Positions 1 to 64,000 of a DNA stretch of 64,000 nt are shown here, piece after piece. A program made the translations under genes and the position numbers. A model generated the notes under the pieces. The model saw only the letters and a program-made list of their open reading frames with translations, had not been told where the DNA came from and ran no database searches. The DNA lies in assembly GCF_004359985.1 (NCBI RefSeq), contig NZ_SMRO01000002.1, positions 2,410,209-2,474,208 of the forward strand. The letters run 5' to 3'. Each line of letters opens with the position of its first letter. Within the stretch, counting starts at the first letter, position 1. This DNA comes from Paraburkholderia flava. GTDB lineage: Bacteria > Pseudomonadota > Gammaproteobacteria > Burkholderiales > Burkholderiaceae.

Positions 1-2420
1 GCAACGGCGCCATCGCGCTGGGCAACACGAACGTCGCGACGGGACAGGGTTCGGTCGCGCTCGGCAACGCATCACAGGCCAACGTCGCGGGCGCGATCGC
101 GATTGGCGACACGGCTAATGTCGCGGCGGCTGCGACAGGGGGCGTCGCGCTAGGCTCGGGCGCGACGACCAGCGTCGCAAACAGCGTTGCACTCGGCGAG
201 AATTCAAGGACGACCGCCGCGACGCCGACCGCCAGCGCGGTAATCGGCGGCGTCACCTATAACTTCGCAGGCGCGACGCCTACCGGCGTGGTGAGCGTCG
301 GCGCAGCAGGTTCCGATCGGCAGATCCAGAACGTCGCCGCAGGTCAGTTGACCAACACCAGCACGGATGCCGTGAACGGCTCGCAGCTCTTTGCGACCAA
401 CCAGCAGGTCACGGCAAACACGACCTCCATCTCGAACATCAACAACGGCGCAGGCATCAAATACTTCCACGCGAATTCGACGGACCCCGACAGTCAGGCC
501 GTGGGTGCCAACAGCGTCGCGATCGGGCCGAATGCGGTGGCCAACAACGCGGGAGACGTCGCACTGGGTAGCGGCTCGACGACCTCGGCCGTCACGCCGA
601 CCGCCGGCGCGACAATCGGTGGCGTCGCCTATACGTTCGCTGGCGCCGCCCCGACCAGCGCGGTGAGCGTGGGCAGCGCCGGTGCCGAGCGGCAGATCCA
701 GAACGTCGCGGCCGGTCAGTTGACCAACACCAGCACGGACGCCGTGAACGGCTCGCAGCTGTTCGCGACCAACCAGCAGGTCACGGCAAACACGACCGCG
801 ATCACGAACCTCAGCAACGGCGGCGGGATCAAGTACTTCCACGCGGACTCGACGCTCGCGGACAGTCAGGCAACCGGTACGGACAGCATCGCCGTCGGTC
901 CGCAGGCGGTCGCCAGTGCAACCGACAGCTTCGCGGCAGGCACCGGCTCGCAGGCGACGATCGCGAATGCCACCGCACTCGGCGCGCAGACGACAGCATC
1001 GATCGCGGGCTCGGTCGCGATCGGCTCGGGCTCAGTCTCTGACCGCGCGATCGCAGCGGGTACCGGCACCATTCCTGCCGGCACGCATACGGTTCCGTTC
1101 AACACGTCCGACGCGACGCTGCTCGGCGCCGTTTCGTTCGGCAGCGCGACGGGCAACACATACCGGCAACTCATCAACGTCGCGGACGGTACGAGCGCGC
1201 ACGATGCAGTCACGGTCCGACAACTGACCGGCGCACTGCAATCGTTCTCCGTCACGCCCACGCTGTACTTCCACGCCAACTCGACCGCAGCCGATTCGCT
1301 CGCAGTGGGCGCGGAGTCGATCGCAGTGGGCCCGACGACGGTCGTCAACGGCGATAACGGTGTGGGCATCGGCAACGGTGCGATCGTTCAGCAGACGGCA
1401 CCCGGCGGCGTCGCGATCGGTCAGGCCGCGAACTCCGGACAGGCCGACGCGATCGCACTGGGTAGCGGCGCGAATGCGACCGGTCCTCAATCGATCGCTC
1501 AGGGCGCTAACTCGGTCGCCAGCACGGCGGGCGGCATCGCGGTGGGCTCGGGTGCAAACAGCAGCGCAGCCGATGCGATCGCTTTAGGCTCCGGCGCGAG
1601 CGCGAGCTTCGCGAACAGCATCGCGATCGGCGCGGGGTCGGTCACGACGGTTGGCGCGCAGTCGAACTACATCGCGTACGGACTGAGCAGTCCGCAATCG
1701 TCGGTGGGTGAAGTCAACATCGGGAATCGCAAGATCACCGGTGTCTCCGCAGGGTCTGCCGGCACCGATGCGGTCAACGTGAGCCAGCTCGAGGCGGTCA
1801 ACCAGAACCTGACCACGCTGATCCAGAACATCAGCAACACCGGCGGCACCGGCGGCTTCCCGTCGACGCCCGGCACCACGACACCGCCCTCTTCGACCGG
1901 CTCGAACTCGTCGGCAGGCGGTAACGGGGCGGTGGCTTCCGGTTCGAACAGCACGGCGGTGGGCAACAACTCGACTGCGTCCGGCAACAACTCGGTCGCG
2001 CTCGGCGCAGGCAGCAACGACGGCGGACGCAACAACGTCGTGTCGATCGGTACCGCCGATTCGCCGCGGCAACTCACGAACGTCGCAGCAGGGACCGCAC
2101 CGACCGACGGCGTCAACGTCCAGCAGTTGAACGCAGCGGTCGGCAACGCGAACGCCTATACCGACGCGAAGATCGACGGCCTGCGTCGCGACGCGGATGC
2201 GGGGACCGCGAGCGCGATGGCCGTCGCCGGCCTGCCCCAACCTTCGGGTCCGGGCAAGAGCATGGTGGCGATCGCGGCCAGCGTGTATCGAAGCCAGTCG
2301 GGACAGGCGATCGGCATCTCGACGATCTCGGACAACAATCACTGGATCTATAAGGCTGCCGTCACCACCAACACGCGTAACGATTACGGCGCCGTGATCG
2401 GGGCGGGCTATCAGTGGTGA
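1..2420 (+). CDS. Trimeric autotransporter adhesin (YadA/Hia type), 5' end outside window
   Basis: The reading frame is open from the first bases of the window to the stop at 2420, so the N-terminus and signal peptide lie upstream. The protein is built from YadA-head-type repeats with the recurring pattern (S/N)xAxGxx(S/A) and several neck-like stretches containing DAVNGSQL or DAVNVSQL. A Gly/Ser/Thr-rich linker lies near 1840-1930. The last ~80 residues form the membrane anchor (VNVQQLNAAV, then a short coiled coil, then four beta strands) and end in an aromatic residue (YQW), as expected for a YadA C-terminal translocator. Known role of the family: trimeric surface adhesin exported by type Vc secretion. 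Two near-identical head/neck units lie 372 bp apart (about 291-474 and 663-849). Confidence 0.93.
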   Translation, partial: NGAIALGNTNVATGQGSVALGNASQANVAGAIAIGDTANVAAAATGGVALGSGATTSVANSVALGENSRTTAATPTASAVIGGVTYNFAGATPTGVVSVGAAGSDRQIQNVAAGQLTNTSTDAVNGSQLFATNQQVTANTTSISNINNGAGIKYFHANSTDPDSQAVGANSVAIGPNAVANNAGDVALGSGSTTSAVTPTAGATIGGVAYTFAGAAPTSAVSVGSAGAERQIQNVAAGQLTNTSTDAVNGSQLFATNQQVTANTTAITNLSNGGGIKYFHADSTLADSQATGTDSIAVGPQAVASATDSFAAGTGSQATIANATALGAQTTASIAGSVAIGSGSVSDRAIAAGTGTIPAGTHTVPFNTSDATLLGAVSFGSATGNTYRQLINVADGTSAHDAVTVRQLTGALQSFSVTPTLYFHANSTAADSLAVGAESIAVGPTTVVNGDNGVGIGNGAIVQQTAPGGVAIGQAANSGQADAIALGSGANATGPQSIAQGANSVASTAGGIAVGSGANSSAADAIALGSGASASFANSIAIGAGSVTTVGAQSNYIAYGLSSPQSSVGEVNIGNRKITGVSAGSAGTDAVNVSQLEAVNQNLTTLIQNISNTGGTGGFPSTPGTTTPPSSTGSNSSAGGNGAVASGSNSTAVGNNSTASGNNSVALGAGSNDGGRNNVVSIGTADSPRQLTNVAAGTAPTDGVNVQQLNAAVGNANAYTDAKIDGLRRDADAGTASAMAVAGLPQPSGPGKSMVAIAASVYRSQSGQAIGISTISDNNHWIYKAAVTTNTRNDYGAVIGAGYQW
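291..849 (+). repeat. Intragenic direct repeat in adhesin head region
   Basis: Two in-frame copies begin near 291 and 663, an offset of exactly 372 bp or 124 codons. Both encode a unit with RQIQNVAAGQLTNTSTDAV followed by NGSQLFATNQQV and then KYFHA(N/D)ST. DNA identity is nearly complete across the neck part and lower in the intervening YadA-head motifs. Such repeats can expand or contract by recombination. Confidence 0.85.
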
Positions 2421-2533
2421 TGGTGACAGGGCAAGGCAGGAAACATGAACCCGCGCTGCTGCGCACGACCTGTCGAGCGTCGTCGCAGCACGTGTCGGGG
2501 GCGCCGCTCCTTATACGATAAGAGATACTGATC

Positions 2534-3331
2534 ATGAAAACTCAATGGATACTCGCGCTGTCTATCAGCTTGCTGTCACTGGCTTCCCTTCAGGGCTGCG
2601 CGACCACCGACGGTCCGCCGAAATTTCCGGATCCGCAATCCGCCAGCCCGAAGACCGGTACGTTCGTGAACGTGGACAATCTGCGTAACGTCGGGCCCGG
2701 TTTGAACAAGGACCAGATGTTCGATCTGCTCGGGCCGCCTCACTTCAACGAGTGGTTTGTCGGCGGTCATGTGTGGAACTACCTGTTCGACTTCCGTCGC
2801 GGCAATGAGGTGGTCACCTGCCAGTATCAGGTGCAGTACGACCAGCACATGAAGGTGAGCCACACCTACTGGCGCGATCCCGCGTGCGAGGATTTCGTGC
2901 GGGCTAAAGCAGCAGCACCCGTCGCCGCAGCGGAAGCGCCGGTCGCGACCATCGAACAGTTCGATCTGCAAAGCGATGCGCTGTTCGCGTTCGGCAAGTC
3001 GAACCTCGATTCGATGCTGCCGGCCGGCCGCGCGCAACTCGACGAGGCCATCGCGCGGATCAAGAGCCATAAGGAAGTGACGCGGATTCTCGTCGTCGGG
3101 CATACGGACCGCATCGGCTCCGACAAGATCAACCAGCCGCTGTCGCGAGCACGGGCGCAAACGGTTCGCGGTTATCTGATCTCGCATGGACTGAGCGGCA
3201 GCGTCATTCAGGCGGAAGGCGTGGGATCGAGCGAGCCGGTCACGCATTGCCCGGCAGGCGAAAGCCGTGAGGTGATTGCGTGTCTGCAACCCGACCGCCG
3301 CGTCACGATCGCAGTCAGCGGACGTAACTGA
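2534..3331 (+). CDS. OmpA-family lipoprotein with BamE/SmpA-like N-terminal domain
   Basis: 265 residues. A lipoprotein signal peptide ends in the lipobox LQGC with Cys22 as the predicted lipidated residue. Residues ~48-95 (NVGPGLNKDQMFDLLGPPHF and the following WNYLF) resemble the SmpA/OmlA (BamE) fold. Residues ~150-265 form an OmpA C-terminal peptidoglycan-binding domain with VVGHTD and a downstream LSxxRAxxV motif. The gene starts 113 bp after the adhesin stop in the same direction and probably shares its transcript. By analogy with SadB next to the adhesin SadA it may assist adhesin assembly or tether it to peptidoglycan; that role is inference. Confidence 0.88.
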   Translation: MKTQWILALSISLLSLASLQGCATTDGPPKFPDPQSASPKTGTFVNVDNLRNVGPGLNKDQMFDLLGPPHFNEWFVGGHVWNYLFDFRRGNEVVTCQYQVQYDQHMKVSHTYWRDPACEDFVRAKAAAPVAAAEAPVATIEQFDLQSDALFAFGKSNLDSMLPAGRAQLDEAIARIKSHKEVTRILVVGHTDRIGSDKINQPLSRARAQTVRGYLISHGLSGSVIQAEGVGSSEPVTHCPAGESREVIACLQPDRRVTIAVSGRN

Positions 3332-3346
3332 AGAGCGACGAAAGCG

Positions 3347-3385
3347 GTCGCATCGGCCATGCTTCATCCGCATGGCCGATGCGAC
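3347..3385 (+). terminator. Strong hairpin after lipoprotein gene
   Basis: A perfect 15-bp inverted repeat (GTCGCATCGGCCATG and its complement) with a 9-base loop starts 15 bp after the lipoprotein stop. No T-run follows, so it may act as an mRNA 3' stabiliser or a factor-dependent stop rather than a classical terminator. Confidence 0.6.
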
Positions 3386-3597
3386 CCATCAAGCCGACAG
3401 GTGAACCGGGTATTGCGTACGTATCGCGTACGTCCGGTTGGCAGATCACGCATTGCTCTTCCATGACGTTCCCGCCTCCGGCATGTCATGCAACAGGTAG
3501 CACGCCTGCAAATCTATATCCCCCTATAGCTTTGACGAGCAGCGAAGTCTGACGGGACGTGATCCCGTCACCTGATCGACGCCCACCAGAAATCTGG

Positions 3598-4416
3598 ATG
3601 ACGATGATGAGAAGGGTCGGGGTATACGTAGATGGAAGCAGTATGGACGTGAACGGCGGCCACATGATGCGGTACGAGGTGTTGCGTGCGCTCGCGGGTC
3701 GCGCGGGTGCCACGATCCAGCGGTTACACGCTTATCTGACCTTCGACGAACGTCGAGCAGCTCGCTCCGTCGACTACGAAGCACGGATCAAAGGCTATCA
3801 GGCAGCGCTACGGGACAAAGGTTTTCGCGTCACGGTCAAGCCGCTCAAACACTACGCGGATGCAGACGGGGCCGAGACGGTCAAATCGAATTCGGACCTC
3901 GGCATGGCCGTCGATGCGTTGTCGGAATCGGATCGGCTGGACACGGTGGTCCTCGCCACCGGCGACGGCGATTTTGTCGACGTCGTGCGCGCGTTGCAGA
4001 AAAAAGGCTGCCGGGTCGAGGTGCTGGGTTTCGACAACGTCTCCGTCGAACTGCGCGATACCGCCGATCAATTCATCAGTGGCTATCTGATTCCCGGGCT
4101 ACTTCCGGTTCGCGATTCGGTGCCCGGCTTGCCGGCGTGGGGACAAGTCGGCTCGCGCGTGCGTGGCGTGTGCAACCGGTTCGAGCCGGACGACGGATAT
4201 GGCTTCATCGCGTTCTGGTCTTCGTTGCCCGACACGCCGCTACTCGCGGCAGCTGAGACCAGTCCCGCGTACTTCCGAAGCAGCAGTCTTCAGGATCAGT
4301 CCATATTGTCCCGGCTGCCGTCGAGAAACACCGTTCTCGAGTTCGAGCTTGCATTGCCGGCGAAACAGAACGGCGCACCCGAGGCGCGCAGGATTCAGGT
4401 TGTTTCCGCAGCCTAG
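3598..4416 (+). CDS. NYN (LabA/DUF88) domain protein with C-terminal cold-shock-like region
   Basis: 272 residues from ATG 3598; a GTG at 3559 is an alternative start. The N-terminal ~165 residues show the NYN/PIN-like nuclease pattern: VGVYVDGSSM near the start (first acidic residue), SNSDLGMAVDAL (middle acidic pair), and VVLATGDGDFVDVVRALQ (third acidic cluster). This family includes LabA and related putative metal-dependent RNases. The C-terminal ~95 residues contain RVRGVCNRFEPDDGYGFIAF, similar to the RNP1-like strand of cold-shock/OB folds, and could bind RNA. The gene is followed closely by the ACP gene, but a shared function is not evident. Confidence 0.8.
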   Translation: MTMMRRVGVYVDGSSMDVNGGHMMRYEVLRALAGRAGATIQRLHAYLTFDERRAARSVDYEARIKGYQAALRDKGFRVTVKPLKHYADADGAETVKSNSDLGMAVDALSESDRLDTVVLATGDGDFVDVVRALQKKGCRVEVLGFDNVSVELRDTADQFISGYLIPGLLPVRDSVPGLPAWGQVGSRVRGVCNRFEPDDGYGFIAFWSSLPDTPLLAAAETSPAYFRSSSLQDQSILSRLPSRNTVLEFELALPAKQNGAPEARRIQVVSAA

Positions 4417-4440
4417 CTGGGGCTTTGCTTCGTGATAATC

Positions 4441-4455
4441 GTTCAATTTCGCTCA
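4441..4455 (+). promoter_or_regulatory. Degenerate GTTCA-N5-G(C)TCA direct repeat upstream of ACP gene
   Basis: GTTCA at 4441-4445 and GCTCA at 4451-4455, i.e. a 10-bp repeat period, 85 bp before the ACP start codon. It matches in orientation and spacing, with one mismatch, the four perfect copies at 8642-8715 and 11268-11372. Proposed binding site of the OmpR/PhoB-type regulator encoded at 4922-5665 (inference). Confidence 0.4.
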
Positions 4456-4540
4456 AGCGATGGCTTGCTAGTATCCCCTTAAGCCGGCCACGCAACTCTC
4501 TTCAGGCGGCTCTATATCTTGCGAGTAAAGGAGACTGACG

Positions 4541-4858
4541 ATGGTCGTGAGCGCAGGTTTTCAAAGCGACAGTCCGCAGGCTGTGTCGATACCTGTCCGC
4601 GACTTGCCGCGTGTTCGCGCCGACGTCGCAAACGAAGTGCTCGCGCACATCAGGGCCTGGATGCAGGCGCGAAATCTCTCTCTGCCCACTGATCTCGATC
4701 GCACGTTCGTCGAAGCCGGTTTCGATTCGCTACATGCGGTCGAGCTAGGTCTCTTTCTGGAAAGGAAGCTCGGCAAGCCAATCGACGAAGCATCGCTGTA
4801 TGACCTCCCGACGTTCGCGTCGTTGATCGCGTATCTGGTCGATCGGGCCGAAGAATAG
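4541..4858 (+). CDS. Free-standing acyl carrier protein
   Basis: 105 residues. The phosphopantetheine attachment motif is GFDSLHAVEL, with Ser63 as the predicted modified residue, and the rest follows the four-helix carrier protein pattern. The ribosome site AAAGGAG lies about 10 bases before the ATG. The ~25-residue N-terminal extension is longer than in primary-metabolism AcpP. The sequence is closer in feel to ACP/PCP domains of polyketide or non-ribosomal systems. In this neighbourhood it probably carries the acyl group used by the condensation-like acyltransferase at 5901-7136. No synthase for loading it is present in the window. Confidence 0.88.
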   Translation: MVVSAGFQSDSPQAVSIPVRDLPRVRADVANEVLAHIRAWMQARNLSLPTDLDRTFVEAGFDSLHAVELGLFLERKLGKPIDEASLYDLPTFASLIAYLVDRAEE

Positions 4859-4921
4859 AAACCTTTGCTGCTCCGATGAACGGGGCTTTGTTCACCAGAG
4901 CATGTCGGCTTTCCAGTGCGG

Positions 4922-5665
4922 TCACGCAGCGTCTAAGGGTGTGTCCAGCGATGCGCTATAGCAGGCAGCGCCAGTCAAGGTTTTCGTTTGATCCAGGCGA
5001 TACCCCAGCGTATAGATTGCCGAGAGCCGCAAGCCGTTCTCAATGCCGAATTTGAGCTTCTGCCGGATTCTGTAGATATGGGTGTTCAGCGAGCGCGAAT
5101 CTTCGCCTAGCTCCCTTCCCCACGCGGTCGTTGCGAGCAGTTCGCGGGACATGATCTTGCCGAGGTTGTGGAACAGGCAAGTCACCAGTTGAAATTCCTT
5201 GGTCGTCAGCTCGATCTTGCTGCCTCGAAGCCTCACCGTCCGTTCGACGGGATCCAGAACGTACTCACCCAGGCGAATCGGTTCGTCGCGTTTTACGTTC
5301 CGTGCGACCCGGCGCAGCAGCGCATTCACTCGCGCGGCAAGTTCCTCCGCGCGAAACGGTTTGATCAGGTAATCGTCGGCGCCCGCTTCGAGCGCCCTCA
5401 CGACGTCGAGCTCCTGAACGCGGCTCGTCAAAAAGAGCACGCCATATTCGACGTCGGCGCGCGTGCGAATCCAGTTCAGCACTTCGATGCCGGTCAGGGA
5501 CGGTAAGTGCCAATCGAGCACCACCGCGTCGACGGATTCCGATCTCAGGAACCGTACTGCCCGCTCGCCGTCGTCGACGATCTTTATCGTGTGACTGAAA
5601 GGCCTCAGTGCGTTCTGTACTTCCTCGGCCTGAACGGGATCATCCTCCACCACCAATATGCGCAT
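4922..5665 (-). CDS. OmpR/PhoB-family response regulator (orphan)
   Basis: 247 residues. The receiver domain covers residues ~1-115 with the acidic pair E7/D8/D9, phospho-acceptor Asp51 (VVLDWHLP) and Lys102 (DDYLIKPF). A winged-helix Trans_reg_C domain follows (~125-225) with LTTKEFQLVTCLFHN and the recognition region RSLNTHIYRIRQKL. The last ~20 residues (after YRLDQTK) are a non-conserved tail. No histidine kinase gene is adjacent on either side, so it is an orphan within this window. Its family binds tandem half-sites about one helical turn apart, as found in the promoters of neighbouring cluster genes. Regulation of the cluster by this protein is inferred. Confidence 0.92.
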   Translation of the reverse strand: MRILVVEDDPVQAEEVQNALRPFSHTIKIVDDGERAVRFLRSESVDAVVLDWHLPSLTGIEVLNWIRTRADVEYGVLFLTSRVQELDVVRALEAGADDYLIKPFRAEELAARVNALLRRVARNVKRDEPIRLGEYVLDPVERTVRLRGSKIELTTKEFQLVTCLFHNLGKIMSRELLATTAWGRELGEDSRSLNTHIYRIRQKLKFGIENGLRLSAIYTLGYRLDQTKTLTGAACYSASLDTPLDAA

Positions 5666-5900
5666 TCCTGCACCTCGAGTACGTGGCCATGTCTATCGTG
5701 AGTCAGCGACCGCTGCATGCGCCGAAGACGCGCAGCAAACGTTTGCGACCCTACATCCGCAGCTACCGAAAAAATCATAGAGCAAGGGTAATCAAACCAA
5801 TTGTGACATTTTATGAATTCATCTGACAAATAATGCAGGTTGGGTAACAACAAAAGGGGCGCAGTCGATAACGATGGAACGTCGGGGGTGCGAGGCTGGG

Positions 5901-7136
5901 TCAGAAGAAATTGCGGGGCGCGCAGGCTTTTTCGAGCAGCACTTCCGCGTCGTCGAGAAAGGTTGGCAACGGTGTGTGGTTCATCATCGTCAGGTGAATG
6001 CGGCCGTCGACCGACGACACCGCGACGGCGAGATACCCCGGAATGGAAGCCCGCACGAGCGGCCCCCACAGTCCGGTCAATCTGAACCTGGCGAATGGCG
6101 CTGTGTCACGAACGACACCGACGTTGGTTATCCCAAGATCAGGGGTTTTGCCGGCGCGGGACATCTGCACCAGACCCTTGGCGTCCATTCCGCCCGACAG
6201 AAGATCGCTGTATTGCCGGACGCCCTCGCCCGCCGATTCACGCGTGCCTTGCGGGTCCATCCGGCGCAGGATCTCGCGCGCCAGATCCCAGAACGATGGA
6301 TTCGCGTCCGGATCGAGTGTCGCATTCGTGCTGGTCGCAAAGAAGCCGCACTCGTACCGGCTCCCCCAGCGTCGCCGGAGATCGACGGGATTGCGTAACA
6401 GGATCGGCTCGCGACGCCAATGCGCCAGCCGTGATTTGCCCGACATCACGAACGCGCTGCAGAGCGCGCCGTGCACCGTTGTGTTCTCGTCGCGTGCGCG
6501 CTGTACAAGCTGTCGGGTGAGCCCGTGCGACAGCCTCTTGCAACGCACGACCGGAGGGCTCGTCTGCGGGTAGGAAACCCCATCGAGCGAGATCTTTTTT
6601 TGCGGTGGCACCGCGTCCGGCACCCCCAGCAAATGATTCAGGGATTGCGGGAACGACAAAGCGTCTAGCGGCTCGCCGTTGAGCACCCGCAGCAGATCGT
6701 CAAACCAGCACGTCACCGAAATGCCGTCGTATATCACGTGACTGACCGTTACCACGACGACCGAACGGTCCTTGCCTGTTGCGATCACGGCGCGCATCAG
6801 AGGTGCCGTAGCGTTGTCGAGCGGCTCAAGCAGTTCGCGAGAGAGCGTTCCGTTTAGCCACTCGTGCGCAACGCCTTCCGCGCTCCATGTTGCATCGCCC
6901 GCGTGATGCAGAGGAATCGACGAGCCGTGCACGGTTTCGAAGAATGGCCAGCCGTCCGGCGTCGCGGAAATACGAACGGAAAGCGCCGGGTGACGGCGTT
7001 GTACGGAATCAAATGCTGCACGCCAGGCCTGCGGTGTCGGCGTGCCCGCTATTTCCGCCGCATAGACGATGTGATTGCTGACGCTCCGGCATGCCAGCCA
7101 GAATACGTGCTCCACTGTGCTTAACGGTCGAAGCAT
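5901..7136 (-). CDS. Condensation-domain/PapA-like acyltransferase
   Basis: 411 residues, the size of one condensation (C) domain. The N-terminus (LSTVEHVFW) and the active-site segment VSHVIYDGIS fit the CoA/carrier-dependent acyltransferase superfamily. The canonical HHxxxDG is reduced to SHxxxDG, keeping the catalytic His133 and structural Asp137, as in PapA-type enzymes. The DFGWG-like motif is represented by GLWGPL near residue 350. Such proteins move an acyl group from ACP or CoA to a hydroxyl or amine. With an ACP and two glycosyltransferases nearby, acylation of a sugar or glycoside is a reasonable guess. It is probably co-transcribed with the glycosyltransferase gene 110 bp upstream. 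Confidence 0.78.
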   Translation of the reverse strand: MLRPLSTVEHVFWLACRSVSNHIVYAAEIAGTPTPQAWRAAFDSVQRRHPALSVRISATPDGWPFFETVHGSSIPLHHAGDATWSAEGVAHEWLNGTLSRELLEPLDNATAPLMRAVIATGKDRSVVVVTVSHVIYDGISVTCWFDDLLRVLNGEPLDALSFPQSLNHLLGVPDAVPPQKKISLDGVSYPQTSPPVVRCKRLSHGLTRQLVQRARDENTTVHGALCSAFVMSGKSRLAHWRREPILLRNPVDLRRRWGSRYECGFFATSTNATLDPDANPSFWDLAREILRRMDPQGTRESAGEGVRQYSDLLSGGMDAKGLVQMSRAGKTPDLGITNVGVVRDTAPFARFRLTGLWGPLVRASIPGYLAVAVSSVDGRIHLTMMNHTPLPTFLDDAEVLLEKACAPRNFF

Positions 7137-7246
7137 GGCCTCTCTCCGCGGATGAACCTGATGGTCAGGTGTCGGCTACTCGCCGCGACGCTAGCAAGAC
7201 CTCGGTCATCCTGACTAAAGCCGCGCCGTGGCATGAACGGGTCAAC

Positions 7247-8584
7247 TCAAGCTGTGTCCCGATGCGCGAGGCCCTCTTGCCTTCGCGCCAACTTCCGCTC
7301 GACAGCGAGCGATTCCACCACACGAACAATTTCGGCACGCGTATCGATACGCTTGAACGCCTGTGCGATGGCGGCTACCCGCTCGCGATAATGCGTCGCG
7401 TCGAGCACCGTTCTGATAGCGACGCGCAGTGCGTCGGGTGTCGGCGAGTTCGTAGCCAGATCGATGCCAACGCCGGACCACGCGACGCGTGCGTTCCCGT
7501 CCGCCTTGTCCTCGGTCCGCCCGGCGGTAACCAGAGGAACACCATAGCTCATCGCCTGGTTGACGCTGCCGTAGCCGCCATTGGTGACAAACACATCGGC
7601 CTTGCGCAGCAGCCACTCGTAAGGCAGATAGCTGGCGATGCGTACGTTGGCCGGGATGGGACCGGGAACGGCTTCGACCGGCCGGCCACCCGTGCTGACG
7701 ACCACGAGCAGATCCGGCTCGTCCGCGAGCGCCGCTAGCGCAGGTGCGACCAGCAGGCCGAAGTCATGATTGGCCACCGTGCCTTGCGTGACCAGAACCA
7801 CTTTGCGGCCGTCATCCAGTTCATCCGCCCAAGGAGGCAGCGGAGCCTGATTTTCTTCGATAGGCAATGCACCGATGAATCTCACCGACGCCGGCAATGT
7901 GGTGCGCGGAAATTCGAAATCCGGCACGGTCAACTGCATGAACGCATCGGGCAGTGCGACAACCGCATCGTTGAGATTGATCGACATCGGGCCAACGCCA
8001 AGCTCCGCCAGATATCCGTTCAGGCGACCGACAAGCGGCTCGTAGACCACACTGTCGTGTTCCCGCGCGATCTCCGCATACTGTTCGCGCTGCGCCCGGC
8101 TTGTCGCGGGCGGCAACCCGACGTAGTGCGGCGCGCCATCCTCCCGCGACCAATGCAGGATCGTCGTGTTGAACATCGCGACAGGTGGCCGCTGCGCACG
8201 CGGCCCAAGCAACATAGGCAGGACGCCCAGAAATACATGATCCACGATCACGACATCCGCTTCGAAATCTCGCAAGACCTGCTGTAGCCCAACGTGCTGA
8301 GCAATCACGTAATCGATCAGCACGAGTTGCATGCCGAGACGTTGCCTTTCCAGTCCTGGAGGCAATGCTTCGAGGCTGGGCATTTTCGAGTGGGGATCTC
8401 CGAATGCGAAATCGGCGTTGACCGGAAGAGGATGAAATGCGGCACCCATACGAACGATGCGATCTTCAAAGGCGCGTCCCGTATGGGCCACCACCTCGTG
8501 ACCTTCGTCGATCAGGATGCGCGCGATGCCAAGCATCGGATTGGCATGGCCAGCTAAAGGCGTCGCAGCGAGTACGATTTTCAT
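7247..8584 (-). CDS. GT1-family glycosyltransferase (UGT/MGT-like), copy A
   Basis: 445 residues from the ATG at 8584; a longer reading from 8632 is possible, but MKIVLAATPLAGHANP is the family N-terminus. Two Rossmann domains form a GT-B fold. The acceptor half carries the AGHxNP motif, and the donor half has VLVTQGTVAN and the nucleotide-sugar binding region VFVTNGGYGSVNQAMSYGVP (TNGG in place of the common THGG). Related enzymes transfer a sugar from an NDP-sugar to macrolides, lipids or small aglycones. It is divergent from its paralogue at 8862. TGAAC-N5-TGAAC lies 57 bp upstream of its start. Confidence 0.9.
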   Translation of the reverse strand: MKIVLAATPLAGHANPMLGIARILIDEGHEVVAHTGRAFEDRIVRMGAAFHPLPVNADFAFGDPHSKMPSLEALPPGLERQRLGMQLVLIDYVIAQHVGLQQVLRDFEADVVIVDHVFLGVLPMLLGPRAQRPPVAMFNTTILHWSREDGAPHYVGLPPATSRAQREQYAEIAREHDSVVYEPLVGRLNGYLAELGVGPMSINLNDAVVALPDAFMQLTVPDFEFPRTTLPASVRFIGALPIEENQAPLPPWADELDDGRKVVLVTQGTVANHDFGLLVAPALAALADEPDLLVVVSTGGRPVEAVPGPIPANVRIASYLPYEWLLRKADVFVTNGGYGSVNQAMSYGVPLVTAGRTEDKADGNARVAWSGVGIDLATNSPTPDALRVAIRTVLDATHYRERVAAIAQAFKRIDTRAEIVRVVESLAVERKLARRQEGLAHRDTA

Positions 8585-8641
8585 GTGGGCCTGTCTTACG
8601 TGATGTCGCGGCAGTCTTGCATGCAGCGTCAAGCGGCACTA

Positions 8642-8656
8642 TGAACATTTCTGAAC
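8642..8656 (-). promoter_or_regulatory. TGAAC-N5-TGAAC direct repeat, facing glycosyltransferase A
   Basis: TGAAC at 8642-8646 and 8652-8656, with a further TGAAC at 8664-8668. Read towards the minus-strand gene this is GTTCA-N5-GTTCA, ending 57 bp before its ATG. The 10-bp period suits tandem binding of an OmpR/PhoB-class regulator (inference). Confidence 0.55.
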
Positions 8657-8700
8657 TCATGCGTGAACTCGCATCGCTAAACATGACAGTAGTAGACACC

Positions 8701-8715
8701 GTTCATCAAAGTTCA
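8701..8715 (+). promoter_or_regulatory. GTTCA-N5-GTTCA direct repeat, facing glycosyltransferase B
   Basis: GTTCA at 8701-8705 and 8711-8715, reading towards the plus-strand gene whose ATG is at 8862. It forms an inverted arrangement with the copy at 8642-8656, so each divergent gene has a site in the same relative orientation. Confidence 0.55.
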
Positions 8716-8861
8716 GAATGAAAAAGAATCGCGTATGCGATCTTGATGCTTAAGCCATCGACCCAACAGGAAGCACAAGATCAACCCCGACCTTAGCTGC
8801 GAAGACAGTCATGCTGGAAGAACAGCTATCGAGGCGAGCGGCCCGCATCGAGAGAATTCAA

Positions 8862-10151
8862 ATGAAGATCGTCATTGCGGCGAAATCCGAGGCAGGTCAT
8901 GTCAATCCGGTAATTGCAGTCGCGCGCATTCTGATTGCCGAGGGCCATCAGGTCGCCGCGCTGACCGGCGAGCCCTTTCGCCGGCCGTTCGAAAATAGAG
9001 GTGCAATGTTTTATCCGCTTCCGGCCGAGGCTTCCCCGGATGTCGCCGACATCATGTCGAACGATCCGATGCTCAAGAGCCTGCCCGACGGCACGCCGCC
9101 GCTCGTGCGGTTTCGCATCGCCGTCGAGCACGCGCTGGTCGACCCGTTTCCGCTTCAGTACGCCGCACTACAGGCGGTGCTACGCGACTTCGATGCCGAC
9201 GTCATCGTCGGTGAAAGCGGGTTCTTCGGTACGTTGCCGATCCTACTCGGCTCAAGCGAGAAGCGTCACCGCATTGTTCTTTGCGGCACTTATTTCCTCA
9301 CATGGGAACGGGAAGACGGAGCGCCCTACCTGGGTGGTTTGCAACCCGCGACCACTGAAGCGCAGCGTGTGCAGTACGCGGCTCTCGCACGTGATCACGA
9401 GAGGTATTTTGAGCAGCCGCTCGTTAAGAGGGCCAACGAACTATTAGGAACATTGGGTGCCCGCTCGATGCCTCGAGGAATTTTCGACTCTGCGATCGAG
9501 CTCGCCGATGCGTATCTTCAGCCGTCCGTTCCGAGCTTCGAATTTCCGCGTGCGTCCGTGCCTTCGTCTGTGCACTTCATCGGCGCGCTGCCCATTACAC
9601 CCAATCTTCATCCACTGCCGCCCTGGGCGGCGGACCTGAACGGCAAGCGGAAAGTCGTGCATGTCACGCAAGGCACCGTCGCGAATACGGACTTCGGTAT
9701 GCTGGTCGCACCGACACTGGCAGCGCTCGCCGATGAGCCTGACCTGCTGGTGGTGGTGATTACCGGTGGACGTCCGCTGGATACGATCCCGGGTCCGATT
9801 CCTTCTAACGCACGGCTAGCCACTTTCCTGCCGTACGAATGGCTGTTGCCCAAGGTCGATGTGTTCGTCACGAACGGCGGCAACGGTGGCGTCAATCAGG
9901 CACTCACGTTCGGCGTTCCGCTCGTCACCGCAGGTCTGAGCGAAGACAAGGCCGATGTGAATGCGCGGGTCGCGTGGTCCGGCGTCGGCATCGATCTTTC
10001 GACGGGGCACCCCACGCCCGATGCATTGCGCAACGCCATCCGCACTGTACTAAGCGATCCTGGCTACAGGCTCCAGGCGACACGCAAGGCGAAAGAGTTT
10101 GCGGCGATAGATACGCGCGCGGAGATCCTGCGCGCGGTCACAGGAAGTTAA
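8862..10151 (+). CDS. GT1-family glycosyltransferase (UGT/MGT-like), copy B
   Basis: 429 residues from ATG 8862; an upstream in-frame ATG at 8811 would add 17 residues not matched in the paralogue's core. It is a clear paralogue of the protein at 7247-8584: both have MKIV(L/I)A at the start, HVTQGTVAN/LVTQGTVAN, LAALADEPDLLVVV, LPYEWLL and VFVTNGGxGxVNQA. The two genes are inverted relative to each other, consistent with an inverted duplication followed by divergence. Two related enzymes could add successive sugars or use different acceptors. The donor sugar cannot be told from sequence. Confidence 0.9.
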   Translation: MKIVIAAKSEAGHVNPVIAVARILIAEGHQVAALTGEPFRRPFENRGAMFYPLPAEASPDVADIMSNDPMLKSLPDGTPPLVRFRIAVEHALVDPFPLQYAALQAVLRDFDADVIVGESGFFGTLPILLGSSEKRHRIVLCGTYFLTWEREDGAPYLGGLQPATTEAQRVQYAALARDHERYFEQPLVKRANELLGTLGARSMPRGIFDSAIELADAYLQPSVPSFEFPRASVPSSVHFIGALPITPNLHPLPPWAADLNGKRKVVHVTQGTVANTDFGMLVAPTLAALADEPDLLVVVITGGRPLDTIPGPIPSNARLATFLPYEWLLPKVDVFVTNGGNGGVNQALTFGVPLVTAGLSEDKADVNARVAWSGVGIDLSTGHPTPDALRNAIRTVLSDPGYRLQATRKAKEFAAIDTRAEILRAVTGS

Positions 10152-10223
10152 GCGGCGTCACGTGGATACTCCATTGCCCGTAGCCACGCTCTAAAGCTTT
10201 TCGAAACCGCCCCTAACACCCGA

Positions 10224-11186
10224 TCATGAGCGAATTCCCTGACCGCCGAATTGATCGAGCGGCCAGTTCTCCTGCCCTTGTCCGTATCCCTCATGGCTTC
10301 CGTAAAACCAGCGCATCATCGAAAGAACGGGCATACAACTGCTGTAGCTGATCCACGGATGCTGCGCCACCGGGACGCCGATCAGATGATGTTCGACCCC
10401 GTCGATATCGGTCAGCACCTGTTCGTAGCTCAACGGAAAAGCGCCGCGCCGGATCGCCCGCTGACGTCCGGACACGAGACCACGAACCTTGCCGTCGATA
10501 AATGCGTAACCATGCGCAAGCTTGAACTGTTGCCAGTCGGCAGCGAATGGCTCGAAGGTCCAGATACTCTGAAACGCAAGCGACCTTGAGAAGCTTGCGT
10601 TCACCCAGCCCATCGCGGGCAAGCCTCGCTCGTTTCGCGGCCCCCAGCTATGGTCCATCGTGGACACGCAATCGACGTTATAAACCTGCCCTCGCACTTT
10701 AAGCGTGCCGGTGACATGCACGGTCATGTCGAAATGACTTGCGTAAGCGGCGCCGAAACCAGTCGCGTTGACATCTCCTGATGCGAGCGGATCCATCGAC
10801 CTGTCGTGAATGTCGTACGGCTCCATCAAGCCCCGCACGGTCCAGTGGAGTTCGGTGTCGTCGAGACCCACGTAGTCGACCTGGTAATCGCGCGGCTCGT
10901 TCATCGTTCGAACCTTGAGGCCGTTAGGCAGTTCGTAATCCTCCAGCCTTTCCGGCATCGGCAGATGCTGCTGGAAATCGACGTATAGCGCTTCGAGCGA
11001 CGTCTTCCCAACCGCGTTAATCATCGAGATGTCCGCGACGAACGCCCCTACGCCAGGCCGGGCGATGGTGTACACCCAGGCTGTGATATTCGCTTTCGCT
11101 ATATAGACCGAGAAAAAATTCGTTTCCGCCCAATCGTATGCAACCTCGATAGGGGTATGAAATTTCACGTCTTCCGGAAGAATCAT
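10224..11186 (-). CDS. DUF7064/DUF7065 (AttH/CrtC-like) protein
   Basis: 320 residues with no signal peptide or membrane segment. The central block VSTMDHSWGPR and the surrounding beta-rich pattern (FDMTVHVTGTLKVRG, then WTFEPF) fit the lipocalin-like superfamily that includes hydroxyneurosporene synthase/carotenoid hydratase (CrtC), AttH and DUF7064/7065. CrtC enzymes hydrate a terpenoid double bond, but most DUF7064-type members are uncharacterised, so a hydratase or lipid-binding role is only a possibility. It is transcribed divergently from the phosphohistidine-domain operon. A TGAAC-N5-TGAAC element lies 81 bp upstream of its start. Confidence 0.7.
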   Translation of the reverse strand: MILPEDVKFHTPIEVAYDWAETNFFSVYIAKANITAWVYTIARPGVGAFVADISMINAVGKTSLEALYVDFQQHLPMPERLEDYELPNGLKVRTMNEPRDYQVDYVGLDDTELHWTVRGLMEPYDIHDRSMDPLASGDVNATGFGAAYASHFDMTVHVTGTLKVRGQVYNVDCVSTMDHSWGPRNERGLPAMGWVNASFSRSLAFQSIWTFEPFAADWQQFKLAHGYAFIDGKVRGLVSGRQRAIRRGAFPLSYEQVLTDIDGVEHHLIGVPVAQHPWISYSSCMPVLSMMRWFYGSHEGYGQGQENWPLDQFGGQGIRS

Positions 11187-11267
11187 TTGATATCCATATT
11201 GAGTTGTCGAAGGCGTTACCGGTTAAAGCGGCGACCCAGCATAGAGCGCCTGCGAACGCCGACAAAG

Positions 11268-11282
11268 TGAACATTCCTGAAC
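11268..11282 (-). promoter_or_regulatory. TGAAC-N5-TGAAC direct repeat, facing DUF7064-like gene
   Basis: TGAAC at 11268-11272 and 11278-11282. Not only the repeat but also part of the spacer matches the copy at 8642 (ATTYC). In the transcription direction of the minus-strand gene it reads GTTCA-N5-GTTCA, 81 bp before the ATG. Confidence 0.55.
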
Positions 11283-11357
11283 CGTCGCGCCGTCCTTAAC
11301 GCTCTATCGCACCTGCATACCCGATGATTTGACTGAACAAGTCACGCATCGATGACA

Positions 11358-11372
11358 GTTCATAATCGTTCA
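11358..11372 (+). promoter_or_regulatory. GTTCA-N5-GTTCA direct repeat, facing phosphohistidine-domain operon
   Basis: GTTCA at 11358-11362 and 11368-11372, oriented towards the plus-strand operon starting at 11533. Same period and orientation rule as at 8701-8715. Confidence 0.55.
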
Positions 11373-11532
11373 AACATCTTTTTCCGAGAGCCGTCTAATC
11401 TGCGGCGTCCACTATTGTTTCTGATGCGAAGGTCGGAACCGCTTTAAATCCCGACCCCAGCTTTCGAAAAACAATGCAGCGATGGTGGGCCACTATTCGA
11501 TCGTCCAAGAACTAAAAAATCCGAGGGCAAAG

Positions 11533-12273
11533 ATGAACCGATACACCAACGAGAATTGGTATGGTGGCGCGCCAGCGTCGCTGCTGGTCGAGACCATTCA
11601 CGGCGCAATCAGGGATCTCGTCCACCGCGAGGTTGCGCAAAGCGGTGGCGACTGGACGTCGTTCGTGTCCGGAGGCGCCGACTCGCTGATTACGAAGCAG
11701 GCGCTGGCACGCATCGAAGAACAGGTGCTTGCAACAGGCTATCGCTTTACATCCGCATCGCTGACGTCGCTGCGCGACCGGCCGGATGCCTACAAGGACA
11801 CGAACGGCTTCGGAACGGAGCTATCGGCCTTCAGTTTCGAACATCACGATGCGATCGTAGGGTCTATCGACGACACCGGTCGCGAGCAGCGCGGCAGCGG
11901 CGATAACGTCGTCAGACACGCCGCCGACATCGTTGGGATTGCCCGCTACATCCGTACCAGCGATCAGGTGATCCGGTACATGCAAAGCGGCGTACCGGCC
12001 GACACGATCGCCATCATCGACGACAGCGGCTGCACGCTCACCGCACCGATCATCGAACAGTTCAGCGGCATCATTTGCGCGGCCGGCACCGTGCGCTCGC
12101 ACCTGGGAATCCTCGCGCGCGAATACGGCATCCCGTGTCTGATGAACGCGCGCATCAGCGGGATTCGCGAAGGCGATCGCTTGGCAATCGAGGTCAGTGC
12201 AGACGCGCGAACCGCGCAGGACTATCAAAGCGGACAGGATCGCGCCGCCCGCGTCTGGAGGTTTGCGCAATGA
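11533..12273 (+). CDS. Stand-alone PEP-utiliser swivelling (phosphohistidine) domain protein
   Basis: 246 residues from ATG 11533, chosen because GAGGG lies just upstream; an ATG at 11482 would add 17 residues. The C-terminal ~80 residues (GIICAAGTVRSHLGILARE, then YGIPCLMNARISG) match the mobile domain of PEP synthase/PPDK/phenylphosphate synthase, with His190 in the place of the phosphorylated histidine of the usual TSHAA motif. The N-terminal ~150 residues are unrecognised. There is no ATP-grasp or PEP barrel. The stop overlaps the next start (ATGA), so it is translationally coupled to the 726-residue protein and then the PPDK-like protein. Likely role: an extra phosphoryl-carrying domain in a split phosphotransferase (inference). 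Confidence 0.78.
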   Translation: MNRYTNENWYGGAPASLLVETIHGAIRDLVHREVAQSGGDWTSFVSGGADSLITKQALARIEEQVLATGYRFTSASLTSLRDRPDAYKDTNGFGTELSAFSFEHHDAIVGSIDDTGREQRGSGDNVVRHAADIVGIARYIRTSDQVIRYMQSGVPADTIAIIDDSGCTLTAPIIEQFSGIICAAGTVRSHLGILAREYGIPCLMNARISGIREGDRLAIEVSADARTAQDYQSGQDRAARVWRFAQ

Positions 12274-14450
12274 ATGCCCCGGAAAAGATAGTCCATACGC
12301 AAACGGACTCCAGCCTGAGCTATCTTCAGGTGCTGGAAGCCAACAACATCATCCAGAATTGCGGCGACGAAACGCACTGGCTAGCCGTCGCGCGAACGGT
12401 GCAACGTTCGTCGCTTTTTCCGCTTTCCGCGTGTAGCGCGCTGGGCGTTCTCAATTCGTTCTATCGGTTTCCGTCGCTGCTTCGCAAGATCGAAACGGCG
12501 ATGAAGGCAGAGGACATCGCTGACCGCGCGCGCAATCTCGGCATCAAACTTCAAAGCGCGCAGATGGGCTGGCTTTTGCCGGGTCACTATCTGGTCGGCC
12601 GCGAATGGCTGCTGGCGATGGGCATGCTCCGGCCGCAGGACGCAGCGGCAGACACCGTCTATCTGCTCGATTTCTGGCGGCGCTTCCAGCTCGCTTACCG
12701 TCGCAACGACAACCGGTTGACCAGCCGCGAGTATGGTCGTCGCGCACAGATTCTTCCCGATCGAACGCTCGAGGTATTCGCAGCCGACCTTCACCCGTGC
12801 AAACCCGGCGACGCATTGCACGAGGCCATACATCACTTCATGGCGACGGCGTCGCAATACAGTTTCGTCGCAGCATGCGAGAGCCGGATCAACGTGCACA
12901 ACTCGGGTCCGTACCGGATCGACGATACGCATGAAATGCTGGTGCGCGACTTCATGGATCTGGCTGAAGGCGGCCTGCCATGGCTCGATGGCGTCGCCGC
13001 GAATATCCCGTACAACAACTTGAGAGTCACGATCGCCACGCAAGGATGCCATTTCGACGTCGTCGACGATTGGGGCAGTTTTGAAAGTAGCCCGGCGTTC
13101 ACCTCCGACATGATCACCGGTGTCGGACTCTATTCGTCCGATCCGTTGTCGGATGGTTTTATACCCGTCGGCATGGAGTCCGCAGACGAACTGACGTCGG
13201 CGTTTCATGACCTCACCGGCAGGCTGAAAGAGGCGATGACGAACCTCTGGATGCGTCTCGCCGGATGGTCTCGCGACCAGTTGCTAGACGCCGGCGCACT
13301 CATCTACAACGGGGCGATGAGAAACCTCGCGCATATCGCGGGCGTCTACGAATCCGACGACTGGTTCACGATCGACCCACGCGCAGAACGCTTTCGCCCG
13401 TTGCTAAACGACGAGTTTTCCGAGGGCATGCTTGCCGAGCTGGCCGGCGGGATTTCGCTGCCGAGTCAACAGGCGTCGCCGTTCGTGATGATGCAACACG
13501 CCAATCGCCCGGCGTCGATGTTTACGCCGCTACCCTGTTCGCTGATAGCGGACGAGGACTACGCGCCGTCGACAGGCGATCTTCAGCGCGGCACGTCGCA
13601 TCTGCCTCCGAAAGAAGATCGCTATCGCACGTCGCGAGGCATTCTTACCGCTGCCGGATACAACGCAGCAGCACGCGCGCTGGAGCCGGTGGCTGCTTCG
13701 ACGCGCTTCCGCTATCTGTGCGAAACGTGGGTCAGGTACAACCGAAAGACATCGCTTGCCGACGACCTTTACCGGCACGAACAGCGCCATTCGCGCACAC
13801 TTCGCGACCATGGCGCAAGCCACACGCCGGACCCGCGCAAGGCATCGACAGATTCGATGTACGCGGTGCTCCATGCCCTTGCGCTCAAGCCTCACGCCTT
13901 CTCCGCCGACATCGCAACGCTGTCCGGTATCAGCCCGGAGGACACGCTCCGCCTGCTAACAGCGGCTCAGGAAAATGGCCGTGCAGTTGAAATAAACGGC
14001 AAGTTCATTCTTGGCCCGCTCGCACGCGTCGCGCTGAAAATCCGCTATGCAAACGAATACGCCGACATCAGAACGGACAGCTCGTTCATTGCTCACTACG
14101 AAGCCTTCGAGCGGATCAACGTCCAGTTCAAGGCCTTGATCACCGATTGGCAAACGGTCGAGATCGGCGGACAACGCATAGCAAACGATCACCATGACAA
14201 GCGCCATGACTTTGCGGTAATCGACCGGCTAGGCACCTTGCACGATCACGTGGACAGCATGTTGGCACGCCTTGCTCAAGCGGTGCCACGGCTTGAAAAG
14301 TATCGCGCACGCCTGCTCGCGGCATTGGAGAAGGTAGAGGAAGGCGCGATCAAATGGGTAAGCGACGCGAGCATCGATAGCTATCACTCCGTGTGGTTCC
14401 AGTTGCACGAAGATCTGCTCAGGATCGTCGGGCGGCAGCGTACCGAATAG
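12270..14450 (+). CDS. Unknown 726-residue protein with C-terminal winged-helix-like and helical region
   Basis: The start at ATG 12270 overlaps the previous stop; the reading frame is open further upstream, but that part overlaps the preceding gene. I do not recognise residues 1-~500. They are mostly helical and soluble, with conserved-looking acidic/His segments (HEAIHHFMA, FDVVDDWGSF). Residues ~526-590 (YAVLHALALKPHAFSADIAT then LSGISPEDTLRLLT) look like a winged helix. Residues ~600-726 are a helical domain with TDWQ, ANDHHDKRHD and YHSVWFQLHEDLL. From memory, similar short wHTH-helical proteins sit beside truncated PPDK-like genes in actinobacteria; this needs a search. Its place between two phosphohistidine proteins suggests it is an acceptor, scaffold or regulatory partner. 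Confidence 0.6.
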   Translation: MNAPEKIVHTQTDSSLSYLQVLEANNIIQNCGDETHWLAVARTVQRSSLFPLSACSALGVLNSFYRFPSLLRKIETAMKAEDIADRARNLGIKLQSAQMGWLLPGHYLVGREWLLAMGMLRPQDAAADTVYLLDFWRRFQLAYRRNDNRLTSREYGRRAQILPDRTLEVFAADLHPCKPGDALHEAIHHFMATASQYSFVAACESRINVHNSGPYRIDDTHEMLVRDFMDLAEGGLPWLDGVAANIPYNNLRVTIATQGCHFDVVDDWGSFESSPAFTSDMITGVGLYSSDPLSDGFIPVGMESADELTSAFHDLTGRLKEAMTNLWMRLAGWSRDQLLDAGALIYNGAMRNLAHIAGVYESDDWFTIDPRAERFRPLLNDEFSEGMLAELAGGISLPSQQASPFVMMQHANRPASMFTPLPCSLIADEDYAPSTGDLQRGTSHLPPKEDRYRTSRGILTAAGYNAAARALEPVAASTRFRYLCETWVRYNRKTSLADDLYRHEQRHSRTLRDHGASHTPDPRKASTDSMYAVLHALALKPHAFSADIATLSGISPEDTLRLLTAAQENGRAVEINGKFILGPLARVALKIRYANEYADIRTDSSFIAHYEAFERINVQFKALITDWQTVEIGGQRIANDHHDKRHDFAVIDRLGTLHDHVDSMLARLAQAVPRLEKYRARLLAALEKVEEGAIKWVSDASIDSYHSVWFQLHEDLLRIVGRQRTE

Positions 14451-14458
14451 GACACCCT

Positions 14459-16228
14459 ATGGCCATTTCATTTGGAAGATGGGTGCTTGGACTCGATGGC
14501 GGCGACTTTCCGGCAAAGGAGTTGATCGGCGGTAAGGCGTGGTCTCTTGGGCACATGTCTGCGTTAGGTCTGAACGTCCCTCCGGCATTCGTCGTGACCA
14601 ACCGCGCATGCCGGGAGTATCTGGCCGACGAAACGAACCTGACCGGCATCGAAGACGAAATTGCCGCAGGCATCGCATGGCTGGAGGCACGCACCGGTCG
14701 TACGTTCGGCGGCGGGCCTGCTCCACTGCTGGTGTCCGTACGCTCAGGCGCTGCGGTCTCGATGCCCGGCATGATGGATACCGTGCTGAACGTCGGCATC
14801 ACGGATGCGACCGAATCGCTGCTCGCGACACTGTGCGGGAATCCGGCATTCGCACGCGACACCCATTGCCGCTTCCTCGATCTGTTCACTCGCCTGGTGC
14901 TCAACGCGCCGCCCGTGGAATTTCCTCAAGAAAACGACCCTTCGGCCTGGTGCGACGCACTTGCCAAAGCAGGCAGCCCGGTGCCGGACGACGTTCGGGC
15001 ACAACTGAACATGACCGTGCGTGCGGTATTTCGCTCGTGGAACTCGAAACGCGCGCAACGGTATCGCGCTCACCATGGCATCGTCGATGACGCCGGCACT
15101 GCCGTTCTGGTGCAGGCGATGGCGTTCGGCAATCGCGACGCGCGCTCCGGGACCGGCGTGCTGTTCAGCCGCAACCCACTGACTGGCGAGCCGGTGCCGT
15201 ATGGCGAATTCCTGCCGTGCGCGCAAGGCGAAGACATCGTCTCCGGCAGAGTGACGCCGCATCCTCTCGACACGATGCGCAGCAACCTGGCGGATGCACT
15301 CGACGGGCTGCTCAATGCAGCCCGACTGCTGGAACGCGCGAACGGCGATATGCAGGACATCGAGTTCACTGTCGAGAGCGGCGAGCTGTTTCTGCTTCAG
15401 TCGCGAACCGGAAAGCGCGCACCCGAAGCAGCCGCTCGCATTGCAGTCGACATGGTGACCGAGGGATTGACCTCCCCCGAAGTCGCACTGTCGCGTGTCT
15501 CGCCCGAACAGATCAGATCGTGTCTGCGGCCCCGGCTTGCCGATAGCGCTGCCACGAGCGCGCATGCTTTACAGCGTGGCGAAGGCGCGTCGCCTGGCGT
15601 CGGCTGGGGCGTCGTCGTCACGGATCCGGACGAAGCAGAACGTCGTGCGCGACTCGGTGAAGATGTCGTGCTCGTGCGTGCCACCACCAGCCCTGACGAT
15701 CTGCACGGCATGATTGCAGCCCGTGCGATCGTGACGGAATCCGGCGGAGCCACCTCTCACGCTGCCGTGGTCGGCAGGGCGTTGGGACGCCCATGCGTGG
15801 TCGGTTGCGGTAGCGGTGTTGTCGCCGCGCTCAACGGTCGCGTGGTAACCGTCGATGGAAGCACCGGCGTCGTCTACGACGGAGCGCTGCAGGTCGCCGC
15901 CCCGGACGAAGAAAACGACGCGATCCTGCAGCGCCTCTGCCGTCTCGCCGAAGCCCATGCACCCGTCGAGATTCACGCTGACAGCAGCGCCGCTGCATTG
16001 CCGGCCCACACCGATTTCTCCTCCGTTTCCGACCTCGCCGTGCTGCGCGACGCGTTAGCCGCACTTCCGCAAGGAGCCACGGTCAGCGGGTCAATCTTTG
16101 CGCAGGATGACGAAGCGATAAAAGCCGCTGTCGAAGCGGGTGTGGCCAGAATTTTCACGCGGCCACGCCTGCCGGCTCTGCTCGCGTCCATTCGCTATGC
16201 CGGCGCGAAAGAACTCGTCGTGAGCTAA
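14459..16228 (+). CDS. PPDK-like protein lacking the C-terminal PEP/pyruvate barrel
   Basis: 589 residues against ~880 for full PPDK. The start at ATG 14459 is 8 bp after the previous stop. The ATP-grasp domain is clear: LIGGKAWSLGHM, VSVRSGAAVSMPGMMDTVLN, GTGVLFSRNPLTGEPVPYGE, AQGEDIVSG and MQDIEF-LLQSRTGKR. The phosphohistidine domain follows with GGATSHAAVVGRALGRPCVV, catalytic His434 (nt 15758-15760). After ~100 more residues the protein ends where the TIM barrel that binds PEP/pyruvate should begin. The ATP half-reaction should therefore be possible, but the acceptor must be something else, either another subunit or a small molecule. Phenylphosphate synthase and rifampin phosphotransferase are precedents for such rewiring. 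Confidence 0.88.
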   Translation: MAISFGRWVLGLDGGDFPAKELIGGKAWSLGHMSALGLNVPPAFVVTNRACREYLADETNLTGIEDEIAAGIAWLEARTGRTFGGGPAPLLVSVRSGAAVSMPGMMDTVLNVGITDATESLLATLCGNPAFARDTHCRFLDLFTRLVLNAPPVEFPQENDPSAWCDALAKAGSPVPDDVRAQLNMTVRAVFRSWNSKRAQRYRAHHGIVDDAGTAVLVQAMAFGNRDARSGTGVLFSRNPLTGEPVPYGEFLPCAQGEDIVSGRVTPHPLDTMRSNLADALDGLLNAARLLERANGDMQDIEFTVESGELFLLQSRTGKRAPEAAARIAVDMVTEGLTSPEVALSRVSPEQIRSCLRPRLADSAATSAHALQRGEGASPGVGWGVVVTDPDEAERRARLGEDVVLVRATTSPDDLHGMIAARAIVTESGGATSHAAVVGRALGRPCVVGCGSGVVAALNGRVVTVDGSTGVVYDGALQVAAPDEENDAILQRLCRLAEAHAPVEIHADSSAAALPAHTDFSSVSDLAVLRDALAALPQGATVSGSIFAQDDEAIKAAVEAGVARIFTRPRLPALLASIRYAGAKELVVS

Positions 16229-16337
16229 CGGCTACTCGACACTCCACGCGGCCTCATGGAACCGGCGCCGCGTGATTGCCGCCTGACGTCGACATGGCTG
16301 TGAAGCCGGAAACTAACCCCACTGTGAGGAGCAAGTC

Positions 16338-17096
16338 GTGTCAAGACTCGTTGAAAAAGTAGCGCTAGTGACGGGCGGAACGTCCGGCATCGGAAAGGCA
16401 ACTGCCCTGCTCTTCGCGAAGGAAGGCGCGAAGGTCGCGATCGCCGCGCGACGGGAAGACGAAGGGCAACAGGTCGTCCGCGAAATCCGCGAAATGGGCG
16501 GCGAAGCCATTTTCGTCAAGACCGACGTGACGAAAGCGGACGACTGCGCGTCGGCGGTCTCCCGTACGGTCGCGTCATTCGGGAAACTCGATATCGCGTT
16601 CAACAACGCCGGCATCTCGCGATCGGGCCAGCCGACCGCCGACACCGACGAAGAAGCATGGGACGCCGTCATAGACGTCAACCTCAAGGGAACGTTTCTG
16701 TCGATGAAGTATGAGATCCCCGAGATCCTGAAGGCCGGCGGCGGGTCCATCATCAATATGTCGTCGACGTACGGCCTGATCGGTTCCGCGCTCGGCGCGT
16801 GTTCCTATCACGCGTCAAAGCATGGAGTGATCGGCATTACCCGCGCCGCAGCGCTCGAATACGCGAAACAGAAGCTGCGGGTCAATGCGGTCTGCCCCGC
16901 GTTCGTGGCGACCGATATGATCAGCGAATTTCTTGCGGATCCCGATGTCGCGGCTCACCTCGCGTCGCTGCACCCCATCGGCAGAATGGGCAAGCTCGAG
17001 GAAACAGCGGAGGCGGTCGTCTTTCTCGCGAGCGACGCGTCGACCTTCATCACCGGCACTACGTTGTCGATCGACGGCGGGATGGCCGCAGGCTGA
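16338..17096 (+). CDS. Short-chain dehydrogenase/reductase (classical SDR)
   Basis: 252 residues from a GTG with GAGGA 7 bases upstream. The cofactor motif TGGTSGIG is at residues ~12-19, NNAG near 89, catalytic Ser in the NMSSTYG strand, and YHASK as the active-site Tyr-Lys pair. The C-terminus (FITGTTLSIDGGM) is typical of FabG/glucose-dehydrogenase-like SDRs. An Arg pair after the first strand (AARRE) suggests NADP preference. It lies 110 bp downstream of the PPDK-like gene on the same strand and may be the last gene of the cluster. The substrate is unknown. Confidence 0.9.
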   Translation: MSRLVEKVALVTGGTSGIGKATALLFAKEGAKVAIAARREDEGQQVVREIREMGGEAIFVKTDVTKADDCASAVSRTVASFGKLDIAFNNAGISRSGQPTADTDEEAWDAVIDVNLKGTFLSMKYEIPEILKAGGGSIINMSSTYGLIGSALGACSYHASKHGVIGITRAAALEYAKQKLRVNAVCPAFVATDMISEFLADPDVAAHLASLHPIGRMGKLEETAEAVVFLASDASTFITGTTLSIDGGMAAG

Positions 17097-17306
17097 ACAC
17101 GAATGACATGCGCGGCGCAAGCCGCCGCGCATAGACACGCCGCCCAAACCCCCGCCTCATCAAAAACGGCTTCGCTTCACCGCACCCCGCTTCGCATCCC
17201 CGCCTCGCCGCCCATCTTCCAGCCGCTACATTGACTACAGGTACCGTCACCACGGTTCCCCAACGTAGCTCCCTCTTCAGCAACCCTTTGCCCCAGGAGA
17301 ACCACC

Positions 17307-17528
17307 ATGGCAGCAGCAGGCAAGTTACTCGGCAGCGTTTCGCACGTCGCGGAAAAAGCAAATCCGGTCCTCGAAGGCGCCAACGGCGTGAAAGAACTGT
17401 TCGGTAAAAAAGAAACCGGCGAGTCGAACAGCCCGGCACCGGCCGGTTCGCCCCCGGACAATGCGATCCAGCAACTGATCCAGAGCGTGGAGCAGGCGCT
17501 GAGCGGCGGCTCGGGTTCGAACACGTAA
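17307..17528 (+). CDS. Small hypothetical protein (73 aa) upstream of HrpB1-family gene
   Basis: CAGGAG lies ~9 bases before the ATG. The protein has an amphipathic N-terminal half (KLLGSVSHVAEKANP), a Ser/Pro/Gly-rich centre and a short terminal helix (DNAIQQLIQSVEQALSGG). It has no membrane segment. The short helical character and position next to an HrpB1-family gene would suit a type III secretion-related small protein, but I recognise no family. Confidence 0.6.
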   Translation: MAAAGKLLGSVSHVAEKANPVLEGANGVKELFGKKETGESNSPAPAGSPPDNAIQQLIQSVEQALSGGSGSNT

Positions 17529-17546
17529 TCGATGCGAGGACTCCCC

Positions 17547-17924
17547 ATGGACCTGCTCCAGACCAATGAGGCCGCCCGGCTGGGGCGGGCCGTGATCGAC
17601 AGCATCAAGGCCAATAGTTTCGACGAGGCCGAGACGCTTCTTCAGCAGTTGCACGAGGTGCATCCGGCCTCGAAGGACATGCTGATTTTCCCCGTGCTGA
17701 TGGCGATTCAACGCGGCGACGTGCGGGGCGCATGGCAGATCGTCAACGGCTTGCCCGACGACGAAAGTCCCGAGTTGAAGGCACTCTGCCTGTACCTTCT
17801 GAAAGATCCGTCGTGGCACAGCTATGCGACGGCACTCGAAGAAAGCCCGGACCCGTACATCCGTAAAGCGATGCTGCGACTCCTCGAACGCGAGGAAGAA
17901 ACGGGCCTCGGCGAGCCGGCGTGA
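17547..17924 (+). CDS. HrpB1/HrpK-family type III secretion protein
   Basis: 125 residues. The start at ATG 17547 is preferred over 17532 because GAGGA sits 6 bases ahead of it. The sequence is a helical TPR-like repeat protein: LGRAVIDSIKANSFDEAETL, then LLQQLHEVHPASKDML and GDVRGAWQIVNGLPDDESPE. This fits the HrpB1/HrpK family found in hrp type III secretion loci of Burkholderia, Ralstonia and Xanthomonas. No other secretion-apparatus gene is visible in the window, so it is an orphan copy. It overlaps the next gene by 4 bp. Confidence 0.72.
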   Translation: MDLLQTNEAARLGRAVIDSIKANSFDEAETLLQQLHEVHPASKDMLIFPVLMAIQRGDVRGAWQIVNGLPDDESPELKALCLYLLKDPSWHSYATALEESPDPYIRKAMLRLLEREEETGLGEPA

Positions 17925-18415
17925 TGAAACGGCTCGGTCTTGGCGCTCGTGCGGATCTGAACGTCTATTACGAGGCAGAAATGGCTCGTTATAGAACGCT
18001 CGGCGAGCACGGGCAAAAGATGCTGCAGGTCGTCACGCTGGAACGCTTCATCGATTTTTTCAACGCATGTCCCTCGATCGGTTTCGAGTACGACGGGAAA
18101 CCGATCGGGGGCATGATTTTCGACGGCGAAGAAGCGCACGTCGCGGTGCTGCCCGAGTATCACGGACGCTGGGCGTTGCTGTGGGAACCGGCACTCGACT
18201 GGGTCTTCAGTCTCAAGCAGGAAATCCACGTCAAGGTCGAGGCGTTCAACGACACGTGTATCGCGTTCATGGAACGCAATGGCTGGCCCGCGATCGATCG
18301 CGTCGACGGCTTCATCGTCTATCGGATGACGCCGCATACGCGGGTGCGCAAGGGGATCGGTCTGTCCGCGAATCGCTTGAACAATCCCGCACACGCGGCC
18401 CGCGCGTCCGCATAA
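17921..18415 (+). CDS. GNAT-like acetyltransferase-fold protein
   Basis: 164 residues, starting at GTG 17921 or ATG 17924 and overlapping the preceding stop, so translation is probably coupled to the HrpB1-like gene. The middle part (AHVAVLPEYHGRWALLWEPA) has the beta4-turn-helix3 character of GNAT enzymes, with HGRW in the pyrophosphate loop position. The segment FNDTCIAFMERNGWPAI matches the usual N-x-x-x-x-x-F-x-x-x-G-(F/W) element near the C-terminus. Phage-borne GNATs often look like this. The substrate is unknown. Confidence 0.6.
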   Translation: MMKRLGLGARADLNVYYEAEMARYRTLGEHGQKMLQVVTLERFIDFFNACPSIGFEYDGKPIGGMIFDGEEAHVAVLPEYHGRWALLWEPALDWVFSLKQEIHVKVEAFNDTCIAFMERNGWPAIDRVDGFIVYRMTPHTRVRKGIGLSANRLNNPAHAARASA

Positions 18416-18685
18416 ACCACCGAACCGCGCCGCAGTGGCACGGCCATTGCTGATGATGCCCGGCGTGCGTCGCTGATGCCCGCACAACCCGTATGGATTT
18501 TGTCAGGCCCGATCCCGGCGAACGCGTCGAGTGCGCGAGGCCAGGAGAATCCGGCAAAGCTTCAAGATATTCAGGCATTCCCTGTCCCGATGCTCAGGCC
18601 TACCATGGCAATCTCGCCGGAAGGCACACGCACGTGCATGCCGTCTCCCCCACGGCCGTCACCCGAACCGAACAGGAGTCTCTCC

Positions 18686-19534
18686 ATGATGAATCGCAAC
18701 AATCCCGTCTGGCTGATCACCGGCTGCTCGACCGGCTTCGGTCGCGAACTCGCGAAACTCGTGCTCGAACGCGGCTGGCGCGCGGTCGTCACCGCACGCG
18801 ACGTGTCGAAGGTCGAGGACATCGTCAAGGGTCACGAAGACCAGGCACTCGCACTGCCGCTCGATGTGAACAACCCTGAGCAGGTCGCGCAGGTGGTCGC
18901 GCAATCCGTCGCGCGCTTCGGCCGCATCGACGCGCTCGTCAACAATGCGGGCTACGGCTATCTGGCCGCGATCGAGGAAGGCGAAGACGACGCGGTACGC
19001 GACATGTTCGAAACCAACGTGTTCGGTCTCGTCGATATCACGAAGGCCGTGCTGCCCACGATGCGCGCGCAGAAAAGCGGCTTGATCGTCAACGTGTCGT
19101 CGATCGGCGGTCTCGCGAGCTTCGCGGCGACCGGCTATTACCACGCGACCAAATATGCAGTGGAAGGTCTGTCCGAATCGCTCGCGCTCGAAGTGAAGCC
19201 GCTCGGCATCGACGTGCTGATCGTCGAGCCGGGTCCGTTCCGCACGAACTGGGCAGGGCCGTCGATCAAACAATCGGCGGTGCGCATCGCCGATTACGAC
19301 GCGACCGCCGGCGATCGCCGCAAGCAGACCGAAGCGCGCAGCGGCAACCAGGCGGGCGATCCGGTGCGCGCCGCGCAGGCGATCATCGATGCGTCGCTGT
19401 CCGACACGCCGCCGCTGCGTCTGCTGCTCGGCAAGGCGGCGCTCGAACTCGCACGCAAGAAGCTCGATACGCTGCGTCACGACTTCGACACGTGGGAAGC
19501 AACGACGGTCGGTGCCGATTTCCCGCAGGGCTAG
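18686..19534 (+). CDS. SDR-family oxidoreductase
   Basis: 282 residues. The start is ATG 18686 (or 18689), placed by AGGAG ~9 bases upstream; the frame is open back to 18476, but that part lacks protein-like content. TGCSTGFGRE is the dinucleotide-binding motif, NNAGYGY follows at ~87, and YHATKYA carries the catalytic Tyr and Lys. The TGxSxGfG variant and long C-terminal region are typical of the extended YbbO-like/retinol dehydrogenase-like SDR group. It is monocistronic, with a hairpin at 19578-19600 downstream. Confidence 0.9.
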   Translation: MMNRNNPVWLITGCSTGFGRELAKLVLERGWRAVVTARDVSKVEDIVKGHEDQALALPLDVNNPEQVAQVVAQSVARFGRIDALVNNAGYGYLAAIEEGEDDAVRDMFETNVFGLVDITKAVLPTMRAQKSGLIVNVSSIGGLASFAATGYYHATKYAVEGLSESLALEVKPLGIDVLIVEPGPFRTNWAGPSIKQSAVRIADYDATAGDRRKQTEARSGNQAGDPVRAAQAIIDASLSDTPPLRLLLGKAALELARKKLDTLRHDFDTWEATTVGADFPQG

Positions 19535-20110
19535 CGCTCAGGGCTAAGCCCAGTTCATCGAAAGCCTTTTGAAAACGATGCGCCGCGTCATGCGGCGCAT
19601 TCTCTAACCTCTCCTCAATACAGAATTACCGCGACGGTTGCGCCGATGCGCCCGTCGCCCTCTGCTGCGCCCCGCCCCGCCGGGCTCTCCGGCAATCTCT
19701 CCGATTCTCGCGGCCTTTTACCGGCCATTACACCGCCCGTATCCTGTAATTTTGCGCAATCTCTTTAACGGTTGTGTGAACGGAATCGCAAGGTGCGCAC
19801 GTTACACTGCGGCGCATGGCTAACCGACTCCCGTTGTCCATCGCGGCACACGCTCGCACGACATTCGTCCACACGGATCGGCGTATCCGCCGCGCGGCCA
19901 CATCGCGCACCGTTGCGAGATGAGACGGGATGAGATGAACGTCCCGGTGCGCCAGCCCGCAATCCGCGCGGCGTGCGGTGGCCATCACGGCCGCCGCCGC
20001 AGCCACCGCAGCAGTCGATCCGGCATTCGCCGCAATCTAACGGCATGCCGGTTCCCGCAGCATGCCCCGCCCCCGCATCGTGGGCAGCCCATGTCTTTGG
20101 AGATATTGCT
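19535..20110. other. 576-bp intergenic region before efflux operon
   Basis: No convincing gene on either strand. It contains the hairpin at 19578-19600 and should hold the promoter of the mdtABC-type operon. I could not identify a convincing -35/-10 pair or regulator site. Confidence 0.5.
19578..19600 (+). terminator. Hairpin after SDR gene
   Basis: ATGCGCCGC and its complement separated by a 5-base loop, 44 bp after the SDR stop, followed by a pyrimidine-rich stretch. Confidence 0.55.
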
Positions 20111-21403
20111 ATGAGCGAAGCTGTGCCCACGCAGCCGAGGCGCTCGCGACGCACTCTCGTCGTGCTCGCGATCGTCCTGCTCGTACTGATCGCGCTCGTC
20201 GTGGTTCACGTACTGCGCCGGCAGAAACCCACACGCGCCACGCCGCCGCAGATCGTCACGGCAGCGACAGCTACGCTCGGTCCGATGCCCGAGGTGCTGA
20301 GCGAACTCGGCACGGTGACGCCGACCGCAACCGTGACCGTGCTGCCGCAACTGAGCGGCTATCTCACGGCGGTCGGTTATCACGAAGGCCAGGACGTCGA
20401 GAAAGGTCAGTTCCTCGCGCAGATCGATCCGCGTCAGTACGAGATCTCGAAGCAGCAGGCGCAGGCGCAACTCGCGAAAGACAAGGCCGCGCTCGCGCAG
20501 GCCCGCTCCGATCTCGCGCGCTTCACCGAGCTGAACCAGCACAAGTCGATTGCCGAGCAGACCTATACGGACCAGGTGTTCCTCGTCCAGCAGGATGAAG
20601 CCGCCGTGAAAGCCGACCTCGCGACGATCGCGCAGGACGATCTCGATCTCGCCTATTGCCACATCACCGCTCCGGTCGCGGGACGTGTCGGTCTGCGGCT
20701 CGTCGATCCGGGCAACTACGTGACGGCGTCGTCGTCGCCGGGCATTGTCGTGATCACGACGGTCAAACCGACCACCATCGAATTCACCGTGCCGCAGGAT
20801 TCGCTGGCCCGCGTGATGGATCGCCTGAACAGCGGCGCGAGTCTGCCGGTCACCGCGTACAGCAGCGACAACTCGAAGCAGATCGCCACCGGCAGCCTGT
20901 ACGCGGTCAGCAACCAGATGGCCACCGCAACCGGCACCGTGACGCTGCGCGCGACCTTCGCAAACGACGACGAAAAGCTGTTCCCGAACGAGTTCGTCAA
21001 CGTGAAGCTGCTGGTCGATACGCTGCAGAATGCAGTGCTGGTGCCGACTCCCGCCGTGCAGACCGGCGCGCCGGGCGACTACGTGTACCTCGTCAATGCA
21101 AACCAGACGGTGTCGGTCCACAAGGTCACGCTGGGTCCGAGCGACGGCAAGAACACGGTGATCACGTCGGGCCTCGCATCCGGCGATACGGTCGTCACCG
21201 ACGGGATGGATCGCCTGAGCGATGGTGCAAAAATCCGCACGGCCGCGGCCCATGCAGCGAATGCCGCGAATGCGGGCAGCGGTGCAAGCAGTGCCGCCGC
21301 CGCTTCAACCGACGCAGCCAGCAGCACGCATGCTCACCGGCGAGCACATGGCGGAGCGTCGGATGCATCGGATGCATCGGCCTCACCCGCCGCCGCGTCG
21401 TAG
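20111..21403 (+). CDS. mdtA: RND efflux periplasmic adaptor (MdtA-like)
   Basis: 430 residues. GGAGAT lies ~9 bases before ATG 20111. One N-terminal membrane anchor (residues ~17-35) is followed by the adaptor core: barrel-sandwich/lipoyl region (GYLTAVGYHEGQDVEKGQFL), an alpha-hairpin (QQAQAQLAKDKAALAQARSD) and beta-barrel/MP domains. MdtA/HlyD-family adaptors connect an inner-membrane RND pump with an outer-membrane channel. The last ~50 residues are an Ala/Ser/His-rich low-complexity tail encoded in part by GGATGCATC repeats near 21358-21382. First gene of a four-gene operon. Confidence 0.93.
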   Translation: MSEAVPTQPRRSRRTLVVLAIVLLVLIALVVVHVLRRQKPTRATPPQIVTAATATLGPMPEVLSELGTVTPTATVTVLPQLSGYLTAVGYHEGQDVEKGQFLAQIDPRQYEISKQQAQAQLAKDKAALAQARSDLARFTELNQHKSIAEQTYTDQVFLVQQDEAAVKADLATIAQDDLDLAYCHITAPVAGRVGLRLVDPGNYVTASSSPGIVVITTVKPTTIEFTVPQDSLARVMDRLNSGASLPVTAYSSDNSKQIATGSLYAVSNQMATATGTVTLRATFANDDEKLFPNEFVNVKLLVDTLQNAVLVPTPAVQTGAPGDYVYLVNANQTVSVHKVTLGPSDGKNTVITSGLASGDTVVTDGMDRLSDGAKIRTAAAHAANAANAGSGASSAAAASTDAASSTHAHRRAHGGASDASDASASPAAAS

Positions 21404-21421
21404 CCCTACCCCGATGCGCCG

Positions 21422-24400
21422 ATGAATATCTCCCGTCTGTTCATTCTCCGCCCGGTGGCGACGCTGCTGCTGATGGTCGCGCTCGTGCTGGTCGGTCTCG
21501 TCGCAGTGCGCGTGCTGCCGGTTTCGTCGCTGCCGAACGTCGACTATCCGACGATCCAGGTGCAGACCTTCTATCCGGGCGCAAGCCCGGACGTGATGGC
21601 GACCACCGTCACCGCGCCGCTCGAAGTGCAGCTCGGCGAAATCCCCGGTCTGCAGCAGATGACGTCGTACAGTTCCGACGGCGCATCGGTGATCACGCTG
21701 CAGTTCGACCTGTCGCTGAACCTCGACGTTGCGCAGCAGAACGTCCAGCAGGCGATCAACGCGGCGAACAGTTTTCTGCCGAGTGGCCTGCCCGCTCCGC
21801 CGACGTACGCGAAGGTCAATCCCGCCGACCAGCCGATCCTGACACTCGCGGTGACATCGAAGTCGATGTCGCTGACGCAGCTCGAAGACACCGCGAACAA
21901 CCGGCTCGGTACGAAGATATCCGAAGTGCCAGGCGTCGGTGTCGTCACCACAGCCGGCGGCAACGTGCCCGCGATCCGCGTCGAAGCCGATCCGCAGAAA
22001 CTCGCCGCATATGGTCTGAATATCGACGATCTGCGCACGCTGTTGAGTTACGTCAACGTGAGCCAGCCGAAGGGCAATTTCGACGGCCCCGATCTCGACT
22101 ACACGATCAACGGCAACGATCAGATCTCCGATCCGAAGGATTATCTCAACACCGTCATCGCGTATCAGAACGGCGCGCCCGTCTACATGCGCGACGTCGC
22201 GCGCGTGACGTCGGCCGCACAGGATGTCGAGCGCGGCGCCTGGTACAACGGGACGCCCGCGATCGTGCTGAACGTGCAGCGTCAGCCGGGCGCGAACGTG
22301 ATCGCGACCGTCGACCAGATCAAGAAGGAACTGCCGCAACTCGAATCGACGTTGCCGGCCGGCATGAAGGTCACGATCGTGTCGGACAGCACCGGCGTGA
22401 TCCGCTCGTCGGTGTCGGATGCCGCGTTCGAACTCGTGCTCGCGATCATCCTCGTCGTGCTGGTGATTTTCGTGTTCCTGCGCAACGTGCCCGCGACGAT
22501 TATTCCGAGCGTGTCGGTGCCGGTGTCGCTGATCGGCACGCTCGCGGTGATGTATCAACTGAACTACTCGATCGACAACCTCTCGCTGATGGCGTTGATC
22601 ATCGCGACGGGCTTCGTCGTCGACGATTCGATCGTGATGATCGAGAACGTCGTCCGCTATCTCGAGGAAGGCAAGACGCCGCTCGAAGCCGCGATCGAAG
22701 GCGCCGGGCAGATCGGCTTCACGATTCTGTCGCTGACGATCTCGCTGATCGCGGTGCTGATTCCGCTGCTGTTCATGGGCGGTGTGATCGGCCGGCTGTT
22801 CAGCGAATTCGCGGTGACGCTGGCGGTGACGATCGTGATATCGGCCGTCGTGTCGCTGACCGTCGTGCCGATGCTGTGCGCCCGGATGCTGCGCGCGGAA
22901 TCGGATCGGCATCCGAGCCGCTTCGAGCGGATCAGCGAGCGGCTGTTCGACAAGACGCTCGCCGCCTACGAACGCGGGCTGCGCTGGGTGCTCGACCATC
23001 AGCTGCTGACGCTGTTCGTCGCGCTCGGCACGGTCGCGTTGACGCTCGTGCTGTATGTCGTGATTCCGAAGGGACTGTTCCCGGTGCAGGACGTCGGCGT
23101 GATCCAGGGCATCAGCGTCGCCGACAATTCGGTGTCGTACAAGGCGATGGTCGCGCGGCAATCGGCGCTCGCCGACGCGATCCTGAAAGACCCCGACGTG
23201 ACGTCGTTGACCTCTTACGTCGGCATCGACGGGATCAACACGACGCTGAACAACGGCCGCTTCCTGATCAACCTGCGCGACCGCGACAAGCGCTCGCTCT
23301 CCGCACAGGAAATCGCGCGACGGTTGCAGGACGAAGTCGCCGACGTGCCGGGCATCAAGCTGTACATGCAGCCCGAACAGGATCTGACGCTCGATACGAC
23401 CGTGTCGCCGAACCAGTACAAGTTCGTGCTGCGCGGGCCGAACCAGCAGGCGTTCGATCAGTACGTGCCGGCGCTGATCGACAAGATGAAGCAGATTCCG
23501 TCGATCACCGACGTGACGAGCGACCTGAACACGAACGGCCTGAGCGTGTACGTCGACGTGAACCGGCAGCTCGCTGCACGCTACGGGATCACGGCCGCAA
23601 CGATCGACAACGCGCTGTACGACGCGCTCGGCCAGCGCATCGTGTCGACGATCTTCCAGCAGTCCGACCAGTACCGCGTGATTCTCGTCGCGAAGCCGGA
23701 ATCGGTGCCGACCGTGCAGTCGCTCGGCAACCTGTATCTGCCGAGCCAGACGAGCAGCAGCGGCCAGGTGCCGCTCGCCGGCATCGCGAAGATCAGGATC
23801 CAGAAGTCGCCGCTCGTGATCAGCCACCTCGCGCAGTTCCCGGCCGTCACGATCTCGTTCAATCTCGCGAAGGACGCGTCGCTGAGCACCGCCGTCGATC
23901 GCATTCGCACGGCCGAGAAAGCGGTGAATCTGCCGCCGTCGATCACGTCGTCGTTCCAGGGCGCCGCGCAGGCATTCGAGGATTCGCTGTCGAGCGAGGT
24001 CTATCTGCTGGTTGCCGCACTCGTCGCCGTGTACATCGTGCTCGGCGTGCTGTACGAAAGCTTCATCCATCCGGTGACGATCCTCTCTACGCTGCCGTCG
24101 GCGGGCATCGGCGCGCTGCTCGCGCTGATGATCGCCGGCAGCGATCTCGACGTGATCGGCATCATCGGGATCGTGCTGCTGATCGGCATCGTGAAGAAGA
24201 ACGCGATCATGATGGTCGACTTCGCGCTCGAAGCGGAACGCGGTCAGGGAAAGTCGCCGCGCGAAGCAATTTTCGAAGCGTCGCTGCTGCGCTTCCGGCC
24301 GATCCTGATGACGACGCTCGCCGCGATGCTCGGCGCACTGCCGATGCTGCTCGGCACCGGCACGGGTTCGGAACTGCGCCGCCCGCTCGGGCTCGCGATC

Positions 24401-24556
24401 ATCGGCGGGCTGACGTTAAGCCAGGTGCTGACGCTGTTCACGACGCCGGTGATCTATCTGTTCTTCGACCGCCTCGCGCAGCGCGTGAACCGTCGACGGC
24501 GCGAACGTAGCGAACGCCGCGCACGCCCCGCAGATTCCGGCGAGCAGACATCGTGA
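21422..24556 (+). CDS. mdtB: RND efflux pump subunit (MdtB-like)
   Basis: 1044 residues, the usual size of an RND (AcrB/MdtB) transporter. N-terminal [17 protein letters not shown] is typical of MdtB/MdtC. Twelve predicted membrane helices in two halves surround two large periplasmic loops. The proton-relay helix 4 region carries [14 protein letters not shown] with the adjacent aspartates. It starts 18 bp after the adaptor stop and its stop overlaps the next GTG start (GTGA). In enteric bacteria MdtB and MdtC form a mixed trimer exporting bile salts, novobiocin and similar compounds. Confidence 0.94.
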
Positions 24557-27500
24557 ACATTTCGGCGCTCTTCATCCGGCGCCCGGTCGCGACGACGCTG
24601 CTGGCGATCGCGATCCTGATCTCCGGCGCGCTCGCGTACTTCCGGCTGCCGGTCGCGCCGCTGCCGAACGTCGCGTACCCGGTGATCGTCGTGCAAGCGA
24701 ACATGGCGGGAGCAAGCCCGGACATCATGGCGTCGACGGTCGCGGAGCCGCTCGAGCGACGGCTCGCGACGATCGCCGACGTGAGCGAGCTGACGTCGAT
24801 CAGCAACGTGGGATCGTCGCGGATCGTCATCGTGTTCGGTCTGAAGCGCGACATCAACGGCGCCGCACGCGACGTCGAAGCGGCGCTGCAGGCCGCGCGC
24901 GCAGACCTGCCGACCACGCTGCGCGCGAATCCGACCTATCGCCAGTACAACCCTGCCGACGCGCCGATCATGGTGCTCGCGCTGACGTCCGACACGCTGA
25001 CGAAAGCGCAGCTGTACGACTCGGCCGATTCGGTGATCCAGCAGCAGCTGTCGCAGGTGAATGGCGTCGGGCAGATCACGCTCGGCGGCGGCGCATTGCC
25101 GTCGGTGCGCGTCGAATTGCAGCCGGGCAAACTGAACAGCTACGGCATCGGTCTCGAAGACGTGCGCGCGGCGATCGGCGCGGCGAACGCCGACAGTGCG
25201 AAAGGCCACCTCGACCAGGGCGACCAGCGCTTCATCGTGCGCTCGAACGACCAGATCACGAAAGCGGCGCCCTACCGCGACGTCGTGATCGCGTACCGCA
25301 ATGGCGCACCGGTGACGCTCGCCGACGTCGCCGACGTCGAGGACTCGAACGAAAACATCCGCAACGCGGGGCTCTTCAACGGCAAGTCGGCCGTGCTCGT
25401 GATCGTCTACCCGATGCCGGGCAGCAACGTCGTCAGCACCGTCGCGCAGATCCGCAACGTGCTGCCGACCATCGAGGCGACGCTGCCGAGCAGCGTGCAC
25501 GTGAACGTCGCGATCGACCGTTCCGAATCGGTCCGCTCGTCGGTGTCTGACACCGAGCGCACGCTGTTCATCGCGGTGCTGCTGGTGGTCGGCGTCGTGT
25601 TCATCTTCCTGCAGTCGCCGCGCGCGACGCTGGTGCCGGCCGTCGCGCTGCCGCTGTCGATCGTCGGCACGTTCGGGCCGATGTACCTGCTCGGCTACAG
25701 CATCGACAACCTGTCGCTGATGGCGCTGACGATCGGCACCGGCTTCGTCGTCGACGATGCGGTCGTCGTGCTCGAAAATATTACGCGCCATCTCGAGGCC
25801 GGCATGAGTCCGCGCGAGGCCGCGTTCCAGGGCAGTGCCGAAGTGGGCTTCACGGTGATCTCGATGAGCCTGTCGCTGATCGCCGTGTTCCTGCCGATCC
25901 TGCTGATGCCCGGCATCGTCGGGCTGCTGTTCCATGAATTCGCGGTCACGCTATCCATCGCGATCCTGATCTCGCTCGTCATTTCGCTGACCGTCACGCC
26001 CGCAATGTGCGCGTACGTGCTGAGCCGCGAGCGCGCGGGTCACTCCAGCGCGCGCTGGGCCACGTGGGTCGACGCGCAGTTCGAACGCTTCAAGCAGGCC
26101 TATTCGCGCTCGCTGACCGCCGTACTCGACCACTCGCTGCTGGTGATCCTGACGCTGATCGGGCTGCTGGTCGCGAACGTGTTCCTGTTCAAGCTCGTGC
26201 CCGCGACGTTCTTCCCCGAGCAGGATACCGGCATCCTGGTCGGCCAGATCATCGCGGATCAAAGCATCTCGTTCCCGGCGATGAAGCAGAAGCTCGCGCA
26301 GTTGCAGTCGATCGTGCAGAAAGACCCGGCGGTCGCGTCGGTGGCGGGTTTCACCGGCGGCCGCGCGCTGAATACCGCGAACGTGTTCATCGAACTGAAG
26401 CCGCTCGCGCAGCGGCACGCGAGCGCAACCGACGTCGTGAACCGTCTGCGGCCGAAGCTCAACCAGGTGTCCGGCGCGCGGCTCTTTATCCAGGCGCAGC
26501 AGGATCTGCGCATCGGCGGTAGACAGTCGGCCGCCGAGTATCAGTACACGCTGACGAGCGACGATTCCGACGCGCTGTTCAAGTGGACGCCGAAGCTCGT
26601 CACCGAGCTCAACAAGCAGCACGGCCAGTTGCTCGACGTGAACTCCGATCTGCAGCAGAACGGCCTGCAGACTTACGTGAACATCAATCGCGGCACGGCG
26701 GCGCGCTACAGCTTCGCACCGAACCAGGTCGACAACGTGCTGTACGACGCGTTCGGCCAGCGCACCGTGTCGACGATCTACAACCCGTTGAACCAGTACT
26801 TCGTCGTGATGGAAGTGGCGCCGCAGTACTGGCAGTACCCGCAGTCGCTGGACAATATTTTCTTCAGCAAGGCAGCGGGCAACGCACTCGGCACCGCGCA
26901 GACGCGGATGCCGGGCGGCACCGTCAGCGGCGTGACGGCGCCGAGCGCGATCAGCGCGGCGGCGGGCGCGGCGGCGAACACCAGCTCGCTGAACGCGGAC
27001 GCGGAGGCCAACCAGGCCAACAACAGCATCTCGAACAGCAAGGGCGGCAGTTCGAGCGGCAGCGCGGACAGCACGGCGGCCGAAACGATGGTGCCGTTGC
27101 CGGCGTTCGCGACCTACGTCAACAACCACACGGCGACCCAGGTCAACCATCAGAGCGGGCTCGTCGCCGCGACGATCTCGTTCAACCTGCCGCAGGGCGG
27201 CTCGCTCAGCAACGCGGCGGTCGTAATCGACCAGGCGATGCGCGACATCGGCATGCCGGCGACGATTCACGGCGCGTTCGCCGGTGCGGCGCAGGCGTAC
27301 GCGCAGTCGATCGGTACGATCCCGCTGCTGATCCTCGCCGCGCTCGGCGTCGTCTATATCGTGCTCGGCGTGCTGTACGAAAGCTCCATTCACCCGCTGA
27401 CGATCCTGTCGACGCTGCCGTCGGCGGGCATCGGCGCCACGCTCGCGCTGCTCGTGTTCGGCACGCCGTTCTCGGTGATCGCGCTGATCGGCATCATCCT

Positions 27501-27915
27501 GCTGATCGGCATCGTCAAGAAGAACGGGATCATGATGGTCGACGTCGCGATCCATTTGCAGCGCAGCGAAGGCAAGAACGCGCGCGAGGCGATCCACGAC
27601 GCGGCCGTCGTGCGGCTACGGCCGATCATGATGACGACCGCCGCTGCCGTGCTCGGCGCGGTGCCGCTCGCGATCGGCATCGGCCAGGGCGCGTCGCTGC
27701 GTCAGCCGCTGGGCGTCACGGTGATGGGCGGGCTGATCGTGAGCCAGCTGTTCACGCTGTACACGACGCCGGTGATCTATCTGTATCTCGACCGTCTGCG
27801 TTCGCGGCTCGTCAGGGCGTCGGCGCGGCTGCCGTGGGTGGGTAGCTCGGGAGCGTCTGGAGCGTCGGCGCAGTCGGGAGCGCCGGGACCCTCGAGCGAA
27901 TCGCGCGGACCATAG
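24553..27915 (+). CDS. mdtC: RND efflux pump subunit (MdtC-like) with low-complexity insertion
   Basis: 1120 residues, about 90 more than enteric MdtC. GTG start overlapping the mdtB stop. RND hallmarks are present: [17 protein letters not shown], helix 4 [14 protein letters not shown], and the second-half [18 protein letters not shown]. Residues ~772-842 (nt ~26866-27080) are a Ser/Ala/Asn/Gly-rich segment (for example [20 protein letters not shown]) within the second periplasmic loop, absent from the paralogous MdtB next door and accounting for the extra length. It probably pairs with MdtB as a heterotrimer. Confidence 0.93.
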
Positions 27916-27926
27916 GACACGAAGGC

Positions 27927-29441
27927 ATGACGATGAAATACTCCTGCACTCCCCTCGCCGCCGCGCTGACGCTGATGCTCGGCGGCTGCATGGTCGGCCC
28001 CGACTACCAGCGGCCGCAGGTCGCGGTGCCGGCGACGTACACCGAGCTACCCGGCTGGACTCAGGCCGAGCCGGCCGCCGAAGGTCCGAAGGGCGCATGG
28101 TGGACTGCGTTCCACGATCCGCTGCTCGACGAACTCGAGCCGCAGGTGTCGGTGTCGAACCAGACCGTGCGTCAGGACTACGCGAATTACCAGGAAGCGC
28201 TCGCCGAGGTCAAGGTTGCGCGCAGCGGACTCTTTCCGACGCTCGGCGTGACCGGCTCAGGGACGCGGCAGCGCACGAACGGCGGTTCGTTCTCGAGCGG
28301 CACGAACGGTGCCGGTCTGTCGCGCGGCGCGACGATCAACAACTCGGGCTCGCTCGAAGGTAACGCCAGCTGGGCGCCTGATCTGTGGGGCCAGGTGCGC
28401 CGCACGATCGAGGAAAACGCGGCGACCGCGCAGGCCAGCGAAGCGACGCTCGCGAACGCGACGCTGTCCGAACAGATCACGCTCGCCACCACCGTGATCG
28501 ATCTGCGCACGACCGATGCGAACATCGATCTGCTGACGCAAACCGTCGCCGCGTATCAGCATGCGCTCGACGTCGTCACCAACCAGGACCGCGCCGGCAC
28601 TGTCGCGCCGTCGAACCTGATTACCGCGCGCACGCAGCTCGAAAGCGCGCAGTCCAGCCTGATCGCGCTCGGCGTATCGCGCGCGCAGTACGCGCATGCG
28701 ATCGCGGTGCTGGTCGGCAAGAACCCCGAAGCGCTCGACATCCCGCACAGCACCGCGATGCCCGCGTTGCCGTCGATTCCGGTCGGCGTGCCGTCGACGC
28801 TGCTCGAACGTCGCCCCGACATCGCGACTGCCGAACGTCAGATGGCTGCGCAGAACGCGGCGATCGGCGTCGCGATATCGGCGTACTACCCGACGGTCTC
28901 GCTGTCGGGCGCGATCGGCTTCACGCAGTCGCCGCTCGCGGGGTTGCTGCGTGCGTCGAACTACATCTGGTCGCTCGGCGGCAGCGCAACGCAGACGCTG
29001 TTCGACGGCGGCGAGCGCAGCGGCAACGTCGCGGCAGCGAAGGCCCGCTACGACGCGGCGGTCGCGAATTATCGCGGCACCGTGCTGACTGCGTTCGAGA
29101 ACGTGGAGAACGATCTAGCCGGGCTGCGCATCCTCGCGCAGCAGGCCGACGTGCTGACCGCAGCCGTCACCGATGCGACGCGCGGCGCGCAGATCACGCT
29201 CGACGAATACCAGGCCGGCACCGTCGACTACACGACGGTCGCGACCGCGCAGGCGACGCAATTGAGCAATCAGCAGACGGCGCTCGGTGTGCAGGAGCAG
29301 CGGTTGATCGATGCGGCTTCGTTGATTGGGGATCTGGGGGGCGGGTGGTCGATGGGGGATCTGCATGATGGGCGGGATCCGGGCAAACCGGCTACTCAAT
29401 CCGCAACGAAGCCGGTCGCGAACGCGGCGGCTGCGCAGTAA
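27927..29441 (+). CDS. Outer-membrane efflux lipoprotein (NodT/OprM family)
   Basis: 504 residues. The lipoprotein signal ends in LGGC with Cys21 as lipidation site, followed by MVGPDYQRP, the classic start of mature NodT-type channels. Two repeated OEP domains of long helices and strands follow (ALAEVKVARSGLFPTLG; LERRPDIATAERQMAAQNAA). It starts 11 bp after the mdtC stop, making a complete tripartite pump in one operon. The last ~60 residues are less conserved. Confidence 0.94.
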   Translation: MTMKYSCTPLAAALTLMLGGCMVGPDYQRPQVAVPATYTELPGWTQAEPAAEGPKGAWWTAFHDPLLDELEPQVSVSNQTVRQDYANYQEALAEVKVARSGLFPTLGVTGSGTRQRTNGGSFSSGTNGAGLSRGATINNSGSLEGNASWAPDLWGQVRRTIEENAATAQASEATLANATLSEQITLATTVIDLRTTDANIDLLTQTVAAYQHALDVVTNQDRAGTVAPSNLITARTQLESAQSSLIALGVSRAQYAHAIAVLVGKNPEALDIPHSTAMPALPSIPVGVPSTLLERRPDIATAERQMAAQNAAIGVAISAYYPTVSLSGAIGFTQSPLAGLLRASNYIWSLGGSATQTLFDGGERSGNVAAAKARYDAAVANYRGTVLTAFENVENDLAGLRILAQQADVLTAAVTDATRGAQITLDEYQAGTVDYTTVATAQATQLSNQQTALGVQEQRLIDAASLIGDLGGGWSMGDLHDGRDPGKPATQSATKPVANAAAAQ

Positions 29442-29466
29442 CGGCACTGCTGCCGCGTGAGGCCCG

Positions 29467-29946
29467 CTACTTGTGATGCGGCTTGTGCGGCGCGAGCGGC
29501 GTGCCTTTTGCGCCGCGCGTTTTTTTCGCGAAGCGGTCTTCGAAGTCCCGCGCGATATCCCCTACCGTGACGTCGCCGAACTGTTCGAGCAACAACGCTT
29601 CCGCGTTCTTCAGCGTCTGCGCGATCCGCGCGTTCACCGCCTGCTCGACGAGGCATTGCGCTTCGTCGTCGGTCATGCCGAGCGCGAAAACCGGCGGCTC
29701 GCCGAGCGCACGATAGACGTCGAGCAGCGTCAACTCATCGAGCGACACCGTCAGCACCCAGCCGCCGCCGTGTCCCTTGTCGGATTGCACATAGCCGTTG
29801 TCACGCAGGCCGCCGAGCATCCGGCGCACGACGACCGCATGCGTGCACAGCATCCCGGCAATCTTCTCGGACGTCATCGGCGCATCGTGCCGGTCCATGT
29901 GGATCAGCACGTGCAGCATGCGGGACAGGCGGTTATCGCTTCTCAT
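29467..29946 (-). CDS. Rrf2-family transcriptional regulator
   Basis: 159 residues. The N-terminal winged helix (RLSRMLHVLIHMDRHDAPMT then SEKIAGML) is of Rrf2/YwnA type, followed by GGWVLTVSLDELTLLDVYRA. Cysteines are present at ~33 (MLCTHAV) and ~105 (DEAQCLVEQ). They do not form the three-Cys cluster ligands of IscR/NsrR, so an Fe-S cluster is doubtful; redox sensing by thiols is possible. Convergent with the efflux operon and 53 bp from the glycosyltransferase-like gene. YwnA-type Rrf2 genes commonly sit near thioredoxin-reductase-like genes such as that at 31079, which it may regulate (inference). Confidence 0.85.
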   Translation of the reverse strand: MRSDNRLSRMLHVLIHMDRHDAPMTSEKIAGMLCTHAVVVRRMLGGLRDNGYVQSDKGHGGGWVLTVSLDELTLLDVYRALGEPPVFALGMTDDEAQCLVEQAVNARIAQTLKNAEALLLEQFGDVTVGDIARDFEDRFAKKTRGAKGTPLAPHKPHHK

Positions 29947-29999
29947 CGGTCTGACCCACGATGTTCTTCATGTCGGAAAATTTCGATGCCGGCATACCG

Positions 30000-30779
30000 C
30001 TAACCGATCCCCTGCACCGCCGCGATATCCGACAGACTGCCGCGAAACTCGTAGCTGCCGATGTGGCCGACTTCGAACCACGGCGCGCCGTAGACAGCGC
30101 CGCCGATATCGCGCCAGCGCTTGCAGAACATCAGGTCTTCCGACAGCATTTCGCCGCGCTCGTTCTTGCCTAGATCGAAGAACGTATGGATGGTTTCGCC
30201 ACCGCCGGCTCGATCCGGTGAGGTCATCACTGCATCCGGATAAGCATCGGCCATCGCCAGAAACACCTCCCTCTTGATCAGCATGATGCCCGTGCCGATC
30301 CCGTCGACCTGCACCGGCCGCTCGACATTGAATCCCTGTTCCGGATGCCTGAGCTGATAGGTGCCGTACGAACCAGCCACCCTGGCCAACTCGTGCGGCG
30401 GCATCTCCGGATAGCGACGCGCCGTCGACGCAACGTTCGGCCAGTTGATTTCCTTGCGAGGACACATCGCGGCGATCACATCGAGATCGGCGTCGAGCAT
30501 CGCCAGCACGTCGCTGCTGCGAAATATCATGTCGGCATCGATGAACAGCAGGTGCGTGCACTGAGTGCGCTTGAGGAACCAGTCGCTCAACAGGTTGCGG
30601 GCAATCGTGATGAGACTTGAGCTTTTGGTCCACGCGTACTCGAAGCCGATACCGCGTTGATACAGCGCAGCCTGCAATTGCAGCAGCGAATGCGTGTACG
30701 AGCCGTAGCACTGGTCGTTGTAGATGGGCGACGCTACCAGAATGCTGGCGGGTCGCGGCGTTCCGTCTTGTTGAGTCAT
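30000..30779 (-). CDS. GT-A fold glycosyltransferase-like protein
   Basis: 259 residues from ATG 30779; the frame extends upstream to 30884 without good protein character. The N-terminus SILVASPIYNDQ is the first strand of a nucleotide-diphospho-sugar transferase fold. LLFIDADMIF carries the DxD metal/nucleotide-sugar motif near residue 76. A later acidic segment (MLSEDLMFCKRWRDIG) resembles the ED-containing acceptor/catalytic region. No membrane segment is seen. The substrate is unknown, and it is not in a recognisable surface-polysaccharide cluster. Confidence 0.78.
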   Translation of the reverse strand: MTQQDGTPRPASILVASPIYNDQCYGSYTHSLLQLQAALYQRGIGFEYAWTKSSSLITIARNLLSDWFLKRTQCTHLLFIDADMIFRSSDVLAMLDADLDVIAAMCPRKEINWPNVASTARRYPEMPPHELARVAGSYGTYQLRHPEQGFNVERPVQVDGIGTGIMLIKREVFLAMADAYPDAVMTSPDRAGGGETIHTFFDLGKNERGEMLSEDLMFCKRWRDIGGAVYGAPWFEVGHIGSYEFRGSLSDIAAVQGIG

Positions 30780-30995
30780 GGGCTTGTAGAAGAATCGACT
30801 GGGGCGGGCGCGGCCATACAGGAGTGATCTCCGGAGGTTGGGGACAAGGTTGCTTCGTTGTTCACGACGAGGCCGGCCGGGCATCTAAACACGACTTTAC
30901 CGGAATCCTGACCGTTCCTGATCCGGAATAGCGGCCGTCAATCTCCCGTCTCCGGTTCTTCAGTACGGGGTGCCCTGCCTCTCAAGAAACATTAT

Positions 30996-31007
30996 AAGTT
31001 GCATGAT
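30996..31007 (+). promoter_or_regulatory. Additional operator half-site AAGTTGCATGAT
   Basis: This 12-mer differs by one base from AAGTTACATGAT at 31038-31049, exactly 42 bp (four helical turns) downstream. Together with the inverted repeat at 31023-31049 it gives three similar half-sites before the oxidoreductase gene. Confidence 0.5.
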
Positions 31008-31022
31008 ACGAGTCCGCCCGCT

Positions 31023-31049
31023 ATCATGAAACTCATGAAGTTACATGAT
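31023..31049. promoter_or_regulatory. Palindromic operator upstream of thiol oxidoreductase
   Basis: Inverted repeat with 11-bp arms (ATCATGAAACT and AGTTACATGAT, one mismatch) and a 5-base centre, ending 29 bp before ATG 31079. The length and symmetry suit a dimeric winged-helix regulator such as Rrf2, MarR or TetR type. The nearby Rrf2 protein is a candidate, without direct evidence. Confidence 0.55.
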
Positions 31050-31078
31050 GCAGCCAACCTGATACGGGAGAGGACAGG

Positions 31079-31987
31079 ATGCAGACTTTCTACGAAGCGA
31101 TCGTCGTCGGCGGCAGTTTTGCGGGACTCGCCGCCGCGTTGCAGCTTGCGCGGGCACGGCGCAACGTATTGCTCGTCGATGCGGGGCAGCCGCGCAACCG
31201 CTTTGCCGCGCATTCGCACGGTCTGCTCGGGCACGACGGCAAGCCGCCTCGGCAGATCATCGACGAAGCGCGCGCGCAGCTCGCCGCGTACCCGAGCGTC
31301 GAGATCGTCGAAGGCCGCGCGGAACGGGCGCAACGACAGCACGGATGGTTCGAGGTCGCGCTGGCGGACGGCCGCACGGCGTCGGCGGCAAAGCTGATTC
31401 TCGCGACCGGCGTCACCGACGAACTGCCCGCGCTGCCAGGCATCGACACGCGCTGGGGCGCGACGGTATTCGCGTGTCCGTACTGCCACGGCTACGAGTT
31501 CGGCGACCGGCAACTGGGTGTACTCGCCACGCACGCGATGTCGGCGCATCACGGGATTCTCGTGCCGGACTGGGGCCCGACGACCTACTTCACGCAAGGC
31601 CTCTTCGAACCCGACACCGAGCAGGCCGCGCAGTTCGCGGCGCGCGGCACGAAGCTCGAACGCGAGCCCATCGTCGAATTGCTCGGCACGACGCCCGCAC
31701 TCGAAGCCGTCAGACTCGCGGACGGACGCACCGTCCGCATCGACGCGCTGTTCGTCGCACCGAAGATCCATCAATCGAGCCCGCTCGCGGAACAGCTCGG
31801 TTGCGAACTCGAACCGGGGCCGTTCGGCGACTTCATCAAGGTGGACGGGTTCAAGCAGACCAGCGTCGAAGGCGTCTATGCGCCCGGCGATGCATCGAGT
31901 CCGATGGCGAGCGCGACGTTCGCCAGCGCAGCCGGCGCGATGGCCGGATTTGCCGCGCATCAGTCGCTGGTAATGGCGCGCGTGTAG
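31079..31987 (+). CDS. Thioredoxin-reductase-like FAD oxidoreductase (GliT-like thiol oxidase family)
   Basis: 302 residues. FAD-binding motif GGSFAGLAAALQLARARRNV at the N-terminus. Redox-active CPYC in FACPYCHGYE at ~137-140. C-terminal FAD motif GVYAPGDAS. The second Rossmann element expected for NADPH in true TrxB (GGGDSA) is replaced by LGVLATHAMSAHHGIL, so NADPH binding is unlikely by the usual route. This is the pattern of GliT/HlmI/TrxR-like dithiol oxidases that act on small-molecule dithiols with oxygen, and of many unassigned bacterial homologues. A palindromic operator lies just upstream. Confidence 0.85.
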   Translation: MQTFYEAIVVGGSFAGLAAALQLARARRNVLLVDAGQPRNRFAAHSHGLLGHDGKPPRQIIDEARAQLAAYPSVEIVEGRAERAQRQHGWFEVALADGRTASAAKLILATGVTDELPALPGIDTRWGATVFACPYCHGYEFGDRQLGVLATHAMSAHHGILVPDWGPTTYFTQGLFEPDTEQAAQFAARGTKLEREPIVELLGTTPALEAVRLADGRTVRIDALFVAPKIHQSSPLAEQLGCELEPGPFGDFIKVDGFKQTSVEGVYAPGDASSPMASATFASAAGAMAGFAAHQSLVMARV

Positions 31988-32137
31988 TGTGCGTCTAGCG
32001 CGCGACGCCCTCTCCCCGGCCCTCGAGCGCATTCGTAACCGCCGTAATGGTCCGTTACCACTTGCTGCATCTATTTCAGCGACTGCCGCCCACAATGCAT
32101 TCCGTGGTCCCGATGAATCGGGACAAGGAGAAGCAAA

Positions 32138-32509
32138 ATGAGAAAGATCGCAGCGGCAGTACTGATGGTGGGCAGCCTCACGGCTGCAGGGCAAGCTTCC
32201 GCTCACGGGCGCGGCGGTGACATCGTCGGTGCGCTGATCGGTGGCGCGGTGCTCGGCGCCGTCGTCAGTGCCGCATTGAACCCCGCGCCGGTCTATGCAG
32301 CACCCGCGTATGCGCAGCCGGTCTACGCGCAGCCGGCTTATGCACAGCCGGTGTACGCGCAGCCCGCCTACGCTGAACCGGCGTATCAACAGGCACCGGC
32401 GTATGCGGGCCCGCCCCCGGGATACTGCTACGACCACTACCAGCGCGCGTACGTCCCGTGCGGCGCGCCGACGGGACAGTACGGTTACGAGCAGCAACCG
32501 GGCTGGTAA
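32138..32509 (+). CDS. Secreted/outer-membrane small protein with YAQP repeats
   Basis: 123 residues. A signal peptide (KIAAAVLMVGSLTAAGQASA) is followed by a glycine-zipper-like hydrophobic stretch (DIVGALIGGAVLGAVVSAAL) and a run of Ala-Pro-Ala/Val-Tyr-Ala-Gln-Pro repeats, then a Tyr/Gly-rich end with two Cys (YCYDHYQRAYVPCGA). The ribosome site AAGGAGAAG is strong. Such proteins are common in Burkholderiaceae and unassigned; the glycine zipper suggests envelope association. Confidence 0.85.
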   Translation: MRKIAAAVLMVGSLTAAGQASAHGRGGDIVGALIGGAVLGAVVSAALNPAPVYAAPAYAQPVYAQPAYAQPVYAQPAYAEPAYQQAPAYAGPPPGYCYDHYQRAYVPCGAPTGQYGYEQQPGW

Positions 32510-32523
32510 GCAACACGATGTAG

Positions 32524-32552
32524 CGCGACGGCGGGTTCGACCCGCCGTCGCG
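32524..32552 (+). terminator. Terminator after YAQP-repeat gene
   Basis: CGCGACGGCGGGT and its complement with a 3-base loop, 15 bp after the stop, followed by TTGTTTCATTG. Confidence 0.7.
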
Positions 32553-32824
32553 TTGTTTCATTGTCGAATGCGCGGTAGCGCGCGGTAACTGATCCGGCAT
32601 CGCTTTATCGCTCGTCATGCTGCCCGGTGCAGATCGCTGGGCACGCACCACACTCCCCCGATTTCGTTCCGCCGATCCAGAGTCGCGTTATCGCACGTGA
32701 TGCTGCTCCGTGAGGATCGCCGGGCGTACGACACGCCTCCGGCTTCGCTCAGCCGATGTATGGCGCGCAGCTTGTCACACGCAAAACCGCTCACGCTACG
32801 TCTACGCCATCCCTGCATAGCCCG

Positions 32825-34843
32825 CTACGGATGCCGGATATAGTCGACCAGCGCCCGCGTATAGGCATCGGGCTTGCGATCGACGAGACTCACCACGACC
32901 GCGACCACAAAACCCGCCGGCACCCCGAACACGCCCGAGCTGATCGGCTCGATGCCGAACCACCGTGCGCCGGCGAAGCCTGTCATCTGCGTGAAGAACG
33001 GATACGTCGACACGATGTAGTAGATGCACACGATCAGCCCCGCCAGCATGCCGGCGACCGCGCCGAGCCGCGTCGTGCGTTTCCAGAACACGCCGAGCAC
33101 GAGCACCGGGAAAAGACTCGACGCCGCCAGCGAAAACGCCGCGCCGACGAGGAACAAAATGTTCCCCGTATTCAGCGACGCGACGTACGACGCGAACAGC
33201 GCAACGCCAAGCAGCAGGATCTTCGAGATCGTCACGCGCCGCTGGCTCGACGCGGCCGGATCGACCATGTGGTAGTAGACGTCATGCGACAGCGCGTTCG
33301 CGATCGTCAGCAGTAATCCATCTGCAGTCGACAGCGCGGCAGCCAGCGCGCCCGCTGCGATCAGCCCCGACATCACGTACGGCAGCCCGGCGATTTCCGG
33401 TGCCGCGAGCACGACCATGTCGGGCTGCATCTGGATCTCGCTCCAGCGGACGATGCCGTCGAAATTCACGTCGGTGATACTGAGCAGGTAAGGCTCGACA
33501 CGCCGCCACTGCGTCACCCATTGCGGCAGATCGGCAAAGCGATGCCCGACGAGATTCGACAGGATCTCGTACTTGATCAGCACCGCGAGCACCGGCACCG
33601 TCAGATAGAACAGCGCGACGAAGAACAGCGTCCAGCCGACCGACCGACGCGCGGACGCCACCGACGTCGTCGTGTTGTAGCGCGTGAGAATGTGCGGCAG
33701 GCTCGCGGTGCCGAGCGACAGACACAGCAGCAGCGACAGGAAATTGCGCATGTGCACGCGCCGGTCTTCTTCGCTTTGCGCGGGAAACGGTTCCGACATC
33801 GGCACCGGCGCCGATGCGCGCGCGAGCAGTTCGTCGCGCCGCTGCGTCCAGACGACACGCGCGGCGGCGGCATCTTTCGGAAACGCGTCGAGTTCGCGCT
33901 CGTGGCCGTTGATCTCGCGCAGCGGTCCGTTGCGGCGACGCAGATCGGCGATCTCATGCACCAGCTGTCCGCGCTTGTCGACGAACGACTGCGGCAACGC
34001 GTCGAGCTGCTGCTGAACCTGCTGCGCCTGCTTGCGATATGCGTCGCGGACAGCCTGCTCGGGGACCGACGTGCGCACCTGCTGCTCGAGTGCTTCTACG
34101 CGTTCCATCAGCCGGCCGTAGCTGACCTGCGGCACCCAGCCGAGCCCGTCCTTGTGCGCGATCATCGACACCGGGATCAGGATCGCCGAGATCAGGATGA
34201 TGTACTGCGCGACCTGCGTCCACGTCACCGCGCGCATGCCGCCGAGAAACGAGCACACGAGAATGCCCGCGAGTCCGCAGAAGATACCGATCGCGAAATC
34301 GACGCCGATGAAGCGCGTCGCGATCAGCCCGACGCCCTGAATCTGCGCGACCAGATAGACGAACGAACAGAGGATCGCCGCCAGCGCCGCGAGCGCGCGG
34401 ACCAGGTTGCTCGAGAAGCGCGTGCCGAGAAAATCGGGAATCGTGTAGCGCGCGAGCTTGCGCACGTACGGCGCGAGCAGGAACGCGACGAGACAGTAGC
34501 CGCCGGTCCAGCCCATCATGTACGCGAGGCCGTCGTAGCCGGTCGCGTACAGCGAGCCCGCGAGACCGATGAACGATGCCGCCGACAGCCAGTCCGCGGC
34601 CGTCGCCATGCCGTTGAACGCGGACGGCACGCGCCGCCCGGCGACGTAGTACTCGACGAGATCGGAGGTACGCGACAGCAGTCCGATCACTGCATATACG
34701 GCGATCGGCACGAACAGGAACACGTAGCCGATCCACATGCCGGCGCCGTTCGCGACCTCGATGCGCCATAGCACGTAGATGAAGAAGAGGAAGCCGAGCG
34801 TGTAGATCGCGTAGGAGCGGACGAGCCGGTGCGCGAGCTTCAT
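32825..34843 (-). CDS. Sodium:solute symporter family protein (VC_2705-type, ActP-like)
   Basis: 672 residues, larger than ActP (~550). Multiple membrane helices have SSS-family signatures: YYVAGRRVPSAFNGMATAAD near the start, GGMRAVTWTQVAQYIILI in the middle and ALAAALSTADGLLLTIANAL later. The extra length is a soluble charged loop of ~130 residues (~235-365) with coiled-coil character between helices, as in the VC_2705 subfamily. It pairs with the small DUF4212 subunit encoded 3 bp upstream. Next to acetyl-CoA synthetase, short-chain carboxylate uptake is the likely role (inference). Confidence 0.9.
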   Translation of the reverse strand: MKLAHRLVRSYAIYTLGFLFFIYVLWRIEVANGAGMWIGYVFLFVPIAVYAVIGLLSRTSDLVEYYVAGRRVPSAFNGMATAADWLSAASFIGLAGSLYATGYDGLAYMMGWTGGYCLVAFLLAPYVRKLARYTIPDFLGTRFSSNLVRALAALAAILCSFVYLVAQIQGVGLIATRFIGVDFAIGIFCGLAGILVCSFLGGMRAVTWTQVAQYIILISAILIPVSMIAHKDGLGWVPQVSYGRLMERVEALEQQVRTSVPEQAVRDAYRKQAQQVQQQLDALPQSFVDKRGQLVHEIADLRRRNGPLREINGHERELDAFPKDAAAARVVWTQRRDELLARASAPVPMSEPFPAQSEEDRRVHMRNFLSLLLCLSLGTASLPHILTRYNTTTSVASARRSVGWTLFFVALFYLTVPVLAVLIKYEILSNLVGHRFADLPQWVTQWRRVEPYLLSITDVNFDGIVRWSEIQMQPDMVVLAAPEIAGLPYVMSGLIAAGALAAALSTADGLLLTIANALSHDVYYHMVDPAASSQRRVTISKILLLGVALFASYVASLNTGNILFLVGAAFSLAASSLFPVLVLGVFWKRTTRLGAVAGMLAGLIVCIYYIVSTYPFFTQMTGFAGARWFGIEPISSGVFGVPAGFVVAVVVSLVDRKPDAYTRALVDYIRHP

Positions 34844-34846
34844 CGA

Positions 34847-35179
34847 TCAGTTGACGCGCGTGGCGTTGTCGGCATCGCGCGCCGTTTGCAGCACGCGGTC
34901 GGCGCGTTGCATCAGCACGATGTACACGACGATCAGCGCGAGGTACACGAGGATCGCGCCTTGCGCGCCCATGTAGAACGGCAGACGGAATCCGGCGAAG
35001 CGGACGTGCGTGAGATCGCGCGCGGCAAGCGGCACGACGAAGGACACGACGAAGCCGATCGTCATCAGTGTCGCGATCAGGGCGAGGTTGAAACGCCAGT
35101 AATGGCGATGGGCGCGGGCCATCGATGCCGATACGGGTGGGGGCTCGGGAAGGGGGTTCTGTTGGTGTGGGGCGGCCAT
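34847..35179 (-). CDS. DUF4212 small subunit of sodium/substrate symporter
   Basis: 110 residues from ATG 35179; the frame is open far upstream, but that part is repeat DNA. A soluble N-terminus with HRHYWRFNLAL is followed by two membrane helices (LIATLMTIGFVVSFVVPLAA and GAQGAILVYLALIVVYIVLM). This is the usual partner of VC_2705-type symporters. Four TTTTGG repeats lie about 50-75 bp upstream of its start. Confidence 0.9.
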   Translation of the reverse strand: MAAPHQQNPLPEPPPVSASMARAHRHYWRFNLALIATLMTIGFVVSFVVPLAARDLTHVRFAGFRLPFYMGAQGAILVYLALIVVYIVLMQRADRVLQTARDADNATRVN

Positions 35180-35226
35180 GCGACTGTTTAGCAAAAAGTG
35201 CCTGCCGAGGCAATCGGGACTTTTGT

Positions 35227-35255
35227 TTTTGGTTTTGGTTTTGGTTTTGGTTTTG
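35227..35255. repeat. Short tandem repeat (TTTTGG)n
   Basis: Four perfect TTTTGG units (35227-35250) followed by TTTTGC. It lies 48-76 bp upstream of the minus-strand DUF4212 start codon, where copy-number change could alter promoter or leader spacing. Confidence 0.8.
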
Positions 35256-35368
35256 CCTGGCGGCGCAGGCGTTGCCTTTCCCTGCGTGTGCTTTTCTTTT
35301 CTGTCCTTCCGCGTGGCGGTGCTTATTCGCGCCTCGCGGCGCAGGCGTTGCCCCTGTGCGGGGCAGCA

Positions 35369-35402
35369 CCTACTTTTCTTTGCCGCGGCAAAGAAAAGTA
35401 GG
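35369..35402. repeat. Perfect 34-bp palindrome (left arm)
   Basis: CCTACTTTTCTTTGCCG followed by its exact reverse complement, with no loop. The right-arm counterpart at 35901-35932 is a 32-bp version with one T fewer per half. As RNA this would fold into a very stable hairpin. Confidence 0.9.
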
Positions 35403-35900
35403 CAAAAGAAAGCCGCCGATACGTTAGCAGGTCTTTTCCGTGTGCTGCCTCGGTGGCACTCGCCTAAGTGGGCACCACGTTCACCTAGTCTGGTGGTCCG
35501 AGACGAGACCGGCCCCCGCATCGCGACGCGGAGTGACAAGGGGCCCGCACATCCCGCGACGCACTGGTGTGCGCGCGGATCGGTCTGCGTGGGAAACCAT
35601 CGGGAAGATTGAAGGCGCAGGCAAAACGCGATCGCGTTGCGCGTGGATGAGTGACCACGCCGGGAAAGATATGGCTACGCTTGGCGGCACGTACCGGGCG
35701 ATCAGATCGAGCGAAGGGGGTTATGCCCTTCGGCGGCGAAGCCCGCCGGAACGGATGACTGCCTTGTCACCAAGGCACGCGGTGCGAGGGCAGGTCTCGT
35801 CTCGGACCACTATGCAGGGTGAGCGTGGTGCCCACTTAGGCGAGTGCCACCGAGGCAACACACGGAAAGGACAAGGTAACGTTTCGAGCGGCTTTCTTTG

Positions 35901-35932
35901 CCTACTTTCTTTGCCGCGGCAAAGAAAGTAGG
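35901..35932. repeat. Perfect 32-bp palindrome (right arm)
   Basis: CCTACTTTCTTTGCCG followed by its exact reverse complement. It may serve as a transcription stop or mRNA end for acs (minus strand), whose stop codon is 84 bp away. Confidence 0.9.
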
Positions 35933-36015
35933 TGCCGCCCCGCACAGGGGCAACGCCCGCGCCGCGAGGCGCAAAACCGTAGCCCCCTGCCAGGGCAAAA
36001 CAAAGCAAAACAAAA

Positions 36016-37998
36016 TCAGAGCGTTTCTCCAAGCTGATCAAGAATCGCCGGATTCTCCAACGTAGATACATCCTGCGTAATCGCCTCGCCCTTGGCAAGC
36101 GAGCGCAGCAAGCGCCTCATAATCTTTCCTGAACGCGTCTTCGGCAGATTGTCCCCAAACCGGATGTCCTTCGGCTTCGCGATCGGTCCGATCTCCTTCG
36201 CCACCCACGCACGCAGTTCGCTCGCGATCTTCACCGCCTCGTCACCCTCCGGACGCGACCGCTTCAACACCACGAACGCAACCACCGCCTCGCCAGTCGT
36301 GTCGTCGGGCCGACCGACCACCGCCGCTTCCGCGACGATCGGATTCGATACCAGCGCCGACTCGATCTCCATCGTGCCGAGCCGGTGACCCGACACGTTC
36401 AGCACATCGTCGATGCGACCCATGATCGTGAAGTAACCCGTCTCCTTGTCGCGCACGCTGCCGTCGCCGGCAAGATACAGACGGCCGCCAAGCTCTTCCG
36501 GGAAGTAGCTCTTCTTGAAACGCTCAGGGTCGCCCCACACGGTGCGCAACATCGCCGGCCATGGTCGTTTGATCACGAGAATGCCGCCCTGTCCGTTCGG
36601 TACGTCCTGGCCGGTTTCGTCGACGACCGCCGCCATGATGCCCGGTAGCGGCAGCGTGCATGAACCCGGCACGAGCGGCGTCGCGCCCGGCAGCGGCGTG
36701 ATCATGTGGCCGCCCGTTTCGGTTTGCCACCACGTGTCGACGATCGGGCAACGACCGCCGCCGACGTTCTCGTGGTACCACACCCACGCCTCCGGATTGA
36801 TCGGCTCGCCCACCGTGCCGATCACGCGCAGCGAACTCAGGTCGTAACTCTTCGGATGTACTTTTGCATCCGCTTCCGCGGCTTTGATCAGCGAGCGGAT
36901 CGCGGTCGGCGCGGTGTAGAACAGCGTAACCTTGTGCTTCGCGATCATGTCCCAGAAGCGGCCCGCGTTCGGGTAAGTCGGCACGCCTTCGAACATCACC
37001 TGGGTCGCGCCGAGCGACAGCGGACCGTACGCGATGTAGCTGTGTCCCGTGATCCAGCCGATGTCGGCGGTACACCAGAACACGTCGTCAGGTTTCCAGT
37101 CGAAGGTCCACTTCATCGTCTGCGCAGTCCACAGCAGGTAGCCGCCGGTGCTGTGCTGGACGCCCTTCGGCTTGCCTGTCGAACCTGACGTGTACAGGAT
37201 GAACAGCGGATGCTCGGCGCCGACCCACTCGGGTTCGCATTGGTCCGATTCGTTCGCGACGAGTTCGTGCATCCACAGGTCGCGGCCTTCGTGCCACGCG
37301 ACCTTGCCGCCCGTGCGGCGATAGACGATCACGCTCTTCACCGCTTCGCAGCCGCCCATCGCGAGCGCTTCGTCGGCGATGTTTTTCAGCGGCAACGCCT
37401 TGCCGCCGCGCATCTGTTCGTCGGACGTGATCAGCGCCACGGCGCCGACGTCGACGAGCCGTTCGTTCAGCGACTTCGACGAGAAGCCGCCGAACACCAC
37501 CGAATGCGTCGCGCCGATCCGCGCGCACGCCTGCATCGCGACCACGCCTTCGACGGACATCGGCATGTAGATCACGACGCGGTCGCCCTTCTTCACGCCG
37601 CGTGCCTTCAGCGCGTTTGCAAAACGGCTTACGCGTTGCAGCAGGTCCTGGTACGTGACGCGGGTGACGGTGCCGTCGTCGGCTTCGAAAATCACCGCGA
37701 CGCGTTCGCCGTTACCCGCTTCGATGTGTCGATCGAGGCTGTTGTACGACGCGTTCAGTTCGCCGTCTTCGAACCACGTGTAGAACGGCGCTTTCGATTC
37801 GTCGAGCACCTTCGCGAACGGCTTCTTCCAGCTCAGCGTTTCGCGCGCGAGGCGCGCCCAGAAGCCTTCGTAATCGCGTTCCGCTTCGGCGACGAGCGCC
37901 CGGTACGCGTCCATGCCGGACACCGTCGCCTGCGCCGTAGCGGCGGCAGACGGCGGAAACACGCGGCGTTCGTGAAGTACAGATTCAATCGCAGACAT
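36016..37998 (-). CDS. acs: Acetyl-coenzyme A synthetase
   Basis: 660 residues, the normal size. Activates acetate to acetyl-CoA through acetyl-AMP. The AMP-binding motif is [20 protein letters not shown], with further conserved [22 protein letters not shown] and the C-terminal [16 protein letters not shown]. The regulatory/catalytic lysine sits in [13 protein letters not shown] near residue 610, the site of acetylation control in the family. It is separated from the symporter operon only by the repeat element and probably functions with it in acetate use. Confidence 0.97.
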
Positions 37999-38850
37999 CG
38001 ACTACCCCTTGGTGAAGATGAAACCGTCAATCTGTGCCGGCGCGTCTGTGACGCGCCGTATCGTCTATCGTTGCGCCGCGAGTGTGTTGCCTGGCATCGC
38101 GGCCTGTCTCCTGCCCTCGCGCGGAATCCGCGCTGCGTGCGCTGTGTGCGTTACCGCGTCGCACCATGCGCAGCGCGCTGGCGGCGGCAAACCGCACAGG
38201 CGTTCGCCTGACGCATGCAGCGAAGCCCGTTCGCCGATGCCCGCTACGATAAGCGGTGCAACTTACCGGCCACTTACTTGCCGCTCGTTGGGCATGCACT
38301 TGCGCCTTTGCCTGCATCGTATCGCCTCGACGACGGCACTGCATCGGCATGCGCCAAGCGTTTACCCCACTGCATGGCCACTTTCACAATGTTAACTGAA
38401 CTCGACGTCCCGATTCCAGCCTGAACCAGTCGGTCGCCAGTTCTCATCGCGCTCGTGATACGGGTCAAGGGCTGCGTCGCGATGATATTCCCGGCAATGA
38501 TCGAGGTCCGCTCAGCATGTGCTGTGTGTGCTTGCATGCGCGGTCCCGAGATTGCGTTCACGGGTACGAAGGCATCACACGCCCCTTCGATGGATTCGTG
38601 ACCAGCCGCGCAAACTTCGATCCCGCCATCCGCAAACCGCAGTCCCGCACGCCGCCGGCCCCAAGGCGATCCGCTTCTTCGACGCTGTACAATATCGCGC
38701 CCGGTTCGCCTTGTGCCGCCCGGCCGAGTTTCCCCGCAGTCCGCCTTCGGGTGCGAGCTGCCTCGGCCGGTCTGATGCAACGCGCACGCGAACCCGCAAA
38801 CCTGTCCGCCGCGGCCCGCCGCTGTCCTGCTCCTACTATTGCCACCGCCT
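37999..38850. other. 852-bp gap between acs and yqhA-like gene
   Basis: No gene is convincing. Short open frames on both strands are Arg/Ala-rich and lack ribosome sites. The region must contain the divergent promoters of acs and the UPF0114 gene. No operator or RNA structure stood out by eye. Confidence 0.5.
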
Positions 38851-39450
38851 ATGTCCGCTGCGAACTCTTCGTCTCCTCGCCAGAACCGTCGTCCGATGGG
38901 TCCGCTGCCTGCGTTGATCTTCATGAGCCGCTGGCTCCAGGTGCCGCTCTATCTCGGCCTGATCCTCGCGCAGGGCGTGTACGTCGTGCTGTTCCTGAAG
39001 GAAGTCTGGCATCTGGTCAGCTCCGCGATGACGCTCGACGAAACCAGCATCATGCTCGTCGTGCTCGGTCTGATCGACGTGGTGATGATCTCGAATCTGC
39101 TGATCATGGTGACCATCGGTGGCTATGAGACCTTCGTGTCGCGGCTCGGCCTCGAAGGGCATCCCGACGAACCCGAATGGCTCGATCACGTGAACGCCGG
39201 CGTGCTGAAAGTGAAGCTCGCGATGGCGCTGATCAGCATCTCGTCGATTCATCTGCTGAAGACCTTCATCAACCCCGATCAACATACGACGCACGCGGTG
39301 ATGTGGCAGGTGCTGATTCACGTCGCGTTCCTCCTGTCGGCACTCGTGATGGCATGGATCGACCGTCTCACGACGCATACGCATCCCGAGCACTACCAGG
39401 AACTCGCGGCGCGGCATCCGGTGCCGATGTCTGCGCCGGCGCCGGACTGA
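38851..39450 (+). CDS. UPF0114 (YqhA/TIGR00645) inner-membrane protein
   Basis: 199 residues from ATG 38851. Four membrane segments: MSRWLQVPLYLGLILAQGVY, LVVLGLIDVVMISNLLIMV, KLAMALISISSIHLLKTF and WQVLIHVAFLLSALVMAWID. The pattern SRWLQxPLYxGL and the internal ETFVSRL motif are typical of UPF0114/YqhA. The function of the family is not established. It is 75 bp upstream of fumarase and may be co-transcribed. Confidence 0.92.
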   Translation: MSAANSSSPRQNRRPMGPLPALIFMSRWLQVPLYLGLILAQGVYVVLFLKEVWHLVSSAMTLDETSIMLVVLGLIDVVMISNLLIMVTIGGYETFVSRLGLEGHPDEPEWLDHVNAGVLKVKLAMALISISSIHLLKTFINPDQHTTHAVMWQVLIHVAFLLSALVMAWIDRLTTHTHPEHYQELAARHPVPMSAPAPD

Positions 39451-39525
39451 TGTAAACCGGATTCGCATGACCAGGGCCCGCTCGAGGCCCGACCCAAAAA
39501 GATTCCCTTCCCCACTGAGTTAGCC

Positions 39526-41049
39526 ATGACCGTCATCAAACAGGAAGACCTGATCCAGAGCATCGCGGATTCTCTGCAGCACATCAGCTACTACCATCCG
39601 CTCGACTACATCCAGGCGCTCGGCCGCGCGTACGAACTCGAACAGAGCCCGGCCGCGAAGGACGCGATCGCGCAGATCCTGACCAACAGCCGCATGTGCG
39701 CGGAAGGCAAGCGGCCGATCTGCCAGGACACGGGTATCGTCACGGTGTTCGTGAAGGTCGGTATGGACGTTCGCTGGGACGGTGCGACGATGAGCGTCAC
39801 CGACATGATCAACGAAGGCGTGCGCCGCGGTTATCTGAACCCGGACAACGTGCTGCGCGCGTCGATCGTGAGCCCGCCGGACGGTGCGCGCAAGAACACG
39901 AAGGACAACACGCCGGCAGTGATCCACTACGAGATCGTGCCGGGCGACAAGGTCGACGTGCAGGTCGCGGCGAAAGGCGGCGGCTCGGAGAACAAGTCGA
40001 AGTTCGCGATGCTGAATCCGTCGGACTCGATCGTCGACTGGGTGCTGAAGACCGTGCCGACGATGGGCGCCGGCTGGTGTCCGCCGGGCATGCTCGGCAT
40101 CGGTATCGGCGGCACGGCCGAGAAAGCGATGCTGATGGCGAAGGAATCGCTGATGGATTCGATCGACATCCAGGACGTGATCGCGCGCGGTCCGCAGGAC
40201 TGGATCGAGAAGCTGCGCGTCGAACTGCACGAGAAGGTCAACGCGCTGGGCATCGGTGCGCAAGGCCTCGGCGGTCTCGCGACGGTGCTCGACGTGAAGA
40301 TCATGGCTGCGCCGACGCACGCGGCGAGCAAGCCGATCGCGATTATCCCGAACTGCGCGGCGACGCGTCACGCACACTTCACGCTCGACGGCAGCGGTGT
40401 CGCGAAGCTCGAAGCGCCGTCGCTCGATGCATGGCCGAAGGTGCAGTGGGAACCGAACACGGAAACGAGCCAGCGCGTCGATCTGAATACGCTGACGCCC
40501 GCGGAAGTCGCGAGCTGGAAGCCGGGCCAGACGCTGCTGCTGTCGGGCAAGATGCTGACGGGCCGCGATGCCGCGCACAAGCGCATCGCCGACATGCTCG
40601 CGAAGGGCGAACCGCTGCCGGTCGATTTCAGGAATCGTGTGATCTACTACGTCGGCCCGGTGGATCCGGTGCGCGACGAAGTCGTCGGCCCGGCGGGTCC
40701 GACTACCTCGACGCGGATGGACTCGTTCACCGAGATGATGCTCGCGCAGACCGGGTTGATCTCGATGATCGGCAAGGCCGAGCGTGGCCCGGTCGCGATC
40801 GAGGCGATCAAGAAGCATAAGGCGGCGTATCTGATGGCCGTGGGCGGCGCTGCGTATCTCGTGTCGAAGGCGATTCGCGGTGCGAAGGTGCTCGCGTTCG
40901 AAGACCTCGGCATGGAAGCGATCTACGAGTTCGATGTGTACGACATGCCGGTGACGGTGGCCGTCGATTCGAACGGGATCTCGGTGCATCAGACCGGTCC
41001 TAAAGAATGGCAGGCGAAGATCGGCAAGATTCCGGTCGCGACGGTCTAA
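39526..41049 (+). CDS. fumA: Fumarate hydratase, class I (iron-sulfur)
   Basis: 507 residues. Reversible hydration of fumarate to malate in the TCA cycle. The oxygen-sensitive class I type is shown by the cluster-ligand regions (RPICQDTGIVTVFV; IPNCAATRHAHF; a further Cys in GWCPPGMLGIGIGGTAEK) and the C-terminal beta domain with VGPAGPTTSTRMD and GKAERGP. Single-polypeptide alpha-beta fusion. Followed by a strong terminator at 41084. Confidence 0.95.
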   Translation: MTVIKQEDLIQSIADSLQHISYYHPLDYIQALGRAYELEQSPAAKDAIAQILTNSRMCAEGKRPICQDTGIVTVFVKVGMDVRWDGATMSVTDMINEGVRRGYLNPDNVLRASIVSPPDGARKNTKDNTPAVIHYEIVPGDKVDVQVAAKGGGSENKSKFAMLNPSDSIVDWVLKTVPTMGAGWCPPGMLGIGIGGTAEKAMLMAKESLMDSIDIQDVIARGPQDWIEKLRVELHEKVNALGIGAQGLGGLATVLDVKIMAAPTHAASKPIAIIPNCAATRHAHFTLDGSGVAKLEAPSLDAWPKVQWEPNTETSQRVDLNTLTPAEVASWKPGQTLLLSGKMLTGRDAAHKRIADMLAKGEPLPVDFRNRVIYYVGPVDPVRDEVVGPAGPTTSTRMDSFTEMMLAQTGLISMIGKAERGPVAIEAIKKHKAAYLMAVGGAAYLVSKAIRGAKVLAFEDLGMEAIYEFDVYDMPVTVAVDSNGISVHQTGPKEWQAKIGKIPVATV

Positions 41050-41083
41050 AGAAACGCATCGCATTCACGCTGTTCTCACGACG

Positions 41084-41113
41084 AAAAGCCGGAACCCAGG
41101 TTCCGGCTTTTTC
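41084..41113 (+). terminator. Rho-independent terminator after fumarase gene
   Basis: AAAAGCCGGAA and TTCCGGCTTTTT with a short loop and a trailing T-rich stretch, 35 bp after the stop. Confidence 0.92.
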
Positions 41114-41229
41114 TTGTTGCGAGCCAAGGTCTAATTGAGAAGCATGTACGAAAGACAGTCGTAACCTTGGCTTTTTAAGGCCCTGCGTTTATTGTTCTGG
41201 TTTGAAGAAGAGCCCCACAAGGAACGACC

Positions 41230-41709
41230 ATGCAAGGCGATAAAAAAGTCATCGACTATCTGAACTCGCAGTTGAAAAACGAACTGACTGCGATCAACCA
41301 GTACTTCCTGCACGCGCGGATGTACAAGCACTGGGGCCTCGACAAACTGGGCAAGCACGAATACGACGAATCGATCGGCGAGATGAAACACGCCGATCTG
41401 CTGATCGAACGTATTTTCATGCTCGACGGTCTGCCGAATCTTCAGGATCTGCACAAGCTGCTGATCGGCGAAGAGACGAAAGAGATCCTCGAGTGCGATC
41501 TGAAGCTCGAACAGATTTCGCAGAAGACCTGCAAGGAAGCGATCGCGTATTGCGAGTCGGTACACGACTACATCTCGCGGCAGATCTTCACGACGATTCT
41601 CGACGACACCGAAGAACACATCGACTGGCTCGAAACGCAGCTCGATCTGATCGACAAGGTCGGCATCCAGAATTATCAGCAGACCGGCATGGGATCGATC
41701 GAATCGTAA
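41230..41709 (+). CDS. bfr: Bacterioferritin
   Basis: 159 residues, the family norm. Ferroxidase ligands are visible: Glu18 ([12 protein letters not shown]), Glu51 and His54 ([14 protein letters not shown]), Glu94 (ECDLKLEQ) and the [11 protein letters not shown] segment with Glu127/His130. Met52, the heme ligand, is present. Stores iron as a 24-mer shell and exchanges electrons with Bfd, encoded nearby at 42831. AAGGA lies 6 bases before the ATG. No Fur-box-like site is evident directly upstream. Confidence 0.96.
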
Positions 41710-41714
41710 TCGGT

Positions 41715-41738
41715 TACGGCGACCGCGAGGTCGCCGTA
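41715..41738 (+). terminator. Hairpin between bfr and murI
   Basis: TACGGCGACC and its complement with a GCGA loop, beginning 6 bp after the bfr stop. The right arm runs into TACAAT (41737-41742), a -10-like sequence for murI, so the element may both end bfr and overlap the next promoter. Confidence 0.6.
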
Positions 41739-41780
41739 CAATAGCGGCACTTTTCGTATCTGGTGCTTCTCGCGACACCG

Positions 41781-42671
41781 ATGATTCCGACGCAAGCCGA
41801 CCCCGCCGCACTGCTCACCTCGCCCGCCGACGCGCGTATGCCCGTCGGCGTTTTCGATTCGGGGCTGGGCGGCCTGTCGGTGCTACGCGCGATCCGCACG
41901 CTGCTGCCCGCCGAGCCGGTCGTCTACGCGGCCGATTCGCGCTACGCGCCGTACGGCGATCGCGACGACGACTTCATCACTGACCGTACGCTCGCGATCG
42001 GTCAATGGCTGGTGTCGCAGGGGGCGAAGGTGCTGGTCGTCGCGTGCAATACGGCGACCGCGCAATCGATCGCCGTCGTCCGCGAGAAGCTGCCGATTCC
42101 ACTCGTCGGCGTAGAGCCCGGCATCAAGCCGGCCGCGCTGCAGTCGAAGACTCGTGTCGCGGGCGTACTCGCGACTCAGGTCACGCTGCGCAGCGCGCGC
42201 TTCCAGGGGCTGCTCGAACGTTACGCGGCCGACTGCCGTTTCCTCTGCCAACCGGGCCACGGTCTCGTGCAGGCCATCGAGCGCTGCGAAATCGACTCGG
42301 CCGAACTGCGCGCGCTGCTGCAAAGCTATCTGCAACCGATGCTGGATGCGGGTGCGGACACGCTGGTGCTCGGCTGCACGCACTACCCGTTTCTCGATGC
42401 GGCGATCCGCGACATCGTCGGCGACCGGCTCGAACTGATCGATACGAGCATCGCGATCGCGCGGCAGCTCGAACGCGTGCTGGATCAGCACGGCCTGCGC
42501 GCCGCCCCGCTCGCGGACGGCGAAACGCCGCCACTACCGCGCCTCTGCTCGACCAGTGACGGCGCGCATCTACGGCAACTGGCCGGCACGCTGCTGCACC
42601 TCGACGCGCCGGTCGAACACGTCGTCATTCCCTCCCGGCGCACTGTTGCGCCCGATTCCCTGCCCGCGTAG
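41781..42671 (+). CDS. murI: Glutamate racemase
   Basis: 296 residues from ATG 41781 (GTG 41763 is an alternative). Supplies D-glutamate for peptidoglycan. MPVGVFDSGLGGLSVLRAIR near the start holds the catalytic Asp/Ser, VVACNTATAQSI the first catalytic Cys, and LVLGCTHYPFLDAAIR the second Cys and the THYP motif. The N-terminal ~25 residues and the last ~35 residues extend slightly beyond the core. Confidence 0.96.
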   Translation: MIPTQADPAALLTSPADARMPVGVFDSGLGGLSVLRAIRTLLPAEPVVYAADSRYAPYGDRDDDFITDRTLAIGQWLVSQGAKVLVVACNTATAQSIAVVREKLPIPLVGVEPGIKPAALQSKTRVAGVLATQVTLRSARFQGLLERYAADCRFLCQPGHGLVQAIERCEIDSAELRALLQSYLQPMLDAGADTLVLGCTHYPFLDAAIRDIVGDRLELIDTSIAIARQLERVLDQHGLRAAPLADGETPPLPRLCSTSDGAHLRQLAGTLLHLDAPVEHVVIPSRRTVAPDSLPA

Positions 42672-42788
42672 TCCATAGCCGCCATCCGGCGGCTCTCCCA
42701 CGGCTGCTCCGCCAGCCGTAGACCCTGCTAACAGTCTGGTTTTGTTACAAAAATCCGTGTCACGCGCTTGCCAAATGCACCAAACATA

Positions 42789-42807
42789 ATTGATAATAAT
42801 TCGCATT
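42789..42807 (+). promoter_or_regulatory. Fur box upstream of bfd
   Basis: ATTGATAATAATTCGCATT matches 17 of 19 positions of the proteobacterial form AATGATAATNATTCTCATT, 24 bp before the bfd start. Iron-repressed expression of bfd, and possibly of the following tonB/exbBD genes, is expected. Confidence 0.8.
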
Positions 42808-42830
42808 AACGTTCGCTATCGCGTATCGCC

Positions 42831-43067
42831 ATGATCGTCTGCGTGTGCAAGTCTGTGTCCGACCGAAAAATCCGTGCCTCGATTGCGCAAGGCGTCGACT
42901 CGTTCGACGAACTGCAGTTCGAACTCGGCGTCGCCACCTGCTGCGGCAAGTGCGAAGAATCGGTTCGCGACGTCATGGCGCAAACCGGTATGTGCGCGAG
43001 CCGCTGCGGTGTCGAGCATCACACGCACACGGCACCGCTCACGTTCTACGAGCGCAAGGCTGCCTGA
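42831..43067 (+). CDS. bfd: Bacterioferritin-associated ferredoxin
   Basis: 78 residues. The [2Fe-2S] ligands follow the Bfd pattern: Cys4 and Cys6 (IVCVCKSVSD) and Cys38 and Cys41 (TCCGKCEESV). Bfd reduces the bacterioferritin core to release iron. The last ~20 residues, with a His-rich stretch (CGVEHHTHT), extend past the core. Preceded by a Fur box. Confidence 0.94.
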   Translation: MIVCVCKSVSDRKIRASIAQGVDSFDELQFELGVATCCGKCEESVRDVMAQTGMCASRCGVEHHTHTAPLTFYERKAA

Positions 43068-43187
43068 TTTTCGCAGGTGGCACCCCGGGTGCCATCCGTA
43101 GCTGTCGTTCCTTTGTCCTGTCTCATCGCCGTCAGCAAGCCAGTCTCACACAAGCCAGCTACCGTCCTCAACTTCAAGGAGTACGAG

Positions 43188-43250
43188 ATGGAATTGCTGA
43201 TCGGGTTTGTGACCACCTTATGTATCTCGCTGCTGATTTTCCGAACATGA
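43188..43250 (+). CDS. Candidate 20-aa membrane microprotein
   Basis: An ATG with AAGGAG 6 bases upstream opens a 20-codon frame, MELLIGFVTTLCISLLIFRT, ending in TGA. Almost the whole peptide is one hydrophobic helix with an acidic N-end and Arg at the C-end. It sits between bfd and tonB on the same strand, 121 bp after bfd. Ribosome site, length and composition resemble known small membrane proteins, but I know no named homologue. Confidence 0.5.
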   Translation: MELLIGFVTTLCISLLIFRT

Positions 43251-43352
43251 CGCTGCCCTGCCTCACCCGCTGCATCGACGGCGCTGACCGACGCTAAAAT
43301 GCAGGCCTTATATTCCGTTCCGGCCGGTTCCACTCCGGCCTCCTCTACCCGA

Positions 43353-44006
43353 ATGAACTCCCGTGCCGTCGTCGCGACCGCTATCGTCGTGGCGCTTCAC
43401 GCTGCATTGCTCGTCGTCGTGCTGACGGTTCGTAACGAACCCATCGCGCGGCCGCCGGAACTGCAGTCGATCACCGCGGAATTGTTGCCCGCGCCAATGG
43501 CCACCCCTGCGGCAATTCAGTCTCCCGCGCCACCGAAGCCCACGCCGCCGATTCCTCACGTCAAGCAGAAGGTCGTGCCACGGCCTACGCCAAAACCGAT
43601 CCCGCAGGCAGCGGCACCGTCGCCGACTCAGATCACGACGCCCGAACCTCCACCTGCACCGGCGGCTCCTGCCGCGCCCCCCGCTCCCGCTGCGCCAGTT
43701 GCACGCCCGACGATTGCAATGAGCGCGCCGAAGAACGTGGCCCATCTCGACTGCGACATTGTTAAGCCCATCTATCCGCCACTGTCTACGCGGCGCGGTG
43801 AAACCGGTGTGGCGTCGGTCAAGTTCGTCGTCGGGCTGACCGGCAAGGTCCAGAACATCGAACTGACGAAGAGCAGCGGCTACAGCCGTCTCGATGACGC
43901 AGCGCTCGAAGCAATGCGTGCGTCGACATGCAGGCCCTACATCGAGAACGGTCAACCGATGCTCGCAACGCGTACGCAGCCGTTTGAGTTCGGGCTCAAC
44001 GACTGA
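43353..44006 (+). CDS. tonB: TonB energy transducer
   Basis: 217 residues from ATG 43353; an ATG at 43299 would add 18 poorly conserved residues. The N-terminal anchor is AVVATAIVVALHAALLVVVL, followed by a Pro/Ala/Lys-rich periplasmic spacer (~55-130) and a C-terminal TonB domain (YPPLSTRRGETGVASVKFVV, then SSGYSRLDDAALEAM). It transmits proton-motive-force energy from ExbB-ExbD to outer-membrane siderophore/heme receptors. Operon with exbB and exbD downstream. Confidence 0.94.
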   Translation: MNSRAVVATAIVVALHAALLVVVLTVRNEPIARPPELQSITAELLPAPMATPAAIQSPAPPKPTPPIPHVKQKVVPRPTPKPIPQAAAPSPTQITTPEPPPAPAAPAAPPAPAAPVARPTIAMSAPKNVAHLDCDIVKPIYPPLSTRRGETGVASVKFVVGLTGKVQNIELTKSSGYSRLDDAALEAMRASTCRPYIENGQPMLATRTQPFEFGLND

Positions 44007-44031
44007 AGCAGATTTCAATCAAGGAATGACC

Positions 44032-44763
44032 ATGCAAAATTACGGTATCGCCCACGTATGGGCGCAAGGGGATTTCGTCACGCGTGGCATCGCGCTCGCG
44101 CTGATGATCATGTCGGTGCTGTCGTGGACGGTGATCGTCATCAAGAGCTGGAACGTGGTGCGCATGAACCGCCTCACGCGCAACGCCGAACAGGCGTTCT
44201 GGCATTCGGACGATCTCGCCGACGGCGTGAAAAAACTCGGCGCGCACGCGTCGACGCCGCAGGACAACCCGTTCCTCGCGCTCGCGCTGTCGGGTCAGGA
44301 AGCCGCCGATCACCATCATCAGACGCAGCCGCATCTGCATGACCGGATGGACGTGTCCGACTGGGTCACGCGCTGCCTGAAAGACACGATGGACGAAAGC
44401 GTATCGCGGATGCAGAGCGGACTCGCGGTGCTCGCGTCGATCGGCAGTACCGCGCCGTTCGTCGGTCTGTTCGGCACGGTGTGGGGTATCTATCACGCGC
44501 TGCTGACTATCGGCGCGACCGGCCAGACGTCGATCGACCAGGTCGCCGGTCCGGTCGGCGAGGCGCTGATCATGACCGCATTCGGTCTGTTCGTCGCGAT
44601 TCCCGCCGTGCTCGGCTACAACGCACTGACGCGCGCGAACAAGGCGATCGTCAGCAAGCTGAACCGCTTCGCACACGGCCTGCATGCGTTCTTCGTGACA
44701 GGCGCCCGTCTGTCGTCGTCGAAGCGCGGCGACGGTCTGCGTCTCGCGACGCGCAACAACTGA
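44032..44763 (+). CDS. exbB: ExbB (MotA/TolQ/ExbB proton channel)
   Basis: 243 residues. Start at ATG 44032, preferred over the in-frame ATG 44026 because AAGGA sits 6 bases before it. Three membrane segments: MIMSVLSWTVIVIKS, the long LAVLASIGSTAPFVGLFGTVWGIY helix, and EALIMTAFGLFVAIPAVLGYNAL. A cytoplasmic loop contains a His-rich stretch (DHHHQTQPHLHDR). Forms the TonB-dependent motor with ExbD, 16 bp downstream. Confidence 0.94.
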   Translation: MQNYGIAHVWAQGDFVTRGIALALMIMSVLSWTVIVIKSWNVVRMNRLTRNAEQAFWHSDDLADGVKKLGAHASTPQDNPFLALALSGQEAADHHHQTQPHLHDRMDVSDWVTRCLKDTMDESVSRMQSGLAVLASIGSTAPFVGLFGTVWGIYHALLTIGATGQTSIDQVAGPVGEALIMTAFGLFVAIPAVLGYNALTRANKAIVSKLNRFAHGLHAFFVTGARLSSSKRGDGLRLATRNN

Positions 44764-44779
44764 TCCGCGAGGCACTCCG

Positions 44780-45196
44780 ATGGCAATGAGCCCTTTCGCC
44801 AGCGACGACGACGATGGCCTGATGAACGAGATCAACATGACGCCGCTCGTCGACGTCATGCTGGTTCTGCTGATCGTCTTCATGGTGACGATCCCGGTGA
44901 TCCGTCACGCAGTGAAGATCGATCTGCCGCATGCGAGCAGCCAGAAAGAAGAGACGAAGCCGGCGCAGGTCAGCGTGTCGGTGGAAGCCGACGGCACAGT
45001 GTTGTGGGACGACCAGAAAGTCGACGACGCCACGTTGCGCGCGAAGATCGCCGCCGCCGCGCAACTGGAGCCGCAGCCGGAACTGCATCTGAACGCCGAC
45101 CGCAAGGTGCCGTATGAAGCAGTCGCCGAAGTGATGTCGGCTGCGCAGGCAGGCGGCCTCACGAAGATCGGTTTCGTGACGCAGCCGAAGCAGTAA
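44780..45196 (+). CDS. exbD: ExbD biopolymer transport protein
   Basis: 138 residues. A single membrane helix (VDVMLVLLIVFMVTIP) holds the conserved Asp of the proton path and follows the cytoplasmic signature MNEINMTPLVD. A periplasmic alpha/beta domain follows. Last gene of the tonB-exbB-exbD group, ended by a terminator at 45256. Confidence 0.95.
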   Translation: MAMSPFASDDDDGLMNEINMTPLVDVMLVLLIVFMVTIPVIRHAVKIDLPHASSQKEETKPAQVSVSVEADGTVLWDDQKVDDATLRAKIAAAAQLEPQPELHLNADRKVPYEAVAEVMSAAQAGGLTKIGFVTQPKQ

Positions 45197-45255
45197 GGTC
45201 AAGCGCGGTCCGCACGGCTGTCAGCGACACACACGCAAGAATCACGCTGCAAAGT

Positions 45256-45289
45256 AAAAGGCCTTCATCGTCAGATGAAGGCCTTTTTT
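45256..45289 (+). terminator. Rho-independent terminator after exbD
   Basis: AAAAGGCCTTCATC and GATGAAGGCCTTTTTT around a 4-base loop, with a six-T tail. Confidence 0.95.
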
Positions 45290-45320
45290 CGTGCGCACGC
45301 GGCGCATTCGGGCGGCGGGT

Positions 45321-45419
45321 TCACTTGCCACGGGTGTGGCCGGAGTCACCACATGCGACAGCCGTGATCGACACGGACAGCGCGGTCAGCCCTATCAGGC
45401 TCGCTATGATAGCGGCCAT
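45321..45419 (-). CDS. Possible 32-aa lipoprotein-like peptide
   Basis: The frame starts at 45419 and encodes a hydrophobic N-terminus (AAIIASLIGLTALSVSITAV) ending in ACG, a weak lipobox-like site, then a short charged tail. No good ribosome site lies within 12 bases (GAGGAG is about 20 bases away). Could be a real tiny entericidin-like lipoprotein or chance. Confidence 0.3.
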   Translation of the reverse strand: MAAIIASLIGLTALSVSITAVACGDSGHTRGK

Positions 45420-45561
45420 GAGTTTTCGCAAAGAGACTCCTCTACGAAAGGGATTCAAATATAGGTCGGCGCCGCCGCGCATTCAAGAAAACAGCCATTG
45501 AAAGTACTGATCGCAGACGACGCTTAAATGCCAAAAACGATGCGCACCGTTCAGCGCACGC

Positions 45562-46542
45562 TCACAACAATTCGGCCTCCATCGCCGCAATGATCGAATC
45601 GCGTGTCGGACATTCGCGCTGCATGTACTTGCCGGTGTCGGGATCGAGCATCTCGACGAGATAGTCGACGAAGCTGCGCACCGCCGGCACCATCCCCTGC
45701 CGCGACAGGAAGACCGCATAGAGCTGCGGTGTCGGCAGCGTCCATCCGGGCATCACCGGCGACAGTTGACCCGAGCGCAGCGACGCACCGTACATCATCT
45801 CCGGCAATGCGGCGATGCCGATGCCCGCCAGCACGACTTCGAGGATCGTCATCAGATCGGCGCAGATGAGACGCGGCTCGTGCTCGTGCGCATGACGGGT
45901 GCCGTCCGGCGCAATCAGGTTGAATACGTGGCGGCCGTCGCCGGTCGGTGTGTCGAGCGTTTCGAAGCGCTCGAGATCGGCGGGTTGCATCGGCGGCGCA
46001 TGCTGGTTCAACAGGCTCGGCGCACCAACCAGCATCTGCTGCGTACGCCATAGCGGCCGCACGACGATGTTCGCGTTTTCGGGTGGCTCGGAGCGCACGC
46101 GCAATGCGACGTCGACGGAATCTTCGAACAGGTCCACGACGCGATTCGTCACGCGCATCACAATCCGCACTTCCGGATAGCGATGCATGAACTCCGGCAG
46201 GATCTGCGCCATCATCGTCTGCGACAGCGTGACCGGCACGCTCACGCGCACGGTGCCGCGCGGCGCCGCGCGCAACTGCTGCACGACGTTCACTGCGGTG
46301 CGCGCTTCCTGCAGCATCGCCTGGCAATGCTGATAGAACAGCTGCCCGGCTTCGGTCAGCGCGAGCTTGCGCGTCGAGCGCTGCAGCAGACGAACGCCGA
46401 GCGACGCCTCGAGCTCGGTCAACCGTCGCGACAGTCGCGACTTCGAGATCCCGAGCACCCGTTCGGCGGCGGAAAAACCGCCGTGTTCGACGACCTGCGA
46501 AAAGTACATCAGGTCGTTCAGATTATGCGTGTCGATATCCAT
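45562..46542 (-). CDS. LysR-family transcriptional regulator
   Basis: 326 residues. The N-terminal winged helix (NLNDLMYFSQVVEHGGFSAA, then LGISKSRLSRRLTELEASLG) is followed by a periplasmic-binding-protein-like effector domain. Divergent from the pirin gene, with 123 bp between them. This LysR-pirin pairing is common in Proteobacteria and suggests control of the pirin gene. The effector is unknown. Confidence 0.95.
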   Translation of the reverse strand: MDIDTHNLNDLMYFSQVVEHGGFSAAERVLGISKSRLSRRLTELEASLGVRLLQRSTRKLALTEAGQLFYQHCQAMLQEARTAVNVVQQLRAAPRGTVRVSVPVTLSQTMMAQILPEFMHRYPEVRIVMRVTNRVVDLFEDSVDVALRVRSEPPENANIVVRPLWRTQQMLVGAPSLLNQHAPPMQPADLERFETLDTPTGDGRHVFNLIAPDGTRHAHEHEPRLICADLMTILEVVLAGIGIAALPEMMYGASLRSGQLSPVMPGWTLPTPQLYAVFLSRQGMVPAVRSFVDYLVEMLDPDTGKYMQRECPTRDSIIAAMEAELL

Positions 46543-46607
46543 GTCATCGTTCCATTTTCAGAACAATCCATTGCGGCCGGACGGCTGGCAACGGCGTAAA
46601 CGGTCCC

Positions 46608-46613
46608 TATAAT
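46608..46613 (+). promoter_or_regulatory. -10 element (TATAAT) of pirin promoter
   Basis: A perfect TATAAT 52 bp before the pirin ATG, without a good -35 at 16-18 bp. This is consistent with a promoter needing the divergent LysR activator. Confidence 0.5.
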
Positions 46614-46665
46614 AGCTCCATGTTTCAAAAATGATGCTATTCCCCATTTTTTTAAGGTGACTTCG

Positions 46666-47538
46666 ATGACCACGACCCGCACGATCGAGCGTACGTTTCC
46701 CGCTGTTCGGACGACGGAAGGCGGCGGTTTTATCGTCCATCGTCCGTTTCCCACGCGTCAGCTTATGGACTTCGATCCGTTCCTGCTGCTCGACGAAATG
46801 GGGCCGGTCGACTACGCACCCGGCGAAGCGAAGGGTGCACCCGATCATCCGCATCGTGGCTTCGAAACCGTCACGTACGCGCTCGAAGGGCAATTCGGCC
46901 ACAAGGATTCGGCGGGCCACTCGGGCACGCTGCGCGCAGGCGACGTGCAATGGATGACCGCGGGCTCGGGCGTCGTGCACAGTGAAATGCCCGATCCTGA
47001 ATTCACCCGCACCGGGGGTCGTGTGCATGGGCTGCAACTGTGGGTGAATCTGCCGCGCAGCGACAAGATGATCGCGCCGCGCTATCAGGAGATGCCGTCG
47101 GCGGGTATTCCGGTCGCGACGTCAAGCGACGGCAAGGTGCGTGTGAAAGTGATCGCGGGCGAAGCGCTCGGCGTGAAGGCGAAGATCGAGACCCACACGC
47201 CGATTTTGTATCAGCACTTCACGCTGCAACCCGGCGCAAAAGTCGTTCATCCGGTGCCGCGCGACTATCGCGTGTTCGCGTATTCGCTGTCGGGCAAGGG
47301 CTTTTATGGTGAAGACGGACGCGAAGTAGACGCCCGGCAGATGATTGTCTTCAGCGACGACGGCGACACCGTGACGTTCGCTGCCGGTACCGAGCCGCTC
47401 GACGTGCTGCTGCTCGGTGGTGTGCCGTTGAAGGAACCGGTTGTGCGTTACGGTCCGTTCGTGATGAACACTGAAGAGGAAATTCGTCAGGCCGTGCTCG
47501 ATTATCAGTCCGGCAAGATGGGGCAGATCACGCATTGA
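46666..47538 (+). CDS. Pirin-family bicupin protein
   Basis: 290 residues from ATG 46666 (AAGGTGA 5-11 bases upstream). The pirin signature is FDPFLLLDEMGPVDYAPGE then HPHRGFETVTYALEG, with metal ligands His, His, His and Glu in HPHRGFE, the GSGVVHSE segment and its surroundings. Bacterial pirins include quercetinase-like enzymes and redox or dehydrogenase modulators; no specific role can be assigned. Confidence 0.94.
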   Translation: MTTTRTIERTFPAVRTTEGGGFIVHRPFPTRQLMDFDPFLLLDEMGPVDYAPGEAKGAPDHPHRGFETVTYALEGQFGHKDSAGHSGTLRAGDVQWMTAGSGVVHSEMPDPEFTRTGGRVHGLQLWVNLPRSDKMIAPRYQEMPSAGIPVATSSDGKVRVKVIAGEALGVKAKIETHTPILYQHFTLQPGAKVVHPVPRDYRVFAYSLSGKGFYGEDGREVDARQMIVFSDDGDTVTFAAGTEPLDVLLLGGVPLKEPVVRYGPFVMNTEEEIRQAVLDYQSGKMGQITH

Positions 47539-47570
47539 GCGACGCGGTGGTTTCACAGCGCATCTCGCAC

Positions 47571-47613
47571 AAAAGAAGCGCTCCCGCCGTCACGGCGCGG
47601 AGCGCTTTTCTTC
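47571..47613 (+). terminator. Rho-independent terminator after pirin gene
   Basis: GAAGCGCTCC and GGAGCGCTTTTC flank a GC-rich loop that itself can pair (GCCG/CGGC), with a T-rich end. Confidence 0.85.
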
Positions 47614-47715
47614 TTGTGGCTGCATCGCGCCCCGCACGCGAACGCGACCGAATTCGGTCACAATATCGGCTCGCGCCGCCTTGCGCGGCAGGCCTATCCC
47701 CGATCAGGAGTTTTC

Positions 47716-48117
47716 ATGGCAGGGTCCAGCGTTACCGCACACACCGGTTCGGCAGATTTTCAGGTCGTCCTCGATAACGGCAGACATACGTGGCTCGGCG
47801 ACGAGCCCGAATCGCTCGGCGGCGGCGATCGCGGCCCGACGCCTTTCGACCTGCTGCTGTCGAGTCTCGGTGCGTGCACGTCGATTACGTTGAAGATGTA
47901 CGCGCAACGCAAAGGCTGGGCACTTCATAACGTACACGTGACGCTGTCGCTCGAAAACGGCGACGCCGGTTCGACAATCGATCGACGGGTCTTGCTCGAA
48001 GGCGACCTGTCGGACGAACAGCGGGAACGGCTTTTGCAAATCGCCAATGCGTGCCCGGTCCACAAAGTCCTCACGCGTCCGATCACGGTTCGCACGGGGC
48101 TGGCGGCCGCCGTGTGA
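47716..48117 (+). CDS. OsmC-family peroxiredoxin-like protein
   Basis: 133 residues from ATG 47716 with AGGAG 6 bases upstream. The two peroxidatic cysteines are conserved: [20 protein letters not shown] and [14 protein letters not shown], together with the acidic [18 protein letters not shown] helix. OsmC/Ohr-type proteins reduce organic hydroperoxides. The short form here is like the YhfA/OsmC subgroup rather than Ohr. Confidence 0.92.
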
Positions 48118-48186
48118 TCCCCACAGCGCGACACCGTATTAGTACCGGCATCGACCGACGATGCGCTTGAAAAGGAAGCTGCTGTC

Positions 48187-48669
48187 TTGAATTTCGAACA
48201 CCTGATCCAGATCAACGATCCGTTGAATCCGTTCGTCGACACGATGACGCGCGCACAGTTGTGGGAAGGACTCGTGCTGCGCGCTGAGCAGCCGCAGCTG
48301 TTCGTGCTCGGGCTCGATAGCTGCACGATCGTCTCGCGAACCGACAGCACGCTCGAACGCGAACTGCATTATGGCCAGGCGACCGTGCGCGACCGCGTCA
48401 CGCTGCAGCAGAACGAGAGCGTGCGCTACGACATCCTCGCCACCGACAGCTACGTCGGCGGCTCGCTGACGATGACGATCGAGCAGCCCGACGAACTGCA
48501 GTTGTTCCTGCGTTTCGAATACACGACGACCCTGCCCGTCGCCGAAAGCCAGGACGCGCGCCAGACGCAGGAGATCGTCAAGTCCGCCTATCGCGAGTCG
48601 GACATCGACACCGTGCGCCTGATCCGCCAGTACGTGCTGGGCAGCAAGGACGCCGGTCCGCTGCATTGA
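48187..48669 (+). CDS. DUF1857/SRPBCC-family protein
   Basis: 160 residues from a TTG start with AAGGAAG upstream. The N-terminus FEHLIQINDPLNPFVDTMTR and the pattern WEGLVLRAEQPQLFV fit the AtaL-like/DUF1857 branch of the START/SRPBCC fold, a hydrophobic-ligand cavity. The family has no settled function. Monocistronic. Confidence 0.85.
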   Translation: MNFEHLIQINDPLNPFVDTMTRAQLWEGLVLRAEQPQLFVLGLDSCTIVSRTDSTLERELHYGQATVRDRVTLQQNESVRYDILATDSYVGGSLTMTIEQPDELQLFLRFEYTTTLPVAESQDARQTQEIVKSAYRESDIDTVRLIRQYVLGSKDAGPLH

Positions 48670-48747
48670 TCCTCCGGCGCCGCTCGTCTGCGGCGCCCTC
48701 TCCTCTCGGCTATCGGATTCTGGTTTCGATCAATTCTTCTTCTTGTT

Positions 48748-48766
48748 AATAAGAACGATTATCATT
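48748..48766 (-). promoter_or_regulatory. Fur box upstream of hemP
   Basis: The minus strand reads AATGATAATCGTTCTTATT, 17 of 19 positions of AATGATAATNATTCTCATT. It ends 29 bp before the hemP start. Confidence 0.82.
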
Positions 48767-48795
48767 TAGAATCACTCCATCGAATCGACAAACCG

Positions 48796-49077
48796 ATGGA
48801 ACGAATGACCGACCTGACGCGCTCTTCCACGCTTAGCCTGCGCCGCCCGACCGCCGCGCTGACCAGCCGTCCCAAGGCCGTGTCGCAGGCTTCATCGGCT
48901 ACGAGCAGCAATGTGCCGCCGTCCGCTTCGCGAAACACCGAGCCTGCCGATTCAGCAGAACGTGCAATTCGCAGCGATACGCTGCTGCAAGGCCGCAGCC
49001 ACGTCAGCATCACGCACAACGGCGAGACGTATCAGCTGCGTGCGACGCGTCTGGGCAAACTGATTTTGACGAAGTAA
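48796..49077 (+). CDS. hemP: Hemin uptake protein HemP
   Basis: 93 residues (ATG 48805 is an alternative start). The conserved C-terminal HemP block is IRSDTLLQGRSHVSITHNGE, then YQLRATRLGKLILTK. The first ~50 residues are Ser/Ala/Arg-rich and not conserved. In Burkholderiaceae hemP/hmuP lies in iron-regulated loci and can act as a co-activator for heme-uptake genes. No heme receptor or transporter follows here, so this copy is separated from them. Confidence 0.93.
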   Translation: MERMTDLTRSSTLSLRRPTAALTSRPKAVSQASSATSSNVPPSASRNTEPADSAERAIRSDTLLQGRSHVSITHNGETYQLRATRLGKLILTK

Positions 49078-49293
49078 GTACCGGGTATTGTGGGGACCAC
49101 CTCCTCGAGAGGTGTTAGGCTTTAGCCAGCCACGACGGCTTGCACGCGAGATCTAGACCCCTTCGTGCAGACACCAAGCCAGCCGTCGCAGCCAGCCAGG
49201 CCGCTTTTTTGGTTCTCACCGCAATGCGCCTCTGCCTGTCGGGCAGACGACGCGAGTATCGAACGTATTTGAAGGGCTTGAAGTACGAAAAGA

Positions 49294-49330
49294 AAAGGCC
49301 GTGCAGATGAAGATCTTCTGCACGGCCTTT
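49294..49330. terminator. Bidirectional terminator between hemP and HbpS-like gene
   Basis: AAAGGCCGTGCAG and CTGCACGGCCTTT with an 11-base loop; T-runs on either strand serve the convergent genes. Confidence 0.88.
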
Positions 49331-49386
49331 GTTTATTCACGCACCAGGTTCGCTTCGCGCGCGCGTCTGCGTAGTGGCAATCGCTG

Positions 49387-49794
49387 TCAGCCGAGCCCCA
49401 GCGCTGCGATGCCCGCTTGAGCAATCGCCGCATCCTGATCCGATCTCACCCCCGACACGCCAACCGCTCCCACCACTTCGCCATCGGCAATCACCGGCAC
49501 GCCGCCTTCCAGCATGCCGACCATCGGCGCACTGAGGAACGCAACCCGCCCCTGCTTGATGATGTCCTCGTAGATCTTGCTTTCGCGTCTGCCGAGCGCG
49601 GCGGTGCGTGCCTTGCCGGTCGCCATCTCGACGGTCGATGGAGCGGCCCTTTCCATTCGATGCAGGTGAAACAGATGACCGCCGTCATCGACGATTGCGA
49701 TCGTCACATTCCACTGGTTATCGGCGGCATGGGTGTGCGCGGCTTCGGCGATTTTTTTGACGTCGTCGTCGGTCAGCGCGGGTCTGGTTCTCAC
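49387..49794 (-). CDS. GlcG/HbpS-family heme-binding protein
   Basis: 135 residues from GTG 49794 with GGAG upstream; an upstream ATG at 49842 is possible. ALTDDDVKKIAEAAHTHAAD and VTIAIVDDGGHLFHLHRMER are typical of the GlcG/HbpS (DUF336) fold, and the C-terminus has GGVPVIADGEVVGAVGVSG. HbpS binds heme or cobalamin-like ligands, while GlcG is of uncertain function. It lies 3' of ftrABCD on the same strand and may be its last gene, fitting an iron/heme theme. Confidence 0.87.
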   Translation of the reverse strand: MRTRPALTDDDVKKIAEAAHTHAADNQWNVTIAIVDDGGHLFHLHRMERAAPSTVEMATGKARTAALGRRESKIYEDIIKQGRVAFLSAPMVGMLEGGVPVIADGEVVGAVGVSGVRSDQDAAIAQAGIAALGLG

Positions 49795-49860
49795 AGGAGA
49801 TCTCCGGTGTTTCGATAGGGTTGCGTGGTGACGTATGGCCAATGGCCAAACAGCGAGAGA

Positions 49861-51264
49861 TTAACGCGACCAGCCCCAGAACATCAGCCACCACGCACTA
49901 TCAACCACCGCTAATGCAGCGATGAACCATGCGATCGACAGCATCCGGGGCGCGAGCCGTTCGGTATAGCGACGCGTGACGAGCCATGCAAGCCACGCGC
50001 TCCACACATTGGCGACGACGAGAATCGCGATGCGCAACTCCGACGCCCACCACAACGGCACGTGTTCCGAGCGCAGCAGCGACAGCGTCGTCGCGGACAG
50101 GCCGAGAAACACGCCGGCGCCCGCGATCGGAATCAGCCCTTGCGCCAGATGATGCAGCCGGCGCATGTCGAACCGCCCCAGCATCCGCGTCGCGCCCGCC
50201 AGCAACACGAGCAGCGTAGTGCCGTAGACGGCCGCCGTCGCGAGGATATAGCCGATCACCATCGTCCCGTCGAGCCACGAGAACACGTCGTTCTGTTCGG
50301 GGTAATGCGTGAAGAGAAACCACGGCGCGTTGGTATCGAGCGGCCACGTGATGTCGCGATCGATCAGCCACGTAGCCAGGAATGTTTTCAGATCGACGAA
50401 CCACGTCGACGCAGTCCAATGGAATGCGCCGATCGCGATGCCGAGCAGGCCATACAGGATCAGTGCGGTGTCCCATGCGTTCGCCTGTTTGTCGCCGAGA
50501 TCGACGACCTCGGTCGACGGCGCGCGCCACGTCAGCGCAACCGCATCGCGATGGCCGGCGCAGCGGCCGCACATGTGGCACGCCTCGGCGCCCTTCATGT
50601 TTCGCAACGGCAACAGCGGCGCGCAGTTGATCGGCACCACGCGATGCCCATGCTCGCCTTCCTTGTACGAGCGTCGCCACGCGTCCTCATCGACCTTGTA
50701 GTGGAACGGCGCGAGCCGCGCCAGAAGCGAAAAAACCCCGTTGACGGGGCAGAGATACTTGCACCAGACGCGCTTCTCGCGTCCGTATAGCAACCCGATG
50801 ATCATCGCCGCGAACGTCGATCCACCGAGTACCAGCAGCACGGCTTTCGGATACTGGTAGACGCTCACCATCTGTCCGTAGATGGTCGTCAGACCGAAGG
50901 CCACGAAAGGCCAGCCGCCCCAGCGCATCCAGTGAGGGATCGCCCAGCCGCGACCGTACTTGCTCGCGAACTCGGCGAGCGCGCCTTCCGGACACAGCAC
51001 GCCGCACCACACGCGACCCAGCATCACCATCGACAGCAGCACGAACGGCCACCAGATGCCCCAGAAGACGAACTGCGCAGCGAGCGTCAGGTTGTTCCAC
51101 AGATGTGCGGTGTCGCCGGGCAGTGGCGTGAATGCGGGGACGAGAATCAGGAAAGCGTAGACCGCGACGACAACCCACTGGATCCCGCGGATGGCCGCGC
51201 CATGGCGCTGCATCCATTGACCGGCTCCGGCGAGACGGCCCGGGCGGGTAGCGACGCTGGTCAT
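49861..51264 (-). CDS. ftrD: Polyferredoxin membrane protein, FtrD-like
   Basis: 467 residues from ATG 51264, overlapping the ftrC stop. Multiple membrane helices with NapH/CcoG-type cysteine motifs: RVWCGVLCPEGAL, VWCKYLCPVNGVF, and a CHMCGRC cluster. In the FtrABCD ferrous-iron system of Bordetella and Brucella this subunit carries electrons linked to iron oxidation/permeation. The upstream open frame before 51264 overlaps ftrC and is not used. Confidence 0.93.
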   Translation of the reverse strand: MTSVATRPGRLAGAGQWMQRHGAAIRGIQWVVVAVYAFLILVPAFTPLPGDTAHLWNNLTLAAQFVFWGIWWPFVLLSMVMLGRVWCGVLCPEGALAEFASKYGRGWAIPHWMRWGGWPFVAFGLTTIYGQMVSVYQYPKAVLLVLGGSTFAAMIIGLLYGREKRVWCKYLCPVNGVFSLLARLAPFHYKVDEDAWRRSYKEGEHGHRVVPINCAPLLPLRNMKGAEACHMCGRCAGHRDAVALTWRAPSTEVVDLGDKQANAWDTALILYGLLGIAIGAFHWTASTWFVDLKTFLATWLIDRDITWPLDTNAPWFLFTHYPEQNDVFSWLDGTMVIGYILATAAVYGTTLLVLLAGATRMLGRFDMRRLHHLAQGLIPIAGAGVFLGLSATTLSLLRSEHVPLWWASELRIAILVVANVWSAWLAWLVTRRYTERLAPRMLSIAWFIAALAVVDSAWWLMFWGWSR

Positions 51265-52106
51265 ACCGCTCGTCCTGCTGTGCGTTGTGCCGGTCCGCGC
51301 GAGGCACGGCGCACGAGCAGATAGACGACCGCCCAGTAGAGCGCGTACGCCAGCACGTTCATCAACGCAGGATGCGCGCGATAGCCGGTCAGCGTGGCGA
51401 CGAGCGAGCCGAACGTACTGGAATCGTCGAGCACCGCGGACGTATTCCACAGCTGGTCGACGAGCGTCGGCAGGATTTCCTTGTCGATCAGTTTGTCGAC
51501 ACCGGTCTGGAACAGACCCGCGCCGAGAAACAGCAGCATGATTTCAGTGACGCGGAAAAAATGCCGCCACGAAAACACTTTGCCGCCGAGTTGCAGCACA
51601 TAGAACGTGAGGAACGCGAGCGCGAGGCCGATCAGCACCGCGAGTATCTGCCCCATCCCGACGTGCCCCGTTTGCCCGAAGCCGAGGCCGTACAGGAAGA
51701 TCACCGTCTCGCTGCCTTCGCGCGCGATCGCCAGCGCGACCAGCACCGCGACGCCCCACCAGTTCGAATCGCGCGTGCTCTGCTGCAGCGACTGCTCCAT
51801 GTCGCGCTTCAGTGTGCGGCCGTGCTGCTTCATCCACAGCACCATCTGCACGATCAGCACGCACGCGATCAGCACCATTGCGGTCTGAAAATAATCCTGC
51901 GCATCGCCGGACAGCACCTCGGTGAACCCAACGAGCGCCGCACCGAGCGCGATCGCCGCGAGCACGCCGACTCCGACGCCCGCCCACAGATACGGCAGAC
52001 CACGCCGCGCGTCCGCGTCGCCGTTTTTCAGCCACGCGTACAGAATGCCGACGACAAGCAGCGCCTCGACGCTTTCTCGCCATACGATGAACACCACCTG
52101 ACCCAT
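51261..52106 (-). CDS. ftrC: FTR1-family iron permease, FtrC-like
   Basis: 281 residues from ATG 52106. Seven predicted helices with the two REXXE iron-path motifs: WRESVEALLVVG in helix 1 and REGSETVIFLYG in helix 4. Transports iron across the inner membrane together with FtrB oxidation. Starts 54 bp after ftrB. Confidence 0.95.
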   Translation of the reverse strand: MGQVVFIVWRESVEALLVVGILYAWLKNGDADARRGLPYLWAGVGVGVLAAIALGAALVGFTEVLSGDAQDYFQTAMVLIACVLIVQMVLWMKQHGRTLKRDMEQSLQQSTRDSNWWGVAVLVALAIAREGSETVIFLYGLGFGQTGHVGMGQILAVLIGLALAFLTFYVLQLGGKVFSWRHFFRVTEIMLLFLGAGLFQTGVDKLIDKEILPTLVDQLWNTSAVLDDSSTFGSLVATLTGYRAHPALMNVLAYALYWAVVYLLVRRASRGPAQRTAGRAV

Positions 52107-52160
52107 CGATATTCTCCACTGCCACTGCCTGGCGAACACGGCGCACCCGTGCTCCACCCG

Positions 52161-52493
52161 TTACTTCGCGACGATGACCCCTTGCGCCTGCTGATGGAAA
52201 TCGTCGAAAAATTTGTACTCGCCCGGCGAAAGCGGAGCGATCACAACGAACGATTCCGCGCCTGGGGCAAGCACCTTTTCCTTGCGTAGCTGAATGCTTT
52301 CGAACTCCGCTGCACCCTTGCCGGTATTCACGACCTCGATCTTGATGCGCTGTCCCGCCGGCACTTCGATTCGCGCCGGGTTCAGCTTGCCGTCGCTCAT
52401 TTCCAGCTTGAAGGTCGGCAGATCCGCCGCCTGTACGATGCCGGCGAAGAGCATCGTCGCCGCGAGAAGCGCGAGCTTCGTGTTAATTCCCAT
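52161..52493 (-). CDS. ftrB: Periplasmic cupredoxin, FtrB-like
   Basis: 110 residues from ATG 52493 (GGAAGGGG upstream). A signal peptide (LALLAATMLFAGIVQA) precedes a small cupredoxin_1 domain with KIEVVNTGKGAAEFES and PGEYKFFDDFHQQAQG. The Glu/His/Met pattern differs from classical blue-copper sites. In FtrABCD it is proposed to oxidise ferrous iron before permeation. Confidence 0.92.
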   Translation of the reverse strand: MGINTKLALLAATMLFAGIVQAADLPTFKLEMSDGKLNPARIEVPAGQRIKIEVVNTGKGAAEFESIQLRKEKVLAPGAESFVVIAPLSPGEYKFFDDFHQQAQGVIVAK

Positions 52494-52598
52494 TGCCCCT
52501 TCCTGCAGATTTTCCGGCGCAGGCGCTGCACTCATGTACACCGCCTGCACGTTGTTCCGGTTGCTACTCGCAGTTATCCACTGTGTGATCGGGAGCGA

Positions 52599-53141
52599 TC
52601 AGTAGCCGCCCTTCTTGCCGATGCCGGCGTATGTGAAGTCGTACTCGAGCGTGAACGGCTTGAACCACGGACCCACGCCGGTTTCCTTGTCGACGTGACG
52701 ACCGAACGCCATGTGACCCATCTGCATCGGCGGTTCGACGATCAGCTTCAGATGATATTTGCCGGGGCCGGCCAGCTTCACGTTGTCACCGTAGTGCGGA
52801 CCGTCGCTTGCAACCATCGCCATCAGATCGCCCTTCTGCGACCAACTGCCCTTCGACAGTTCGTAATGCACCTGCAGATACGGCATCCAGTCGCCTTCGG
52901 CGAAACCGGTCGGGTTGTTCTTCACCGCATGGATGTCGGCCTCGAGATGGACGTCCGAATCCGACGCCTTGCGCATCATGCCTTCCGGCTCCATCGTGAT
53001 CGGCTGCAGATACACCGCGCCGATTTCCATGCCGCCCTGGATCTGCTGCTTGCCGATCGGAAATTCGGCAGCCGAAGCCGACACTGCGACGCCCATGGCG
53101 GCGACCATCAGGCCCGCGCGCAAAAATGAAGAAACCCGCAT
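52599..53141 (-). CDS. ftrA: P19-type periplasmic iron-binding protein, FtrA-like
   Basis: 180 residues. The signal peptide ends in SASAAEFPIG. The P19/Tpd family fold is shown by VHLEADIHAVKNNPTGFAEG, WMPYLQVHYEL and the Met/His-rich PPMQMGHMAFGRHVD, which supply the copper/iron ligands. First gene of the ftr operon, with a Fur-box-like site 89-107 bp upstream. Confidence 0.94.
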   Translation of the reverse strand: MRVSSFLRAGLMVAAMGVAVSASAAEFPIGKQQIQGGMEIGAVYLQPITMEPEGMMRKASDSDVHLEADIHAVKNNPTGFAEGDWMPYLQVHYELSKGSWSQKGDLMAMVASDGPHYGDNVKLAGPGKYHLKLIVEPPMQMGHMAFGRHVDKETGVGPWFKPFTLEYDFTYAGIGKKGGY

Positions 53142-53229
53142 TGCAACTCCTTGTTTTTTATCTGACAGAACCGATCACTGATTTTCTAAACGAACATCCG
53201 CAGCCTAAAGCTACAAACGAGCGCACGTT

Positions 53230-53248
53230 AATGCGAACCATTCTCAAT
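53230..53248 (-). promoter_or_regulatory. Fur-box-like sequence upstream of ftrA
   Basis: AATGCGAACCATTCTCAAT agrees with about 15 of 19 Fur-box positions, 89 bp or more before the ftrA start. Weaker than the bfd and hemP boxes. Confidence 0.6.
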
Positions 53249-53349
53249 ATCAGTTTAACATCGTTCCGCATCGAGAACAATTGCGAAAGCTGATCGAACG
53301 CGTGTCGACAGCCTTCTGCTGGCTCGCAGCAGAACCGGCTCGCAGAAAT

Positions 53350-53377
53350 GAAAACAGCGTCTTGCGACGCTGTTTTC
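53350..53377 (-). terminator. Rho-independent terminator after uvrB
   Basis: GAAAACAGCGTC and GACGCTGTTTTC with a 4-base loop, 24 bp beyond the uvrB stop in its direction of transcription. Confidence 0.88.
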
Positions 53378-53400
53378 TTTCACGCCTCGCCGACGAGGCA

Positions 53401-55491
53401 TCAGGTTCCGGTCAGATGATCCCCGACGTTCGCGCCGAACACGCGTTGGCGCAGCAGCGCGAGTTGATCTCGCGCCTGCGCAGCCTTTTCGAATTCGAGA
53501 TTCTTCGCGTGCTCCATCATCTGCTTCTCGAGTCGCTTGAGCTCCTTCGAAAGCTGCTTTTCGGACATATCTTCGAACTTCGCGCGCTGTTGCTGTTCCT
53601 TCAATTCGGCGCGCGCTTCGTCGACGTTGTACACGCCGTCGATGATGTCCTTGATCCGCTTCACCACGCCACGCGGCGTAATGCCCCGCTCCGCGTTGAA
53701 CGCGATCTGCTTCGCGCGACGCCGCTCTGTTTCGTCGATCGCGCGACGCATCGAGTCGGTCATCTTGTCGGCGTACAGGATCGCCTTGCCGTTGACGTTA
53801 CGCGCCGCGCGACCGATCGTCTGGATCAGCGAGCGCTCGGCGCGCAGGAAGCCTTCCTTGTCCGCGTCGAGAATCGCGACGAGCGACACTTCGGGAATGT
53901 CGAGCCCCTCGCGCAGCAGGTTGATACCGACCAGCACGTCGAACGTACCGAGCCGCAGATCGCGGATGATCTCGACCCGCTCGACGGTATCGATATCGCT
54001 GTGCAGGTAGCGCACCTTGACGCCGTGATCGGACAGGAACTCGGTGAGCTGCTCGGCCATGCGCTTGGTCAGCACGGTAACCAGCACGCGATCGCCCGCC
54101 TTCACGCGTTCGTTGATCTCCGACAGTATGTCGTCGACCTGACTCGTCGCCGGACGCACCTCGATCTCCGGATCGACGAGGCCGGTAGGACGCACGAGCT
54201 GTTCGGCCACCTGCCCCGAGGTCTTCTTTTCGTAGTCGGCAGGCGTTGCCGAAACGAACACGACCTGACGCATCTTGCGTTCGAATTCGTTGAACTTGAG
54301 CGGCCGGTTGTCGAGCGCGGACGGCAGCCGGAAACCGTAGTCGACGAGATTTTCCTTGCGCGCGCGGTCACCGTTGTACATGCCGTTCAACTGGCCGATC
54401 AGCACGTGCGATTCGTCGAGCAACATCAGTGCATCGGTCGGCAGATAGTCGACGAGCGTCGGCGGCGGTTCGCCCGGCGCCGCGCCGGAAAAGTGCCGCG
54501 AGTAGTTCTCGATGCCCTTGCAGAAACCGAGCTCCTGCAACATTTCCAGGTCGAAACGCGTGCGCTGTTCGAGACGTTGCGCCTCGACCAGCTTGCCGTC
54601 CTGATAGAAGAACTCCAGCCGGTCACGAAGCTCGGTCTTGATCGTCTCGACCGCGCGCATCACGGTCTCTCGCGGCGTCACGTAGTGCGACGACGGGTAC
54701 ACGGTGAAGCGCGGGATTTTCTGCCGCACACGGCCGGTCAGCGGATCGAACAGCTGCAGCGTTTCGATCTCGTCGTCGAACAGTTCGATACGCACCGCCA
54801 TCTCGGCGTGCTCGGCCGGAAAAATGTCGATCGTATCGCCGCGCACGCGGAACGCGCCGCGCTGGAAATCCGCTTCGTTGCGCGTGTACTGCATCGCGAT
54901 CAGCCGCGCGATGATGTCGCGCTGCCCGATACGGTCGCCGGTGCGCAGCGTCAGGATCATCTGGTGATATTCGGACGGATTGCCGATACCGTAGATCGCC
55001 GACACGGTCGCGACGATCACGACGTCGCGACGCTCCATCAGGCTCTTCGTCGCGGACAGCCGCATCTGCTCGATGTGCTCGTTGATCGACGAGTCCTTTT
55101 CGATGAACAGATCCCGCTGCGGCACGTAGGCCTCAGGCTGGTAGTAATCGTAGTACGACACGAAATACTCGACCGCGTTGCGCGGGAAGAACTCGCGGAA
55201 CTCCGAATACAGCTGAGCGGCGAGCGTCTTGTTCGGCGCGAACACAATGGCCGGACGGCCGAGGCGCGCGATCGTGTTCGCCATCGTGAACGTCTTACCC
55301 GATCCGGTCACGCCGAGCAGCGTCTGGAACGACAGGCCGTCCTCGATGCCTTCGACGAGCGTCTCGATTGCCGTCGGTTGATCGCCGGCCGGTGAATAAG
55401 GCTGGTACAGCTGGAACGGCGAGCCGTCGAACGTGACGAATTTCGACTCGTCGAGCGTGTCGTCGACCTCGCTCAGGTGATGTTCGGACAT
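53401..55491 (-). CDS. uvrB: Excinuclease ABC subunit B
   Basis: 696 residues. Nucleotide excision repair helicase-like subunit that takes damaged DNA from UvrA and recruits UvrC. Walker A is [15 protein letters not shown], the beta-hairpin region [12 protein letters not shown], the Walker B box [16 protein letters not shown], and motif VI is [21 protein letters not shown]-terminal UVR coiled coil ([20 protein letters not shown]) binds UvrC. Divergent from tyrB. Confidence 0.98.
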
Positions 55492-55746
55492 GGATGCGGC
55501 ATCCTCGGCGGGAGCAAAGGACTATTTTAGCGGTTTGGGCCGGCCCGAGCCGGGTCTGTGCCCGGCTTGCTGACAGTACGTTGGCAGTAGCCGCGATGTT
55601 GAGTAAGTCGCAGTGGTTGCCGGCGACTGTCCGATCCGGCGCTGCCGCTGCGGGAATAGGCCGCCCAGGGCACGCCTGGTATGGCCGCTACGCGTAAAAA
55701 CCCGTCTGCCGACATGACAGAGCTCAAAAAACGGGCACGGATTCGC

Positions 55747-55752
55747 TACAAT
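55747..55752 (+). promoter_or_regulatory. -10-like TACAAT upstream of tyrB
   Basis: TACAAT lies 98 bp before the tyrB start codon. A matching -35 was not clear, so this is a weak call. Confidence 0.35.
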
Positions 55753-55849
55753 GGCGTGTTACGCACGTCGACCGCACGCGGCTCACGTCATCGAGCCCAG
55801 GACCAGCCGGACGCGCCTCAAGCTTTCTTTTACTACTGCCGAACCCATC

Positions 55850-57049
55850 ATGTCTCTCTTTTCCGCCGTCGAACTTGCTCCCCGCGACCCGATCCTGGGC
55901 CTGAACGAAGCCTTCAATGCCGATACCCGCACCACCAAGGTCAATCTCGGCGTGGGCGTCTACACCAACGAGGAAGGCAAGATTCCGCTGCTGCGCGCCG
56001 TGCGCGATGCGGAGAAGGCGCGTGTCGAAGCAGCGTTGCCGCGCGGCTATCTGCCGATCGAAGGGATCGCCGCCTACGATGCCGCCGTGCAGAAGCTGCT
56101 GCTCGGCAACGACTCGCCGCTGATCGCAGCAGGCCGTGTCGTGACGGCACAGGCGCTCGGTGGTACGGGTGCATTGAAGATCGGCGCGGATTTCCTGAAG
56201 CGCCTGAACCCGGGCTCGAAGGTCGCGATCAGCGATCCCAGCTGGGAAAACCACCGCGCGCTGTTCGAAAGCGCCGGCTTCGATGTTCTCTCATACCCCT
56301 ACTATGACGCGGCGACGCACGGCGTGAATTTCGCGGGCATGCTCGACGCGTTGAACAGCTACGCAGCGGGCACCGTCGTCGTGCTGCACGCGTGCTGCCA
56401 TAACCCGACCGGCGTCGACCTCACCGACGATCAATGGAAGCAGATCGTCGAAGTCGTGAAGACACGCGGTCTCGTACCGTTCCTCGATATCGCGTATCAA
56501 GGTTTCGGCGACAGCATCGACGCGGACGCCGCCGCGGTACGTCTCTTCGCCGCAGCCGAACTGAACGTGTTCGTCTCGTCGTCGTTCTCGAAGTCGTTCT
56601 CGCTGTACGGCGAACGCGTCGGCGCGCTGTCGATCATCACGGCCAGCAAGGAAGAAGCAACGCGCGTGCTGTCGCAACTGAAACGCGTGATCCGCACGAA
56701 CTATTCGAACCCGCCGACGCACGGTGGCTCGGTTGTCGCCGCGGTGCTCGCATCGGCCGAACTGCGTGCAACGTGGGAAAGCGAACTCGGCGAAATGCGC
56801 GATCGTATCCGCGCGATGCGCAATGGTCTCGTCGAGCGGCTGACGAGCGCCGGCGTGAACCGCGATTTCAGCTTCGTGAATGCGCAGCGCGGCATGTTCT
56901 CGTACTCGGGTCTGACGGCTGCGCAAGTGGACCGTCTGCGTGAAGAGTTTGGCATCTATGCCGTGAGTACCGGGCGCATCTGCGTTGCGGCGCTCAACAC
57001 GCGTAATCTCGATGTGGTCGCTGGTGCTATTGCACAGGTGCTGAAGTAA
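55850..57049 (+). CDS. tyrB: Aromatic amino acid / aspartate aminotransferase
   Basis: 399 residues from ATG 55850. PLP-dependent class I aminotransferase of the AspC/TyrB subgroup, catalysing tyrosine, phenylalanine or aspartate transamination with 2-oxoglutarate. VNLGVGVYTNEEGKIPLLRA begins the family core, HACCHNPTGVDLT contacts PLP, and the Schiff-base lysine lies in SSSFSKSFSLYGERVG. C-terminal GRICVAALN is conserved. AspC versus TyrB specificity cannot be settled by eye. Confidence 0.95.
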   Translation: MSLFSAVELAPRDPILGLNEAFNADTRTTKVNLGVGVYTNEEGKIPLLRAVRDAEKARVEAALPRGYLPIEGIAAYDAAVQKLLLGNDSPLIAAGRVVTAQALGGTGALKIGADFLKRLNPGSKVAISDPSWENHRALFESAGFDVLSYPYYDAATHGVNFAGMLDALNSYAAGTVVVLHACCHNPTGVDLTDDQWKQIVEVVKTRGLVPFLDIAYQGFGDSIDADAAAVRLFAAAELNVFVSSSFSKSFSLYGERVGALSIITASKEEATRVLSQLKRVIRTNYSNPPTHGGSVVAAVLASAELRATWESELGEMRDRIRAMRNGLVERLTSAGVNRDFSFVNAQRGMFSYSGLTAAQVDRLREEFGIYAVSTGRICVAALNTRNLDVVAGAIAQVLK

Positions 57050-57111
57050 CAACGGGGGGCGAGCGGGTAAGTAAGCTCCATCCGCCTTTGTGATTACAGG
57101 TAATGCTTAAG

Positions 57112-57142
57112 CGGCGCTCCATTCGGAGCGCCGTTTTCTTTT
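57112..57142 (+). terminator. Rho-independent terminator after tyrB
   Basis: CGGCGCTCC and GGAGCGCCG with a 4-base loop followed by TTTTCTTTT. Confidence 0.93.
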
Positions 57143-57178
57143 GCGGCATTGTCCCTGCCACGCGCAAACCATGTCGGT

Positions 57179-58417
57179 TCAACGCATGTCGCGATGAATA
57201 TCGTGAGTCACGAAGCCCGAGTCGTTGTCCGGCATATCGAGCCAGCCGGGTTGTGCGAGCGAACGACGAATGTCTTCCAGACCGCTCGACCAGTGCTCCC
57301 GCATCGTCGACAGGCCGAACTGATAATCCTTGAACTGCCCTTCGTACTCTTTCTGCCGGTAGATCAGGTGGATCACGTTGTAGCGCTTCGAGCACGAGAG
57401 GGATTCGGCGAGCTTGCACCAGGTGTCTTCGCGATGCTCGGGCGCGACCCGGTCGAGTACTTCGCGCAGTACGTGGCGAAAGCGTTGCGAACGCTGCAGC
57501 ATGTCGGTGACGAGCCGCGTGCGACTGGAGTACTGGATGTCCTTCATGCGACCCTGAACGTCGGTGATGTTGTCCGGTACTGGTCCGAGTGCACTCCATA
57601 GGTCGACCTGAAACGCGAGCGTGTCGTGACGCGGTGTTGTCTGCACCACTTCGTAGAGCGGAGTGTTCGACATCAAGCCGCCGTCCCAAAAGTATTCACC
57701 GTCGATCTCGACTGCCGGGAAGCCTGGCGGCAACGCACCGGACGCGATGAAGTGCTCTGCTCGCAGCGTCATGCGAGTGTTGTCGAAGTAAGCGAAATTG
57801 CCGGTCCCGACGTTCACCGCACCGACCGAGACACGCATTTCACGCGAGTTGATCCGGTCGAAATCGCAGAGCCGTTCGAGCGTCGCTTTGAGCGGCGTCG
57901 TGTCGTAGTAGCTCGCGGCTTGCGGCGGTCCCGATACGGTGGGTAGTGGCGGCGGAAAGCGCGGCACGAAGAAACCCTTCTGCCCTTCGACGAGCGCACT
58001 GACCGCCTGCATCGCGGTAAACGCTTTCCGCACGGCATCCGTCGAATTGAACAGCGTCTGCTCGACGAACGCCGGCAATGGCGGCCCGAATGCCGGCTGA
58101 CAGATCGTTTCCCAAAACTCCAGCAGCCGTGCGACGCGATGCTCGGGCGCATTACCCGCGATGATCGCGGTATTCAATGCACCGATCGAGATGCCGGCGA
58201 GCCAGTTCGGCCGGATGCCCGCCTCGTCGAGGCCTTGATATACGCCGGCCTGATATGCGCCGAGTGCTCCACCGCCTTGCAGCATCAGCGCGATCGACTC
58301 GTACTTTGGCAGGTCGATCTGCGCAGCAACGTGCACGCCGGCAGCAGCAGCTGCGCGCGCTCCGCTATCGCCGCCAGGTACTTCCGCACGTGCCCGTTTG
58401 ATATTGCGTTCGGTCAT
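57179..58417 (-). CDS. Patatin-like phospholipase (DUF3734-containing)
   Basis: 412 residues from ATG 58417 with AAAGGAG upstream. Patatin motifs: oxyanion loop GGGALGAYQAGVYQGL, nucleophile elbow GISIGALN with Ser as catalytic residue, and the dyad Asp in FWDGGLMSN. The C-terminal ~120 residues are the DUF3734 domain that often accompanies patatins in PHB-producing Burkholderiaceae. Possibly a lipase acting on membrane lipids; substrate not shown. Confidence 0.93.
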   Translation of the reverse strand: MTERNIKRARAEVPGGDSGARAAAAAGVHVAAQIDLPKYESIALMLQGGGALGAYQAGVYQGLDEAGIRPNWLAGISIGALNTAIIAGNAPEHRVARLLEFWETICQPAFGPPLPAFVEQTLFNSTDAVRKAFTAMQAVSALVEGQKGFFVPRFPPPLPTVSGPPQAASYYDTTPLKATLERLCDFDRINSREMRVSVGAVNVGTGNFAYFDNTRMTLRAEHFIASGALPPGFPAVEIDGEYFWDGGLMSNTPLYEVVQTTPRHDTLAFQVDLWSALGPVPDNITDVQGRMKDIQYSSRTRLVTDMLQRSQRFRHVLREVLDRVAPEHREDTWCKLAESLSCSKRYNVIHLIYRQKEYEGQFKDYQFGLSTMREHWSSGLEDIRRSLAQPGWLDMPDNDSGFVTHDIHRDMR

Positions 58418-58595
58418 TGCAGCTCTCCTTTTCAGGGCGTCGGTCGAACGATTGCATGAACCAGCTGTGGCTCGCGACGAGCAACAGGCCGCCGGCCAAC
58501 GCAATGCCCGGGAATGCCGACAGGAACAGTACCGCCTGCGTCACGTGCGCAACCGATGTGAAGACGTCGTATGCCGCATTTTGCTGCGGCATCAC
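58365..58595 (-). CDS. Possible small hydrophobic protein overlapping patatin start
   Basis: A 76-codon frame (GTG at 58595 or ATG next to it) with a hydrophobic stretch AVLFLSAFPGIALAGGLLLV. It overlaps the first 53 bp of the patatin gene in another frame. The ribosome site is poor and a hairpin sits at its 5' end. It could be a coupled small membrane protein or a chance frame. Confidence 0.3.
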   Translation of the reverse strand: MMPQQNAAYDVFTSVAHVTQAVLFLSAFPGIALAGGLLLVASHSWFMQSFDRRPEKESCNDRTQYQTGTCGSTWRR

Positions 58596-58810
58596 ATTCC
58601 AGTTGGTAAATCATCACATCGCAACCGACCGGCAGGAAGCCGGCCTAACAGCATAGGCCGTCCGGCCAGATACCGATCGCTTCCCTTACCTGGTATTGTG
58701 CATGAACGCATATGAAGCTGACGCGACAGAGCTTGCCGCGGAAACCTACGCGCCTGTCCGGATCGGATTAAGCTGTTGCATTCCGATCGACCACACTCCA
58801 GGAGGTACGC

Positions 58811-59782
58811 ATGAACTACCGGCGACTCGGCCGCTCCGGCCTGCAAGTCAGCGAACTATCCATCGGCTCATGGGTTACGTACGGCAATCAGGTGGACCGG
58901 GGCTCGGCCCGTGAATCGCTCGCAGCCGCGCGCGATGCCGGCGTCAATTTCTTCGATAACGCAGAGGCCTATGCCGGCGGAAAATCCGAAGAAATCATGG
59001 GGCAAGCGTTGAAGGAACTCGGCTGGTCGCGCATCAGCTATGTCGTATCCACGAAGTTCTTCTGGGGTTTGAACGAGGCGCCCAACCAGCATCACACGCT
59101 GAACCGTAAATATCTGCTGAACGCGATCGACGCTTCGCTGAAACGTCTACAGCTCGATTACGTCGATCTCGCGTTCTGCCATCGGCCCGATCCCAACACG
59201 CCCATAGAGGAAACGGTCTGGGCAATGAGCGACATGATCACGCGCGGCAAGGCACTTTACTGGGGCACGTCGGAATGGAGCGCCGACGAGATTCGCGCGG
59301 CCTATGAGATCGCCGAACGGCACCATCTGCATAAGCCCGTGATGGAGCAACCTCAGTACAACCTGTTTCATCGCAAGCGTGTCGAACAGGAATACGCGAG
59401 ACTATACGAGGACATTGGACTTGGATTGACGACGTGGAGCCCGCTTGCATCGGGACTGCTGACTGGCAAATATCGCGGCGGCGTACCGGCTGACAGCCGT
59501 GCGCAACTGCAGGGATACGACTGGCTACGCAAGCAGTTGACCGATACAGGAAAGAACGATGTCGTCGGAAAGCTCGGCGGTGTCGCCGATGAGCTCGGAT
59601 GTTCGATCGGCCAGCTCGCGATCGCGTGGATCCTGAAGAATCCGAACGTGAGTACCGTGATTACCGGCGCCTCCCGAGTCGAACAGATCGCTGAAAATAT
59701 GAAGGCTCACGAGATCGCGGCAAAGATCACGCCGGAAGTGAAGCTGAAGATCGAAGAGATTGTCGGCGATTCGCACGACTAG
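58811..59782 (+). CDS. Aldo/keto reductase (K-channel beta-subunit-like, YghZ type)
   Basis: 323 residues, AGGAGG 7 bases before the ATG. TIM-barrel oxidoreductase: [20 protein letters not shown] start, catalytic tyrosine in [18 protein letters not shown], lysine in VVSTKFFWG and His in [10 protein letters not shown]. The NADPH region is [14 protein letters not shown] near the C-terminus. Reduces small aldehydes in related proteins; physiological substrate unknown. Confidence 0.94.
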
Positions 59783-59826
59783 CCGAGGGCGGCCAGCCAC
59801 AGGCTGCATTCTCTGAAAAGCGCAGC

Positions 59827-59847
59827 GGTCGCGTACAATACGCGACC
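59827..59847. promoter_or_regulatory. Palindrome overlapping -10-like element before rlmJ
   Basis: GGTCGCGTA-CAA-TACGCGACC has 9-bp perfect arms and contains TACAAT (59834-59839) at its centre, 85 bp before the rlmJ ATG. It may be an operator over the promoter or the terminator of the preceding gene. Confidence 0.45.
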
Positions 59848-59923
59848 TTCGATGATCTGTCGGATACGCGCGCAGGTCTCGTGTTCCCGCAGATCGCTGC
59901 CCTACGTCGTTTCTCGCGAAACC

Positions 59924-60769
59924 ATGCTCAGCTACCGCCACGCCTTCCATGCTGGAAACCACGCCGACGTCCTGAAACATGCCGTCGTCGTGCAACTGCT
60001 GCGCTACCTCGGCCAGAAAGACAAGGCTTACTGGTACATCGATACGCATGCAGGCGCAGGCGTCTATTCGTTGAAAGAGGGGTACGCGACAAAGACCGCG
60101 GAATTCGAGACAGGTATCGGCAAGCTGTGGGAGCGCAAGGATTTGCCTCCGATGTTCGCCGAATACGTCGACGAGGTCGCGGCACTCAATCCGGACGGCG
60201 ATCTGCGGTACTACCCTGGCTCGCCTTATCTGGCGTGGAGATTGATGCGCGAGCAGGACCGGATGCGTCTCTTCGAGTTGCACAGTACCGAGATCGATGT
60301 CCTGCGCCACAACTTCCGCGACGCCGGCCGACGCGCACTCCTCTATGCCGGCGACGGCTTCGACGGTATCAAGGCCCTACTCCCTCCGCCGCCGCGCCGC
60401 GCGCTCGTGCTGGTCGACCCGTCGTACGAAGATAAACGCGACTACACACGGACACTCACCTGCGTCGAAGAAAGTCTCCGGCGCTTCGCCAACGGTACTT
60501 ACGCGATCTGGTATCCGCAGGTCACGCGCCCAGAATCGCAGCGGTTTCCTGACCAGTTGAAGCGCCTGCAGGACAAGAGCTGGTTGCACGTGTCTTTGAC
60601 GATCGGCAACCAGCCCTCGGATGGTTTTGGACTGTACGGCAGTGGGATGTTCATTCTCAACCCGCCGTATACGCTCGCGAAAACGCTGAAGGACTCGATG
60701 CCGTGGCTCGTCGATGCACTGAAGCTGGATGGAGCCGCGCAGTTCAAGCTCGAACATCGCGGCGGCTGA
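59924..60769 (+). CDS. rlmJ: 23S rRNA (adenine2030-N6)-methyltransferase RlmJ
   Basis: 281 residues from ATG 59924; upstream codons are not conserved. LSYRHAFHAGNHADVLKH is the invariant RlmJ start, GAGVYSL the SAM-binding glycine loop, and LVDPSYEDKRDY the DPPY-type catalytic motif. Methylates A2030 of 23S rRNA in E. coli. Confidence 0.96.
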   Translation: MLSYRHAFHAGNHADVLKHAVVVQLLRYLGQKDKAYWYIDTHAGAGVYSLKEGYATKTAEFETGIGKLWERKDLPPMFAEYVDEVAALNPDGDLRYYPGSPYLAWRLMREQDRMRLFELHSTEIDVLRHNFRDAGRRALLYAGDGFDGIKALLPPPPRRALVLVDPSYEDKRDYTRTLTCVEESLRRFANGTYAIWYPQVTRPESQRFPDQLKRLQDKSWLHVSLTIGNQPSDGFGLYGSGMFILNPPYTLAKTLKDSMPWLVDALKLDGAAQFKLEHRGG

Positions 60770-60954
60770 ATCGAACGCTAAGGTCGGCTTGGCCTGCGAC
60801 GCGCTCCTGGTCTTCCCGTGTAACTAGGCGATGTCTTTTGATTGGCAATTCGGAGCTTCGCTCCTTGCCACGATGAGTCCGCGGCTGAAAAAGCGTTCGT
60901 GTCACCAGGACAACTGCACCACTACCTGGATCGACTAAACCCAAAAGACCAAGG

Positions 60955-61299
60955 CTATTGCGGTGACGTCGGCAAACGCAGTTGGGGTTTGGGTGCGGTT
61001 CGTGACTGACCGCCTGCGGGAACCTCGATATACGGCGAAACGAGAATCGGGGGCGAAGAGTTTGGCGCGAGTTCGGTTGGTGTCGCAATCGGCTGCGCGT
61101 CGACAATGCGCGCGTGAGAAAGAGGTGCGGTCTGAAGTACCGTCCCGCTCTGACCATCGCTGATTCCCTTCTGGGTATCCAGAATCAGCGGCTGGCCACC
61201 GCCCGACGATGCAGCCAAAGCGCTCGCCGTAGTGAAGGTCGAAGCGAGCACCGGAAATACGAAGCGCAGCAGATAGCCAGACAGACGAATGGAACGCAT
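60955..61299 (-). CDS. Hypothetical secreted protein
   Basis: 114 residues. A signal peptide (LSGYLLRFVFPVLASTFTTA then SALAASS) precedes ~85 residues rich in Pro, Ser, Gln and Thr with no Cys. It looks like a disordered periplasmic or extracellular protein. I recognise no family. Confidence 0.65.
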   Translation of the reverse strand: MRSIRLSGYLLRFVFPVLASTFTTASALAASSGGGQPLILDTQKGISDGQSGTVLQTAPLSHARIVDAQPIATPTELAPNSSPPILVSPYIEVPAGGQSRTAPKPQLRLPTSPQ

Positions 61300-61408
61300 G
61301 CACGAACCCGGTAGTTGATGGCCTGCCGGTCAAACACGGCGGCGGATGCTTTACCTTACCTTCGTTGCGACGTTCACGCCAGCGCGATACTTCGGAGCTA
61401 TCCGCGCT

Positions 61409-61442
61409 CCAAAAACGACAAAGCCCCGCAAAGCGGGGCCTT
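61409..61442 (-). terminator. Rho-independent terminator after DUF3563 gene
   Basis: On the minus strand AAGGCCCCGC-TTT-GCGGGGCTT is followed by a T-rich stretch (GTCGTTTTT). Confidence 0.88.
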
Positions 61443-61476
61443 CGATACAGCTGAACCGCCTCACGCGGCGCGCGAT

Positions 61477-61623
61477 TTACTGCGAGTAACCGTTGGTCTC
61501 GAGCGAGCGGATACGTTGCTCGAGTTGAACGATGTCGGCCGACGATGCGAGATACGCTTCACGGCGGTTACGTTCGGCGCTTTCAAACCAGATGCTCAGC
61601 TTTTCCACAATGTACGCAATCAT
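61477..61623 (-). CDS. DUF3563 family miniprotein
   Basis: 48 residues from ATG 61623, GGAGAG upstream. IAYIVEKLSIWFESAERNRR then EAYLASSADIVQLEQRIRSL matches the DUF3563 family common in Burkholderiales. An amphipathic helical peptide; the function is not known. It has its own terminator. Confidence 0.88.
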   Translation of the reverse strand: MIAYIVEKLSIWFESAERNRREAYLASSADIVQLEQRIRSLETNGYSQ

Positions 61624-61922
61624 GATGCTCTCCAAGGATCGATAGAACCCCTGGTGAATTTGCGCATCAGGGATTTCCCTCAAAAGGGTTAACCCGAATT
61701 ATAGCCTTCTGTCCGAACTGCGCTAGTGAAATGCTCGACTAGCGTGCATTCCGTTTTGGAATGGTGCATTCTGCTGCAGGATTTAACCCATTGATTTTGC
61801 TAACATTTTATCCAAAAAATAGATCTCCGAAGCCAAAATGCATTACTTTGGTGCGGTTCTGTGGAAAGATCACAACACCCGAGGTCGGGCTACATGCGTT
61901 TCCCAGCCGTCCCCGACAGTAA

Positions 61923-62312
61923 CTATTCGCCCGCCAATCGCTGGATGATCGGACAGTCCGGACGCTCATCTCCGTGGCAATGGTTCGCAAGATGGGTAAG
62001 CGTATCCCGCATTTCCGTAAGCTCAGCAATCCGGCGATCAAGTTCGGTCACGTGCTCCAGCGCGATTGATTTAACCTCGCCACTCGCTCGGGAGTGGTCC
62101 TGCCACAACGCCAGGAGCTTGCGGATATCTTCTACGAGAAATCCGAGGCGACGGGCCTGTCGAATAAAACGCAGCGAATGAATTTCTGTTGCCCCATAGA
62201 CTCGGTACCCGGCTGGCGTACGTCCCTTGGCGCTCAACAAGCCAACGCTCTCGTAGTATCTAATCATCTTCGCGGTAACGCCGGACGCACTTGCCGCTTC
62301 ACCGATATTCAT
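61923..62312 (-). CDS. cueR: Cu(I)-responsive MerR-family regulator CueR
   Basis: 129 residues. The MerR helix-turn-helix starts MNIGEAASASGVTAKMIRYYES and continues with GYRVYGATEIHSLRFIRQAR. Metal-binding cysteines are in CHGDERPDC near residues 112 and 120, the CueR/HmrR spacing for monovalent Cu/Ag/Au. Activates copper efflux/chaperone genes by twisting an overlong promoter. Divergent from copZ. Confidence 0.94.
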   Translation of the reverse strand: MNIGEAASASGVTAKMIRYYESVGLLSAKGRTPAGYRVYGATEIHSLRFIRQARRLGFLVEDIRKLLALWQDHSRASGEVKSIALEHVTELDRRIAELTEMRDTLTHLANHCHGDERPDCPIIQRLAGE

Positions 62313-62343
62313 CAGGCTCGCTCCAGATTTCGGTCTTTCATGC

Positions 62344-62374
62344 TACACCTTCCCACGGCGGGAAGGTTTAAGCT
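62344..62374 (+). promoter_or_regulatory. CueR-type operator/promoter for copZ
   Basis: ACCTTCCC-N5-GGGAAGGT (62347-62367) lies in a 19-bp spacer between TACACC (-35-like, 62344-62349) and TAAGCT (-10-like, 62369-62374). This is the geometry of MerR/CueR-controlled promoters such as E. coli copA. 62 bp before the copZ ATG. Confidence 0.9.
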
Positions 62375-62435
62375 ACTTTCTGGCCCATCCGGGTTTCATT
62401 GCGACTTGCAATGCAATTACTCTCTCGAGGTGAAA

Positions 62436-62657
62436 ATGATTGCCGAATTCCAAGTTGAAGGCATGAGCTGCCAACATTGTGTCGCCGCTGTCACGGAGGC
62501 AATTCGTGACCGTGATGCCTCCGCGCAGGTAAAGATCGATCTCGCGGAACGTCGCGTTATCGTCGATTCGCAGCAACCGGTGGAAGCATTAGAAGCAGCG
62601 ATCGTCGACGCCGGCTATACGGTGGTCGGTGATGCCAGCACCACTACTAATGACTGA
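62436..62657 (+). CDS. copZ: Copper chaperone CopZ (HMA domain)
   Basis: 73 residues from ATG 62436 with GAGGTGA upstream. The HMA fold has the metal site GMSCQHC (MxCxxC) and two further repeats of beta-alpha-beta ending in VDAGYTV. Binds Cu(I) and passes it to partner proteins. No CopA ATPase gene is present in the window. The end overlaps the start of the next gene by up to 8 bp. Confidence 0.94.
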   Translation: MIAEFQVEGMSCQHCVAAVTEAIRDRDASAQVKIDLAERRVIVDSQQPVEALEAAIVDAGYTVVGDASTTTND

Positions 62658-63564
62658 GAATCTACCGATGCCCGTTGTTGCAGTAATTGGCGCGTCTGGG
62701 CTGCTGGGGCGGGCGATCGTGAAGGAACTGAATCGGGAGCGAGAATGGCATATCGTTCCTACGGCGTTCCGTCGCGTATCGCCGCAGATGATTTCATTGG
62801 ACATTTGCGATGCCGATGCAGTCACTCGGTTCATCGAACGCGAGAAGCCGCAGGCTATCGTGATCGCGGCCGCGGAACGCAAACCAGACGTTTGCGAACG
62901 TGAGCCCGCACGTGCTCATGCGATGAATGTCGTAGCAGTTCAAAATATTGCTGCTGCAGCCAGTCGCGTGAATGCATGGACTTTGTCCATCTCGACCGAT
63001 TATGTATTCAACGGGACCCGGCCGCCTTACCTAACCGACGATCCGCCGTGTCCACTTAACGCCTATGGCCGCAGCAAACTGCATGGGGAACGTGCGTTCA
63101 TCGATGCTGCACGCGGCACCGGATGCGTGCTCCGCCTGCCGCTGCTCTATGGTCCGGTTACCGATTGGCAGGAATCTGCGGTAACCAGCCTGATACCCGC
63201 GATTGTCGCGTCAGTCGATACCGTGCCTGCAGCAATGGACGCCTGGGCAGTTCGATATCCAACTTATACGCCGGATGTCGCGTTTGTTATCCGGCAATTG
63301 CTCGCTCAACATTTCTGCGGAAGAACCATAACGGGTATTACTCAATGGTCCGGCGACCAGGCAATGACGAAATACGATATTGCCTTGCATCTAGCTGCCG
63401 CTCTGCAAATCAAGGCTCGTCTGATTCCGCAAACGACTCCGACCGACTCGACACCGAGACCTCGTGATTGCCACCTCGACACTAGCAGTCTTGAGAAACT
63501 CGGTATCGGTCGGCGCACGCCATTCGAGACAGCTCTTCGAGATGTGCTGCGTCAAATCCCGTAG
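62650..63564 (+). CDS. RmlD-like NAD(P)-dependent sugar-nucleotide reductase
   Basis: 304 residues if starting at ATG 62650, or 298 from ATG 62668. Extended SDR fold: VVAVIGASGLLGRAIVKEL at the N-terminus, STDYVFNGTRPPY and YGRSKLHGERA with the catalytic Tyr-Lys, as in dTDP-4-dehydrorhamnose reductase and MAT2B. Other rhamnose genes (rmlA-C) are not nearby, so the substrate is uncertain. It is translationally close to copZ although functionally unlike it. Confidence 0.85.
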   Translation: MTENLPMPVVAVIGASGLLGRAIVKELNREREWHIVPTAFRRVSPQMISLDICDADAVTRFIEREKPQAIVIAAAERKPDVCEREPARAHAMNVVAVQNIAAAASRVNAWTLSISTDYVFNGTRPPYLTDDPPCPLNAYGRSKLHGERAFIDAARGTGCVLRLPLLYGPVTDWQESAVTSLIPAIVASVDTVPAAMDAWAVRYPTYTPDVAFVIRQLLAQHFCGRTITGITQWSGDQAMTKYDIALHLAAALQIKARLIPQTTPTDSTPRPRDCHLDTSSLEKLGIGRRTPFETALRDVLRQIP

Positions 63565-63708
63565 TCAAAGAGCCCTGTTGTGCTCCACAACCAGAAATTC
63601 TTCGATTTGTTGTGGGGTTATCGCTAAGGGTATGCGGGGCACTGCAGATGGGGAGCGGATTATGGGTGGCTTGGGAAGGTACGTGCGCAGAAACGGTCGT
63701 CCAAACAC

Positions 63709-63745
63709 AAAGCCCCCAACCGGGGTTGAAGCGGTTGGGGGCTTT
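63709..63745 (-). terminator. Terminator downstream of 5S rRNA
   Basis: AAAGCCCCCAACC and GGTTGGGGGCTTT separated by an 11-base loop, placed right after the 5S 3' end on the minus strand. Probably the end of the ribosomal RNA operon. Confidence 0.9.
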
Positions 63746-63762
63746 GAGCTGGAGCATAAGGA

Positions 63763-63877
63763 GCCTGACGATTACCTACTTTCACACGGGCAATCCGCAC
63801 TATCATCGGCGTGGAGTCGTTTCACGGTCCTGTTCGGGATGGGAAGGGGTGGTACCGACACGCTATGGTCATCAGGC
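63763..63877 (-). rRNA. rrf: 5S ribosomal RNA
   Basis: The minus strand from about 63877 reads TGCCTGATGACCATAGCG and ends near 63763 with GTCAGGC, with the universally conserved internal CCCATCCCGAACAGG and GAAACGACTCC segments. The ends are approximate to a few bases. The remaining 63878-64000 is the 23S-5S spacer; the 23S gene should lie beyond the right edge. Short frames here are shadows. Confidence 0.95.
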
Positions 63878-64000
63878 ATGACTTGTTGTCGTGTTGAGGG
63901 ATACTCAACACAACCAATCGGGAAGAAGTAGCTGAGAGGATGCCTCTCGTGTGGGTTGTGATGGTTGAGGCACAACACTGATCTCAACCGTGCGTCTGCC

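What the first reader, a model, noticed from the sequence alone, without database searches (positions are those of the whole stretch)
11533..16228. Split PPDK-derived phosphohistidine module with no PEP/pyruvate barrel
Three coupled genes encode a lone swivelling His domain (His190), an unknown 726-residue protein, and an ATP-grasp plus His-domain protein (His434) that stops where PPDK's PEP/pyruvate barrel should start. ATP-dependent phosphorylation of His is predicted to be intact, but the acceptor is missing. Phenylphosphate synthase and rifampin phosphotransferase show that such parts can be rewired to phosphorylate small molecules. A third arrangement with two His domains and a large novel partner may be a new phosphotransferase type.
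Basis: partly seen in the sequence, partly recalled or inferred. Interest (0 to 1): 0.82.

Follow-up and report, generated by a model that had tools for sequence, protein, structure and literature searches.

The report
Split two-histidine small-molecule kinase
Three neighbouring bacterial genes look like the parts of one enzyme that takes phosphate from ATP and passes it over one or two histidine carriers to a still unknown small molecule; relatives of the same parts sit in operons that seem to break down ketone-like compounds.

Summary
A (11533-12273) is a lone swivelling-His protein (His190), B (12270-14450) an unrecognised 726-aa protein, C (14459-16228) a PPDK ATP-grasp plus His domain (His434) without barrel; the ATP-site and His residues checked are intact. 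C is of the barrel-less PPDK type of mycobacterial VadK, so that part is known. New here: B is two modules, BN (1-517) and BC (518-726), separate genes in 63 of 64 related loci. BN has no Pfam match and no PDB match at E<=0.001. Of 40 well-flanked relatives, 38 carry A, BN, BC and C; 37 of those also carry a three-subunit biotin carboxylase, the layout of the Hpe pathway, whose kinase HpeHI they seem to replace. In one actinobacterial clade (12 loci) there are three A and three BN but one BC and one C, and A is fused to BN. I read C+BC as an ATP-charged donor and A+BN as the unit that phosphorylates a small molecule. The window copy has lost the carboxylase context, is the most diverged BN of its group, and sits beside a DUF7065/7064 gene and an SDR. 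Substrate and order of transfer are unproven.

The parts
10224..11186 (-). DUF7065/DUF7064 (Rv3169-family) protein, 320 aa, divergent neighbour; probable functional associate
   Evidence: Pfam/NCBIfam (DUF7065 over its cut-off, DUF7064 and Rv3169 family under theirs); the only match in the genome; relatives (38-41% identity) beside A-BN-BC-C clusters in three other genomes of the genus (L019, L020, L130), and DUF7065 proteins near C in L028 and L029
11187..11532 (.). 346-base divergent intergenic region, possible shared promoter region
   Evidence: coordinates only; promoters not tested
11533..12273 (+). A: lone phosphohistidine swivel protein (swivel about residues 121-223, His190 = bases 12100-12102); proposed phosphoryl carrier of the acceptor unit
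   Evidence: PF00391; H190 in 74 of 74 rows; aligned with the His of C and of an HpeH-like protein
12270..13820 (+). BN module (B residues 1-517): proposed substrate-binding / acceptor domain; no Pfam match, no PDB match found
   Evidence: separate from BC in 63 of 64 loci that have both; R206, R226, D266, D267 in 84 of 84 rows
13821..14450 (+). BC module (B residues 518-726): small helical protein, partner of C, with motif SxHxxW(F/M)xxH
   Evidence: separate gene beside C in relatives, fused to C in L017/L018; H189 and H196 of BC in 65 of 65 rows
14459..16228 (+). C: barrel-less PPDK (ATP-grasp about residues 6-340, swivel about 374-473, His434 = bases 15758-15760); proposed ATP-charged donor
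   Evidence: ATP-site residues K26 R95 D300 E302 Q314 R316 conserved
16338..17096 (+). SDR oxidoreductase, 109 bases downstream on the same strand; possible pathway enzyme
   Evidence: association not tested statistically

Best explanation
A, B and C form one ATP-dependent small-molecule dikinase in split form. C binds ATP in a PPDK-type grasp domain and phosphorylates its own His434, presumably giving AMP and PPi (inferred from PPDK; autophosphorylation is shown in the literature only for VadK). The BC module of B binds C. The phosphoryl group then moves to His190 of the free swivel protein A, which delivers it to a hydroxyl or enol of a small molecule held by the BN module of B. C+BC is the general donor; A+BN is the substrate-specific acceptor unit. 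In most of the relatives examined the phosphorylated product would then be carboxylated by a biotin enzyme and activated by an AMP ligase, as in the Hpe pathway; in the window that branch is gone and the product probably goes to the SDR and/or the DUF7065/7064 protein. Shown: architecture, residue conservation, gene association, module fusions and numbers. Inferred: all chemistry, the order of transfer, the substrate class.
For: (1) ATP-site and His residues are intact. (2) No barrel domain in A, B or C. (3) 38 of 40 well-flanked loci hold A, BN, BC and C together. (4) In all 12 loci with several BN ORFs and a C on the stretch there are 3 A, 3 BN, 1 BC, 1 C; these 12 form one clade in the BN tree, so this is one event that was kept, not 12. 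Two more multi-BN loci, L100 (3 A, 3 BN, 1 BC) and L106 (4 A, 4 BN), show no C on the short stretch fetched. (5) A and a BN-type domain are fused in 12 ORFs, in the same 12 loci; A, BN and BC are fused in one 793-aa protein (L027); BC is fused to C in L017 and L018; BN to BC in L048 and in the window. (6) The two well-flanked loci with A and BN but no C nearby (L074, L087) lie in genomes with a C elsewhere, 62% and 58% identical. [quoted passage not shown] (8) HpeHI is a two-protein kinase with a swivel plus substrate domain (PMC12167813, abstract and passages).
Against: No activity, substrate or complex was tested. BN shows no detected similarity to the rifampin-binding domain or any PDB chain, so its substrate role rests on association, fusion and numbers. 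The window copy departs from residues conserved in at least 97% of rows (BN T41A, K48S, Y55C, Y60V, F106H, H149R; A S75A, G167C, G184A; C R197K; BC T190S), has the longest end branch of the BN tree (0.87), and its genome shows no match to a carboxyltransferase query that scores 753 and 662 bits in two control genomes, so it may have a changed or decaying function. Parts of BC (B residues 570-586, 696-702) are low-confidence in the model. VadK was published as a regulatory histidine kinase, not as part of a small-molecule kinase.
Confidence: 0.6

Rival explanations
1. Direct docking: A takes its phosphate straight from the ATP-grasp domain of C, as HpeH is thought to do from HpeI; the swivel of C is regulatory or serves another acceptor. 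Still a small-molecule dikinase, but without a His-to-His relay.
For: [quoted passage not shown] A and C swivels align at the active His.
Against: His434 of C is conserved in 49 of 49 rows, not expected of a spare domain; VadK phosphorylates its own His422 (PMC13400623 passages).
Confidence: 0.17
2. Regulatory phosphorelay: as proposed for VadK, C is a protein histidine kinase and A and B are regulators or targets; no small molecule is phosphorylated.
For: VadK autophosphorylates and interacts with methylcitrate-cycle enzymes (PMC13400623 abstract and passages); the BC part of one relative has a weak winged-helix match (TrmB, E 3.4e-4, below cut-off, L027), and BC relatives are annotated as transcriptional regulators in 6 of the 22 plasmid records (3 of them MarR family).
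Against: Catabolic operon context in 37 of the 38 complete loci; equal numbers of A and BN; BN has many invariant charged residues, as an active site would.
Confidence: 0.1
3. The window copy is a decaying or moonlighting remnant of a carboxylase-linked operon, without its original activity.
For: Longest end branch, 0.87; loss of otherwise conserved residues; no carboxyltransferase match in the genome, with positive controls; no ligase or carboxylase among the neighbouring proteins scanned between 288 and 19531.
Against: All three ORFs are intact with coding-like GC3 of 0.70-0.75; BN and BC are in one open frame; catalytic residues of A and C are kept.
Confidence: 0.1
4. The trio runs backwards, making ATP from a phosphorylated metabolite, as bacterial PPDK can.
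For: PPDK is reversible (stated in PMC13400623, passage).
Against: In the relatives the module sits with ATP-consuming carboxylase and ligase genes, the layout of an energy-spending activation.
Confidence: 0.03

Closest known systems
VadK (Rv1127c) with operon partner Rv1126c, M. tuberculosis (PMC13400623)
   Same: Barrel-less PPDK with ATP-grasp and catalytic His; a small partner gene beside it. A mycobacterial relative (M. avium plasmid pP7a, L029) is 49% identical to C over 501 residues and is followed by a BC gene. C scores 745 bits on NCBIfam PRK05878.1 (cut-off 456).
   Different: Published as a protein histidine kinase; the abstract, section 17 and passages that I saw describe no lone swivel protein A and no BN. 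That Rv1126c is a BC protein is inferred from position; neither Rv1126c nor Rv1127c was fetched or compared.
HpeHI hydroxyphenylethanone kinase (PMC12167813, PMC9618137)
   Same: Split ATP-dependent dikinase using a phospho-His swivel; pathway partners biotin carboxylase, CoA synthetase and phosphatase, as in the carboxylase-linked relatives.
   Different: HpeI has no swivel; HpeH has substrate domain and swivel in one chain. Here the ATP-grasp chain has its own swivel, the second swivel is a free protein, and BN shows no detected similarity to RPH or other PDB chains. HpeHI sequences were not fetched.
Phenylphosphate synthase PpsAB and phenylphosphoamidate synthase Pas (PMC7500099 passages; PMC12167813 passages)
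   Same: ATP-dependent phosphorylation of a small aromatic by PPDK/PEPS-like subunits before carboxylation.
   Different: One conserved His reported, in the alpha subunit; UbiD-type carboxylase.
Rifampin phosphotransferase RPH (PMC4844700, start of abstract in search listings only)
   Same: Three functional parts: ATP-grasp, substrate domain, His swivel.
   Different: Single chain, one swivel.
Pyruvate phosphate dikinase
   Same: C aligns to PPDK structures over residues 6-479.
   Different: No PEP/pyruvate barrel.

Membership tests
Pyruvate phosphate dikinase (complete enzyme) | ATP-grasp and swivel His domains | tested here: met
   C:
Pyruvate phosphate dikinase (complete enzyme) | C-terminal PEP/pyruvate barrel | tested here: not met
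   No such Pfam domain in A, B or C up to E 1; full PPDK model TIGR01828 scores 484.1 against a cut-off of 843.45
VadK-type barrel-less PPDK | ATP-grasp plus catalytic His, no barrel | tested here: met
   PRK05878.1 cut-off passed. That PRK05878 covers Rv1127c is recalled, from no call
VadK-type barrel-less PPDK | Small operon partner (Rv1126c) | tested here: inconclusive
   BC-type gene beside C in the M. avium plasmid; Rv1126c itself not compared
VadK-type barrel-less PPDK | Autophosphorylation of the catalytic His with ATP and Mg2+ | not testable with these tools
   needs purified protein
Two-component small-molecule dikinase (HpeHI, PpsAB) | ATP-grasp chain without swivel | tested here: not met
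   C carries its own swivel with His434
Two-component small-molecule dikinase (HpeHI, PpsAB) | Substrate domain and swivel in one chain | tested here: not met
   A and BN are separate genes in the window; fused only in distant relatives, swivel first
Two-component small-molecule dikinase (HpeHI, PpsAB) | Substrate domain of the rifampin-binding fold | tested here: inconclusive
   No PDB match at E<=0.001; VIA rows cover BC only; profile search gave one chain at E 1.8, unrelated
Hpe-type carboxylation operon | Kinase module beside three-subunit biotin carboxylase | tested here: not met
   Met by relatives (37 of the 38 complete among 40 well-flanked loci), not by the window; no carboxyltransferase match in its genome

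The most novel reading that the evidence does not exclude
A PTS-like modular dikinase: one ATP-charged phosphohistidine donor (C with BC) serves several interchangeable acceptor pairs (A with BN), each phosphorylating its own small molecule after a His-to-His transfer. By extension the barrel-less PPDKs, mycobacterial VadK among them, would be general phosphoryl donors for small-molecule acceptor modules, and BN would be a new family of phosphoryl-acceptor enzymes.
Probability: 0.35. Interest if true: 0.86.

Novelty: new variant of a known kind. Interest (0 to 1): 0.72.

Why it matters
It would extend split dikinases from one carrier histidine to two and from two proteins to four modules, suggest a function for a Pfam-less protein family found in alpha-, beta- and gamma-proteobacteria and actinobacteria, and give a testable alternative for what barrel-less PPDKs of the VadK group phosphorylate. 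The linked carboxylase operon predicts a whole phosphorylate-carboxylate-activate route for unknown, probably ketone-bearing, compounds.

Tried and rejected

Fusion model of A and a BN-type domain: mean pLDDT only 64.7, so domain placement was not interpreted. Its swivel matched the PPDK phosphoryl-carrier domain 2fm4 (prob 1.00, E 3.5e-3), pyruvate kinase and RPH; no match reached 0.001.

Estrogen catabolism: the nearest BN (61-62%) is from Sphingobium estronivorans AXB, but its known estrogen cluster is on another contig and the N. tardaugens paper holds no 'dikinase' or 'biotin' (passages). Fusaric acid: the VadK paper names B. ambifaria; the paper it cites there is not held. Papers: ten searches listed none that I could see to describe the A-BN-BC-C module; most subscription journals are absent from that library, and I opened only PMC13400623, PMC12167813, PMC9618137, PMC7500099 and PMC7793797, in part.

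Search of 398 genomes drawn from the phylum with BN found only the window's own; of 196 relatives, 8 matched B at E<=0.001, own included, two of them (G024, G075) too weakly to use. The first scan of genome contigs with B alone found no relative; the second, with an alignment, found 120, of which the best 80 were returned. The first joint alignment A2 placed BC rows wrongly on BN and was dropped. dN/dS was not attempted, no close relative being at hand. The first genome search with the carboxyltransferase query had no positive control; one search added two.

Full report
What is there. The three ORFs are present as described: A 11533-12273 (246 aa), B 12270-14450 (726 aa, ATGA overlap with A), C 14459-16228 (589 aa, 8 bases after B). 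A carries a PEP-utilizers swivel domain, C a PPDK ATP-grasp and a swivel domain, B nothing known; no barrel domain is listed for any of them. C aligns with PPDK crystal structures from residue 6 to 479; the PPDK model match extends to C residue 509.

Residues. In alignments of fetched relatives plus the window, His190 of A is H in 74 of 74, His434 of C in 49 of 49, and the C residues that align with the PPDK ATP site are kept: K26 (48 of 49, one gap), R95, D300, E302, Q314, R316 (49 of 49 each) (alignment to PPDK; which PPDK residues bind ATP is recalled). The C alignment holds 48 of the 63 loci with a C hit; 15 were dropped by the coverage and identity filters.

B is two modules. ORF comparison shows that residues 1-517 (BN) and 518-726 (BC) lie in different ORFs in 63 of the 64 loci that have both; the exception is L048. 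An AMP ligase gene lies between BN and BC in 37 of 38 well-flanked loci. BC is fused to C in L017 and L018, and A, BN and BC form one 793-aa protein in Rhodococcus opacus B4 (L027). A and a BN-type domain are fused in 12 ORFs.

How widespread. A scan of public genome contigs with a BN alignment found 120 relatives; the best 80 were returned. Of these 80, 40 have at least 8 kb before and 9 kb after BN. Among the 40, anywhere on the stretch: A 40, BC 38, C 38, AMP ligase 38, biotin carboxyl carrier 38, biotin carboxylase 37, carboxyltransferase 38, thiolase 25; 38 have A, BC and C, and 37 of these have the full carboxylase; in 37 of the 40 all seven parts are on the strand of BN. Labels are best blastp matches to reference genes (E<=1e-8), so AMP ligase, thiolase and SDR labels are family-level only. 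The three departures are L074 and L087 (A and BN only) and L083 (no biotin carboxylase found; the same region as L016). The genomes of L074 and L087 hold a C elsewhere, 62% and 58% identical. Some records named Klebsiella pneumoniae are metagenome bins and should not be read as that species.

Numbers of parts. Fourteen of the 84 loci compared have more than one BN-type ORF. Twelve of them have 3 A, 3 BN, 1 BC and 1 C; L100 has 3 A, 3 BN, 1 BC and L106 4 A, 4 BN, both on short stretches without a C. The twelve form one actinobacterial clade, so this counts as one event that was kept. A and BN thus multiplied together, C and BC did not. I take this as the best comparative argument that A+BN is the substrate-specific unit and C+BC the shared donor.

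Pathway context. The carboxylase-linked operons have the enzyme kinds of the Hpe pathway: kinase HpeHI, biotin carboxylase HpeCBA, phosphatase HpeD, CoA synthetase HpeE (PMC9618137, passages). HpeCBA carboxylated only the phosphorylated ketones. HpeHI consists of an ATP-grasp protein and a substrate-plus-swivel protein (PMC12167813, abstract and passages). I infer that A, BN, BC and C do the job of HpeHI. The actinobacterial loci L024 and L025 also carry a tyrosine-phosphatase-like gene (Pfam on L024).

The window copy. Its BN is 61% identical to that of Sphingobium estronivorans AXB and nests with carboxylase-linked relatives (6-row set, SH-aLRT 98, quick method), but has the longest end branch of the tree, 0.87; the tool warns that the place of a long row is unsure. 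It departs from otherwise conserved residues, among them H149R in BN, where the other 83 rows have H. Its genome gives no match to a carboxyltransferase query that scores 753 bits in the genome of L030 and 662 in that of L016. Next to the trio lie a divergent DUF7065/7064 gene, the only match in the genome, and an SDR. Relatives of the DUF protein (38-41%) sit beside A-BN-BC-C clusters in three other genomes of the genus (L019, L020, L130), whose BN proteins are only distantly related (about 22% for L019 and L020), and DUF7065 proteins lie near C in L028 and L029. Against this: no DUF7065 relative was found in any of the 84 loci, nor at L017, L018, L027 or L131-L138 by the comparisons made. 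The genus is probably Paraburkholderia: genome G107 of the same genus has a contig of the same length, with the match at the same place, as Paraburkholderia sp. PGU19 NZ_AP023182.1. A C-like match of more than 100 bits is found in 11 of 144 genomes of the genus, own included, so the system is sporadic.

Structure. The AlphaFold2 model of B has mean pLDDT 82.7, BN mostly well defined and parts of BC weak. Foldseek found no PDB match at E<=0.001; the VIA rows cover BC only. I therefore say that BN has no recognised fold so far, not that the fold is new.

Link to VadK. VadK autophosphorylates His422 with ATP and Mg2+, lacks the pyruvate/PEP-binding domain and has an operon partner Rv1126c (PMC13400623: abstract, section 17 and passages). 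The M. avium plasmid relative is 49% identical to C and is followed by a BC gene. If Rv1126c is a BC protein, which I did not test, VadK would be the donor half of this module. This is a prediction, not a finding.

Verdict. The finding is real. The barrel-less kinase part is known; I saw no description of the two-carrier, four-module arrangement with its unrecognised acceptor family and operon context in what my ten searches listed. I file it as a new variant of split small-molecule dikinases.

Noticed in passing
L131 9971-12112 (-), L132 9592-11691 (-), L134 5859-7913 (+), L135 5726-7750 (+): In four other genomes of the genus a barrel-less C relative lies next to a 675-714-aa protein; the three compared (L131, L134, L135) are 69-70% identical to one another and show no significant similarity to B. 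The L135 member ends in a PhoU-like (DUF47) match just below the cut-off. Perhaps a further partner type of barrel-less PPDK.
   Followed up: partly
window 5901-10151: A PapA-like acyltransferase and a glycosyltransferase of the macrolide/UDPGT type, with a second ORF (7247-8632, -) that looks alike by eye and was not scanned, lie upstream of the DUF7065 gene and might be a glycolipid cluster.
   Followed up: no
L016 (G190 contig C5, 37517-41907, -): Three carboxyltransferase genes in a row beside the kinase module.
   Followed up: no
window 288-2420: A YadA-type trimeric autotransporter adhesin.
   Followed up: no
L019 8618-11140, L020, L130: C relatives of about 840 aa with a long C-terminal extension that matches no Pfam domain (L019 tested).
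   Followed up: no
L027, L029: Genes annotated as phosphotransferase or ecdysteroid 22-kinase family lie near the VadK-like clusters, so several unrelated hydroxyl kinases may serve one pathway.
   Followed up: no
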